DNA of 64,000 nucleotides from Hexactinellida sp. DTS-2022. Lineage: Eukaryota > Porifera > Hexactinellida. The stretch covers positions 2,356,001-2,420,000 of the forward strand of contig JAPNXP010000013.1 of the NCBI GenBank assembly GCA_028753945.1. Reading direction: 5' to 3'. The position numbers and the translations under genes were made by a program. Positions 1 through 64,000 of this stretch are shown here, piece after piece (the first letter of the stretch is position 1; each line of letters starts with the position of its first letter). The notes beneath the pieces were generated by a model that made no database searches, was not told the origin of the DNA, and saw only the letters and a list, made by a program, of their open reading frames with translations.

Positions 1-2
1 AG

Positions 3-1148
3 TCTGCCTTAAAATTGAAGGATAAAAAGGATGGATATTTTCTAGTTCGCAACTCCACTAATGGTGGAGAATTTACACTTACTATTAGAAAACATGGAGC
101 AAATCGTCTGGTGCGTATATTATTTAAGAGGGGTAAATATGGTTTGAACGAACCTCTTCGATTTTCGTCAGTTGTTGAACTCATCGAATATTATCGAAAG
201 CACTCTCTGGCCGAATTTAACTCGAAGCTTGATGTTAAATTAAAGTATCCTATTTCAAGGCTATCTTCAAACATTAATAAGGATAGCATATATTCCCGTC
301 TAAATGATATTCAGAGTGAAATCAAATGCAAGAATGATTTGTTCAAGGTCATTGAACAAGAGTTTTCTAATACCAGGATGAGCTATGATGAATTGTATCT
401 TTTATTCTCATCTCAGTTACTTCTAACTGACTTACTAAAAGAGCACAAACATTGTATGAAGACATTTATTAAAACTGGTGTATACCCTGAACTCTTAATT
501 GAGAATAAGGAAATATTTGATACACTTTTCCTATCTGAAAAAGAATATCTATCACAGTTGGAAAATAGACTTGATTTGCTTAAGAAGAGGGATACAGAAT
601 ATGAAGTTAAAATTAGTATGCTTAGAAGTGAATTGAATAGCCTTTTTAATCAAAGTGAAGAATATACAAGTTGGTTGATTGAAAATGGAGAGTCTTTTGA
701 AGAATTGGAATCAAAGTTTAATTTGGACGAAGAAATCTATGGAGGGACCATTGAAGCACTTAATCTTCTTCGTTCTAGCAAAGTTCAGAATAATGGATTT
801 GATTTTTCTCAATTATCGAATAATATTGGATTTCCTATCCAATCATGGTTATCTAATGATGAACTAGGTAGAGTTGGTTCTCAACAAATTTTTAATGAGC
901 GAGGAAAAGCTGATGGTTCTTTCATAGTTCGTCCCTCGAAAAATAACTTTTCGCATGTATATACACTTGAAGTCATGTTTAAATCTAAATTATATCGCAT
1001 TAAAATTTTCAATTCAATGGGTCTTTTTCAATTGGAAAAGGGTCCTAGTTTTCTAAACTTGGAAGTGTTAATTCACCATTATTCTACCAGTAGTTTGAAA
1101 AACTACAAGCAAATATTGGATACTACATTGAAATTCCCAATTTTATAA
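3..1148 (+). CDS. PI3K p85-like regulatory subunit, C-terminal part (5' partial)
   Basis: Class IA PI3-kinase regulatory subunit, the cytosolic adaptor that binds phosphotyrosine receptors and holds p110 through its coiled coil. The frame is open from the window edge, so the Met at 15 is probably internal. Numbering from that Met, residues 1-83 form the N-terminal SH2 domain, with a GYFLVR phosphotyrosine-binding Arg and a KLDVKLKYP end typical of p85 nSH2. Residues ~84-265 are charged, heptad-like iSH2 coiled coil. Residues ~278-374 form the C-terminal SH2 domain, with a GSFIVR motif. The protein stops just after cSH2 (ending KFPIL), as p85 does. The whole segment is one exon. The SH3/BH region lies upstream or is absent. 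p85 and p55-type isoforms cannot be told apart here. Confidence 0.9.
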   Translation, partial: SALKLKDKKDGYFLVRNSTNGGEFTLTIRKHGANRLVRILFKRGKYGLNEPLRFSSVVELIEYYRKHSLAEFNSKLDVKLKYPISRLSSNINKDSIYSRLNDIQSEIKCKNDLFKVIEQEFSNTRMSYDELYLLFSSQLLLTDLLKEHKHCMKTFIKTGVYPELLIENKEIFDTLFLSEKEYLSQLENRLDLLKKRDTEYEVKISMLRSELNSLFNQSEEYTSWLIENGESFEELESKFNLDEEIYGGTIEALNLLRSSKVQNNGFDFSQLSNNIGFPIQSWLSNDELGRVGSQQIFNERGKADGSFIVRPSKNNFSHVYTLEVMFKSKLYRIKIFNSMGLFQLEKGPSFLNLEVLIHHYSTSSLKNYKQILDTTLKFPIL

Positions 1149-1481
1149 TATATGAACCATAAGCATACCACAATGTCTGTATTCTTTGGCTGGCGCACGT
1201 TGTTCTTTAGAAATCCTGTATTATTGTGAAACATAGATTTAGTGCTCAGATAATTATGGTAATCTTCTCAATTTGACATTGAATTTGCAATATTTATATA
1301 TTTTATTCTTATACATGATGTATTGTTTACTAACTTTAATTCAAAGTATGTGTGAAGCCTATTTTCATTTAGAATTAAATTATTATTTGATTCATCAATT
1401 GCCTAAAATGCTTGTTTAATTAATTAATAATTATATAGTTATATAATTATATAAGTTTTTTAAGTTATATAATTATATAAG
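1149..1481. other. 3' flank of the p85-like gene
   Basis: AT-rich 3' UTR and intergenic DNA with short palindromic TTAATTAATTAA and TATAATTATATA runs. I see no gene and no canonical AATAAA close to the stop. Confidence 0.5.
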
Positions 1482-1662
1482 TACAGTATAAGCTCGCAAA
1501 CTGGGGCACCTTGGCGTTTCTGAAATATGCCCCACTTTGGGAGAGTGCCCCGGTTTGCGAGCTTTGCTCCGGTTCGAGAGCGGAATTTATATATGATAAA
1601 ACCAAATTCGGAAGTAACTGCCCCGGTTTTGGAGGTGCCCCGGTTTGCGAGCTTCTACTGTA
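1482..1662. mobile_element. MITE with TACAGTATAAGCTCGCAAAC terminal inverted repeats
   Basis: About 181 bp with inverted ends TACAGTATAAGCTCGCAAAC and GTTTGCGAGC..TACTGTA, holding internal copies of GCCCCGGTTTGCGAGC. It is flanked by TA. The architecture matches other TACAGT-ended, pogo/Tc1-type MITEs in the window. The short ORFs across it are chance products of the repeats. Confidence 0.7.
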
Positions 1663-2084
1663 TATACGTATCCCTCGGATGTCTTGGGGTAAAAGGTATG
1701 AATAGAAAAACCCCACTTTCACTTTCAATTGAAATTCAATTAACTTTCAGTTTCAATTTTACATTCCTAGGCAGACGTGGGTTAATTAATTAAATAATTA
1801 ACAAGCATAATTTAATATTTCAGTACACCAAAACTTCCGTCATCCGGACCTCCCAGATCCGGGCATCGCTCTCAACCGTGCACCCTTTTGGTGGACTAAA
1901 TATGTATTCATTTAATCAATAATGGAGCTAAATGACCAAATTATGTGACAAATACATATCTTAAATCATCCACAACCCGTTAAAAACGTCACTTAAATTT
2001 AGAATGAATTTAGAAAATATAGATTATAGTCATTAGACACTTTGGAATTTCAAGTGCACCAGGGTTCTAACAATTGCGTGTAAA

Positions 2085-2950
2085 AATTAAGGCGCCTTAA
2101 TTTTGTCATTCATATCTATTCGCCATATTTTTTTCGTCCTAGCTCTTATTGGTTTACTCGCCTTAGTTTTTTTTCGGTCATAGCCCAATTGATTTACTCG
2201 CCTTAGTTTTTTTTTAGGTCATTGCTTCAATTGGTATACTCGACATATAACAACCTTTAACCCAGTTAAGATAAATAAATGTTGATTAGCCACAATTTTT
2301 CAAATTATACTTTGCACAATCACTGTTTACTATATGTAAAACACCATAATTAGCTATTTTGAAATTAGAGATTTTTATTAATATATTACACCTTTGCCAC
2401 TAATTGGGTTAAATTAATTAAGACTTCAAAAAAGCACTTGTTTCGAATATCTATTTTTCAACAATACACGCCTTAATTTATTTTCCTTGAGTTTTACACG
2501 CCTTTATTTATTTCCTTAAGTTTTACACGCCTTAATTTATTTTCGGTCATAGCCCAATTGATTTACTTGCCTTAGTTTTTTTTAGGTCATAGCTCAATTG
2601 GTATACTCGACATATAACAACCTTTAACCCAGTTAAGTATTTATCAATGTTGATTAGCCACAATTTTAAAAATTATACTTTGCACAATCACTGTTTACTA
2701 TATGTAAAACACCATAATTAGCTATTTTGATATTAGAGATTTTTATTAATATATTATTACACCTTTGCCACTAATTGGGTTTAATTAATTACGACTTCAA
2801 AAAAGCACTTGTTTCGAATATCTATTTTTCAACAAATATCTACACGCCTTAATTTATTTTCCTTGTGTTTACACGCCTTAATTTAATTCCTTAAGTTTTA
2901 CACGCCTTAATTTATTTCCTTAAGTTTTACACGCCTTAATTATTTTCCAT
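2085..2950. repeat. Two-copy tandem repeat, period ~367 bp, with ACGCCTTAATTTATTT short repeats
   Basis: The stretch from GGTATACTCGACATATAAC to the run of ACGCCTTAATTTATTTCC units occurs at ~2231-2480 and again at ~2598-2860 with few changes. The short TTTTACACGCCTTAATTT unit is itself iterated at 2468-2540 and 2845-2950. No coding content. Confidence 0.75.
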
Positions 2951-2972
2951 CTAATAAATTGATTTACTAGCC

Positions 2973-3030
2973 CATAGCATTCTATACATAAGGCAATGGT
3001 GCTGATTGATGGACTTGGACCAGGGATTGG
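2973..3030. repeat. P/THAP-type terminal inverted repeat (left end)
   Basis: CATAGCATTCTATACATAAG followed by GCAATGG and a GGACCA..GATTGGTTA block matches the end of the complete element at 51911-54265. It faces inward toward the P-transposase remnant at 3583-4394. The other end was not found. Confidence 0.65.
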
Positions 3031-3582
3031 TTAGATCAGTTACTTTGGTTTTAGATCTAAATCCCAATACAGCTCTAAATTATTGTAGAATATCAATGTG
3101 AAGGGAAATAATTGATAATCTACCACCCTTCTAAGAAAATTACGAATTGTAAGGATATATTTTTATTTAATGTATTTTATGTATATAAATATACGAATCA
3201 TAACATAAAATAAGTATAGCAACAATCAAAGATAATACACAATATTAAGGTAAATTAATAGAATAGTGGTCTGAGTTACTAGAAGAGCAGTTAAGCAGTA
3301 GTACATCTATGACGACAGGGGGAGGGAATGTGGTTACGATGTGTCCTGAATGAGCGGCTTGATTGTAGGTGTTAGTGGAGCTCCTCGTGACCTCGTGTAA
3401 ATGATAGTAATGTAGAGAATACAGTCAAATGATGGTAGTAGATGCGCACTGGTATATCGGCATGTCAGGAAGCTATCCATAAGATTAGAAGAATTATGTA
3501 CTGAATTTTTTATGTTTGCTATTGTCTCGACCAATAACTATCTAATTAAAGTTTCTAACCTTCTTCGATAAAATACAATTAG

Positions 3583-4394
3583 CTACAGTAGTATAATTTT
3601 TTTAATAATTTCCCATTTTGGAATCATACAAACACACCATTGCCTCCATATTTCACTATACATTTCTTCAACAATAATAAGTGACAACTGAACCAAATAC
3701 CGACGGCAGGATCCCTCGTAAAATAGTTTACTTAAATGTGAATGGTTATCGATTTTCAAAAATATTTCATACATTATGATGAGAGATTGGTAGATAATTT
3801 CAGATGGATACTTAAGTGAGCCTCTATCAAGGTATTAATTCAATCATTGAAAATCCGGTGTCGTTAAAAACTTGAATATCTTTGGGAGATGTTAAAAAAT
3901 ATTTGCAGTCTCGACATTCTTTAGAATTTTTAAGGTACGAAAAGATTGCATACCTAGCCACGTAATTTAGGCATTCAATTTGCGAATTATCAAATAGAGG
4001 GTTAGGAATGTTAAGTAGTTCACTTATAACATAATCAAAATCAAACTCTGGGTGCATTTCTTCATCGTCCTCCTGTGTAAAAAGTATTCTTTAAGAGATA
4101 TTTTATCAGACTGTAGATTTATGTTAAAAATTTGAGGAAATTAGATAATTGAAGTCGACGTTCTCTCTCCAAAATTTGGTAGTAAGATATATTATAGTTT
4201 GAACCAGACATTTGACGATATAGCCCGAAATGATGTTCTAATGGGTCATTTTGTATTCGAGGCGTCAGCAAATATTCAAAACCGCATTCAAGGGTCAATC
4301 TTTGTACTAAGAGAGGGAGGGCAATACAAGTATGTCTAAAACTAGTGAATGTTTGTGGTGTAAGCTTCCCTCTAGAAGTGGGAGGTAATTTCAA
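3583..4394 (-). pseudogene. P-element-like (THAP9-type) transposase C-terminal remnant
   Basis: Three minus-strand ORF pieces, 4394-4119, 4057-3827 and 3774-3583, lie in the order of a P-family transposase C-terminus. The first has the NDPLEHHFGLYRQMSGSNY-type motif (P/THAP9 LExxFGxxR..GG), the second a CxxC pair (CRDC), and the third aligns by eye with the C-terminus of the element at 24430-26383. Stops and frame changes separate the pieces, so it is not functional. The THAP domain and catalytic N-terminal half are missing. Confidence 0.65.
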
Positions 4395-4599
4395 ACAATC
4401 CAGCCATTTAACAAAAATTTATCCTTTTTCATGAATTGACAATAATTCAGGATTCTATGGCCATATTTTTCTATAGGACGATGATTTTGACCTTCGGGGA
4501 CGTCAAAAAGGTAAAAAAAATGTCCGAATCAAAACTTTCTTTCGGAAATGGATAGATAGAGTATCAAAGTATAGTTGGGAATGCATAAATATGAATTTT

Positions 4600-5600
4600 G
4601 CATTTTTTAATAATATAAATTAATGCAATATTCTATCTCCTTAAGGTTATAAGAACATATCGGATATATCTATAAGAACACTATGTTGGAAAACGGTTGC
4701 CATATTCCCTGTATAATTTATGTTTGTTATAAGAACATGTCGGTTATAAGCACATTAAGTGCAGTTCCCGACGATGTGCTTATAACCGGCATCCACTGTA
4801 TCTTGTAGGATAAATCATTGAAGTACAACAAGTTAGGGTTATTTGAAATTATGTTACAAATTGCAGAACAAAATACACGTATCTTATTAACTACCGTCAA
4901 ATTGATATGTCAGCTATAAGATAAACAAATGTTACTCTCAGGGGTTTATCTAGGTGCTTGGCCGGCACTTTTAGGCGCCGGTCAGGCATCATTTGTGGTG
5001 AAAAAGTGCGTGAATTGCGATTCGATTTAGGTGCCGGGTGCCGAGTGTATGGCCAGATTTTCTGGCCAAGAAATGCTTGGATAAACAACTGTTTGTGAAC
5101 CGTTGCAATTTACCTCCTTAATACTTCAAACTATACTTTGGCATGCTATCTATCCAAATCTGAAAGAAAAAAAAATTATTTGTACATTTTTTTGAAGCCA
5201 CTAAAGGTAAAATCCTCCCGGAAAAACAACTGAGTCGAGTTCGTAACCCTATCCACGAAGCGGTTGGTGTGTGGTTGTGTTCTGCTGCGATCCGACTAGC
5301 AAACGAACGCGCTAGTGAGTAATATACTAATAATGAATAATGAGATGATGATAATACATGCAGTCCCCCGCATCTTCAGATAACTTCGTGTTGAGCTGAA
5401 AGAATTACCTATCGTATTTATTGTTCTTCACCTCCAAAATTTGTCCCTTGGCTATCAAATAACCGTAAAGTTGGATTTGGAGTTGGCACTACAAAATGCA
5501 CTTGCATTTAAGAAAGCGCTTACAATTTTTTTAATTGTTTACAAAACGCATTATGCATTTTAGGATAATATCGGATGCACTAACTTTTTTTCTTTTCTAT
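4600..5600. other. Non-coding stretch with MITE half-sites and a Helitron-like 3' end
   Basis: 4640-4800 has opposed ATAAGAACAT..GGTTATAAGCACAT and GTGCTTATAACCGGC..CACTGTA blocks, probably a decayed MITE. About 5250-5315 reads CACGAAGCGGTTGGTGTGTG and ends GCGCTAG followed by T, matching the end of the Helitron-like sequence at 48586. No gene seen. Confidence 0.45.
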
Positions 5601-5615
5601 TAGTCCATATTTACT

Positions 5616-5965
5616 ATGAAATCCCAAACTATACAATGTATTCGTCGGATAATTGCTGAAGATAACGAGTGGAATCTAGTTATCGTGCCTCCACTTTCAG
5701 ATCTATGTATTTCAATTTTGATTGACTCTTTTTCACAATACCCTGTATTGAAGGAGATCTCAGCTATTGATCACAAATTTACTGTAATGTTAATTGAAGG
5801 TCTACCACCAAATCTTCCTTTGCATACAACTATACCATTAATAGAAAATCAAAATTTCTGGAAGAATTGTTATATTAATAGGTGGAATTTTTGCGATGTT
5901 TATTTGGCTGATATTTCTTGGAAAAAGTTGTATTTGGAGCGTAACTTAGGTGAACTTATATCAAA
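5616..5965 (+). CDS. DRC5/TCTE1-like dynein regulatory complex subunit, first coding exon
   Basis: Encodes ~117 residues resembling the N-terminus of DRC5 (TCTE1), a nexin-dynein regulatory complex protein of motile cilia. Family-like blocks are RRIIAEDNEWNLVIVPPLSDLC near residue 11, a short DLPL-type segment (here NLPLHTTIPLI), an NFWK..C..RW motif, and SWKKLYLERNLGELI at the end. The reading then meets GTGAGT at 5966, a good splice donor (the codons run Ser-Lys, then stop only if unspliced). The leucine-rich-repeat exons expected next were not found in the following kilobases; 6881-7063 has an unrecognised ORF. It may be the start of a gene with long introns or an orphan exon. Confidence 0.7.
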
Positions 5966-7674
5966 GTGAGTTTTAATTGTTTTATCTGGTATCTGTCGGT
6001 AATTTGATATTTACTATTTTCCAGATTAATTATGGTTTTACCTTTTCCATATGTCAATGGCGGGAAAGCGATCATTTTTTAATATATATATTTTGGGTTC
6101 GAGTTGTGTATGCTTTTATTTTGTAGTCTATAATGAATTAGTTAAGAATACGTTAATATGAATACGTTAATTATATTACAAATTACGAAGCATTAGAAAC
6201 TGATAGTGCTGCGGACTGAAACTGAAATTAAAATTAAAATTAAATACAACTAAAAGTGTTTTAGTTTTTTCTAAACTGTAACTGTAACTGATTTCCATCA
6301 GATTAATTTGATTTCGCAGCGGTAGATACTGATCTCGACTGTATGCTAACGGCAAGATATTTGTACTGATGGAATTTTGAATCGAATGGGCCAATAATAT
6401 ATATTTACATTTTCAATCAACTCTCCTTATAACGGAGTGCTCGGAGCCTATAAATTCCTTCGTTCAACCGTTTGCATTCAGGTAGAAATAGGCTACTTTT
6501 TCTGTAACCCAAAATCAATTAATAATTTCCTCCATTGAATGCATCGTATTTTCAAACATAGGTATGCAGACTTTTATCATATCTAGCTATCAAATATGTT
6601 GTTATGGTGATGATTTCCAACGGCATATAAGCATGGGAAACAATATATTCGATTCGTAGAAATGCTATAGCTAATCCAAGGATAAATATCGTACCAACTA
6701 CGTAGTCTGAAAACTCCTACACTTCCGAAGTTTAGATTTATTATCTAATAACTCCTTCGGGCTACGAGGAGAGTATAAGCTGGACAGAGCCAGTATCCTT
6801 CGTACCTGTATCTCAAGCAATTTGCAAAAACGAGGAATTAATTTCATTAGGCTCAGTTACTTCGGAGGTTTCCAAGGACGATGATTGGTCCATTTGAAAT
6901 GACTCCATTTTATCTTGGCTACCGTATTTTCCTCAGAGGATCTCTGACTACTATTAATGGTAATCAGAGTTACAAAGAAATATTCAAGTCTTTGCTTTTT
7001 CATTATACTAATATAGCTACTGAATACATTCTGATTAACAATGAAATAACTATAAAAATATGATATATAAAAATATTCACATAGAAATTTTCAAACAATC
7101 CTACGAGAATCTCAAGAAAATTTGGGGGCGGTCCATTGCCCCCTTTCACCCTCTTCCAGGAAATGGATCCGCTTTGAAACCAGTGTCTGATCTAGAGATG
7201 TTGTGAGCAGGATGCTAGGGTGTATCTATAATACTAAACACAAGGCTGTATATCAATCTATATATTAATAGCGCAAGTTTGTATGTTTGTCCATAATTAA
7301 TTGGAAAGACTACTAGTCCCAGAAAGCTGCAATTTATATACAGGATTAATTTTGTGACTGCTTCAACGATCTATTGGTTTTATAAGAGAAATATTCACAA
7401 TATGTTGCTACCATCGACCAGCCAATAAATTCGTGTGTTTGTTAGTATCGATTAGCTATACTTCATTCAATTAGTATAAATAGACTATGCATAGTAGATA
7501 GATTTTCTAAATTCATCTAACGAACCATTTGGCCTGTATTACATTGCATGTTTTTATACTATTATTATTTGGAATCGAGCTATCCTTATCGTGCAACTGA
7601 AATTTGTTGAGCCATAGCCTACGATTAAGCTATTAATATTAGAATTTGAATTCTCAAGGGGACTTTATGAGGAA

Positions 7675-7941
7675 TACCGTATTTCCCCGAATAAGCGCCC
7701 CGGCGCTTATTGTTTTCGTGGGCCAAAATTATCCTGAAATCTTTGTGAAAAATCCAGAATATAATATTTCGGTAGGTTCTAATGGTTTCCACCAACAGTA
7801 TATATATAGGTATACTGCAGTATACCTACTGAAGTTGCCAAAATCAATGGAATTACATTACAGTGATCTACTAATGTGTCTAAATTTTATAATACCAATG
7901 TCATTTTTATTGACCCGGCGCTTATTCGGGGAAATACGGTA
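7675..7941. mobile_element. MITE with TACCGTATTTCCCCGAATAA ends (copy 1)
   Basis: 267 bp with inverted repeats TACCGTATTTCCCCGAATAA and its complement, plus CGGCGCTTATT just inside, flanked by TA. The second copy at 59839-60101 shares the interior. Non-autonomous, TA-target type (pogo/Tc1-like by ends). Confidence 0.8.
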
Positions 7942-7984
7942 TATTTAATACACCCCAGAGATGCATAATTATTTGTGGTTAGTT

Positions 7985-8075
7985 TCAAGTTATAGTAAGG
8001 CCGCGCAGCAGCCGTCAATTGATGCGCGAAGTGTCGAAGCGTCGCAAAGCGACGCGACCGAAGGGCTCGTACTAT
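7985..8075. repeat. Dispersed GC-rich repeat (AAGGCCGCGCAGCAGCCG...CGAAGGGCTCGTA)
   Basis: The segment with GCGTCGCAAAGCGACGCGAC and CCGAAGGGCTCGTA reappears at ~27390-27470, both times next to a (TA)n run. It is followed by TACTATTAAAACACAAA, the start sequence of the Helitron-like repeat. The ORFs here are artefacts. Confidence 0.5.
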
Positions 8076-8121
8076 TAAAACACAAAGCTTTATGTGTGTG
8101 TATTATATATATATATATATA

Positions 8122-8309
8122 TACAGGTAAACCTCCCAAAGCGGCACCCATCGGGAGAATGATTTTATGCCGCTTCTCGGAGGTTGCCGCTTTGGGAGGT
8201 TGCTCGTAAGGTAAAACTCCCAAAGCGGCACCCATCGGGAGAATGATTTTGTGCCGCTTCTCGGAGGTTGCCGCTACTCGGAGGTGCCGCTTTGGGAGGT
8301 TTACCTGTA
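8122..8309. mobile_element. MITE with TACAGGTAAACCTCCCAAAG ends
   Basis: About 188 bp with near-perfect inverted ends TACAGGTAAACCTCCCAAAG, an internal duplication of GCGGCACCCATCGGGAGAAT, and insertion into a (TA)n tract. A diverged relative (GGTAAACC..GCGGCACCTC) lies at ~58063-58200. Confidence 0.75.
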
Positions 8310-8511
8310 TATATATATATATATATATATTATTATTAAATCTCGATCGTTGTTTGCAGTGGCGCAAACAGGGGTGGGCGCGGGGGGGGCGTGCGCCCCC
8401 CGTAAAAGGTGAAGGGGGCAACATTAATGGTGCGGGTGTTACCGTGCCCTCTGGATAAATAATAAAATGTTCAATATAATTTAGGATAGCAAAATATACG
8501 TATAATTAATT

Positions 8512-8631
8512 AAAAAAAATCCAAAATTGCAGCCTGTGCCGACGCATGTTCCTTTGGTGGCACTATATTTTGTTTGTTTTGTTTATTGATAGTGCCTCCA
8601 AAGGAACAGGCTGCAATTTTGGATTTTTTTT
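8512..8631. mobile_element. Short perfect-hairpin element
   Basis: ATCCAAAATTGCAGCCTGT..TTCCTTTGG and its complement flank a ~35-base loop, so the 120-bp unit folds into a long hairpin. Half of a related unit is at ~57305-57350. Probably a foldback MITE. Confidence 0.65.
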
Positions 8632-10273
8632 CGCCCAGTCATCAACGCCTCAATGTGTCAAAAACCATTTGTTAATTTGTCCGAGTCACAAGGAATGGTA
8701 GATAAATTTGAAATTTGTTTCTACCGTAAACCATCTTGAGTTTACTGCCATTCATTCATTATGTATTGACAATAAATTATAATATAATGTTCAATTAATT
8801 TAGCAATGTTATCCACGGTTGGTTGAGTTGAGTCAACAAATTCCTTATATAGTTATATTTTATTTAATCCATTGTATAGTAATACTACAATTAAATAGAA
8901 GCCAGCTGTAATTTATAAGTTGAATCAATTTAATTATCGCAAGTTGAATCACTAGAGTAGGATTTAACAAGTTAAATCAATATAATTATTACAAGTTGAA
9001 ACAATGGAATTAGATTTCACAGTTTTATTGAAATTGAAGTGTGAGTAAACAAAGAAATTTCATCCCCATTTGTGGCAGAAATTAAACACCTTATTGAAAG
9101 ATTTCTTCTCCCATCAGACGCAGAATTTTATGGTGAATCCAAATGTGAAATAAAATTTGGGGGTTTAGTAAAACATTTTTTGAGTTATGGACCAGACAAA
9201 TTTTGAAAGGTGTTAAAGATGTGTCAAAAATTTCTTTATAAAAAATCGTAACCCCAGGAGCAAATTAGACGGTCCCATCGCACCTACATGCCAAGTTTCA
9301 GAGCATCAACTATAAAGCTCTGGCCAGGGCACCGTACAAAAATTTGAGTTATAAACATTCAAACTTGAATTTTGGAAAATGAGTGGAAGTATAATTTTGG
9401 AAAGTACATCGAGTAGGGTTAGTTCAAAGTGTCAATTCCTATCCAATATCAAACTGAATCTAATTTATTTTGGTATCACTCGTTAGAGGAGACACGGAGG
9501 TTTACCTCAATGCCATTAGATTCTCGAATATTTACTTTATAACAGACAAATAAGTATTTTTTAAATGGTATAAATCTCTGTTTTTATCGTTTTCTCTTTT
9601 CAAACTTTGAGCTCAATTTTCCGAGATAAAATATAATCAGAATCGATTCAAACTTTACAAGTATTTTCTTGATATATTATTATTCAATTCCCCGAAAAAA
9701 AACAGGGGTCGCTAGTCATTTCTTCCAGAATTTTTTTTCGTGGAAAACATTAATGAACTAAATTTTCATACTACAAGTTGTATGCGGCGAGCTCATAATA
9801 ACTATACAACCTACATATACCTAAACAGTAATTTCTCATAAGTCGAATTTGATTCACACAATCGTTAGTTCCACTTACACATTTTAAAAGGAATTTAGCT
9901 GTTCCGCCTATAGGCTATTCTTAGAATATATAAGTTTTTCCTAAGAACAGAAATAGATTTCCAACTTCACACTATTTTGTTTTCATTATTTTTTAAATCT
10001 TTATCAATCTTTTCACTTTTCACTTTTCTTCTTCTACTTCTATTTCTTCTTCCCCTATTTCTTGAATTTTAGTCCTCTTCTACAATTCTTTCTTGATTAA
10101 TTTCTTATTGTTCTCCGTCAATGATTTCTATTGAATTGTGGCGTGCTCTCATCGGTTTACATTGTAGCCGCAAATGCAATAACCATAATCAATCAACAAC
10201 AGACCAAATTGATTCATCAGTTTCACTGATCTCGGCTCTTATTGCTTGTATAATAGCAATTCTACTCGTCATT

Positions 10274-10300
10274 GGCGGCATCGAGATGAATCCTGGGCCT
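10274..10300 (+). other. 2A-like ribosome-skipping motif (GGIEMNPGP)
   Basis: Residues 52-60 of exon 1 read GGIEMNPGP, directly after a hydrophobic stretch (residues ~34-51). The established 2A consensus is D[VI]ExNPGP, so this has Gly for the first Asp but keeps Ile-Glu-x-Asn-Pro-Gly-Pro. 2A-like peptides are known near the N-termini of several metazoan retroelement proteins. Activity with Gly at that position is uncertain. Confidence 0.6.
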
Positions 10301-10638
10301 ATCACCCCAACTCAAGATACTCGTCACAAACAAGGTAATTTGATTGATATACGTTATGAATAAGGATAGCCTTTATTGTTATTTTTTAGAACTACTACCA
10401 GCAGAGATAAACTCTATTATCGACGCACTCCTCTCCACAACACTAACATTTGATCAATTGATCCAGTCCCTGTCTGTCAGCTACAGTTCGCCTAGTTCCA
10501 TTTGGGGTTCGATCTGTAAGAAGGTTTACTCGTGTAACAAGCCTGTCAAGAGACACAGCTTGTATTTGAAATGGAGAAACAACTCTCATAGCATAAGAAC
10601 CCTGGTGAGGGATTCTTTGAGCGAAGTTAAACCATTAG

Positions 10639-11828
10639 CAGTGGCGCCCACAGGGGTACGCAGTATAAGCACGTGCGTATACAAATTTAACTGGGTAATT
10701 TTCTTGGTTGTTTATTGCGTATTTTATTGATACTTATCACGTATAATTGGTATAATGTTTTTCATTATAATTCGTATATCTAACTTATTATATCGCGCTA
10801 TTGGATTTGTAATGAGCAACTTTCGGTTTAATCGATATTCTTTCAATGTAAAGCGACCTATAGTATAGCCAGTATAGTATAAATTTGATTACTTACTAGC
10901 ATCTTGTTTACAATAAGATTTTAACATATACTACTGAATTACTTTGAAACATCCCTGGTAGATCATATATATCACGTAAATACGTACTGATGGATAGCAT
11001 ATAATGTATGATACGTGTGATACGCAATACGCGTATCAATCAACTTAAGTTATTATATCATTTGCATCTGTACATCGGCGAATTTCACTACTCTCAAATA
11101 ATGATTAAGACCACTGTAATCAGTGTTACCTATTCCTATATACGGCCTATAATACGGGCCACATTCGGGCGGCCTCGTTCCGGCTTCATAGACCGACAAA
11201 TTTCAGAAAACGACTTAACGCTAGCGGGAGAGAATACGACACTTTTTCAACACATAAATACAATATAACTTAGGTGTCACGCAAAATCTCTAAATTGAGT
11301 GCGTATACTATGCTTAATTACTACCTGCAAACTTCGAATAGATAGGAAACCATTCCCCATCCCAGCTAAATGGTCTTGCTTTCTATTTTGATGGGTGCAG
11401 AATACATTATGGAAGTCATTTTGAGCAGGTGCAGAGTAGATTTGACCGGCCACTGGCTGGTCAAATTGGCGTTAGGCCGAACGCTGACTGTAATCCAAAA
11501 TCATGCTAATAATTAGTATAGTGCTATAATTGTGTTGCAACTGATCAATGTTCATTGTTAATGCATTGTGTTAATAGTACAATTATATGGTATATTCTTT
11601 GGAATCAAAAATTCCTAAAAATATTTGTGAGATGTTACATAATATATTGCTTCTGTGAACATCTTTTGAGTCTCGTTCTTATACAGCCCACATGCTTCCT
11701 AAGAGGGTTGACACACACCATTATTCAAAATTTAGTAGGGATGCTCGCTCCGCTCTCATCGACACTGTTAACAAAATTTCATGACAACAATGTGCGTATC
11801 TTTTTTCAGGGGTCTGTGGGCGCCTTTG
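10639..11828. mobile_element. hAT-type MITE (copy 1) in the NOF exon
   Basis: 1190 bp starting CAGTGGCGCCCACAGGGGTA and ending GGGTCTGTGGGCGCCTTTG, flanked by a perfect 8-bp duplication ACCATTAG (10631-10638 and 11829-11836). Removing it with one duplication restores the host frame. A second copy, itself interrupted, spans 50734-55277. No transposase inside. Confidence 0.85.
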
Positions 11829-14800
11829 ACCATTAGTAAGTCCCCCTAGTTCGGAGGAACAATTTCACGTGAGTTGTAGCCTTACAAACTTAACTATTCA
11901 GAGGAGAGCATCATTGGTAACTTCCACTATTCTTAAGGAAGTAAGTTTAAGTGTAGCTGCGTGTTCTGATTTATTTTCGGCACTCGATAACTTAGATTTG
12001 AGAAAACTTGAATTTGATTTAGTTGACGATAAACTTCTTATTGTGTGGGCATCTTCTGCGTCCGACCAAGCTATGTATGACCGGTTGAAAAGAGATTCTC
12101 AGACTGCAAATATTAGTTCTCTAAATAGTGATGGTCACGATGTGTATTACATGTTCAATACAACTGAATGTCAGCTATGGGTAGACGGTGCTATGTTTTA
12201 TGGATTAACTTGTCCACAAAATCTTTCTGGTTTTTTGCAATTCGAGGAAACTTGCTATTTTTATGAGTGTTTTGATTTTATTCCCACGATAGTAAGTACT
12301 TATTGTAAAAGTTTTATGGAATGTACTCCTTTATTGGTTTTGTGGTTGTCTGAAGTACAGCTTGAATGTAGTTTCTTGTATCAAATGTTTGGTAAGAAAT
12401 ATGTGTTTTTAAGTGGAGATGACTTGAGTCTTTTTATTACTTGGGTAAATGTGTTAAGAGATGTGTACAATGCTGATGGTGTTAAGTGCTTAGAAAGTAA
12501 ATGTACTGATTTTTGTGTTAGAGTTGTAAGTGAACTTCCACTTCCTCGTTCTCACGATGTGCCTAATATTAAAACTGACAACTTTGAAACAGAAATGGTG
12601 ATAGAGAGTTCTGAGATTGAAGTTCTAACTAATTTGAGTAGTAACTGTGGGGAGTTTTATCTCGAACTGAGTGAGTGGGATAATATTTGTATTACCAATT
12701 CTACTGGTATAACTTCATTGGTTAGTAATTGGACTAATGTTTTTGCTTAAAAATTTAAAGATTTAGCCCCAATGTGTCTTTTAAAGTTTGTAAATTATTG
12801 GTTGAAGAAACCTGATAGTCGTAAGGTTAATAGTCCTTTCTTCAGAGCTAGAGCGTCTTGTAAGTTTGAAAATTGTCGATCTTATATCTTTTATATTGAT
12901 GATGCACTAAATTTGGTAGATAATGACATACTTGTCAAAGTTTACTCAGAAGGATATTTGTCACTTCAACATACAGATGGACAGAGTGCATTTAGTCGCC
13001 ATCTATCTTGCAGTGAGCGTAGTAAAATGGGAGAATTATTAGTTAATAATTCGGTTAGTAAAATTTATAATAAACAGTTTAATAATTCAAGTAATCCTGG
13101 TCTCTGTTATGGTAATTTTACTTCTCTTAAATCACAAGATTGTTTGCGGAAAGTTAAAGCTGAATTGAAATCTAAGTAGCGATTTTCTGATTTATATATG
13201 GAAGATATAACAGCAACCCAGCAGTATTTCCGTTATTTACTCCCTGAATCCCTCCTACCAGGCTATGTTCAGTATTTCGTACAGGATCCTTTCATTATTC
13301 ATATGTATTCTTATAAGCAGCTGGAAATTCTAAAACTGATGAAAAGTAAAGATATTGTCTTGAATTTAGATGCGACTGGTTCTCTTATTTCTAAATCCCC
13401 TTCCTGTTCTAAGAAAATATATTACTATGCCCTTACAATACAACACCCGGAGTTTTCCACTAGTCCCATCCCATTAGCTGAAATGATAAGTAGCGATCAT
13501 AGCACCGCTGAAATCTCACACTTCCTAAATAAATGGTGTTTGAGTGTAAAATTATTTAACACAATGGAGCTAAAAATTAAGAAAGTTGAGATAGATTTTA
13601 GTTGGGCTATGATACACAGTACATGTTTAGCGTTTAACAAATTTACTATTTTTCATTATCTCCAATATTGTTGGGGATTTATAGCTAATAATGAGTACTT
13701 AGGTGTTATAACAGTCCTCCATCTCTGCTCGGCTCATATCATGACAGAATTAGTTATAATTTAAATAGGAAATTCAAATTAGAAAAGGCTTTAAAAAGAA
13801 TAATATTGCATGTATTTGGTCGTATGGTTAATTGTAGACAAATGAATGAAATTAATCAACTTTTCGGGTTACTTTGTTATATTTTGTGTAGTAAGAAGCA
13901 AACTAGTGTTTATTGCACTAAATTAAACCACCTAGAAGAATGTATTAGGGCGGAGATTAATGTTAGTAATGATGCCCCCAATGAATTCGAGGATGAGACT
14001 GAAGTTAAGAGTAATGCTGTAACTTACAGAGAGAAATCCCCCTTTGGCAGACATTTTGAAATGATTTATCGTAATACCTTAGTCTCAATAAGCGAATTCG
14101 ACAATAATTCGCAACTTGATCCTAGTGTATCTTATAACCCCCAGATAGTTGAATTTCTTCTCACGTATTATATGCCATTGTTACCGTTGTGGAGTGGGAA
14201 AATTTTATGTACAGTTAATTCGTCAGAGAATGCAACAGACAGTAATGCGATTGTTGAGAATTGGTTCAGAATTGTTAAACACAGCATATTTAATTCAGAG
14301 ACCGGGATACGAGCTGCTGATTTCATCAGAACAGTTTATAATAATATTGACGATAGGATCGCGGCTTTTAAATTTGCTTTTACCCCACTGGCTCAGAAAG
14401 TGTTTAAAGTTAAGAAGAGATTACGCGTGGAGAATGAGGAGGAGTGCAAAGAGGAGTGGTCTAGAAGTAAGAAGAGTAAATTTAGTTATACTAAACCAAC
14501 TGTTGATAAAGTTAGTAAGATATTTACAAATTTCAAGTCTAGTAAAGGTTTTAATGTAGAAAATTTAAGTAAACGTTCAACAAACAGGGAGGTAGCTGCT
14601 ATTTGTGAAGAAAATCCAGTTGGTGTTGCTACAGTTTGTGATGGTATTTTGCGTGCAAGTGAAGTTGAAATAATTAGTGATTTAGTTTTAGTAGAAATAG
14701 CTACCATGGAATATAAGTTACCGGCATTCCAACCACTTACATATCGGGGACAGAAGAAGTTATGTGAAGATTTACATTTACAATTGTCGGATTCTACAAA

Positions 14801-15366
14801 TTCCATAAGAGATAATATCCCAGCTAATTCTAATTTAAAAGAATATATTCCTTCGAAGTGTTTGCGAATTCCTGGAGATGGAAATTGTTTATTTGCATCA
14901 TTATCATACTGGTTGACTGGAAAAATTGATAGATTTAATTTAGTACGGTTGAAAGTTGTAGAGAATATGGTTGGTAAGCTGAAGGAAGCATGCAATAAGT
15001 TTATTGCCAATAAATTTCCGAAGAGTGTAATTAACTATCGTAACGTGGCGGACTATGTAGTGAAATCAAATATGAAGAGGAATTCTACGTGGGCTACTGA
15101 TGTGGAGTTATTTGCTACGGCCTTATTACTACAGACGGATATTTGGGTATTTAGTTCAGACATGGGTAATAAGTGGATGGTATTCTCAGGTAGAGGGGTT
15201 AAACTAGTTGATACTTTGGAATCTCTCCCAGGAAATAATGCAGGGTCTATCTATATTAATCATAATGGAGTACATTATGAACCGATATTACGGGTGGATT
15301 TAATATCTACGAAGTAATCAATGAATTCATGAATTACCTCGTAGATAATATTTAATTAATAACTAT

Positions 15367-16110
15367 ACGAGTGTTATCTTAGCGGCGGATTCATCGGCGG
15401 ATTCGCAGACCTCACGTTTATGCTAATAACTCAAAAAGTTTACGCTGTACGTGAAAAATTTTCACATCAGCGGGAAGATGAAAGTTGTGACAACCCATAT
15501 ATAATCCCAAAATGTCAAAATTCCTTAAGATGACTCAGCAATTTTCGCTCAAATTTAGACCTCGGTTTTTCCATAATAACTCAAAAATTATCCATCAAAT
15601 CAAATTTTCCTTTTAATCACATGTCTATCTCACCTATGACAACCTGTCATGCAAATTTCAAAACAAAATATTCATTTTTGAAAAAAAATTTTGAACATAA
15701 ATTTCATTAAATTAATTTCACGATCTTATCGGCGGATTCGCAGACCTCACGTTTATGCTAATAACTCAAAAAGTTTACGCTGTACGTGAATTTTTTTTAC
15801 ATCAGCGGAAAGATGAAAGTTGTGACAACCCATATATAATCCCAAAATGTCAAAATTCCTTAAGATGACTCAGCAATTTTCGCTCAAATTTAGACCTCGG
15901 GTTTTCCATAATAACTCAAAAGTTATTCATCAAATCAAATTTTCCTTTTAATCACATGTCTATCTCACCTATGACAACCTGTAATGCAAATTTCAAAACA
16001 AAATATTCATTTTTGAAAAAATATTATTAACATAAAATTTCACTAAAATCGGCTTACAATGATGATTTCCAATATCCATAATGTTGATATGTTGTCATTT
16101 AATAATACTA
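15367..16110. repeat. Long terminal inverted repeat, left arm, internally duplicated
   Basis: A ~330-bp unit (GGATTCGCAGACCTCACGTT ... ATTCATTTTTGAAAA) occurs twice in tandem (~15400-15690 and ~15730-16025). Homology to the right arm continues to ~16110 (AAAATCGGCTTACAATGATG). Internally repeated termini are a hallmark of Drosophila Foldback elements. Confidence 0.8.
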
Positions 16111-16814
16111 TTGATAAGAATGTATTTGATTTGCGTCAGTGTTCACAGGAATTAAAGTTTTAGGTACCTCTGAAGAATAATTAATGACCGCATTCCTAAT
16201 TATATCAGGCTTAGTGATTACTTTCTGTAAACAAGCTTACATAATACAAACAACTTCATATATACAAATATATTTGGAATGCAATATTCATTAAGAGAAT
16301 AGAATCAGACATATAAACAATATTATGGTTACTACAACAATGTTAGGTATTTTAAGCATCTCCAGGTTTTTCCATTTCCATAATCTGCGTAACTTCTATC
16401 TGAATGATCTTACTTGTGGCCATGTTCCTTCTCTCCAAATATACGTACTATTTGCCTTTAAAGAGGGTGAATCTCATATAAATGTAAAGCAACATATTAT
16501 CTCAGAATATGACTTACCAACGAGTGCATGTTATTAAAATGGTGACAAATATTAGTAATGCTTTATATAGAAAGATCGAGATAACCAAAGTTATTCTAAA
16601 AAAGTAAGAGAACTACTTAGTAGAACATGGAAATAAAGAGAGAACTAGTTTATTGGTTTAGGATTTAACACATTAATGATAATATGCATTAATTCTTTTC
16701 ACTGATACGATATTAAAAGGGCGCCATTAAATATAACAGGAAAGTACATCTACAAATTGTGGTAAAACTATTGCAACTCTTCTAAAACTCTGCCTTGTTC
16801 AATTTAAAAAATAA

Positions 16815-19800
16815 TTAACTATTATTTTCGAATTTAACAGAAATAATAGGTTCATAATGATTCCCAATATTTCGTATATATATCCCATTTGGGGTTGGCG
16901 CCTTCATTAACTCTTCAAAAGTTGATCCATTCCCTGAAAATCCAATCCAACGTGTTCCCAACGGACCCAAGAATACCCAGATATCTATATTAAATAACAA
17001 AGCAGTTGCAAAGAGTTCAAGATCAGTAGCCCATTTCCCACTCTTCCTCATTCCTGTTTTGTTGACCCAGTCTTGTACATTTCGATAATTACCCTGCGTA
17101 TAAACATATTTTGTGCGTAAATATTGATTGCAACTCATACTTAGGTCACCTAGCATATTATCAATTATTAGCTCCCTAAACTCTGCATGGAAATCTTGAC
17201 TACCAGTGATGAGGTAAGAAATTGTCGAGAAATAGCAATTTCCATCGCCAATTATATATTGAGTCAAGTTTGGCGAATAACTAAATAAACTTTCTTCATT
17301 ATCTACAATATCATTATAGGAGTACGGTAACTCCTCGCGAAAGTGAAACTTCCACTTTTTACATGTAGAAATCTGCCAGTCTGTATGTGGCGGACGAAAG
17401 CTTGGTAGTACATATCGTATTAGCCCCGTCTCAACTATTTCCTCATCTGTAATTATAGAGGCCACTCGCATTACCTTTGATGCAGTTTGCGTACGTAAAC
17501 TAGATAACTTTTCGCATTTTCGTGGGACAAATTTACGCTTAATTTTACATATTTTATTTTTCTTCTCAACTTTTTTCTTCTTAAATGTTTGAAATTCATA
17601 TGATTTAGGTTGTAAATAACCGCAATACACTTTCTTTTTTCGTGACCATTCTTCAACACTTTCCTCTTCCAAACTATTTCTTACTCTTTTATGACCTTTA
17701 AATACCTTATTCGCTCGCGGGTGAAAGGCAAATTGAAACGCTGATAACCTACTTACTATACCAGGATACAACAATTGTATCAAATCTCCAGGCCTCAAAT
17801 TAGTTTTGGATTCCAAAATATTTAACTTCACAATACGCATCCAATTCTCCACAATAGCGTTGCTAAAGATGCTAGTCTTGTTCTTATCCGCTACACTAAT
17901 AGGTCCTAAGATTATTCCACTCCATAAAGGTAATATAGGTAGGTAGAATGTTAACAAGTATTCTATAAGCTCCGGATTATAACAAGGATTTGGATCTGCA
18001 TTTTTTCCTGGATTATTGTTGATCCAAGATTTGCAATTTTTTGCAATATTTACAAAATGTTTGCCGAAAGGGGATTTTTCTCTGTATGTTTTACTATCCT
18101 TGTTATCAATAGCAATATTATTATCGTCCATATGTTCTTCAACCAAATATTCATTAGTCTCTGAGGAGTTTACGGAATCATTACTAATGAATGTTTCTAG
18201 CAAATGAGTATGTGTCTTTACTATTGCACTTAAAGAACTACTCATAAATACAATGCATAAAGATTGGAATAAATTATTGATACTTGTCATTTCAACAGCG
18301 CGTACAATAAATCCGATACTATGTAAAAACAGTTTTCTCACTTCTTTTTGTAGTTTAAATTTTTTATTTATATGAAATCCTATGCTGTGCATTAAATGAG
18401 CCGAACATAAGTGAAGAATTACTTTAAAGTCCGTCTCATTAACTGCAGAATTTACATCTACCATATTCCAACACTTATGGAGATAAGTATCTATATCACA
18501 CTTGAGAAAAATACTACAAGAACTGTGAATCAAAACCCAGCTGAAATCTATTTCAACTTGTGAAATGTTTAGATCGCCCAGTATTTTCTTTGCATCAAGG
18601 GACCATTTGTGCAAAAAATAACTTATTTCAGCACTGGTGTGTCCTGAACTAATCATTTCTGCTAGTGGAATTGGACTAGTGGAGTAAGTAGGATGTCTTA
18701 CAGTTAGAGCGTAATAGAATACTTTCTTTAGTGAGGGTTCTATTTTCCTAACAATTGATCCTGTGGCATCCAAGTGAAGAACAATTCTTGTATCTTTAAA
18801 CAATTTCAATATTTTGATTTGATCTTCAGTGTACATATGTACAATAAAAGGATTATGACTTAGTGACTGTATGTAACCTCTAACATGAAGGCCAATAACA
18901 CTATTTCTATAATACTGTTGTAAGCTAATTAACTCAGTCCAGTTATCATTAGAATACCTCTGTAAACTAGACAAATCAAATTTAGCTTTTCGCAGGACTG
19001 CAGAACTTCTAACCTTATTTAGGTTACCATAATTAAGCGCTAAGTTTGTGTTCTCTACAGAATCAAATTGATCATAGAAATATGCATTTACAGATGTATC
19101 TGCTACCCCTCTAGCTACTTCTAACCTATGCGAATGTGATAAATTTCGTGAGTGCACAGTTGTATTATCGAAATGCTGTTCAGATAAGGTTCCATAAGCT
19201 ACATACTCCACAATAATATTTTCATCAATTTTACACTCCAACGGCTCTTTCTTTATTACAAATGTAAATTCAAAACAATCTTTAAACTTACACACTGCTT
19301 TAGCTCTAAAAAAACAGCTATTTTGTTTTCTACTACTAAGTTTATTAACCTTTTTGTATTGAAAAGAAAGAACACATACAAAATTTCCCTCGATTTTTGA
19401 ACTAAATAAATTGGTCCAATCTTTAGAAAATACTACAGAGTCTCCATGAATTAGTGTAATACTTTTCCATTCCATTCCACTTAGCAAAAATTCACCACAG
19501 ATTTCCTCACTAAACATGGATTGTTCAACTATGACTTCATTACCCAGAGTACTGTCGTCATCTTCTGATGGCACTAGCAATTTGGACTCAGGGATATTAG
19601 AGGTAATAACAATTTCAGGTTGCGGGTCATCGGTAGATGACAATACCGGGACTTGTTGATTTGAAGAAGAAGAAGAGGTATGATGCAATTTTAGGCACAG
19701 AGATTCATGAAATGAGCTTAAAGTATCTGAACTTTCTCGACAGGCTAGAATAAAGCTAGTGAATAAATCTAGTTGTTGCACTGTGATAGCTATATATGAA

Positions 19801-20552
19801 TTCCCGAATAGCTCTAATATCCTACAACTAATGTTTTCAACTAAAATCCACGCTTCCACTAAGTTACAATTTCGCCTGATTAGTCGAATCCATTGCATTG
19901 ACTCCATTAGACAGCAACTAAACTTTTTCGACTGGTCGTGGAGTTTGTCATCCACTAGCATGAACTCACCACTAACAAGCGGACACTCTAAGCTGAAAAA
20001 TTTCATTGCATCTAACCATAGACTATTATTACAGTTTATGAATGACCAAAAATGGCTATCAGTCCTCCCTGTTTGGGGAGGAGGAGAAGCTATCTTAGAC
20101 ATGAGACCGTAAAGCTGGCAGTCATCGCAACCAGATGCCAATAAACCTAGCAAACTGTTATTCGTTACGTCTCGCTGTAAACTAGGAAAACTGAAATCGA
20201 TTTCATCCAAACTCCTCTTACTGAGTTCTATAGTGTCAGGATATGAGCTAGCAGATACTAACTGAGTACTGATATGCTCTACTGCCAATCGGGATACATC
20301 ATTGGTGATAGACTTACGCGTACTGATCATTTGCTTTACGAGATGCTGAAAGTTTCCTCTATTCAATCTCCATTTGGAGCTGAGAGAATCGCGCTTAGTA
20401 GCCTTGTTTTTTCCAAAAAGAATAATTGATAATTTTCCCCAGACAGATTTTGGCTTATGTTTGTCTCCTTTGTTCAAAGCATCTCTTACGCTATCGAAGC
20501 TTTCATAGCCGAGTTTCTGGAGAGCTTCCACGAATTGCTCTATTGAAGTCAT
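16815..20552 (-). CDS. NOF-like MULE transposase fused to an OTU cysteine-protease domain
   Basis: Uninterrupted 1245 codons. The N-terminal ~80 residues (SVWGKLSIILFG..KRDSLSSKWRLNRG) resemble the start of the outer element's exon 2. The central region has the MULE-NOF signature: LHLDATGS (candidate catalytic Asp595), VEIDFSW (Asp669), a CSAH pair, and NAIVENW (Glu902). Residues ~990-1050 are Lys/Arg-rich. The C-terminus is an OTU domain: IGDGNCYF gives the catalytic Asp1103/Cys1106 pair and IGNHYEP the catalytic His1232, so the protease triad looks complete. TAG|TAATG just before the Met suggests a splice acceptor, so the true protein may start in an upstream exon, as in the outer copy. Expected roles are element mobilisation plus deubiquitinase-like activity; the latter is inference from motifs. 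Confidence 0.85.
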   Translation of the reverse strand: MTSIEQFVEALQKLGYESFDSVRDALNKGDKHKPKSVWGKLSIILFGKNKATKRDSLSSKWRLNRGNFQHLVKQMISTRKSITNDVSRLAVEHISTQLVSASSYPDTIELSKRSLDEIDFSFPSLQRDVTNNSLLGLLASGCDDCQLYGLMSKIASPPPQTGRTDSHFWSFINCNNSLWLDAMKFFSLECPLVSGEFMLVDDKLHDQSKKFSCCLMESMQWIRLIRRNCNLVEAWILVENISCRILELFGNSYIAITVQQLDLFTSFILACRESSDTLSSFHESLCLKLHHTSSSSSNQQVPVLSSTDDPQPEIVITSNIPESKLLVPSEDDDSTLGNEVIVEQSMFSEEICGEFLLSGMEWKSITLIHGDSVVFSKDWTNLFSSKIEGNFVCVLSFQYKKVNKLSSRKQNSCFFRAKAVCKFKDCFEFTFVIKKEPLECKIDENIIVEYVAYGTLSEQHFDNTTVHSRNLSHSHRLEVARGVADTSVNAYFYDQFDSVENTNLALNYGNLNKVRSSAVLRKAKFDLSSLQRYSNDNWTELISLQQYYRNSVIGLHVRGYIQSLSHNPFIVHMYTEDQIKILKLFKDTRIVLHLDATGSIVRKIEPSLKKVFYYALTVRHPTYSTSPIPLAEMISSGHTSAEISYFLHKWSLDAKKILGDLNISQVEIDFSWVLIHSSCSIFLKCDIDTYLHKCWNMVDVNSAVNETDFKVILHLCSAHLMHSIGFHINKKFKLQKEVRKLFLHSIGFIVRAVEMTSINNLFQSLCIVFMSSSLSAIVKTHTHLLETFISNDSVNSSETNEYLVEEHMDDNNIAIDNKDSKTYREKSPFGKHFVNIAKNCKSWINNNPGKNADPNPCYNPELIEYLLTFYLPILPLWSGIILGPISVADKNKTSIFSNAIVENWMRIVKLNILESKTNLRPGDLIQLLYPGIVSRLSAFQFAFHPRANKVFKGHKRVRNSLEEESVEEWSRKKKVYCGYLQPKSYEFQTFKKKKVEKKNKICKIKRKFVPRKCEKLSSLRTQTASKVMRVASIITDEEIVETGLIRYVLPSFRPPHTDWQISTCKKWKFHFREELPYSYNDIVDNEESLFSYSPNLTQYIIGDGNCYFSTISYLITGSQDFHAEFRELIIDNMLGDLSMSCNQYLRTKYVYTQGNYRNVQDWVNKTGMRKSGKWATDLELFATALLFNIDIWVFLGPLGTRWIGFSGNGSTFEELMKAPTPNGIYIRNIGNHYEPIISVKFENNS

Positions 20553-20880
20553 TACTAGATGAAATAATAATAATAATTTTAATTAATCAATACATATATA
20601 TATACTACTACAGTAGAACCTCGTTAGTACGAACACGGTTAATTAAGTCATTACTAGATGAAATAATAATAATTATTATAATTAATCAATACATATATAT
20701 ATACTACTACAGTAGAACCTCGTTAGTACGAACACGGTTAATTAATACGAATTTCCGGATAAGAAGAACAGTTCCACAAAATCAGGTCCTTACAATGGCG
20801 ATTGAATGGGTATTACTCCGGTTAATACGAACTCCGGATAAAGCGAACAAATTTTTATTGTCCGTTGGTATCGACTGCAT
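20547..20880. repeat. pogo-type MITE fragment with a ~99-bp tandem duplication
   Basis: GTCATTACTAGATGAAATAA ... TACAGTAGAACCTCGTTAGT ... CACGGTTAATTAA occurs twice (from 20547 and from 20646). The first copy includes the start codon of the transposase ORF. Beyond it, GGTTAATACGAACTCCGGAT is the opposite end of the MITE. Confidence 0.65.
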
Positions 20881-20984
20881 ATAGTAATTATATTAGTATT
20901 CGAGGCCGGCGGTATTTCCTTCCGCCGGACTTGGGCATCCAAAGCTTGAAGGCCACGTTATTGTAAATTAAATTTTAGATCTGA

Positions 20985-21254
20985 TCATTCAAAATGTAGT
21001 GGTAAAAATATCGGTCTGGCCATGGCCTGCCCTGGTATTATTAAAATAAATAACAAAGTAGCTAAAAGGCAAATAAAATAAAAAAACTCACTTGAATTGG
21101 AAGAATCGACTTGGAGGAATAAAGAAGAGAGCAGAAAATAATTGAGAAGAAAATGGAGATGAGAAATATGCTGTAAAGTCAAAAAGATCTTTGAAAAAAA
21201 AGTGAAAAGTGTGTTTGAAAAAAATGAAATAAATTCGAAGAAAATCAAGTACAC
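20985..21254 (-). CDS. Possible hydrophobic first exon of the inner NOF element
   Basis: A 89-codon Phe/Leu/Ile-rich ORF upstream of the transposase, at the same relative place as the outer element's hydrophobic exon. Its hydrophobic run (CLLATLLFILII) is followed by PGQAMARP instead of a 2A motif. No convincing donor site was seen, so its use as an exon is speculative. Confidence 0.3.
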   Translation of the reverse strand: MYLIFFEFISFFSNTLFTFFSKIFLTLQHISHLHFLLNYFLLSSLFLQVDSSNSSEFFYFICLLATLLFILIIPGQAMARPIFLPLHFE

Positions 21255-21309
21255 GTAGAAGAAAGGCAGTGTACCATTTATAGTGAGAAATCATTGAATT
21301 ATAAACAAA

Positions 21310-21745
21310 GGATATAATAAATTCTGATCAATAGTTATTAGACAACATATTCTACATTGTGGATAAAGGATAGGTATTCAAATCATCATTGTAAGCCGAT
21401 TTTAGAAAAATTTATGTTAATAATATTTTTTCAAAAATGAATATTTTGTTTTGAAATTTGCATGACAGGTTGTCATAGGTGAGATAGACATGTGATTAAA
21501 AGGAAAATTTGATTTGATGGATAATTTTTGAGTTATTATGGAAAAACCGAGGTCTAAATTTGAGCGAAAATTGCTGAGTCATCTTAAGGAATTTTGACAT
21601 TTTGGGATTATATATGGGTTGTCACAACTTTCATCTTCCCGCTGATGTGAAAATTTTTCACGTACAGCGTAAACTTTTTGAGTTATTAGCATAAACGTGA
21701 GGTCTGCGAATCCGCCGATGAATCCGCCGCTAAGATAACACTCGT
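21310..21745. repeat. Long terminal inverted repeat, right arm (single unit)
   Basis: Reverse complement of the left arm (CATCATTGTAAGCCGATTTT through GATAACACTCGT), carrying one copy of the ~330-bp unit rather than two. The arms therefore differ in repeat number. Confidence 0.8.
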
Positions 21746-21861
21746 AATAACTATAGTATAATTAGATAATTAAAGAAAATTTCCTTTATTAATTAATAAA
21801 TAAATAATTATTTGTTGTATGCAGAATACTATCCAGGTTTAGGAATACTCCTTGGTATATA

Positions 21862-21922
21862 CAGTTAACTCCCGTTATAGCGAAATTCAATTACTTGGAC
21901 TTCGTTATAACGGGAGTTAACT
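21862..21922. repeat. Short inverted repeat GTTAACTCCCGTTATAGCG
   Basis: CAGTTAACTCCCGTTATAGCG and CGTTATAACGGGAGTTAACT face each other over a ~20-base loop, a minimal hairpin or collapsed MITE within the outer element's 3' region. Confidence 0.5.
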
Positions 21923-23398
21923 TTTATCGATGTAAGATCATGTAATTAAAATTTTTTTATATTGGCCAACATTTATAGTGGTAAGTTATATTCTTAAAAT
22001 AAATATGTGGTGATTTATACATATTTGTGTAAAGTTTTACCCTCTAGTTCTCAAAATAAGGTAAATACGTATATTTCTGGAGAGAAGGAATTGGATAAGT
22101 AAGATCAATCCAAGAGCAGTCGGAATTGATACAAGCACGAATTATTTTAATGAAATTACTGGATGGCATTCCCTCTTCTATTAAGTAAGATCAATCCATA
22201 AAGCAGGCGGAATTGATACAAGCACGCATTATTGGATGTCATTCTCTTCTTGCATTTGTTTATAATTATCACCTACAAGTTATGCAACAGCCAGAATATT
22301 CTTTGTTTACAAGATTCTGTTTGCAATCCAATCATTTATTTGACTTGTATAGTGTGAATATAGTTGCAATAACTTGCTATTAATTATTAGTAGAAAGTTA
22401 CTAGAAACTCAATGCTAGAATAGGAACTAAGAGGAAGCGAATGAATTGTGTTACATTAGATAGTCTATGAAGAAATCGAATTTGAAACCTTTTGGAGAAA
22501 TTATAAAATTCTGAAAGAAATGACTAGCGAGCCCTGTTTTTTTTCGGGGAATTGAATAATAATATATCAAGAAAGTACTTGTAAAGTTTGAATCGATTCT
22601 GATTATATTTTATCTCGGAAAATTGAGCTCAAAGTTTGAAAAGAGAAAACGATAAAAACAGAGATTTATACCATTTAAAAAATACTTATTTGTCTGTTAT
22701 AAAGTGAATATTCGAGAATCTAATGGCATTGAGGTAAACCTCCGTGTCTCCTCTAACGAGTGATACCAAAATAAATTAGATTCAGTTTGATATTGGATAG
22801 GAATTGACACTTTGAACTAACCCTACTCGATGTACTTTCCAAAATTATACTTCCACTCATTTTCCAAAATTCAAGTTTGAATGTTTATAACTCAAATTTT
22901 TTTGGGAAATTTTAAATAAAATTTAAATCACATAAACCTCCAATTCTCCAAAGTATGATTACAAATTTTCAGAATTGTAAACAAATTTTGAGATAGTGAT
23001 TTTTTATGAAATACCAACCCTGAATTGTATGATAAAAATAACTATCTGAAAACTATTTTTTTTTATAATAAATCATATTACAGTAAACCTCCGTATCTCC
23101 TCTCTCCAATGATAGTAAATTTATTCAAATCTGATCACTAAAAGTGAGTCAAATATGTGACTGAAGTGACCCTGGTCGAATACTAAGCCAACTTCACACT
23201 CGTATTTGTTGTTATCAATTTTTTCGTGGGGTAAGCCCCCCGACCCCAAAAAAATCGCTCGCTACACTCGCTCCGCGCGCCCCCAACTTTTACCTCAGAC
23301 TTGTAAAACTTTGCGCCTATGGTTGTTTGTGTGTTTGTGTGTTTGTATGTGTGTTTGTCCGGATTGTATTAAGTGATGGGGGATAAGAAACCGCAATT

Positions 23399-23970
23399 AA
23401 TATTGGGATATAAACTAACTTCCAAATGTTATAATAGGTAAACAAATGTTATAATAGGTAAACAAGTATGCTGAACACGAATTTCGCGTTTATAAATTTC
23501 TCATATTAATATTTGTTGTTGTTGTTTACACAAAATAGGTAAACAAATTAAATTAAAATTCAAAATCAACCTTGAAGTTAGCTTCCAACGTGTATTATAG
23601 GTAAACAAGTATGCCAAACACGAATTTCGCGTTTATAAATTTCTCATATTAATATTTGTTGTTGTTGTTTACACAAAATAGGTAAACAAATTAATTAAAA
23701 TTCAAAATCAACCTAGAAGTTAGCTTTCAACGAGTATCATAGATAAACAAGTATGCCGAACACGAATTGCGCGTTTATAAATTTAGAATATAAATATATT
23801 ATTGTTGTTTTTGACACAAATAAGTAAACAAATTAATTAAAATTAAAAATCAACCCAGAAGTTAGCTTCCAACGGGTATTATAGGTAAACAAGTATGCCG
23901 AACACGAATTTCGCGTTTATAAATTTCTCATTTTAATATTTGTTGTTGTTGTTTACACAAATAGGTAAAC
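23399..23970. repeat. Satellite array, ~140-bp unit (left block)
   Basis: Tandem units of AGGTAAACAAATTAATTAAA ... AGAAGTTAGCTT..CAACG ... TATGCCGAACACGAATTTCG ... TTGTTGTTGTTTACACAAA. About four units precede the P-like element and five follow it. Confidence 0.85.
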
Positions 23971-26628
23971 CATAGCCTACTCTATATATGGCCTGACAGT
24001 AGATGTACCAGGGATGCACAAGAAGATGGGAAATTTTAATTTCTAATGTTTTCTATATTGAACTACTAAGTTCTTTATACGTCTCTAGGTCGTAACATAA
24101 CTCAGCCCTGCTAGCCCGTAATTTGTATTAGCTGCAATGAGAAGGGTGATTGGATTTTCATAATTTAATAGTAATAATAAACACAAACAGTACAATTTCT
24201 AATATTAATATACAGTAAATAATACACAATTATTTGCTTTCTATCCTCTCTCCTCTTTCTCTCTCCGGCTCTAGCAGTGACACACGACACACTTAACTAC
24301 ATAATAGAAATAAGAATAACAGAGTAATACAAATCATGGTAAATACAAATAAGTAGACACATAATTAAGAGAATTTCTTAAATTTCCGCTTTCTATACTA
24401 TATTTGAAAGAACCAGCGAGTTATAATTCTTAACTTTGTTTGTAAGAAGCAATTCTTGCGGTAAAGACGAGCTTCGATAAGATGTTCCAACTAAACACAC
24501 CACAGCTAATACAAGTAGACTTCCAAATACTTGGATCACGATTATCACTATCTTCCAAATACATCAACGTGAGTTCAACTAGTATTTTTCTAGAAGGTCC
24601 ACTTACAAGTTTCGCCAACAGCTCTTTATTGTTTTCGATGGCATTAAAGGTCTTCCATATAACAAATATGGAATTTAAAACTGGCTCAGTTGGATATTTA
24701 AGTCCGCCACGGGACGTTAGCTCCAGAAGTTTGTACTGAGAGTCCAGGTCTAAATCAAGGAGAAATTCTTTATCAACTGTTAGCATATGTAGACAGACAT
24801 GACACGGTTTTGTTTGTTTCAGGTACTGATGGACAGTAGCCTGCAATAAAGGCTAATGATTGAAGCAACTGTGAACCACAATCAATTGTTGATAAATCAT
24901 TAATCGCATCAAGAAATGGCTCCAAATTGAACTCACCATCAGTAGTGGAATACGCTATACAGAGAAGAAAATGACTTAACAAATGACTGAATAGATTGAA
25001 AGTAACTGTCTTGTTGGTCAGAAAATATGTTTAATATGCTAGAAAGTTCAAGTGGATGCACGGTTCAAGGATTTGAAGATAGGAGATGTGATAATTAGAA
25101 CCCGACATCATAAGGTATAGACCGAAATGGTGTTCCAAGGGATCCGTCTGTAGAAAGGAAGACAACAGATATGTAAAGCCACAAGATTGAGTCAAATGAT
25201 TGGTAATTTGTCGTAAGGTAATACAAGCATGTCTAAAACTGGTGTATGTTTGTTTACTCAGTTTGCCAATTTTTTCTGGTAAAGTTCGCCAAGCATCTAA
25301 CCAAAACTACATGAGTCAAAAATAGAAATCGCTCGTCATTAAAAGTCAAAGGTCTAGAGAAATTATCGTTCAAACGTATTCCTTTAAATGGTGTGTTAAC
25401 GTTGAATAATTTCCAAACAGTAAGAAGGGTGTCAACAAACTCCGCAGTATTCTTTCTTTATTCTGGATAGTTAGCGCAGATATTGTTAATTCGTTAACGA
25501 CTTTCAAAACCAGTTTTACATTTTGACGCTCTATGCTAGACGGAAACATGACTCCATAGTCAAATGAGGAGCTAACTTGGATAAACTTGTTCTTTCCGAA
25601 TTATATAATTGACGTACATCTTCAAAGGATGCACAACCGAACTTAAGGGGATAATCACAATAAGAACTAGAGTTGTATTTTAAAGCAAGTTCCTGCGACA
25701 GATTCAATTTCTCGGATGTCACTAATTGCAGCAATGGAAACGGATATACTCTGTCCATTAAAATAGCCTGAGGTGGATAAATAAGCATTGATTTCAAGGT
25801 ACAAATCTACTGAGATAATTTTTTCAGCCATTTTAGCGAGAACAAACGTTATGTTACTCTCATTAATTAAGGAAACCACACCAACCAACTATTAGGTAAA
25901 TAAATCAAGGTTAACTTATCTTTCAAGTCCTGTAGAGTTGTAAACCACAAACTTCTCTTTCTCTTGACTCTCGGATCTCAAGCTGAGTTGTAGTGCTTGA
26001 TTCATCAAGTCTTCCTCTTTTGCATCGTATGAGAAGCGATTCCGTTTGTTAGGTTTGGATGAGTAATACGCTGGGCTGCGAGTTAGTAAACTTGGTACAG
26101 CGCCTTCCTTCAGCTTTGGCTTTGCCCGCGGTACTTCAGTAAAAGTACTATCTCCTTTTGGGACTTGGAAAGTGTAGTCTATGTCTTCTTTTTGAAAATG
26201 GTCGATAGACTCAATACATACTTAGACCACTTTCAGGTCACCGATATCCTCGCGACGAAGAGCGTATGTCCAGGCATGATTCACGGTTGGTGGATTTTGA
26301 GGCATCTTGAACACAAGGAACATGGTCACCTGGGTTGTAGTTGCTCTTGTTCCGGGGACAGAACACGAGTTAGGCATGAATAGAAGCTAATATGAATAAA
26401 ATACCAAAGCGAAATTAAAAGGATGAGATTTTACGTCAATAGAAGAGTTTGGAATAAAATCTGATCAATAATTGTATATATTTCAAGAATATTTCTAATT
26501 AATGTGGTTGATTATGATTATTATTTTTGAATTTAAATATTGTGTTTGGATAAATATTACCATCTTCTCCTTCATCCTTGGTCCACATTTTCTAGGTTAC
26601 TGTCAGGCCATATATAGAGTAGGCTATG
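23971..26628 (-). mobile_element. P-like THAP transposon inserted in the satellite
   Basis: 2658 bp with inverted ends CATAGCCTACTCTATATATG + GCCTGACAGTA, both nearly perfect. Flanking direct repeat is GGTAAAC (7 bp) from the satellite unit. It contains a decayed minus-strand P-type transposase. Confidence 0.85.
24430..26383 (-). pseudogene. P-element-like THAP transposase, decayed
   Basis: Minus strand, in order: a THAP-like start near 26383-26190 (CSVPG, FKMPQNPP, VCIE; the second zinc Cys is replaced by Thr and an in-frame stop is present); a middle section (25888-25531) with the YNSERTSLSKLAPHLT block typical of P transposases; an LEHHFGLY..SGSNY block near 25080-25150; and the C-terminus (24982-24430) with an AGYC...C and CxxC pattern. 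Several frame changes separate the pieces. Family assignment rests on motif order and on shared ends with 32841-33524, which has a better THAP. Confidence 0.7.
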
Positions 26629-27300
26629 GGTAAACAAATTAATTAAAATTCAAAATCAACCTAGAAGTTAGCTTTCAACGAGTATTATAGATAAACAAGT
26701 ATGCCGAACACGAATTTCGCGTCTATAAATTTAGAATATAAATATTTATTGTTGTTGTTGACACAAATAATAAACAAATTAATTGAAATTCAAATCAACC
26801 TAGAAGTTAGCTTTCAACGGGAATTATAGGTAAACAAGTATGCCGAACACGAATTTCGCGTTTATAAATTTCTCATTTTAATATTTGTTGTTGTTGTTTA
26901 CGAAAAATAGGTAAACAAATTAATTAAAATTCAAAATCAACCTAGAAGTTAGCTTTCAACGAGTATCATAGATAAACAAGTATGCCGAACACGAATTGCG
27001 CGTTTATAAATTTAGAATATAAATATTTATTGTTGTTTTTGACACAAATAAGTAAACAAATTAATTAAAATTAAAAATCAACCCAGAAGTTAGCTTCCAA
27101 CGGGTATTATAGGTAAGCAAGTATGCTAAACACGAATTTCGCATTTATAAATTTATAATATGAATATTTGTTGTTGTTGTTTACACAAAATAGGTAAACA
27201 AATTATGAAAATTCAAAATCAACCTAGAAGTGTGCTTTCAACGGTATTATAGGTAAACAAGTATGCTAAACACGAATTTCGCACTCATAAATTTATAATA
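26629..27300. repeat. Satellite array, ~140-bp unit (right block)
   Basis: Continuation of the left block after the P-like insertion, about five units with variable TTG repeat numbers. The last unit runs out near 27300. Confidence 0.85.
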
Positions 27301-30300
27301 TTTAAAACAAGTTAAAACTTTGGAAATCTTATAAAGGGATGTATAAAACGTCCCTTTCTACCATTTTCCATGATAGAAAGGATGAGGAGTAAGGCCGCAC
27401 AGCGGCCGTTAACTTGAGGTGCGTAGCATCGATCCGTCGCAAAGCGACCCAGACCGAAGGGCTCGTATATATATATATCCAGAACATGTCCCTTATTATT
27501 GGAAAATACTCCATGAAACACATTTTTATGGTGAATTTCCTTATACGGAATCGAGCTTTTTTTTATCTAAATTGTGTTGTAAAAAAAGCTAAACTTTTAA
27601 AATATGTCCCTAAATCGTGTAATAAAAGACACTTTCTGGATATATATATATATACTGTATATACATTCGACTCCGCTTAATAGAGCCACCGGTTAATAGA
27701 TTTTCCGCTTATCAAAATTTAACAAGATTTTAAGACGGAATGACAGTTTCACTTAATATATTTTTGTTATTAGACATCCGCTTAATTATTCGGTTCAAGT
27801 AATCTAGGCCTATTTGAGCTATAATTATTGCTAGGCGTAGCCTACTCTATATATGGCCCAACAGCAGAAAAATAACCTTGGATATTTTAAAAGTAATAAT
27901 TCGTAATTGAATTCAATATTGTGCTAATTACAATGATAAAGACATGACGTTAATTAACAATAGGTACTAAGTTTGAAAATAATTATATAATCAAGAGGTT
28001 CTAGACTTATTTGCTCTCTTAACCTTACTGGCAGTTGTTATGGTACCAGTTAGTTTATTGAGGTTTCGTAGTTTGCCTTTCCCTTGATAATGATATGACG
28101 GTCGATTGAAAATTTTAACTTTATTGGCAATTATGCAGTTAGACGCAATGGTTAAAATTCGTTAAGATAATCCCATCCAAAGAGGTTGCAACTGGGCATT
28201 TGTTTCTCCAATGTTCGCATTGAACATCCAGCGTGGACTGTAGGAAGTTGTAGCATGTTAAAGATATGAGGTGGGCTTTTGAGTGATATTAGTATATCTG
28301 AGCCTATTCTTCTGAATGCATAGATTTTTGAATTGGCAAACTAAATTCAGCTATCTTATCTATCGGTTGGGATATCTTTTGGAAGAACGAGATGTTGTAT
28401 TTGACTAATTCTGTAGCAGAGATTCGATTTGCCTGACATCAGAAATGGAGTCAATCCCTGAGGATATTTATTTGGACTGGAAGAAACCACGTGCTGTCAA
28501 CGTGGAGTAAATGATCAAAGCTGCATCTACTCTAATAACTCCCTCTGATTTACATGGATAAATGAAGTATACCATATCTTATTGTAACCACACCCAATGC
28601 CGGATTTAAGGTGTTGTGGGCCTAGGGCTGTCATTATTTTGGGCCTATTTTTATATCCTTGATCTTTCCAATTATAGTCCCTACCTACATATTTAAGCAG
28701 AAACATTGTAAATGACACTTTTTCTTCCATAATTACTATTAATTATTTGCTATTAGTATAAACCAGTTTTTATGTATAGTTCGCATCGTGTCCTTTTTTT
28801 GTCGTGTTAGACCACGAAACACAATTAACGGACGCTTCGCGATCTTACCTTCCTCAAAAATCACTCATGATAAATATGTTAAGCCTGCGAATTGTAAATT
28901 ACACTTACTTTATTTAATTCAGATTAGTTTGTAGCTATTTGGGATCAAGGTTATTTACTTATTAATTAAAATGCTATTTACTACCAAGATTTACCTCCTG
29001 ACAATAAATTGTTGGATCAATATGTCATTTACTATGCAGAAGCAGTGGCGGCGCCAGGGGGGGGCACGTGTCTCCCCACGGGAAAATGGTGTCCCCCCTC
29101 CAGGGGGGCACACTTTTGAAAGATTCTTTGGAAATTAAATATTCTCAGATATTTTTAGCGAAATTTTAACAATATTTAACATGAACAACAAGATTCATCA
29201 GAGTCTTCAAACATGAATGCCCAATCAATGTAAAGTGTTAAATGCAACAGTGTTGTTAGACCAGTTTTGACAACGTATGCCCGGCAGGAAAATATTCGTA
29301 AATTTACCCAAAAACATTTATGCTCAGTAATACGTACGGGCCATATTTATTGTTTATACAAAGTTTTGAATATTTACCAATCGTATTTTCAAAGATATGA
29401 GCTAATTTGTAGAGCGGAACATTGGTTTCACCTTTTCGAACCATTCTAACTGTATGTATTTCTCAACATTTGTAAGATTAGTCATTCCATTACTCTATCC
29501 AAGTGATCTCTGATGAAAACAATCAACATTTGATCTTAAAAAAAATTAAAAAGTGAAAATTTGAAACTTTATGGCCTATCATCTAATTCGAGGGTACGTT
29601 TTCTTGTCAATTTCTTATCTCAGACAGCCGAGCAGCTAGAATCAAAACTTACATCTCAAAATACTCGCTATACCCGACTTCCTATCCGTCAATTATACAT
29701 TTCGTGACGCTAACACGCACCGTTTTCCAAATAATCCAAATATGGGCATTTAATGTGCCCATTTTTGATGACGCTGCAAATTTCTATTTCCTAAATATAA
29801 AACCTAGAGCTTAGCTCTAACCATCTAATCACATCAATATCCCATTACCAAATCATTGAAAGAACTATTGAGACTATTTTCGAAATGATTACAATCCTAT
29901 AAATTCACATGCCCATATACGGTGGTGTCATTGAAGTGGTGTGACCATTAATCTTGAAATTAAAAATGAAGCTAGAGCTTTGCTCTAACTTGCTAGTCAT
30001 ATCAATTATCCATTTTGACGCCTATCCGATAACTGATAAAGATAATGTCACTATCCCTACGGAAATAACTAATATATTAATACTTTGAAACGTTCTTTCT
30101 CAGTATATTGTATTTACAAAAAGTGACGACACGGGGTTGATCGCAGAGACCCCAATATTGTAGATTGAGGTTTGAAATTGGTTTTTGCATATTTTTATTG
30201 TGTATTTGAAATTGTCCTATCACCCCGAATTATCAATTTCAAATTTTTAAACTGGATGTGAATTTTTAAAGTTCAAATATAGCAAAAATCGTTCAAAGGT

Positions 30301-30600
30301 TAGGCAACTTGAAGAAAATCCTAAAAAAATGGCAAAGCAGAAATCTTCAATTAAAATAACACCCAAATTATTAAAAATATATTGATATTTTGATGATTTT
30401 CTTGAGAGATAACTGTCAAAACCCAATAAAGAAAATCTTTGACCGAATGATCCTTACACCTCCATACAACATTTCATGTTGTTGAAGTTCCACCCTGGAC
30501 TGATGGTGCGTCAATCGATATATTTAGCTTTTCTTTGATTAGGTTCGTAATAAACTTCTTAGCACTTACAATTTTTAAAGAAGTCGGTTACCATTTTTTA
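27301..30600. other. Non-coding, MITE and repeat fragments
   Basis: 27385-27475 is the second copy of the GC-rich repeat at 7985. 27661-27800 is a MITE fragment (TCGACTCCGCTTAATAGAGC..ACCGGTTAATAGA) related to 57417-57605. 27835-27866 is a solitary P-type end (CGTAGCCTACTCTATATATG). 29041-29110 is a CAGTGGCGGCGCCAGGGG hAT-type GC-rich end. No gene supported. Confidence 0.5.
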
Positions 30601-30604
30601 GCAC

Positions 30605-32005
30605 CACATTATAAATGGGAGACTAATAATAAGAACCAGCTGAAAGTTCTCAGATAAGCATGTAGAGGAGAAGCTGAAACTATATTTTTTATCTGAGATT
30701 GGCTTGTGAGTTAAATTGAATCTCTGATTTGATGGCAAAGACAAAAAATCATCCTCATCAACCTCCTCAATAAAGCAAGAGCATCATGAATTGTCCTATT
30801 CACAGGATAGCCAGTTTTAACAAAACTAATGTCATGTATTTGAGCGAATGACGCTGTACACAATTGACAACTTGCTCCACCAGCGGAGCTTGAGATTTTT
30901 GCCATCTTCGTGTCGAAATGAGAACGAATTATCTTAACCTCGGCATGACCATTCTGTAAACACAACCCGATTTCTTCAATCGCTAAAGTTTCTTGATTTA
31001 TTAGTGAATCCATCAAAAACATCACATTTTCTTCATTTTCCGGAATGGCTAAAAGAGCAGCAGGTCTAGTAGAATATGGCGAATTAGGTTTATTTGGTTT
31101 CCACAGAATATAGTTGTTTGCATTTAGGATGGCGTTAATTATAAACCCAAATAACAAAAATGACTTTGAGAGCTCAGGATAAATTCTTGCTTGTTGATAC
31201 ACTCGATGACACCCTAATCCATCTAGGCCATCGGACATTTTAACTTTGAGAGGAAAGTCTTGATTACCAACACTTAAGTTCATTACAATGCGCTCAACAG
31301 TATGGGAGAGTAGTTTTGTGTAAGAAATCCCTACTCCAATCGGAAATTCCCTATGAATCAGCCGCACCTCATCAACCAAGTTAATTTAAGACCGATGAAC
31401 AGCTACTCTATTATATCCTGGTAATTTGAGATCATCTGAGACCAAAGTACGTCGGAGTTCTAGATATTTAGTTTTGCCAATCTCAATGGAGTCAATAAGA
31501 AACGCGGATTATCCAGCGATAATTGTGGACACATACATATTAGAATAATTTCCCTTATCGATTATCTCTTTGCAAACCTTAGCACTACTAAAGTCGAGGT
31601 CCTCATTAGAGCAAAGTAATAAGAGATAAGTAGCAATTGTCTTAGGAGATACACCTTCGTTCTGAGCAACAGTATCTAGATGCGATTTGAGGGAATAGAG
31701 ACGATTCTTCAAACCTTTAGTGGTTAGATCACCAATCGCTTTTCTTTTGATAACATTGAGGTCTTCTTCAAAGCTTATGGTTTGAAGTGGTGCTCAACTT
31801 AGGCCTCTTCGGAATATGACAAAAATACATAGAATTCCAAGTATCAAGGTCCAAGTTCTTATGGAATAAGTCCCTCTCTTTCTGAATCTAAGTAAACTTC
31901 AAACGGAAGAAATTCAAATCATTTCGTTCGAAGCCGAAATATGAAATAAATTGGTCGGCAATGGAGCGGTAACTATGTGTTCTGTGTTCGCAGAAAAACT
32001 GCAAA
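30605..32005 (-). pseudogene. Transib (RAG1-core family) transposase, fragment A
   Basis: Minus-strand pieces from ~32005 to 30605. They include an SLKSHLDTV..CKEIIDKG N-terminal helix region, an LPGY motif near 31420, MSDGLDGLG with candidate first catalytic Asp (codon 31230-31232), PNSPYSTRPAALLAI, then SHFDTKM with the second Asp and CQLC (zinc-type pair), and finally SASPLHAYL after a frame change near 30750. Motif order (DG.., ..D.K.., CxxC, SPLHA) is that of Transib transposases and the RAG1 core. The segment with the catalytic Glu is absent here. A frame change and stops show decay. Confidence 0.75.
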
Positions 32006-32840
32006 AGCTTCATAGTTGTTCATATTCTAAATAAGCATTAAAATACATTACCTACTAATTGCAATTGTTGATTAAATTATATGATTTTTTCATAATTCAG
32101 CTAAGCAACCACATTGTTACATACAACTTAGAATTTGAAATTAGTAAATATTTCTAGTGACAAATTAAGTTCGAGGTAACTAAACTAAATTATCGGGAAC
32201 TTTCGAGAATTTAGAATTGACTATATTAAATAGAGAATTTAAAATGCTATCATATAAAACTTACGAGAAAACTTGACATAACGCGACAGATAAAGTTTTG
32301 AAACTTTGTAGTCAACTAACGGATGAATATCTAATATTGAATTTAGCAATTTATTGAACGTGATTATTTTATGTGTTATTAGAACTAGGATTAAATACTC
32401 ATCGTCATTATCAAACTCATCTATACTAGCAACCAAAAGAAGTCGTTAGAATGCACTAGTTGTATTTATTTTAAGAATTGAGTGTGATAATACACTCTGT
32501 TCATTTGTGGTTTTGAATAATTCTTTTTGAACAATCATAATAGTCCCACTAGGCAAATTCCAATTGTAGCTATACGACTTGAGGTATTACAGCTATTTTT
32601 ATATTTTTGAATTATATGATATTCAGTTTTCAGTTTAGCATTGAACTGTTACGATATTTGATATATAAAAAATTGGCCTACTTCCAGGTGCCGTGCCACT
32701 GTGAGCTAGGTAATTTATGATAGAAAGAATATTTAATGATGATTATCTTTTTCTGTGAGAATTTTTGTTTAACTTGGTAATTGCTAAATCGTATTTGTAT
32801 TTTAATCTGAATTTGTATTTTTAATTGTCATTGTATGAAT

Positions 32841-33524
32841 CATAGCCTATTCTAAATATGGCCTGACATTAACCTGAGAAAATATGAACCAAGGATGAAG
32901 GAGAAGATGGTAATAATTATCAAACCACAATATTAATTTCAAAAGTAATAATAATAATAATCAACCAAATTTATAGAATTATTCTTGAAATAAGTACAAC
33001 TATTGATCAGATTTGATTCCAAACTCTTCTATTGACGTACTATCCCATCCTTTAAAAAAATTCGCTCTGTTACTTTATTCATATTAGCTTCTATTGTTCT
33101 GTCCCCGGATGCAAGAGAAACTACAACCCGGATGACCATGTTCCTGTTTTCAAGATGCCTAAAAGTCCACCAACCCTGAATCATGCCCGGACATGCGTTC
33201 TTCATAGAGAGGATTTTGGTGACCTAAACGTGGTCTATGTATGTATCAACCATTTTCTGAAATAAGGCATAGACTACACTTTCAAAGTCTCAAAAGGAGA
33301 TGGTACTTTTGCTGAAATACCTCGGGCGAAGTCAAAGGTGAAGGAAGGCGCTGTACAAAGTTTACTTACTGCCTGGCTGCCCAGCGTATTATTCAATCAA
33401 ACCTACCGAACGGAATCGCTTGTCATACGATGCAAAGGAGGAAGACTTGATGAACCAAACACTACAACTCAGCTTTTCCATCCCTGGTACATCTACTGCC
33501 AGGCCATATATAGAGTAGGCTATG
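32841..33524 (+). mobile_element. Non-autonomous P-like element retaining a THAP domain
   Basis: 684 bp with CATAGCCTA..CTAAATATGGCCTGACA ends and a 7-bp duplication TATGAAT (32834-32840, 33525-33531). Inside on the plus strand, 33095-33255 encodes a THAP zinc finger (CSVPGC..., VFKMPK, VCINHF), truncated by a stop soon after. It matches the decayed element at 23971-26628, so it is an internal-deletion derivative. Confidence 0.8.
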
Positions 33525-34400
33525 TATGAATCTATTAATTTAGGCGCAATTGTATTCGTATTTGGTTTCAGCTCAGTTTTGTATTTGTATTTGAACAAGA
33601 AAAATGTATTCGAACCCAACCCTGGTCGACACAAAAATTGATACATTATACTAGTAAATATTGTTTTGTATGTCTCTTCCAATTTTAACATTTTTTAACA
33701 TTTAATCTGCGTCAGGTATAATCAAAAACGTAACCTTAAACCGATACCTCATTGCTCAAATTGTATATTAGAGATTCAATCTTCACCTACATTTTTCCGA
33801 GATTGCATACTTTGATTAATCCAGTTTGGCTTCCATCAGTTTGCTTCTATTGGTGATTTATTTTGCTTATGTCAATCACATAAGTATGCATGATATTACT
33901 ATCAAAGATATTAACGATGTACCTGCCTATATCTTCTGCACAGCGACGGTCCCAGGGCGCTGCCGCTGGGGGGCACCAGATGGGCAAACCTGAACCCAAG
34001 GGGACACACCTTTTTAGAAAAAAATAGCAGGAATTCATAGTTTCCGTCGAGACTCGAGAATCCACATATTTGCCCAGTAAAGTAAAGAAAACTAATCCCA
34101 ATTTTCCCAAAACTCCAAGAATCGCAAGCCGTTCGCATTCAACGGTATTCCCGACTGCAATTTGCACTTTTCTATGGTTAAAATATATAACATAAGCATA
34201 GTCTACTCTAATATGCTAAATAGCACAAATAAATGATGTTTCTAGAACATATATTAGGACTAAAAACATTGCTATAAGTGATTTATTGAGATTTTTTTAG
34301 AATGACGTTGTAGACCTCCATGGGTGGTAACATAGTTATTATTAGTATGCATTCATATTGAATTTTATTCTACTGACTTCATTAAGCATATTCAAGTAGA
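33525..34400. other. Non-coding repeats
   Basis: 33530-33630 carries TTGTATTTGTATTTG..CGAACCCAACCCTG, like the low-complexity end at 46690-46800. 33945-34020 is a GC-rich fragment (GGGGGGCACCAGATGGGC). No gene supported. Confidence 0.4.
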
Positions 34401-34407
34401 TTAGACT

Positions 34408-35454
34408 CAATTCTAACTTTTTAGATAGGTGAGCCTTAAGGCTATACAATAATAGCAATAGAAAAATAGACAATGAAGGCCTTGACAATGTATGCCGAGA
34501 GACATATGAATCAATTTTGATAAATTTTTCATGGGTACACGTAGCCCCAACATTACATAAACTTCTAGCACATGCAGCTCAAATCATTTCAGATCACAAT
34601 GATGGATATGGGTTGGAAGATTTATCAGAGGAAGGGTTAGAAGCTTGTAATAAGCTTGTGGGACGATACCGCGAGAGGTTGTCTTGGAAATTTAGCTTTG
34701 AAGATAATGTCAGAGATTTCTTCATCAGGCTTATTTCCCATAGCCATAGGCGCCGATCATTGTAGGAGTGAGTTATTTCCTTGGGGGGGACAACTTTTTG
34801 GACCAATATTATTGGACCTTGACCATGGCCGCCCAAGGTCGAAGGTTGATTAGAAAGGTCAATTCGTTCCAAGATCGAGCGACTTGCTAATGGTTTAAAC
34901 AAATATAGTACATTAAATTTACAACCTTATGGCATGGGTAATCCTTCACTCAACAAGATGCTAGCACATCAACGAACTTGTGGACCCTAACTCCCCAGAG
35001 CCCACCAGGATAGGTACATCTACGCGTATGGTAGTATATAATCTTATATACAATCTTAGTTTTCAAATTGAAAATAGAAGCTATTCGATGTCACTTCGTG
35101 AGATCGAGTAGCTTCTATTATAAATTCCATAACAATTACAGATGATGTTAATATATTTACTTTTGCACGAATATAATTGCACAATTTATATACTATGCGT
35201 ATTCAATTTTAATAAATTTAGTTTATATATTCCCCCAGTGGACCCCCCCAGTACCCCCCCAGACCCCCCCCCAGCCTTCCGACCTGGGGGGTACAGACCC
35301 CCAGAACCCCAACATCGGCGCCTATTCCCATAGCGATCCTATTTTGTCTTCATTTCGTAATAATACGAAAGAAGTGTTGGAGGTAGATGTATCGGAGCTA
35401 AAAAGCGATCAAGACATTCTCGTAAATTCACTTATTATTGAAAATCTACTGTAA
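34408..35454 (+). pseudogene. Transib/RAG1-core C-terminal domain, interrupted (fragment C)
   Basis: Plus-strand reading from ~34408 contains FSWVHVAPTLHKLLAHAAQI, then DLSEEGLEACNK, the Transib/RAG1 C-terminal block holding the third catalytic residue (Glu), then FEDNVRDFFIRLISHS. The frame is broken by an insertion at 34745-35324 and resumes exactly with DPILSSF, ending at a stop at 35452-35454. AATAAA follows at 35464. It supplies the domain missing from fragment A but lies on the opposite strand, so it is either a separate copy or an inverted piece of the same element. Confidence 0.75.
34745..35324. mobile_element. GC-ended insertion in the Transib fragment, ~10-bp duplication
   Basis: 580 bp with inverted ends TAGGCGCCGAT and ATCGGCGCCTA, flanked by TTCCCATAGC at 34735-34744 and 35325-35334. 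It splits the codons His-Ser | Asp-Pro of fragment C. The 9-10 bp duplication suggests a MULE-type mechanism. The inside has a C-rich run (35236-35310) and no transposase. Confidence 0.7.
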
Positions 35455-35835
35455 TTTGATATCAATAAAGTGCTTTTTCCTCAAGAATTTGTACATAATA
35501 TAGGAAATTTAGATAATAAGGCTAGTATAGATATAATATTAAATTGTATAAACTTTCTAATACAGATTGGGGTAACTAAAGTGAGTTAATTAAAAAATTC
35601 TTAAAAATACGTGACAATGACGTCACAACTTTCACACTTGAAGCCGTAGAAAAAATCTATTTATACCAATCGATTCTATGGATACGATTTCCCATATGTA
35701 AATAATATAGTTTTATGCCCTATCTCATACCTAAATAGCTACTTCCAGGATTTGACCATTTCCTGCCACTGTGCCTAGTTTAACTATCACTACACTTTTC
35801 TTTTTTGCAATTAATCAAAATAAGTTGTTCGAAAC

Positions 35836-37075
35836 GTTCATAGCATAGGCGACATCTTTCTGGACGAAATATTTACCAGCAACACTAAATATTCATTCCA
35901 CTGGAGCTGAAGATGCAGGAGTAGAAAAATTATTACAAGCTTTACTGTGATAGTTGGGTGTATTCTTGTGCCAACCTTTGCGAGAAATTTAGGGGATTAC
36001 AAGATTCTTTTTGCAGTGGCTGAGCCAAACATACTTCAACTTGACTATCAACACATAGAGGAATAACATCAGTTGAAGTTTGGCATGCACCCATGAAGCT
36101 GAAGATCTTGCATCTCTTCCCAACGGGTGAATGAGTAGATCCAGAATTAAATTCTAAAGTTGTCTTAGGAAGAAGTTTTTCACTTTACTAATCAATTAAT
36201 GACGAATGCTGGAAGTTTCTTCTGGAGCAGCCCACCTGAGCTTCCATCAAAGATCATGTGCTGCTGCAAATTGGAATATGTCATTGCTTTCATATCGAGA
36301 TAATCGCCTGTCTAATTCCGACCCAAACTCGGAACGGTTTACAGCTATATTTTTCTTGAAGTTTAGATAACCCAGCCCGAAGTCCCCTTAATCTTAAGCA
36401 TGTGAGCTAATAGCTTAAGCATGGCTTAAGCTATTAGCTGGAAGTTACGACATTTTGTCCCTGTGTGAAGTTGGTATCTACTTCAAATGGAGTGAGAATT
36501 TCTATAATCTCAACAAGAATTTAGTTTTCCTAAGAAGAAAGTTTATTGCAATAGACTAGCTTCTCCATAGTTTCATGTTTGACTTTTCGGAACTTTCCTA
36601 TCATATGTAGCTGACTGTTCCAACGGACAGGAGTGCATTGGTCTAGCTTTAGTTCATTTTCAAAAATTTATTTGCTAGTGTACTATGCCTAATGTGACTT
36701 GCTAATTTACTCATTTTTTTGATAATCCTTGCGAGATGATTCCTAGATTCTTTTTCCCCTGTTTTACGAATAATTGAAGTGTATGTGCAAAACATGGGTA
36801 ATGTGTTGATAAATATTCCAACCAGTGCTGTTATCATGAACCATATCAATTATCTCAGATTCACCATCATCATCAATGGAGTCGTCTTAAAAATTAATCG
36901 CATCCATACCGGGTGGCATGACAAACGCTCTTAACATATTAGACGTATTATCTGTCACAATACACCCCACAGTCCCCACTCTTCCTTGCAATTCGAAAAG
37001 AGAGATTATTTCTTCATATTTAACTAGAATATGTTCAGCACTATGTGTCCCACGAAATTGGGTGCAAGCGAGCAT
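35836..37075 (-). pseudogene. hAT transposase remnant (ZBED-like)
   Basis: Minus-strand blocks typical of hAT transposases. 37075-36887 has HSAEHI..LVKYEE..LFELQG and CIVTDNTSNM (the TDNASNM catalytic-Asp motif). 36849-36649 has KMSKLASHIRHST. ~35940-35855 has SSAPVE-stop-IFSVAGKYF, the hAT dimerisation signature with Trp/Arg replaced by TGA. Stops and gaps separate the blocks. Confidence 0.7.
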
Positions 37076-37149
37076 CGCAGAACAAAGATTGAAGTTATTT
37101 ATCTAGTGGCCAGTAATCACCAGATATGAGCGTTTTGTATGTAGTGTTC

Positions 37150-37329
37150 ATAGGCGTCGAACTTTCCAATTTTCTGAAACTCTCGGGGGGGGGGGGGGGG
37201 GGGGGGGGCGGCAGCCAGAGAGCATTTAAAAGACATTTATTTTATGTAGCAATTAATGCGCAAAATCACACATACTTATTAAATTAATAACGTGTAAGTG
37301 AGATGTAAATTTACTGAGAAAGCTTTATG
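37150..37329. repeat. Dispersed repeat with a ~22-base G run (copy 1)
   Basis: ATAGGCGTCGAACTTTCC, then an uninterrupted G tract (37187-37209), then CGGCAGCCAGAGAGCATTTA..GACATTTATTTTATGT. It matches 47050-47240, where the G tract is longer and interrupted by T. The flanking P-type end at 37330 (CATAGCCTACTTTATATAAG) interrupts the repeat. Confidence 0.7.
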
Positions 37330-37562
37330 CATAGCCTACTTTATATAAGGCCTACCATCAAATGTACCATGGATGAAGTAGTGTACGATGAGAAAGTGAT
37401 AAACATAGTTCAATGTTTTCAACTTCATTTAGAAATTAATCTGTTATAATAAATAATTCTACAAAATTAATAGATTTTCACTATTGAGTCTTTATTGCTT
37501 ACTTAACAACAATGATAAGAATACATAAAGAATAATGTGGGTTCAAATAACAATAATAATGT

Positions 37563-37765
37563 ATACTATTAAGACACAAGCCTGGGTATGTGTATATATT
37601 TGTTTGTATGTTCCGAGTTGATTGAAGAAACTGGACGATTTCCAAATGAGATTTTTGGCATATAGGGGTAACTTTTTGGCACCCGCCAACAAGTTGAGGT
37701 TCCCACTCAAGATTTCTCACATCTCGACAAGTTATGACGTCATTGTCACATTTCGAGAACCCTGA
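37563..37765. repeat. Helitron-like repeat, 5' part (copy 1)
   Basis: TATACTATTAAGACACAAGC ... TTTGTATGTTCCGAGTTGAT ... GACGTCATTGTCACATTTCG matches the first ~200 bp of 48137-48586. The 3' hairpin end is not present here. Confidence 0.5.
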
Positions 37766-37888
37766 TTAATAACTTTTAAATGATAGCTCGTATAAATATC
37801 GAAATTGTGTATTATCAGGTCTTTACGTATCAAAAGGTAGTTACAATGTAAAATATTTGTAATTTGATTGTATATCAAATAATAACTG

Positions 37889-38356
37889 TACAGTGTAACC
37901 TTGCTAACCGGGGCCTCGATAACCGGGGAGCGGGGAATTTTAATTTTATTTCGTCGTTTAATATACAAATGACTCTCTCTAACCGGGGAATTGCCCAAAG
38001 CGGGGAATGGGGAATGTGATCTGGTTACGACTTCGTATATTACTTTAAATCCTAACCTCGCTAAACGGGGAATTTATAACATAAGTCGAGATGAATAGTA
38101 TTATTACAGTGTCTTACTAATTGTACTTTACTTAATACAAACAATGCAGTCTACTAGTTTCCCTAAATCTGAAAGTTCTAGAACACAAATCAGCTACACG
38201 GCTAATTAGAATATCCGAAAAAGTCTGTAATGCTTGCCTGCTTAAGTGTGCTAAAATATAAGTTTCAATAGAAAGTCAACACCCTCTAACCGGGGACTGG
38301 GGAATAACTTCAAAATCTGTAGTCCCAAATTCCCCGGTTAGCGAGGTTACACTGTA
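37889..38356. mobile_element. pogo-type MITE, TACAGTGTAACCTTGCTAAC ends
   Basis: 468 bp with inverted ends TACAGTGTAACCTTGCTAAC / GTTAGCGAGGTTACACTGTA and CCGGGGA repeats inside, inserted immediately downstream of the exon 8 donor of the GIN-like gene. Confidence 0.8.
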
Positions 38357-38366
38357 CTATACTTAC

Positions 38367-41300
38367 CACTGCATACAATACTTTAAAGGTGTATTTAGCT
38401 GCAAGAATGTCTCCGAACGCGGGGTAGAGATCAGTTTTCCAACACCGTAAGAGTTCCCTGATCTCTGTTTTCTAGGAATAAAGTAGATTTAATTATGAGG
38501 CATGATCTAGTAGTAACTAGCTGCTAGTAAACATAATTCTCAAATATAATTATTACCATTGCCTCTTCAGTAGTATCTTAAAGAAAACTCAATATGAGAG
38601 TGTTTGGTACGTGCTCATGATATTTTTGGAGCTTATTGTGCAATTCTTCATGGAGTGGTGTCATAAAGGTGTTTTCCTGTACATTTCGTCATAGAATTAC
38701 CTTTAAGGGAGATAAAAGACAATACTTAATTATTCATTGGTGTCGCAAATAGTGAAAAAACACCGAATTGTGAGTATTCTTTTGAAGTCGATTGAACAAT
38801 TGTTTACAGTAAAGATTATGAAACGACAAGTAAGTGTTTAAATACCTTGAATTCATCAAGTCCTGAAAGTATTACTTGCCTCGAGAATCCAAATAGTTGC
38901 TGTTTGTCCTAAAAGGAGATGAAATATTTTGTATTATGTACGTAAACTAGCAGTCATCACATTTCATTCCGACGTTAAATCTAAATACCATTTGTGGCTT
39001 CTTGCTTGCTGGCTGATCCTTAGAAACTTCCGACTTTCTTTTACGTGATGTTGTAGTTCGACTCAAGGTCAGGGTTGGGTTCAAGTACATTTGAAAGTAC
39101 TTAAGTACAAGTACTACTACTTTTCAGATATTCAAGTACAATACAAGTACAATTACAGGTAAACTTAAAGTACTTAAGTACAAGTACAATTAAATAATTA
39201 CGAAAATACTTAAGTACAAGTACAAGTACTTCCCAAGCTATTATGATAAATCTTTCGTACTAATAATAGAAATTGCTAAATATATAGTTTTTATAGTATC
39301 ATTCAAATCTAATTACAGTCAGGTTCTTTTATTATGAACATTCAAGGGACCAAAAATTGTGTTCATAATAGAGAGACTTCATAATAAGCGAACTCAACTT
39401 AATACAAACCCTATGTAAGTTGTTAAATTGGTACCGTAGGGTTTGTTCATAATAAAAAATCTTCATATTAAGCAGACGGAATCTTGTTCATAATAAGCAG
39501 ACCTGACTGTAATTGAAAGTAGCAGTAGTCCTTGACATGAACACAATTCCTAATATACTAATAGTTAGGGAATTTTACCTCAAATTATAGGTAAACCTTG
39601 AAAAGAATTGTTACCAAACCATTTCTACACTAGAGTCTTCTTCTGGACCCAAATAAACATAGAAAAAAAGTTGCAAGCCCAAACCCGTGAGGAAAAAAAT
39701 TTCTATGTTTATTTGGGTCCAGAAGAAGACTCTAGTGTAGAAATTGTTTGGTAACATTTTTTTTCAGGTTTTGAGTTAAAATTCCCTAACTATAAGTATT
39801 AAGTAACACTACTTTATTTGTAATGGGATTTGAGGAACATCAATGATGTGTGTTAGAAATATATTGAATGATAAAAAAGTCACGAGTAACAAGTACTTTA
39901 GAAAAATGAGGAAAGTAATTAAGTACAAGTATAAGTACAACGGAAAAATGGTGAAAGTACTTAAGTACAAGTACAATTACTCAAAAATTTACTTAATTAC
40001 AGAAGTACTTAAGTAAATTGTACTTGAACCCAACCCTGCTCAAGGTATTCTCGCGTTGATGGTAAGGTCGAACTAGATCGATCGGAATTTTCTTGTCCTT
40101 TTTCAATCCTTTGGTTTTTGGAATGAAAGCGTGGCTATCTGTTAGCCGTGAGATAGTAAATGGACCAATATATTTCTCCTGTTGCTTAGTATTAGGCATT
40201 TTCTTTAATTTGGGCATGTTAGTATACAGAATTTCATCACCCTCGTGTATCTCAGATCTATATACTGTAATTACAATCAAGTCAAGTTAACACCAAGCAG
40301 TGAACTAAATTTATTATTGTATTTCGATCGAATTGATCGAATGTATCTATTTTTTCCGAACTACATTCAGACACTTGGTGAATGAACAAGCCAAATTATT
40401 ACAATCAAATGAATATATTTTGAAACATTTTCTGTAGAAATGCTCTATATTACATACGTAATAGAAGCAAATAGTGCTTGCTGACAAACCTATTTTGAGT
40501 CACTTTTTTATCATACTGCCTATTTTGCTTCAGTTGCTCAGTCACAATATTTTCACAAGCAATTTTTCACGTGATATACGAAATTCCGTCAGTGCAGCAA
40601 TGGAATTATCTGGGTGTTCAGTTGGGGGAGAGAAAATGTCTTCCTCATCTTTTTCAGCAAGAAAGTCGCATAGAGAAAAGATAGCTTCTTCATCAACATC
40701 CTCCTCTGCAGACACTGATACATTGTTGACGGATGGGACAAGTTCTTCATACCGAGAATCTCTACCCCTCATAATTCTGAATGATGTAGTGCCATGATAC
40801 CTTTTGAACGTTGAGTTCATGCAAAGCACAGCGGATTTTAGGAGTTGAGTCCAATTCTTTCCACACTGAATGTGCATCTTGTTCAACTCACTAGGGAAAT
40901 AATTAGTATTGCAGTGGAAGCTGCTTAATTTGGACACCTCGGGAGCATACTTTTTCTTCCAGTTAAGTCCCAATTAACGAAGATAATTCAAAGATAAGAA
41001 TCCATTCTAAATCTTTGTCCGGATTAAGAAGATAACCCGTTATTAATCCGTCTCCCGATTAATTAAGCGGATTCTACTGTATTACAATTAAAGATAAATC
41101 TCGAAACTAATTATTTAAAATGCTAAAAATCATACGTTTTCAATATTTTGTTATGCGCCTCAACCAATCCATTCGCCATTGGATGGTATTAGTTAGGGAA
41201 TTATAACTCAAAACATTGAAAAAAATTGTTACCAAACAATTTCTACACTAGCGTCTTCTTCTGTGTCCGAATAAACATAGCAAAAAGTTGCAAGCCCAAA

Positions 41301-44300
41301 GCTGTGAGGAAAACTTTTACACCCCTTCAAACCTGGGGTCAAGCGACCAATAATCGCCGATTTCTTTCCTCTTTTTTTTAATGAAAATCAAATTTATTGC
41401 GTATTTGGGCACACATCCATCCAAAATATGGGCTTAAGCTGCCCTACTACTCGTTTTCTAGAAGATATCTTAAACAAAAGTTGTTTGAAGCATTCGATAA
41501 TGAAATATACTTCACGAACGAAAGAGGAAGAGAAGATATTTATGTTTTAGAAATACCACTAACAAGATTTTGAGAGAATTCTTTAGTGAAAGAGCCAACA
41601 ATTTAGAAGAAGAGAAGCAGAGGATTATTTTAACTGCAGCCGCATTGATTATGAATGATATTATTCTATCAGAGTTAACAACAATAACATACACAACAAT
41701 CAAAGAGATGTCAGATATATCGTCATCAGTAGTTCCGGACTCAGTTAAACAGTTCTACTCCCAGTTCTTGAAGTCAGATTCCAAAGTGGAAGTATATGCA
41801 CAAAACCTTGTAAAGGCATGCAGGCTGAAATCTGGATTGATGCCCCTCTTAATCGGTTTGACAATTCAGTTAGACCACAGGTATGGATCTAAGTGGCTGA
41901 TAGATAGGATGTACAATTTAGGATAGTGCGAATCCTATAATAACTTAATCGCTACAAGTACAGCTATTTGTTGGAATAGTCAGACTATAGAATCGAAGAT
42001 CCATCGATGAAACTACAGGTTTGTGAAGGAGTAATTCTGAAGAGAGGTGACCTGCCAGTGAAATTTTAAGTCTCTGTGAAGGATATAATTCCCCTATACA
42101 TTCCAGAGAATATTCATTTATGCAATTTTGTTGGTGACAACATGGACCTCAACCTTACATCCATATATGACAACAGGCCATTTCATGCAATGGGCAGTAT
42201 TTTATTGTAACCACCCCAGCAACTTCATACACTAACGATCCAATTCAACGTGTGAAATTTAATAAAAATGTTTAAGACAAAATCTTTGAGCTTGTGTGAA
42301 GTTGAAATATCAAGGTTTATTCCAGATAAATTAGATGGTCTTAAGACAATCAGACTTAAACCAATCGATTCAATCACATTTATAAAGCCCTACACGTCAC
42401 TGAGTGACGTTGCTTGGATCGGAGGGTGGCTTATCAAAAATATCGAAGATAGCTTCGATCATACGAACTGGAAAGGTTTCATGAAGGAAATCCAAAAGGG
42501 AGAGTCTGTGGAAAAGTCTGTGGAAAACCCAAATAATTTAGACACAATTTATACCACTATCATGCGATGTATGAGCTTGTCTAAAAGAAAAGCAATAACA
42601 ATAACATTCGATCTTCCACTCTGGTTAAAAGCAATGCGTATTGTAATAGAAAATAAATAATCTGTTGCTGTGCGGTTAGGAGGCTTTCATTTTCTCAAAA
42701 GTTATGTTGGGTCAATTGGTGCTATTATGTTAGGATCTGGACTGGAGGATGTATTAGAGAGAGTTTATCACGGAGGTTCCATAGCTGTACATATACTTGC
42801 AGGTAGTGCCTATGCCAAAGCAATTCGGGCCCATCTGTTAGTAGATGCAGTGCTATGTGTCATTGGTCTTAGAGATGTTTTACTGCAGAGGAATTACAAA
42901 ACATTAAAGCGATTATTCATGAGATGAAAATAAAAAACAGGATACCAATAGAACATCACTTCTTATAGTTTTAGAGATGAAAGTAAATGAGACTTTTGAG
43001 AAGCATTCACGAAAGGGCAGAACCTCAAAGCTTTGGGTAGAATATCACTATATGGTAAACAGAATAAAAATTTCATGCGAGCTGAAAGAACCCATGACTG
43101 GGAGCTACACTTGCAATGTGTAGGTAATATTTGGACACATTCGCAGCAGCAGAGCATGGAAAGTATGCGAAATGAGGCAGGCTATATCTCCAAGTCATGT
43201 TAGAGAGAAATGATATCTGCAAAGATATTTTTGAAGAGTTTACTATTAATGGATACCATACAGTTCGATACTCTGACTTTAAATGGTCTGGGGTTTGGTC
43301 GGATTTGTGCATCGAGCAAACATTGATGAAATATGCAAAGTCCAAAGGTGGTTGTTTACAAGGAGGGAGATTTCGTAATCAAGAGTCAGCCTACAAATTA
43401 TGGACAGGTACTTTATACCATTTTGCTAATGTAAACGACGAAATGGAAAATTCATCCTCTCAGGGAATGAGGGGAATGAAAGTTATCCACGCAGACCTTG
43501 CACATAGCAGGATGAAGAAAGACCATGATACATTGGTCAAAGTAATCAACTGGTTTGAGGACAACGACCCCTTTGCTGATTCACGCGATAAGGATATCTT
43601 GGTATCCTTATCAACTGGGCTGAAAAGTACGAAATATGATGGTATAAATCCAGAGATGGCTCAGTACATCGGACGTAAAATGGAGAAAACCTTGGATGGG
43701 AAGACAGTTGCTGATACACTACAACTCAGTTTAAAAATAAATCCCTTGCTAGACCTCAAAATGGGGATTGTAGTTAACTAAAAGAAATTAATCATTGATT
43801 CTTTGAACTATTCAATAGGTTAATCATAATAAATGAAAGAGAAGTGACAACGCAAGAGAATCTAAAATTCGAACTAACAGCATTTTCCATGACTCTTTTC
43901 AACAACATCAAAAAATGAGAAAAACTGACAAGTCTGTTTTTGGAAAATTCTTGAAATCCCTTGTTAGACCAGTTGAACAGGAAACCGTTGTTACTGTTAT
44001 AGATGGGGATTGGCTGTTGTTTCAGATCTACTGGAACACTGGGATAACATATCGTGAGATCGAAAACTTGTTTCTGAGCTACGTAAAAAGTTATCAGAAT
44101 TCGGGTAAGACTGTTATTGTTGTATTTGACGGGTATTAAAGTTCTCCTAATGATCACGAACATAGTATCGGTACCAAAAGTCTTTGTGGAAATATTAAGG
44201 TAAGTCCTGATACGACCAGCATCATTTAAACAATCTCCTCGACAATCTCCATAACAAGGCCGAGTTAATAAATCTTTTGTCAAAAAACATTCTTGGAAAA

Positions 44301-46442
44301 TGGAATTTGCTTTCATCAAGCAAGGGATGATGCTGACACACTGATAGTTCGAACCACACTTGACTTATCAGTTAATTGTCCAATCACTCTTAAATCTGAA
44401 GACCAGGCCTGGGGTCAATTACTCTAAAATGTAATATATTACTATTACTATACTTTACTATTACTTTTAATATTACTATTACAAATTACTAGACATTTAC
44501 TACGACTCTGCTATGATTCATGATGTCTGAAGTTTATTATTTTAATTGATTATCCCACACAAACAAAACATATTATCTAACCTAACCAAACAACTAATTT
44601 TAATAGAACAACTAATTTCAATAAAGTGACAAATTCAAAACGATAATCATCTTGCCTCAAATATATTTTAACAACTTCCTATTTCTTCACGAAAAATCAA
44701 ATAAGCCAGCCCAAAGTTATAGAATTGTAATAGATAATTCCTATTACAATAGGTTCTATTACTATTACTATTACTATTACATCCTATTTGAAACACTATT
44801 ACTTATTACTATTACTATTACTTCTAAAATGTAATCGTTACTAATACAATTACTATTACATATTAATATTAATCCAGGCCTTCTGAAAACACTGACATCC
44901 TGGTGTTGTTGGTACACCACTGCAAGCATTACCATAATCCAATATACCTAGCTACTGGTTCTGGGACATATTAGGTACAAGATATCAGAAATGAACTGAC
45001 CCAACGTCAGAAGAGTGACCTTGTATTCCTTTATAGTTTTACAGGTTGTGACACCGTATCATCAATTTATGGATTTGGAAAAGTAAATATATTAAAAAAA
45101 CTCACCAGCGGCAATTTCTCTGAAATACCATCAAAATTCTTTAACTGTCTGCGGTCTAGTGAAGATTCAATCACAAATTCCGGTAATCGAGTTTACGTTA
45201 CATGTATAGTGGCAGAATGACATTCCACTATATGTACAAAGGTACCACACTTTACTAGGTGTGCTGTAAAAGGAATGATAAACCCTGAGAAATTGCCGCC
45301 TACTGATGGAGCTGCAATGCAGAATAGCCTCAGGGCGTATCTCCAAACTCATGATTAGTTACTCCTAGAAAGCCAATCGTTAGATCCCCTGAAATATGGA
45401 TGGTATAAGAAAGATGGGAGGTTTGAACCAGTACCAACAAAAGATCCAATAGCTCCACCTAATCTTCTAAATATTATATGTTGCAATTGCAAATGCCAAG
45501 AAAAACGATGTGAGAATAATCTTTGCAATTGTCGTAAGTATAGTGTCAAATGCTGCTCTGCCTGTGGGCTGTGGGACATGTCACGGTACTGATTGTAACA
45601 ATTCTTCTGTTGATCAGATGATGGAGATGAAGAATTCATGCCTAACGACGAGGATGTAGATTGAATACTGATAGATAGTTATTAGAGTAAAACATTTGTA
45701 GTATTAGAATTCAGAATTTTCGAATCTTTCGAGTAAATGGATAAAACTCGACAGATTTGATTAATTCTAGTACAAATCAGTGATTCTAAACTATTCCTAG
45801 TGCCCAAATATATCATAAAATTTGATTTTCATTTTTTTTAAAAGAAATAAAAATCGGCGATTATTGTTCGCTTGACCCCAGGTTTGAAGGGGTGTAAAAA
45901 ATCATTAAAAATTACTTACATAATTGCTAATATCCACATATCTCCCGGGCCACGTGTATCTCTGCTTGATTGCTTGTAGAGTGGAATTTATCCCAGGGTT
46001 ACCAGGTGAATCGTGATATTGTTTGTAAATCTGACTAATATCTTCTCGAATAGGAACCTGAAGCCTCAACTCGTTTCCATTCTGAACGATCTTCTAATAA
46101 AAGATTAATGAATTGTAAACAACAAAATTCTTTGAATTAAAGCCTAGTGTTTCTACTGAATTATTGCAAAAATCATCTTTTTCTATTCCAATTTTATACT
46201 ATGATAATCATAGTTGCCCAATACTGGGGATAATGGGGGCAATAATTGATAGGTGCATTATAATGTGGATATAATATTGAGGAGTATCAACTTACTTTAG
46301 ACAGGTGTCTAGATTCGGAGAGGGTATAATTTCCTGCCCTTCTCTTGAAATTCCATTGTCCTTGAGCGGAATGTTTCAATTTTTCAGGAATGCAACCACT
46401 TTCAAGGAACTTGACAATTTCTCCAAATTCAGTAGAATTCAT
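38367..46442 (-). CDS. GIN-like gene derived from a gypsy-type integrase; multi-exon, interrupted
   Basis: Minus strand. Exon 1 46442-46296 (Met, 49 codons) and exon 2 46093-45920 (HDSPGNPG..YTWPG, the H2C2 zinc-binding type) join in phase 0 through GTAAGT donors. Exon 3 (~41189-41136) has YHPMANGLVEAHN, the integrase segment with its catalytic Glu, and joins exon 4 (40890-40580) across a phase-2 intron. Exon 5 (40264-38989) carries the GDEILY..YIGPFTI..VRPY integrase C-terminal fold and is split by the hAT MITE at 39070-40038. Exon 6 38908-38846, exon 7 38676-38557 and exon 8 38471-38367 keep frame, except for a TAA in exon 7. The catalytic core with the first two Asp is missing between exons 2 and 3, where a MITE and the Academ-like element sit. 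Probably a domesticated integrase gene that is now broken on this haplotype. Confidence 0.65.
39314..39511. mobile_element. Short MITE, TACAGTCAGG ends, nested in the hAT MITE
   Basis: 198 bp, inverted ends TACAGTCAGG and CCTGACTGTA, TTATTATGAAC and TTCATAATAAG repeats inside, flanked by TA. Nested in the hAT-type MITE. Confidence 0.7.
39561..39793. mobile_element. Near-perfect palindromic MITE (copy 1)
   Basis: ATAGTTAGGGAATTTTA at both ends, and AATTTCTACACTAGAGTCTTCTTCTGGACCC-type arms pair along ~100 bp with a small loop. Half of a second copy (41189-41316) abuts the Academ-like element. Confidence 0.75.
40909..41081. mobile_element. pogo-type MITE in intron 3 of the GIN-like gene
   Basis: Inverted ends TGCAGTGGAAGCTGCTTAATT and AATTAAGCGGATTCTACTGTA, with TTAATCCG repeats inside. 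It lies between the exon 3 donor and the exon 4 acceptor. Confidence 0.65.
41460..45660 (+). pseudogene. Academ-like transposase with PIN/XPG-like nuclease and CXC domain, broken
   Basis: Fragments in order, plus strand: 41480-41926 helical N-terminal part (ERANNLEEEKQRI..; LMPLLIGLTIQLDHRYGS); ~42120-42180 FVGDNMDLNLTS; 42268-42660; 42670-42927 (LGGFHFLKSYVGSIGAIM); 43197-43781; 43915-44139, a PIN-like start (VVTVIDGDWLLF, VIVVFDGY); ~44325-44400 DADTLIV; then, after a hAT MITE, NTDILVLL at ~44888, SFTGCDTVSSIYGFGK (H3TH-like) at ~45040-45085, LPPTDGAA, and a Cys-rich block CCNCKCQEKRCENNLCNCR at ~45475-45535. Many stops and frame changes. The acidic PIN/XPG residues remain recognisable. Related proteins occur in many copies in cnidarian and other invertebrate genomes. 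Confidence 0.6.
44403..44881. mobile_element. hAT-type MITE splitting the nuclease domain of the Academ-like element
   Basis: About 479 bp, AGGCCTGG ends, filled with TATTACTATTAC repeats, flanked by TCTGAAGA / TCTGAAAA (8 bp, one mismatch). It interrupts the coding sequence between the LKSE and NTDILVLL segments. Confidence 0.7.
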
Positions 46443-47560
46443 TTAAAGTTTCAACGTTACAGAATTATCAACGTAGGTCTTTAAAGATAGTGTTTATTCA
46501 GACAAAAGAAAAGAATATTAGAGTATACTCATATTTCCATAATTTTCGATTATATACTTCAATCCTAGTAAGTAGTAACGTGACGAACTGTGATCATCTT
46601 AATTAATATCCAACCACAACTTAATCTCACGATTCTATGTTGAATCTCAGAATTCTATGCTACTATTGCGTCCATGGTTTTTTAGTACTGGAATCACAGA
46701 TATTCAAATACAGATACAGATACAAGTACAAATACGCAATTTCAGTAAATCAAATACAAATACAATTACGAATAGGTATTTGGACTCTACCCTGATGTCG
46801 ACTGAATCAAAATTGTAAGAGTAAAATAAAAATTAGTTGCTATAATCCCATAAATCGCAACGTGTGCTTCATTTTATGCTGCCTTGTCATATAAAATTGT
46901 TGGCGATTAGGACAAAAACTAAAAGAGTTGTTCCCAAATACACTCTATCATCACATATCCAGGAACTGTGAACCAGATAGTGCCCGTAATTTGTATATTC
47001 CACGCATCTCAGAAATGAAGTTTCCTTAGCGAACTGTCCGTGTATTTTAGGCGTCTAACTTTCCTATTTTTCTGAAAATTTTCTGGAAGGGGGGGTGGGG
47101 GGGGGGGGGGGTGGGGGGGGGAGCAGCCAGAAAACATTTAAAAGACATTTATTTTATGTTACAATTAACAAGCAATAAATCACGCATAATTTTTAAATTA
47201 ATAACGTAAGTGAGATGTAAATTTACTGAGAAAGTTTTAAAGACAAACTCCAGCTGCGGGGATGAATTCTTGTAGGGGGGGCGGAGACCTATGCTGCCCC
47301 CCCCCACTACATTTTTCCTCTGGGGGCCTCCTGCAACGACGCCAATGTCGTGTAGCGAAATGTTCGTAACGAAGTTTCCCGTAGCGAACAGTCCGTATCC
47401 CCATAGAATGTCTTAGGATTATTTAGATGCTCTCTGTGAACGCGTTTAGCCAACATGGACGTAATTCTGGATCCTCAGGAGATATGAATACGGGTGTATA
47501 GGCATCATTCGGATAATAGTAGCTTTACATCCAGGAGCCCAGCATTTGTTGGCGTACTCT
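45905..47560. other. 5' end and flank of the GIN-like gene, repeats
   Basis: Apart from GIN exons 1 and 2, 46690-46800 has ACAAATACAAATACA-type low complexity ending ACCCTGATGTCGAC, and 47050-47240 is the second copy of the G-run repeat. 47275-47340 is GC-rich (GGGGGGGCGGAGACC). No other gene seen. Confidence 0.5.
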
Positions 47561-47563
47561 CAC

Positions 47564-48101
47564 CAGGGGCAGCGCCAGCTTTGGCGACCTGGGGGCGCCA
47601 AGGGGGCTCCACATTTCATCTATAATTTGTGACATTATTTAAATTATGTCAGTGAACACATTGGTAGAGGTTGGTTGATAAAGTTATATATTATATGGTT
47701 GCAAGGAGTTATTATCCAGGAGCGCTAGACGCTCCTTTTGGAGCATGATTTTTGGAAAATTGGAATTTAGGAGCGTGAAAATTTGGTATCCTCTCCTATA
47801 CCGTAACATTAATTTGCGATTTAGGTTATGAAAATTGGATCATACCAGGATTAGGAGCGTATTTACAAATTGCTGTATAATACACTGTATGGTTGTTATG
47901 ATTGTTCAAACAACCAGGGCAGTGACTTCTTTTAGTCAATTGTTAGCTGCCCTAAAGATATTATAAATCTGATTGTTATCTTAATCAAAATTGATGTTTA
48001 TGATATTTTGATGTTGAATTAATTGAAAGATGGCAGGGGGCTCCAATATTTTCACAAGGGGCGCCATGGAGCCCCTTGGCACCCCCCTGGAGCCGCCCCT
48101 A
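47564..48101. mobile_element. hAT-type MITE, CAGGGGCAGCGCCAGC end
   Basis: 538 bp with ends CAGGGGCAGCGCCAGCTTTGG and CTGGAGCCGCCCCTA and a perfect 8-bp duplication ACTCTCAC (47556-47563, 48102-48109). Non-coding. Confidence 0.85.
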
Positions 48102-48136
48102 ACTCTCACTGGATGTAGATATATGAATCAAAAATA

Positions 48137-48586
48137 TCTATACTATTAAAACACAAACCTGTATATATATATATATTTGTTTGTATGTTCCGAGTTGATT
48201 GAAGAAAGTGGACGGTTTCCAAATGTGATTTTTGGCATATAGGGGTACCTTTTGGCACCCGCCAACAAGTTGAGGTTCCCACTCAAATTTTCTTTAACAA
48301 GTTATGACGTCATTGTCACATTTCGAGAACCCTGAAAATTCACTTAATCGCACATAATTACCTCCCTCTAAGAGATAAAAATCTGAAAATTTAATAGATC
48401 ACCAATATGCTTAATCATTGTCGCATGATGACGTAATTATTAAAATTACACATTGTTAAATTTACTATTTAGGCCTATTTACGCTTTATAATCAATGTTA
48501 GATGTGTATATACCACACACCACCCACGAAGCGGTTGGTGTGTGGTTGTGTTCGGCCGCGTTGCGACCTGGCAAGCGAAGCGCGCT
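48137..48586 (+). mobile_element. Helitron-like non-autonomous element
   Basis: Starts TCTATACTATTAAAACACAA after an A and ends with hairpin-forming GC-rich sequence, then GAAGCGCGCTAG followed by T. TC..CTAG between A and T with a 3' hairpin is the Helitron pattern. Other 3'-like ends are at 5315 and 48982. No Rep/helicase. Confidence 0.5.
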
Positions 48587-48887
48587 AGTCTAATATAAAT
48601 TGAAAATGAAAAATAAGTTAGAATGGAAATTATTTCTTATTATCTAACTCATTCTTAATTATTGAATTGGCACGAATGTTAAGATACAAGTACAAAAGAT
48701 TGAAAAAGCATAATGTAAATTTGTTGAGTTGTAACACAAAATTCGCAAACACTAATTATGGTTGTGTTATATCTTACAATAATAATAATTGTATACCCAT
48801 AATAAATTTCAAGTAAAGTAGTCTTAATGCGCAAAATATGATATGACTTCTAGCCCATCCTTTGTTTCAATTTTCCTTCAGTTATTG

Positions 48888-48910
48888 TGCCATATATAGA
48901 CTAGGCTATG
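48888..48910. repeat. Solitary P-type end
   Basis: GTGCCATATATAGACTAGGCTATG resembles the right end of the elements at 26628 and 33524. The left-type end at 37330 has no matching target duplication, so they are not a pair. Confidence 0.5.
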
Positions 48911-48989
48911 GCTAGAGGTATTAATCTGAAAACTTGGTGTGTTCTACCGCGAAGCGATCTAGCAAGCGAAGCGCGCTAGTCTAAAAATA

Positions 48990-50733
48990 AAACCAACTTG
49001 CTAATAAAGCAAACACTTTATTACTTTATGGAATATTTCATTCTTAAATTTTTATCTCGCTTCGCTTTGTTTGGTCGATTCGCGGCAGATTACAACCACC
49101 ACCAACAACTTTTGCGGTTCGATGTGGGTTATACTGTAACAATTATTATATAGCGGACATAGGCATAAAATTGTCACATTTGACAATTAGAAATTTTAAT
49201 TATTACATCATCATTTGATAATGAGTTAGCATATTGATAATTCTTTTGACCTACATTTCCGCATCAATAACTTACTTACATGTTCTTTTAAATTTTCTGT
49301 TTTTTTATCTCGTAGAGGGTACGATTTATGTGCAATTAAGATATTTACTCTTCTCAAATTTTGACAATGACGCCATAAATTGGTGAGGAGTGAGAAATTT
49401 TGATCGTAAATCTAAACTTATTGTCGTGCGCCTTAAAGTTATTATTACAAGCCAAATCAGATTTGGAAACCGTCCAGTTTCTTCGATTTATTCCTTAGAT
49501 CTAATAATTACTAGTCTACTTCGCTTAATTGGGACACTTTTGTTTCAGGCCTGTTGCATGGGATTTTGATCCGGTGGGTGTTTGACCCGCAATCTAAAAT
49601 CTTAATAGCGTTATCATGGCGCCTCAAATCCTATTGTATCAAAGATATTTTGATTTTGACCCATAGCAGCGTTTCATTTATCATTTATGGGGAGTCATTT
49701 CTCCTCTCCCCCCTTGGATCCTAAGTATCCCCCCTTTGGGATTTGAAAATACATTTTCCAAAGCTGAAGCCGCCCCACTTACATTCCTAAAACTCTATTT
49801 CCCCCCCCCTTGCCTATTCCTAAATGTCTGGATGAATCACTGCATACTATAAATTATAATTACCAATCCATTGTATTTCAAACAGGGACGTAGAATTCGA
49901 TTTCGATCATGATTGTGTCAACATGGCTGCACAAACCCACCTTCCACTAATATAGAACCAAATTAGTATTATAACTTGAAATGTTTTCGTGAATACCAGT
50001 CAAATTAGTCATGAACAATACTCTGAATACTTTCCAGTCTTTCCATATGAATTGGGGTCCGACTACAGTTTTGATCGAGATTTGAAAACAACTCAATTGC
50101 ATTAATTGACATTTTGTTTTAATAAATAGATCTTTACTAATGTAATCCCCTTATTCGCCTTCCGATCCATACAGCAAGAAGTCTAAGCTGAAGACCCAGC
50201 ACCAGCAAACCCTAATAATGAGCTTGGCTCCTTGTGATTTTTGTTTGAGATTGTCAATATTGCGATATATATATATACTACGTACCTTATTATAGGGAAT
50301 CAAACTTATTTAAATTAACGTGAATTTCTCCAATCGCGTTAATTTCCATCACCTAAATTTATGGTGCGTTAATTTACATAATCTTAATTTACTCCAAATT
50401 CATACTACGTACTTGGCAAATTATACGATGATTGGAAATTTCCAATGTGCAAGTAACAGGGTTGAGAGCATGATATGTCTCTCAAGTAGATTGGAAGCCT
50501 TTTTTGGGCCTATAATAGTATTTAATCAGAACGTTAATAACCTTGAATATTTTTTAAATTTATTCGCGTTAATTTCATGTTTTAAAAAATGTTTTGCTCC
50601 AAATCGCGTTAATTTCCTTCGAGTTGATCTTCTATAAAAATGTATGCAACATATTTGCAAAAGCGGCACCACCAAACATTACGTCTTGGCAAGGCAAAAG
50701 GAAATCATGGGGGTGCCATGCAGCCCCGGCACC
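48990..50733. other. Non-coding stretch
   Basis: 49508-49560 is a CGCTTAATTGGGACACTTTT MITE-type end. 50284-50640 has opposed CGCGTTAATTTCC motifs matching the ends of the 51753-55089 element. ORFs at 50320-51031 fall in these repeats and are not supported as genes. Confidence 0.45.
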
Positions 50734-51910
50734 CAGTGGCGCCCACAGGGGTACGCAGTATAAGCACGTGCTTATACAAATTTAACTGGGTAATTTTCTT
50801 GTTTGTTTAATACGTATTTTATTGATACTTATTACGTATAATTGGTGTAATGTTTTCAGTATTATTCGTATATCTTACTTAATATATAGCGCTATTGGAA
50901 TTGTAATGAACAACTTTCATTTAATCGTTATTCTTTTAATGTTAATCGACCTATGGTATAGTCTGTATATTATAAATTTGATTACTTGCTATCATCTTGG
51001 TTTACAAAAAGATTTTAACATTTACTACTGAATTTACTTAGAAAACATCCCTGGTTGATCATATATTTAACGTAAATACGTACTGATGGATAGCGTATTA
51101 TGTATGATACGTATTATACGTAATACGCTATCCATCAGCACGTATTATACGCTAATCTATGATCAACCAGGAATGTTTTCGTTATAATTCAGTAAAGCAT
51201 ATTTTTAGATATCATTGTAAATACAAGATTCTAGCAAATAATTAAATTTGTACCATACAGACTAAACTATGAGTCGATTAACAATAAAAGAACAACGATT
51301 AAAGAGAAAGTTGTTCAAAGGAAATTTCATGAGCTCGATATCATAATTAAGGTATACGTATAATACGTATTACATTATACGTGTTATACGTAATACGTAA
51401 CCAATAAAATACGTATTAAACAACTTAGCTTACTACCTGCAACCTTCGAATAGATAGGAAACCATTCCCCATCCCAGCTAAATGGTCTTGCTTTCTATTT
51501 TGATGGGTGCAGAACACATTATGGAAGTCATTTTCACCAGGTGCAGAGTCGATTTGACCGGCCACTGGCTAGTCAAATTGGCGTTTGGGCCGAACGCTGA
51601 CTGTAATTCCCAATCATGCTAATAATTAGTATAGTGCTATAATTGTTACAACTGATCGATATTCATTGTTAATGCATTGTGTTAATTATACAATTATATG
51701 GTATATTCTTTCGAATCAAACATTTCATACAAAAGTTGTCAAGATGTAACATACCTCATATAGGAAATTAAGGCGCCATGGAATTAATGCTCCATGAAAT
51801 TAACGCGAATTGCAGCGAACATTTTCAAATACATTAAATTAAGGCTCGACCCACACCATTAAAAATTTAGATCTATTTGAATCCATTGTTATATCAATGA
51901 AAGCCTTAAC

Positions 51911-54265
51911 CATAGCATTCTAATATACTAAGGCAATGGCACTCATGTTTTCTTTTGGACCATGGATTGGTTAAACGAGTTATTTTCATATGCCTTTGAT
52001 TTGCAAATTTTTAGTCCCCTATAGATCCCCTCATTATTGTATATTGTTAGCATCATTATGTCATAGCATACTGATGTCAGGCCTCACAATCGAATAATAT
52101 TTTTGAACCTGAATTCAGTGGAATGGGAACTTATTAAACAACCACAAGTTATTTTTATGTTCAATTATATTTACTGTACACCCATTATGTTTGTATTTGG
52201 TCACGATACGATTAGTTTAATGTAAAAAGGAAGTAGAATTTCCATATAAATTCTGTTTTACGAATTATTACACTCCTGTTTGTCAAACTTGTATAGATTT
52301 CTTGTGGTTATGCTAGCTTACTTAGTGAAATATGCCACTACGTAGTTGTTCGGCTCCAAATTGTAAGGGTAACTACAAATCAAATGACCGGTTCTCGCAT
52401 TTCAAGATGACCAGAAAGCAGATCAACTCAGACAAGGTTTATTCGGGCTATTTGCAGAGAAGAGACACACCGGTTCCCAATGGAGGCGATACATCGCGCA
52501 ACATTGCACGCGTGAATCTAAAGCTGAAAGATATTCTTCACAAGTTTATCTACCGGGATTTCCCTCCTACTATTCTCAATTTGTCACATGCACAGTATTC
52601 TCGAATCAGATGAAGATGGATAGTTTTCTCAGCTCTATCACTTATCCTGAGTCATACAAAGAAGAAAAGAATTTCCAGGAAATACAAGGTAAGTTCTCAT
52701 TTAGTTCCCTCCCTGAAAATTGGTCATTATGGTATCCCGATGAATATAGCTTGATACGTCCTCGTATAGAATACTATAGCATCATGGTAGTGGCTACTTG
52801 TCAGTAAATTTGATCTCTGTTCAAGCTAGTGTAAGGTGTATTCTCCACTTTCGATAAATAAGTGGGTTGTAGGATATACTCTGCCTGCATCGGACCATCG
52901 GTTTAGCAACGCGGTTTTTTGCGCCACTTGTGTCACAAGTGGCCCATTGACAGGAACACAAATGTCGCTAAATTGATATGAGTTAGTTAAAATATTATGC
53001 CATGATTACTATCGTTATAAACTTGAAAACCTAGTGTTTTCAGGTCATGTTATGTCGATATTTGAACAGGTATATGCTCCCTATCATCATCCACTTGTGG
53101 CACAAATTTCGGACTTTCAAAATACTTTTGGCCGGGTAAAGTAATATACAGTAGAATCTCGTTAGTACGAATACCAGCCAGGGGACCATCAATATGCGTT
53201 CGTTCGCCTTATCCGGTGTAAGCGCGTTATGGGGACCCCAGCGTTTTGGGCTCCCTGGGCTTTAAAACATTAGCGATATGGGGACGGGGTTCCTAAAACG
53301 TTCGGGATTTACGAACAGGGGCCCTAAAAAGCTGGGGTCCCCAAAGCGCGCTTATACCGGGATTCGTATTAACCAATATGATTGTGTTGAAAAGGCTTTG
53401 CAAATATTTTCAAGTTAGTTTTAGTATATTTCTGAATTAATTAAGATCGAGTTTTGTGATTCCATTAGGTATTGCGCCTGCCCCATGCGAAATTTGTGCC
53501 CCTGAGATTTTTCTTAACTTTGTGATGGTATATCTAAACTTTGGATTAACATTTGGAATATTTTGAGACTCAGCCCTCCTGCAAGTCTCATAGCCCCACT
53601 CACTATAGTATCCCTTTATGGCTACAGGCCTGTATCAATTTTTGTAAAATCAAACTAGTTTAATGAGTTTTAACTTTTAATTTTAATTCTTATTTGCTTC
53701 TAGATACAGACTATAAAGCGAACCGCAACCTTTTTCAACCGTGGATCCCCTTTAGCAAAAACCAAACGTTCTGTGGACCCCCTCACATTTCCCGTAATAC
53801 AAATATAGAGATCTTGTCGACCCTCTACTTCCATCCGTGGACCCAATTTGAGAACCGCTGCTCTATCAGATGTTTGTTAAGTGAAGAGTTCCTCTGACGA
53901 ATTCTACTGCAAATACAAGTTTAACTCCTAATCTCATTACTTTTCAGAGAGACTCTATTGTTGTTTAATTTACACTTAGCTCATTGTATCTTGTATATTT
54001 ATTTTATGAATTAATTAACTATGTAGTGTTAGTTCAAATCTTCACTAACTACTATTAGGGATTTAATTAATACAGAAGGGGAACAAGATATAAGAAAATC
54101 CTAAGAAATATGCATCAACAATGAACCTGACTATAAACAATGACAATCTTTATTATACATAACGTACTAGGTATATTATCGAATACTATCTACTAACTCG
54201 TTTAACCAGTCCATGGTCCCAAAAAAAACATGAGTGCCATTGCCTTAGTATATTAGAATGCTATG
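51911..54265 (+). mobile_element. P-like THAP transposon, third nesting level
   Basis: 2355 bp, inverted ends CATAGCATTCTAATATACTA + AGGCAATGGCACTCATG, 7-bp duplication CCTTAAC (51904-51910, 54266-54272). It contains a THAP-type ORF fragment and a fragment of the next transposase region. 53149-53370 inside it is a pogo-type MITE fragment (TACAGTAGAATCTCGTTAGT). Confidence 0.85.
52332..52807 (+). pseudogene. THAP-domain transposase N-terminal fragment
   Basis: 52332-52613 starts MPLRSCSAPNCKGNY, the first half of a THAP C2CH finger (two Cys four apart), followed by FSHFKMTRKQ. The distal Cys-x2-His pair is not present. An overlapping frame, 52610-52807, has LPENWSLWYPDEYSLI, plausible as the P-transposase segment that follows. 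Together they are a truncated, frame-changed P-type transposase start. Confidence 0.6.
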
Positions 54266-55331
54266 CCTTAACTATACTGATCACAATTAGACTATGAAAG
54301 CTGATTTCTAATAACATTGAGTCGAGTGATTTAGTATAATTAAAATTGCGCAATATCAAATTCCTATACCTGATAATTTTATGTGCCACCAATTAGAAAA
54401 GAAAATACTGATGGTTAAGAGTTGTTTAGCATTTGGATATTATCTATGTATACTAACAAAGAGCTACAGCCTCTTTGATGTAAATTAATAGTCACAATAT
54501 TGTTCAGTAACGCTTCAAAGTGAAACTATTCAAATTTCAATGATTATTCTGCATTTTTCTGATTCAAACACTCATAACAATTTATTTACTATATTGTGAA
54601 TATCGTAACTACCTGCAGACCTTGGTCTATATATGATCTATATGCCTGAAGTCTAAAATTACTATATACATTGAAGAAATGGTCGCATATGGGTGAAACT
54701 CCACTGTCGAAAGAAAATAATGATAAAAAATCAATTAATTGTATTGTTGTATAAATCAATTATATTGATAAATATATGTAGTTTATGATTGTTTAACGCG
54801 AATAAATTTTGGAAAAAGTTCAGGATTATTAAGATCCTGATTAAATACTATTTATTGTGCCCAAATAGGCTTCCAATCTACTTGATAGACATGGTATATC
54901 CTTTCAACCTAGTTGCACATCTGAGAATATGTAGCTCGGAAGTTTGTCCATCCATTGTATAATTTTGCTAAATAGCAGGAAATTAAGGTCATGGAAATTG
55001 ACACTCCATGAAATTATCTCGATGGAAATTAACACGATTTGGAGAAATTCGCGTTATTTTCATGGCGCGTTAATTTCCTATAATAAGGTAATAGTATATA
55101 GCTTCTGTGAACCTCTGTTGAGTCTCGTTCTTATATAGCTCACATGCTTCCTAAGAGGGTTGAAATAGACCAATATTCAAAATTCAGTTGGGATGCTCGC
55201 TCCGCTCGCATCCACACTGTTAACAAAATTTCCTGACAATAATGTGCGTATCTTTTAGGGGTCTGTGGGCGCCTTTGCCGTACCCCCCAAGTTTACGCCA
55301 CTGTTTTCAATAATTATAATATTATGTTATG

Positions 55332-56812
55332 CAGTCTAATCTGCTTAATTGGTACACCTTTGCAGTGGCGCCCAAGTTTCCAAAATGTCGGGATGGGGAC
55401 TCCCTTGATTTGTGCTAATATTTAATAGGAAAACACGGGCGTCGCACGGCTCTGAAAACTCTCCGGCCAAACAGTTAAAGTGGTCCGGCCATAACCGGAC
55501 CCTCCTATATAATATAGTAGAAAAAATTAAAACTGGTCCGGCGCCGGACCAGCCGGACCGCGTGCTACGCCTATGTTATATATAACAGCATAACCACAAT
55601 TCTCTAAATTGAAAATTTAAATTAGATATCAATAGTTTAAAATAGCCTAATAATGAATCCATACTCGTCAATATAAATTCTAGCTATTTACTCTATTTGG
55701 CGGAAGTTCTATTATAAGTGCAAGTTTAACTCTACTATATTATTAGAAGTAATTATGCCGCACAGAATTTACGATATAGATTAAATTCTTTATTCTATAG
55801 ATTTTCAAATAATAACTCGATTTTATGAGAATTTTGGCATTATATAATTATTAACTCTATAACTTTGTATTAAAGTTGAAAATCGACACGGCATAATCAC
55901 AAGAACAACTAATAAGGATCATTTTTTAGGGAAAGATTTCGCTCCACGACTTATGCATTTTGAGATATGCTATGGTATTCAAAGGTCACTCCCAGGAAAT
56001 TTTGCGGATTATTTTTTACAAAATGTCTGCGATTTTGACCTCTAGTGGCGTCAAAAGGTTAAAGAAATGTCAGAATTAAATTTTTCTTTCGGATTTGGAT
56101 AGATAGCATCTTACAGTATATTTAGAAATAGTAATAGATTAAATGTTGCCATAGTTGATTTCCTGAAATCGACATTCCATCTCCTTAATTGTGTTTGTAA
56201 GTAATCGCAGATTTCCTCCATTCGACAGATTCTCGGGATGGGAATCCATACATTCCCATCCCAGGAAAAATCTCGAGATGGGGGCCCCATCCCAGAATGG
56301 CAAGTTGGGCGCCAGTGCTTTGTTCTAGACCTCTTGTCACAATTAAGCGGAGATCTCTATTAACCGAAAAATCTTTATAAGTAGTGATCTACCAGCGATT
56401 TACAACAATTTAGTTTTGAAACCTTTTACAAAAATTCTCCATTAGCTGCGGACCCTTGATTCTACTCACCTACATAGTATGATCCTTAATATTTTGTGAA
56501 CCGTCTGGAATTTTTCGTCAACCACAAGCTCATAATCTCAGCTAAATTGCCATTTACGGAAATCATAAGAATATAGACTCTATTTAGAAATTTTGTTTTA
56601 CCTTTGTGAATTAATCAAGATTATTAGACTTCTTGTTGATCAATATGAATTTTACATTGTGCGAGCATCAATTTTGTACCCAATTTGTTGAGTTTGTCCC
56701 GATTATGTGATTTTTAATCTTTCGCTTCTATGGAAAGGATTCGGTTCTTGGGAAGTTGTCCCAATTAAGCGGTTGTCCCGATTACCGGTGTCCCAATTAA
56801 GCGGATTACACT
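55332..56812. mobile_element. pogo-type element remnant with a nested GC-ended insertion
   Basis: GCAGTCTAATCTGCTTAATTGG at the left and CCAATTAAGCGGATTACACTAT at the right are inverted. Inside, 55366-56318 has CAGTGGCGCCCAAGTTTCC / TTGGGCGCCAGTG ends flanked by CTTTG repeats. No transposase recognised. Confidence 0.5.
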
Positions 56813-56879
56813 ATTTACATAAATTTCTAACAAATCATACTTTGAAATCTTTTTTTGGGCGGTCTATACCATGGTATAG

Positions 56880-57020
56880 TGGCCCAGTTCTAATCTCACT
56901 GCCTTTATTATTGTTATTTTCTCCGTAGACGGTGCTCTGGGCACACCTTTATACATTGAGGGCTGAAACTTAGCATGTAGGTGCGGAGTGCCCCTCTCAC
57001 TTGCACCTGGGGTTATGTTT
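56880..57020. repeat. Dispersed repeat shared (inverted) with ~9240-9330
   Basis: GCACACCTT..AAACTTAGCATGTAGGTGCG..CACCTGGGGTTA is the complement-like partner of TAACCCCAGGAGCAA..CGCACCTACATGCCAAGTTTC..GGGCACC. Confidence 0.5.
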
Positions 57021-57416
57021 TCTGATCATATAATTTTAACCCAATTATGGCTTATAGCCAATTAATTTGTATGGTTGTTCCAGTATGTATTAGCAGCTAG
57101 CATCTAATTAATATGAAAGGATTTTCTATCAATTGTTAGTGTGCATTATAGAATGCCCAACAGAGGCTGTAATTTAATTGGTCTAGAGTATATTCAAGCA
57201 GCCAATCAGTTATCTGTGTTCCATTAGTTAAATCAGTTTTTTTACAGTATTTCTTTTCAACGGTGAACAAGTATGTAAGCACTTTCAATTAACCAAACAC
57301 CAAAATATATTGCCTCCAAAGGATAATGCGTCGGCAGACTTGCAATTCTTTATTTTTTGCTTTTCAAACTTGTCTTATTAGTACATTTGGTGTCAACGTA
57401 TACTAATGGTTTGGAT

Positions 57417-57605
57417 ATACCGTCGACTCCGATTAATAGATTCACCTCGGTGCCAGCTTACTTTGACCCAATTAAACGGAGAAATTTATTTCCCGAAAAT
57501 ACTTTATGCCCAACTGTCATTCAATCCTATAAATTCTGTGAAATTTTGACCCCATTAAGCGGATAAATCTATTAACCGGTGGCTCTATTTAGCGGAGTTG
57601 ACTCC
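57417..57605. mobile_element. MITE, CCGTCGACTCCGATTAATAG ends
   Basis: About 189 bp with opposed TCGACTCCGATTAATAGATT and ATCTATTAACCGGTGGCTCTA..GCGGAGTTGACTC. Part of the same family is at 27661-27800. Confidence 0.6.
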
Positions 57606-59838
57606 ATTTCTATTTCAGATCAACGAATCTCTTGTACTGAATACCCTTGGCAAGGTAGTGACCGTATTTCCATCACTTTGATCAGATTATGGTATCCTGT
57701 AATAAAGTTTAATAAAATAATTCATACAAAATTTTTAAAATAGAGAATTAGTATTTCACGACTTAATAATAAGAATCGATTCTTTGCAACTTGAAATACT
57801 CATTAAACTAGTAATTAATTGAATAAGTATAATACACAGTCAAAATAGAACGTTGTGTTGTTTGCTTATGTAGCTTAATCCTCTCCATAATTGCATCAAC
57901 TCTCTAAGTGAACGATATTTGACTTTGTGAGTTAAATCTTCTATGTGAAATTACCATAACTCATGTAGAAGACATATAATCTTGAACAAAATAAGGTAGT
58001 ATATGCCTCTCCATTTAAATATTAACAAACCGCTATGGTACTTTAACAGCCTACACTGGTTTAGAGGTAAACCCCAAATAGCGGCACCTCTGAAATACGG
58101 CAAGTTCCGAGTTACGGCACAAAACCATTCTCCCGATTGACTTTCCTTATAAATAATGCCTTGTTAACCTCCGAAATACAGCACCACCGAAACACGGAAA
58201 TTAAGTGAACTCCGGTTTGACATTTCCAATGCAAAATACCTCCGAGATGCGATACTTTCTGGCAATTACACACTTATGGCCAAAATATTTGAGTACACTC
58301 AAACCTCCCTTATCAGGGCACTGTCGTCTGGAGGGTGCTCGGAACTGGGAATTTGCCAGTTCTCAGAAATACATTGGCTGGAACATGTTGCAATCCTTAA
58401 GTGTCTAATCAATATCTTCTAGATTCATTCAAAAATCAAAACTGATGTTTTTAACGGGTTGTGGCTAGCTATTATAATATGTATTTGTATATTATTTCAT
58501 CAATAATATATTATTTACTCTATTATTGGTTAAATATATATATATTTTTGCTTGGCGTTACACCAATAAGGGAGCCCGGTTAAGAGAATTCCGGATCTCG
58601 GAATTTTGAGTGTATATTCACAATTTAATTAACAATATTTAACATATAAACTTTAAATTTCTAACTATCTAGAGAAATCCACTCGAAGTTAGGGCTTCTA
58701 CAACTCCTTTCATTTATCTACGTATATTTTTGCTCCAAACAAACAGTATGCACATGGTATCTTTAATACTTTTCTGGTCCCCGATTCATTTTTAGTGTGC
58801 TTCTTCTAGTAAAAAACGTTATAGTAGGGTCCTACTATAGTTTTATACTATAAGTGCACACTATTTAATTTACCTCTGTCGGGCTTCCGGTTATATCGAG
58901 ATTTGTATTCTGGTCCAGTGACTCTTTAATAATTCGAATTAGTTATTGAAAATATAGAGGTTGTATTCTCCTAAGGATGTTCTTTCTATATATCATTTAA
59001 AATTATTAGGTCGCTAATCAATTCTACGTTTTATTAACGATTATTTACATAAATCAGCCATCTTCTCCATATTGTAATTACTCTATAGTATACTCAATAC
59101 AATAGAACATATTACATAAGCCTACTATCTTCTAGGATAATGACTGTTATCGATTGGTTTGTAAGTGAATATGTGTTTCATACAAGTGCAATTGAAACAC
59201 TTGGAAGTTGGAATATTTTACAAGTTGATGATTATGTCAATTTATTATTCAAGATAGTAACGTAAATACTAGCACGTATTCCTAATTTCTATTTGTAATA
59301 ATTAATCTTTAATTAATTAAATTAAACATTTGAAGTCTTCACAATTCAAACATTAATTAAATTGTATTACATTAAGATGAAATGTAATTTGAATATTGAA
59401 ATTCTAGTTAAATTAAACATTGGGGAAGTGTAATCAGACGGAGCACACTCCCATCCCGTCTGTGAGGGTTTTTTTCTCCTCTAACTTCAGCAAAACCTGT
59501 ATTTTCTTCTCTTTTCAAAAATAGCGAATACGTCGTGCTAAGTTGTAAGGAACGTGGTCATCTTTACAAGGTAAAACTGCAAAAACTGCAACTGTATATT
59601 TGTCTTTGTTGTTTTCTGCTTCCCGTTTTAACATTAACTTTTCTTTTTCCTCTGGAGTACAAATGTCCATATAAGCATGATAACCTCTGACAAAAGATTT
59701 AATTTCCAAAAATTCAAACTCTTCAGCACAGAAATTTTTCCCATTCCTAGATCTAGTCTACAATTCTTGTAATTATGTATTTGCAGCTAAATGGTAATTA
59801 TAGGAATTTGAATATTAAACAATCCTATTGCATTGAAA
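57606..59838. other. Non-coding, AT-rich
   Basis: 58063-58420 carries decayed GGTAAACCCCAAATAGCGGC..-type MITE sequence. 58570-58625 has GAGCCCGGTTAAGAGAATTC. The remainder is AT-rich with no supported gene. Confidence 0.4.
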
Positions 59839-60101
59839 TACCGTATTTTCCCGAATAAGCGCCCCGGCGCTTATTGTTTTCGTTGGCCAAATTATCCTGA
59901 AATTTTTGTGAAAAATCCAGAATATCATATTTAGGTGTGTTCTAATGGTTTCCACCAACAGTATGCCTACTGAAGTTGCCAAAATAAATGGAATTAGATT
60001 ACAGTGATTTACTAATGTGTATAAATTTTATCATACCAATGCCATTTTTATTGCCCCGGCGCTTATTCAAGCCCCCGGCGCTTATTCGGGGAAATACGGT
60101 A
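59839..60101. mobile_element. MITE with TACCGTATTTTCCCGAATAA ends (copy 2)
   Basis: 263 bp, same family as 7675-7941 with shared interior (TTATCCTGAAAT, TTCCACCAACAGTAT). A duplicated GGCGCTTATTC sits near its right end. Confidence 0.8.
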
Positions 60102-60252
60102 TATTCCCTTCTAGAAACTCTAGACCTTAATTTGTTAAAAATGTTTAATTAATTTAATTTCACGTTTGTGTGGCTGAACTTTGTCGATAGGACAGGAAAT
60201 TATTATCGCAATTCACCTTCCAGCAGTGTAGCTAGATCTCCTCTTCTAAGAA

Positions 60253-60546
60253 AAAAATGACTTTACCCTAGAAAAGAAAATCGAGGTGATCAAATTTTAT
60301 GACAAGAATACTGGAATCAAACATGGAGCCTTAGCCGAAATGTTCGGCTGTGAAAGGACACAAATTGCAATGATACTGAAACACTGGGAGTCCATATTTA
60401 CTAGATATGAGAGGAATGCGTCAGATAAACGAGTACAAAATAGTAAGATTCCACATACATCAGGATATGCTACAGTTAAAAAGCACCTTTATGAAGGTAC
60501 ACCCTTGCTTGTTCCAAAAATATTTACGCAGCGGGCCCACAGCTAA
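60253..60546 (+). pseudogene. Tigger/pogo transposase N-terminal fragment (CENP-B HTH)
   Basis: Reads LEKKIEVIKFYDKNTG, ALAEMFGCERTQIAMILKHW and YERNASDKRV, the CENP-B N-terminal helix-turn-helix of Tigger transposases. One indel precedes the ORF near 60270. It is cut off by the foldback element that follows. Confidence 0.7.
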
Positions 60547-60550
60547 TTTT

Positions 60551-61585
60551 TTATAAAGGTTGTCATGTCAGGACGCATTTTTTGGAGGTACTACTTGGTC
60601 GAAATGACGTCACTGTATTGCATACGTATGCGTCAAGTTTTGGAAAATATAATCAAAGATGGGGTGGCCACTTAGGGGGTCTTGTGGGGGTCTGGGGGGC
60701 CACTAGGGAAGGGGCTGGTGGGCCACTGGGAAGTTTGCTTAATATACCAGATTTGTTTCTTCCGAAACAAAATCTGGATATCTGAGTAAACCAACGTGAT
60801 TCTCACCCTCTATCATCCCTTGTTTGATCAAAAGGATCACTTTCATATAAAAATTTAAAACCACCGAAAGGTCTGGGAGGTGGCTCCCAATGACCCCCAT
60901 TTAAATCATTGGGGGGGGCGTCCCCCTCCCCCCCAAACGCTAAACTTGGCGCCTATGCTGTATTGTCTAATAGGCAAAATATGCCAAAACATTGAACGCA
61001 TGTAAAAGCTTCAATTTAGATTTTTGAAACAAATCGCTTTGAGTTACCCATCTAGGAGTCATTTTATATAAAATATCTCAGAATCTAATATGGAATGTTT
61101 CACATTCCTCTGTTGCCTTGGAAACGTGATTTCAATGCTTGAGGTCATGTCTGAGAATAAACCAATTTTGCCCAAAATCTGTATAACCATTTGATTGTAT
61201 ATTACAATAGTCACAATTCTCACAAAATTAGTTGGAGATAGAGCATCGAAATGTATTATCATTAAATAACAATTTGAGGACAGACTATCAATTTGAACCA
61301 TTTACTAAGCTGTAACTATATTTATTCTCGAGATATGACCTCAAGCATTGAAATCACTTTTCCAAGGGAAGTGGTAACATTCCATATTTGATTCTGAGAT
61401 ATTTTATGTAAAATTACTATTAGATGGCTTAGTCACAGCGATTTATTTTTTAATGCGACATTGAAAATTTTACATGCGTTCAAAGTTTTGGCATATTTAT
61501 CCTATTAGACAATACATTGACGTCATTTAGACCAAGTGGTACCTCCAAAATATGCGTCTTTCACATGATCACCTTTATAAAACAC
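60551..61585. mobile_element. Foldback-like element with long inverted arms
   Basis: TTTATAAAGGTTGTCATGTC..TTTTGGAGGTACTACTTGGTC at the left pairs with its complement at ~61515-61585. A second inverted pair (TATTGTCTAATAGG..TGCCAAAACATTGAACGCATG) is at 60958-61010 and 61465-61520, and AATCTAATATGGAATGTTTC pairs at ~61080 and ~61375. The 60582-60785 ORF lies in a GC-rich insert and is not supported. Confidence 0.65.
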
Positions 61586-61664
61586 AATTGCTTAAGTAGA
61601 AGTACCCTGAATTACTTATTTCGAAGAATAATTGAATTGCATCTATTTAGTTGACTATACTAGT

Positions 61665-61721
61665 TCATCAATGGTCCAGGAATTTGAGTCCGTTTCATTG
61701 CCTTATGTATAGAATGCGATG
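61665..61721. repeat. P/THAP-type terminal inverted repeat (right end)
   Basis: The complement reads CATCGCATTCTATACATAAG + GCAATG, like the ends at 2973 and 51911. It bounds an element lying to its left and abuts the truncated Transib copy. Confidence 0.55.
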
Positions 61722-61760
61722 CCGTAGCCACTATTATAGAATGAATTATTTGGAAAGCAA

Positions 61761-63640
61761 TTAATGCAAGGAAGGTGTTATGCTTTCCCATGCAAACTCA
61801 CTAATGATGAATTGATATCTTCCTTTGCACAATTCCTCTAATTTAACACAGTTGATCTGATCGCCGAAGTTGACTAATCTCAAGATTACTGATAGGTTGG
61901 TTTGAATTCTTTCTAGTGTTGGTTTATGAACTGGATCAATTGAACAAGTAGCCCATTTCAGGAACTCTCTCTTGTTCATGAAACAGTCACGAGCAACATT
62001 CCCTGTAGTCGAAGTACCTCCATGGCTAGAAGGAATGTCAACGCTGATACTACATCTTTCTTAAATGATTGATCTAATGTGTCTCATTGATGCTTGGACT
62101 TTAGAGTTTGATGGCGACCATTGTGTACGACCTGCATCCAGATGGTAGATGAGGAGCATAAACCACTTGAAAACACAAAGATATGCATGTAAGGGAGAGG
62201 CTGCTATGATGTTGATGTTGGAAGTTGGTTGGTGAGTTATACCAACACGTTGATGAGAAGGTAATTTCAAAAATTCTTCTTCATTAACCTCATTGAAAAT
62301 TTCATGAGCATCTTTGACGAATCTGTTAATGGGGAATCCAGATTCAACCCATTCTAAGATTTTAATTTGGGACTCAGTCGCAGTACATAGATGACATGAA
62401 GCACCTCCTGCACCATTCAATAGACCAGCCATCTTAGTATGAAAAAGGGAACGAATTATTTTAACATTAATCTGTCCGCCACCTAGATTAAACCCATCCT
62501 CCATGATATGGTCAGTTTCAGGATTTATCAGAGTCTCCATTATTTTATTTGACATTGCCATAATCTTCTTTCAGAGCTATTAAAGCAACTGGTCTGAAAG
62601 AGAAAGGCGAATTGGGAAACTTATTGAAGAATATTGGTTATGATTGGTATCTGTGATGGTTAGTGGATAAATCTGGATTTGAATTGATTTGATTGTAGAT
62701 GCGGTGAGTACCTGAACCATCCAGTCCATCTGATATTGTGACATTAAGAGGATATTGTGTGTCTGAAATGGGATCTAAATTTTCAAGGGTACGTTGAATG
62801 GTGAGAGAAAGAATTGAATGATATGATATAGCTATTCCAACTGAGAAGCCTTCAGGGTTTTGAACTATCCTCATCTCATCTGCTAAGGAGATTTCTCTAC
62901 GATTTAGTAAGACTACTTTGTATGGTGGTAATTTAACATTTTCGCCTTTGAAAATCCGCTTTAGCAATGAATATTTAGTTGAACCAATTTCTAAGTTGTC
63001 TAACAAATGGGCTGATTTCGGGATAAAAACTTTAGTGAAACTTTATTGAATGAGCCCTTTTCAATTATTTCTTTACATACTCTTGAGGTATCTCTATCAT
63101 ATGTCTCATTGGAAACCAATTCTAAAGTTAGTGCAACTAGTTTTTTTGGTTCAATTAGTTCTCGTTCGGCTATAAAGTTAATATGTTCCAAAAGTACCTT
63201 AAGTCGTTGCCGTGAAGTTTTAGGTTGCAATCTAAAATATGTTTTTTAGATTCCGTTGCAATGTTTTCGGGAAAAACTTTAAGGCCAGGAAGTGTCACTA
63301 CTGAAAAGCCATCTGAATCTGATCCGGAATAATCTGAAATTCGTTTCTTTCTAGGTTGTTTTACTGGTAAAGGAATAGAATGAAATAGCATATTTTTCCA
63401 AGTTTCTAAATCATTTTTTTTACTGGAGGATTCTCTAGATTTTTCGAGTGAGTACTACTTGTAACGTATTACTTCGCTATCCTCCTCCAAAAGATGGCTC
63501 TTTTCAATTAGAGTTTGCACAGATTTCATGATCCCTCTGTTGTTAGCTATACAAGTATCATACGCGTCTTTATTAGAAATAAATTCACTCATACTGTGAA
63601 ATATGATGAGCTTGTACAAATTATAATAGTTATTATTCAA
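61761..63640 (-). pseudogene. Transib (RAG1-core family) transposase, fragment B
   Basis: Minus strand from a Met at ~63595 or 63640. An acidic/basic N-terminal part (63391-63170; KKRISDYSGSDSDG) is followed by the helical region (63230-63000; CKEIIEKG), then 63006-62638 with LPPYKVV and TISDGLDGSG (first Asp), then 62561-62061 with LFHTKMAGLLNGAGGASCHLC (His where fragment A has the second Asp), AASPLHAYL, then GGTSTTGNVARDCF (~62030-61985), and 61979-61761 ending FAWESITPSLH. It breaks off just before the Glu-bearing C-terminus. Frame changes at ~63000, ~62600 and ~62060. More complete at the N-terminus than fragment A. Confidence 0.75.
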
Positions 63641-64000
63641 GCAAAATCTATTAATATTATTTTAAATCAATATTCATTAACAATCTGAAGGAAATTAGTA
63701 AATTCAGATGAATGCTTAAAATGGGGAAAATTAAAAAATCGTCCGATATTTTGACCCACTTTACTTTACCTCGAATATATATTTGGCCGCCTTTGTGCGG
63801 GCTTAGAAATAATTTAACTCTAAACCTAGAAAAATAGACAATATAAAAACACAATCAATTCAGTTCGAAATTGTTTGCATTCTAAGATCGGACAGTTGGA
63901 AAATTTGCCACTTCGCAGGAAGTTCTTTATAAAATAGCCCGAAAATACAATTCATAAAAAATAATCACATTATTAGTATCTGTTTGAAAACTAGTTAAAA
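63641..64000. other. Non-coding window end
   Basis: AT-rich sequence upstream of Transib fragment B. No CACWATG-like Transib terminus and no gene recognised. Confidence 0.4.

Follow-up and report, generated by a model that had tools for sequence, protein, structure and literature searches.

The 64,000-nucleotide stretch of hexactinellid sponge DNA analyzed here (the window) contains a DNA transposon with inverted repeats, and the structure of its ends and its further copies in the genome support the conclusion that it is complete and recently mobile. The transposon extends from position 15367 to 21745 and is assigned to the minus strand, which is that of its single ORF. It is apparently autonomous. 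The ORF encodes a probable DDE transposase and, at the C-terminus, an OTU-like cysteine protease domain. That this is a true OTU domain follows from a Pfam score above the cut-off, a model that matches known OTU folds, the retention of the catalytic Cys and His residues, and sequence comparisons indicating purifying selection. The element is best explained as a recently active, apparently autonomous cut-and-paste transposon, in which a putative DDE transposase is probably accompanied by an OTU domain acting as a deubiquitinase in cis.

Structure of the element

The ends of the transposon, ACGAGTGTTATC..., are present as inverted copies at 15367 and 21745, each flanked by the sequence AATAACTAT. 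The left copy of this 9-bp target-site duplication (15358-15366) and the right copy (21746-21754), neither of which has a strand, match each other exactly. The terminal arms are 346 nt long, with a complementarity of 98%. The arm lying 3' of the ORF (15367-16068, plus strand) consists of two units of about 335 bp (15393-15692 and 15728-16027) and an inner 34-nt piece, and the arm lying 5' of it (21380-21745, minus strand) has one unit. The repeated part of the unit is about 300 nt long, found twice in the left arm with a start-to-start distance of 335 nt and once in the right arm. The initial annotation had reported the exact duplication, the complementary ends and the unequal number of units, all of which are as described there. 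Across the copies, the 3' arm has one to three units, while the 5' arm has one, or two in copy C16:3986266. With its long inverted arms and variable number of direct repeat units, the element belongs to the foldback-type structure class. A tandem repeat of 99 bp (two copies, 96% identity; 20541-20738, minus strand) spans the start codon and the leader.

The target into which the transposon inserted is an older element, nearly complete in length, from a related OTU-bearing group (L054). The older element lies on the plus strand at 10132-15366 (segments 10132-10633 and 11835-15366, with a piece of its ORF at 13806-15317) and resumes at 21755-21842. The empty site is visible in the paralogous element L054.

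Copies in the genome

The copies were surveyed in the 112-Mb genome assembly. A 22-nt pattern taken from the ends, with at most one mismatch allowed, occurs 67 + 67 times genome-wide and the reversed control pattern 0 + 0 times, showing that the end pattern is far above chance. Eighteen paired copies were checked, of which 15 have an exact 9-bp duplication and one has a duplication of 8 bp. The remaining two have none of such length, although one of them has a 4-bp match. The identity between six full copies is 99.72-99.86%, and the ORF is uninterrupted in eight copies of the window element's subfamily. A genome-wide search for a second copy with the same boundaries had been proposed earlier; further copies of this kind are present.

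The ORF and the putative transposase

The ORF (16815-20552, minus strand) codes for 1245 amino acids, a probable transposase followed by OTU. Both its length and intactness and the positions of the DATG, IDFSW and NAIVENW motifs agree with the initial annotation. The putative DDE core, residues 561-960 (17673-18872, minus strand), contains D595 (LDATG), D669 (EIDFSW), C716 and H719 (CSAH), and E902 (SNAIVENW). These residues are kept in every member that reaches the respective column (D595, D669 and C716 in 14/14, H719 in 15/15 and E902 in 18/18).

Structure prediction of this region gave poor models. In the first, of low confidence (overall pLDDT 55.2), the elements follow each other in the order strand-strand-strand-helix-strand-helix, D595 and D669 falling within strands and E902 within a helix. 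Strands two and three were not reproduced in the second model (residues 525-961, pLDDT 52.5), with which Foldseek found nothing below an E value of 0.095, the best match being an unrelated protein. A single-sequence search of the PDB with the window ORF gave no chain below E = 0.16, and a search of NCBIfam gave chance-level rows only. Because the models are poor and no fold match was obtained, the assignment as a transposase rests on the motifs, the termini and the duplications. On these grounds, the part of the ORF ahead of the OTU domain is probably a DDE transposase.

Relationship to MULEs

The Pfam MULE profile (PF10551), with which a check of the ORF had been suggested, matches neither the ORF nor its relatives (0/18 members, even at E = 10), whereas all 150 MULE candidates scored elsewhere in the genome pass its cut-off. 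Alignment by hhalign to nine MULE transposases of the same genome was weak, with E values of 0.072, 0.054 and 0.095, and 11 of 200 column shuffles were equally good. When subsets of the MULEs were used, the catalytic register was kept in one of four, the other three aligning elsewhere. These results would fit the alternative that the protein is a transposase from a DDE superfamily other than that of MULEs, whether P, hAT or a distinct NOF-type one, with foldback arms and 9-bp duplications that evolved independently of those of MULEs. Foldback arms are also described for the P-type element Galileo (PMC3169594), and PMC4079207 counts Badal et al. 2013 (FB-NOF) among the exceptions to the identification of foldback elements with Mutator. 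However, long arms together with 9-bp duplications do match MULEs; the duplications (exact in 15/18 copies) fit the MULE criterion of 8-11 bp, mostly 9 bp. Furthermore, the weak profile alignment places D669 on the second MULE aspartate, and the CxxH and SNAIVENW motifs resemble, by eye, the FHF and TNN..E motifs of MULEs. An origin in another superfamily is considered rather unlikely, and it would be compatible with the explanation of the element given above. The description of the element as a NOF/foldback-like MULE with a transposase-OTU ORF holds in that the element is complete and recently mobile and has repeated arms and a true OTU domain, but the MULE part (Pfam 0/18, hhalign E 0.05-0.10) and the NOF part are not established. 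No integrase family occurs among the Pfam matches of the window ORF and the 18 members, and the element does not qualify as a Ginger1 transposon.

The OTU domain

The OTU-like domain comprises residues 1081-1245 (16818-17312, minus strand) and has D1103 (17244-17246), C1106 (17235-17237) and H1232 (16857-16859) at the places of the Asp/Cys...His set noted earlier. The searches that had been recommended for this domain gave positive results. The Pfam OTU profile (PF02338) scores 24.6 bits on the window ORF, above the cut-off of 23.3. In eight relatives the E values are all below 0.02 and the scores reach 40.3 bits, five being above the cut-off and three below it (L056, 22.9; L060, 16.3; L019, 19.9). 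The structure model of the domain was compared with known structures at the level of the fold. The best Foldseek match is OTUD3 (4bou; E = 6.5e-6, TM-score of 0.70 relative to the target), and all 50 matches listed, the best 50 of 221 with E values up to 10, have OTU-type folds. Cellular deubiquitinases and the OTUs of nairoviruses come closest among them. Searching the PDB with a profile made from 15 relatives likewise recovered OTU chains, with a best E value of 0.00026.

The relatives used for counting the catalytic columns are 33-84% identical to the window protein. Among those reaching the columns, Cys1106 is present in 15/15, His1232 in 14/14 and D1103 in 14/15. L056 has Asn in place of D1103 (NGNC), and L060 has Arg in place of G1104 (DRNC).

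Point estimates of dN/dS between the window element and its sister L019 are 0.166 for the OTU domain, 0.221 for residues 561-960 and 0.256 for the whole ORF. The lower value for OTU is due to a higher dS (0.512 versus 0.343 for residues 561-960), as dN is not lower (0.085 versus 0.076). Comparison of the older element (13806-15314) with L054 gave point estimates of 0.108 for OTU and 0.482 for the remainder. The OTU variants found among seven recent copies, three silent and two changing, are such that very recent constraint is not visible. Taken over the two pairwise comparisons, the OTU domain is under purifying selection, as judged from the substitutions.

The possibility that OTU is a passenger, or a non-catalytic module that binds ubiquitin, would agree with the three of eight relatives that fall under the Pfam cut-off and with the altered NGNC and DRNC motifs. 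It is very improbable, however, in view of the Cys and His found in every relative reaching those columns and of the low dN/dS in two separate comparisons.

Possible role of OTU in transposition

Ubiquitin-system proteases have been reported in Ginger1 transposases, in some MULEs (Ulp1) and in Helitron proteins. No functional test of such transposon-borne proteases was found in the literature examined. According to the preferred explanation, the transposase, with an RNase H-like DDE fold, would bind the arms, excise the element and join it to the target at staggered cuts 9 bp apart. The OTU domain would be catalytically active and work in cis as a deubiquitinase, stripping ubiquitin off the transposase itself or off proteins in its complex. 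Removal of ubiquitin may then allow the complex to survive long enough to finish the reaction. Near-identical, apparently complete copies, nine divergent OTU groups and a signal of selection make the need of a transposon for its own deubiquitinase directly testable.

Some viral OTU-type proteases process the long protein of which they are a part. The OTU domain might similarly split the product of the long single ORF into transposase and accessory parts, for which the lysine-rich, poorly conserved linker at about residues 961-1080 (delineated by eye, in a region of low model confidence) could be cut. The linker has no conserved cleavage site across the groups, as judged by eye, and the nearest folds are those of cellular deubiquitinases and nairovirus OTUs; self-processing is therefore improbable.

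Comparison with known elements

Drosophila FB/NOF elements resemble the window element in their long, internally repeated arms, their target duplications of 9 bp and their single long ORF. The arms of FB differ from those of the window element in being built of short units, as opposed to units of about 335 bp. FB-NOF is reportedly called non-autonomous in the title of a paper on it, whereas the window family has intact ORFs. Tm1, a Phantom/Foldback element of root-knot nematodes, has foldback-like arms with a varying number of units and mostly 9-bp duplications, but its transposase is 496 amino acids long with FLYWCH and MULE domains, and the terms "ovarian tumor" and "cysteine protease" are absent from its text (PMC3169594). 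Tetris of Drosophila virilis is similar in its arm units of about 220 bp, variable in number, and in its 8-10 bp duplications, but according to PMC4079207 it is apparently non-autonomous and has no protein.

The initial annotation considered the pairing with OTU to be the unusual feature, a claim weakened by two precedents. MuDR-6_HM of Hydra is placed in MULE group 14 by Table 1 of PMC6446971, with "Ovarian Tumour Gene" as other motif. Like the window element it has one ORF and a listed OTU, and it is of Mutator type; its table entry, on which the comparison is based, gives neither terminal repeats nor a duplication. In Ginger1, a C-terminal OTU is found on a DDE transposase, others having Ulp1 (PMC2836005). 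That transposase is of the Gypsy-integrase type, unlike the window ORF with no integrase match, and the terminal repeats are 44-270 bp among the rows listed there. No report of a NOF-OTU fusion was found in the titles and abstract openings of the open-access literature searched.

Relatives and other ubiquitin-linked repeats

Nine groups of relatives carry OTU, with 28-50% identity between groups. As far as can be read from these sequences, the transposase-OTU pairing is common to several divergent families, with OTU kept intact by selection.

In L080 the OTU domain is likewise C-terminal, in an ORF with an integrase-like region (recognized by eye, with sub-threshold Tf2-1 SH3 and MLV-integrase matches). 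The same placement of OTU there would fit a domain that works in trans and targets host factors, such as ubiquitin marks at double-strand breaks or on silencing chromatin, and an activation of DNA repair was suggested for Ginger1 by the authors of PMC2836005. The sequence does not separate action in trans from action in cis; the former is regarded as possible, if on the unlikely side. A broader and doubtful idea is that unrelated transposon lineages of this compact genome are tied into the ubiquitin system from both sides, with OTU on foldback DDE and integrase-type elements and RING on some MULEs. Such tails would be working parts of transposition, repeatedly recruited or swapped. If so, the level of transposase would be set by a ubiquitin switch borne by the transposon.

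One OTU tree joins L080 to the window family (85/91), and an arrangement in which the Ginger-labelled rows are held together is not rejected (p-AU 0.19). Of the seven rows given this label, only L080 combines OTU with an integrase-like region within one ORF. For L078 and L079, whose neighboring ORFs have no Pfam match, the label was assigned by eye, and for L084, L087, L088 and L090 it rests solely on the likeness of their OTU; assignment by eye also applies to L082, L083 and L086, the "host" rows. An exchange of OTU between the window family and the integrase-like L080 is not claimed, since the tree without three host-like rows does not resolve the position of L080. When the family alignment was used to search viral contigs, 38 pattern matches appeared, none of which was confirmed. 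Of two telomere patterns counted in the genome, TTAGGG x4 occurs 0 times and TTAGG x5 once, against 69 times for the control of the latter. The same genome also harbors other OTU-bearing repeats and MULEs with RING tails.

Structure of the element and its insertion site

The assembly that was searched comprises 112.4 Mb in 18 contigs, the window being C5:2356001-2420000. The complete inverted-repeat element at window 15367-21745 has arms of 346 nt that are 98% complementary and terminate in ACGAGTGTTATC, and it is immediately flanked on both sides by AATAACTAT. A unit of ~300 nt is found twice in the left arm, with a spacing of 335 bp, and once in the right arm. The 1245-aa ORF is on the minus strand (16815-20552). 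Two 99-bp tandem copies (20541-20738) cover its start codon and leader, and include CAGTAGAACCTCGTTAGTACGAAC, which we take to resemble a pogo/Tigger-type end. Just beyond the element there is a MITE-like hairpin (21863-21922) with 28-nt inverted arms (89%) separated by 4 nt.

The element starts 49 bp past the stop codon of a plus-strand ORF piece (13806-15317), which is contained in an older, near-full-length element of the group of locus L054 (10132-10633 and 11835-15366, resuming at ~21755). When the young element and one copy of the duplication were removed in silico, the remainder aligned with L054 across the junction, 169 of 214 columns being identical, with 21 gap positions and a 3-base gap near the junction. 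This alignment is empty-site evidence for insertion. About 1.2 kb of other sequence (10634-11834) splits the 5' part of the L054-type element from its remainder.

Copies in the genome

The element inserts with a 9-bp duplication, as the initial annotation had claimed: in the flanks read, it is exact in 15 of the 18 paired copies counted and 8 bp long in one. The other two have no such duplication (C2:5324199, a 4-bp match only; C4:2297567, nothing). More end pairs lie outside this count, for example C10:2842641-2848963. Foldback-armed elements with 8-10 bp duplications are described in the excerpts of PMC3169594 and PMC4079207.

The further copies expected to share these ends are present. With at most one mismatch allowed, a 22-nt end pattern has 67 occurrences per strand (none for the reversed control), and a genome search with the arm DNA gave at least 59 matches (40 of 211 candidates scored). 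Amplification has been recent, the six copies that are complete within one fetched locus having pairwise identities of 99.72-99.86%; one of them, L012, lacks ~167 bp. Most copies read have two units 3' of the ORF, with three in C12:2301642, C1:7108111 and C7:2239557 and one in C1:6511682. There is one unit 5' of the ORF, except in C16:3986266, which has two. The ORF (1244-1245 aa) is uninterrupted in eight copies of the subfamily, including that in the window, and is broken by a single TAG in a ninth full-length copy. The sister subfamily (L019 and L020; 81% protein identity) also has long open frames. Facing pairs of ends only 2-3.5 kb apart (C11:1722141-1725607, C13:2701088-2703246 and C3:3318046-3320639) are perhaps non-autonomous derivatives.

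The putative transposase part

Residues D595, D669, C716, H719 and E902 are kept in all members that reach those positions. A first, low-confidence model arranges its strands and helices as expected for an RNase H-like core in which a helical insertion precedes the glutamate. In a separate model of residues 525-961 strands two and three were not seen, and no related fold was found. Pfam MULE matched none of the 18 family members; elsewhere in the genome all 150 scored candidates were over its cut-off. Hhalign against nine of the genome's MULE proteins placed the D669 region on the second MULE aspartate (E 0.05-0.10), with 11 of 200 shuffled decoys scoring as high and the alignment kept in one of four MULE subsets. 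Because the Pfam match is absent, the hhalign result weak and the D/D/CxxH/E set conserved, we call the N-terminal part, which had been annotated as MULE, a putative DDE-type transposase with a MULE-like duplication length, its MULE membership being unproven. An excerpt of PMC4079207 counts the cited FB-NOF paper as one of the exceptions to Mutator membership, and in that of PMC8277862 FB-NOF appears only as a citation. The DDE part would act on the arms in a cut-and-paste reaction.

The OTU domain

The proposed OTU domain was borne out by the Pfam profile, which matches residues 1102-1194 with 24.6 bits (cut-off 23.3). Among eight relatives five were above the cut-off and L056, L060 and L019 below it, all eight having E <0.02. 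The match is found in 15 members of the 18-member alignment. The fetched stretches of the other three (L063, L066 and L067) stop before or inside the domain; for L063 an OTU match follows directly downstream, at C16:4898613. Among members reaching the columns, Cys1106 is kept in 15/15, His1232 in 14/14, Asp1103 in 14/15 (Asn in L056) and Gly1104 in 14/15 (Arg in L060).

For residues 381-1245 the modelled structure averages a pLDDT of 55.2, with block means of 61-90 in the OTU part. In a Foldseek search of the PDB the best 50 of 221 matches were all OTU-type, the top one being OTUD3 (E 6.5e-6; TM 0.70 on the target). A search of PDB sequences with a profile from 15 relatives gave eight matches at E <=10. 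Six are named as OTU proteins and the other two as viral polymerase chains; of the latter two, 6dx2 carries a title that describes an OTU domain. The window ORF as a single query against PDB sequences had no match below E 0.16. In L064 (C1:7157700-7159560) the open frame apparently passes from the transposase part straight to the final ~40 residues of the OTU domain, which would fit an in-frame deletion of most of the sequence between the glutamate and the OTU end.

Selection and ancestry of the OTU domain

The OTU domain is clearly under purifying selection, because its dN/dS is low both between the window ORF and L019 (0.166) and between window piece 13806-15314 and L054 (0.108; rest 0.482). 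In the former comparison the ratio is 0.221 for residues 561-960, 0.250 for 351-560, 0.283 for the linker, 0.332 for 1-350 and 0.256 overall. The ranking of OTU against residues 561-960 needs care, as the OTU dS is higher (0.512 against 0.343) and its dN is not lower (0.085 against 0.076). Silent and changing variants among seven recent copies (OTU 3/2, DDE region 4/4, elsewhere 4/5) are too few to judge constraint in the latest generations.

Searches with three family members gave at least 50, 97 and 54 matches. The 15 OTU-reaching proteins fall into nine groups at identity thresholds of 60-80%, and ten at 85%, with 28-50% identity between groups. Since nine divergent groups carry it, the domain looks ancestral to the radiation of the family in the host genome, not a one-off capture. 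It may be an active deubiquitinase that shields the transposase or removes ubiquitin at the transposition complex, whether in cis or in trans. An excerpt of PMC2836005 suggests that the ubiquitin pathway takes part in transposition, and reports OTU in Ginger1 and on Helitron proteins, and Ulp1 on Mutator elements. OTU is also mentioned in Helentrons in part of PMC6431247, and MuDR-6_HM from Hydra is listed with 'Ovarian Tumour Gene' in part of PMC6446971. By titles and abstract openings, no report of a NOF-OTU fusion was found among the open-access papers searched.

Other ubiquitin modules in the genome

Pfam OTU has at least 150 matches over the cut-off genome-wide (440 candidates, of which the 150 that were scored all passed) and none in 14 control genomes, a weak control, the three named ones being prokaryotes. 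At least 26 of these 150 were seen on inspection to overlap family matches of the 97- or 54-match search. Many of the remainder are repeated open frames of ~226 aa, three such OTU loci having been opened (L078:3820-4494, L079:3545-4222 and L080:3496-4809). The L080 ORF combines an integrase-like N-terminal part, judged by eye and from sub-threshold Pfam matches, with a C-terminal OTU domain, an arrangement that by eye resembles Ginger1 as described in part of PMC2836005.

Nine MULE ORFs were fetched and eight of them scanned; four (L071:341-2167, L072:489-2144, L074:278-1915 and L075:493-2127) have a RING finger (PF13920) over the cut-off at the C-terminal end. It is possibly a ubiquitin ligase tail of these transposases. 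FLYWCH is over the cut-off in three of the eight, none of which has the RING finger. Part of PMC6446971 notes that a Ghost element has a RING ORF and that an oomycete MULE has a RING finger. In the search with L072, 29 of 80 matches are stop-free through the RING finger, and two L072-type copies have 100% (rounded) protein identity.
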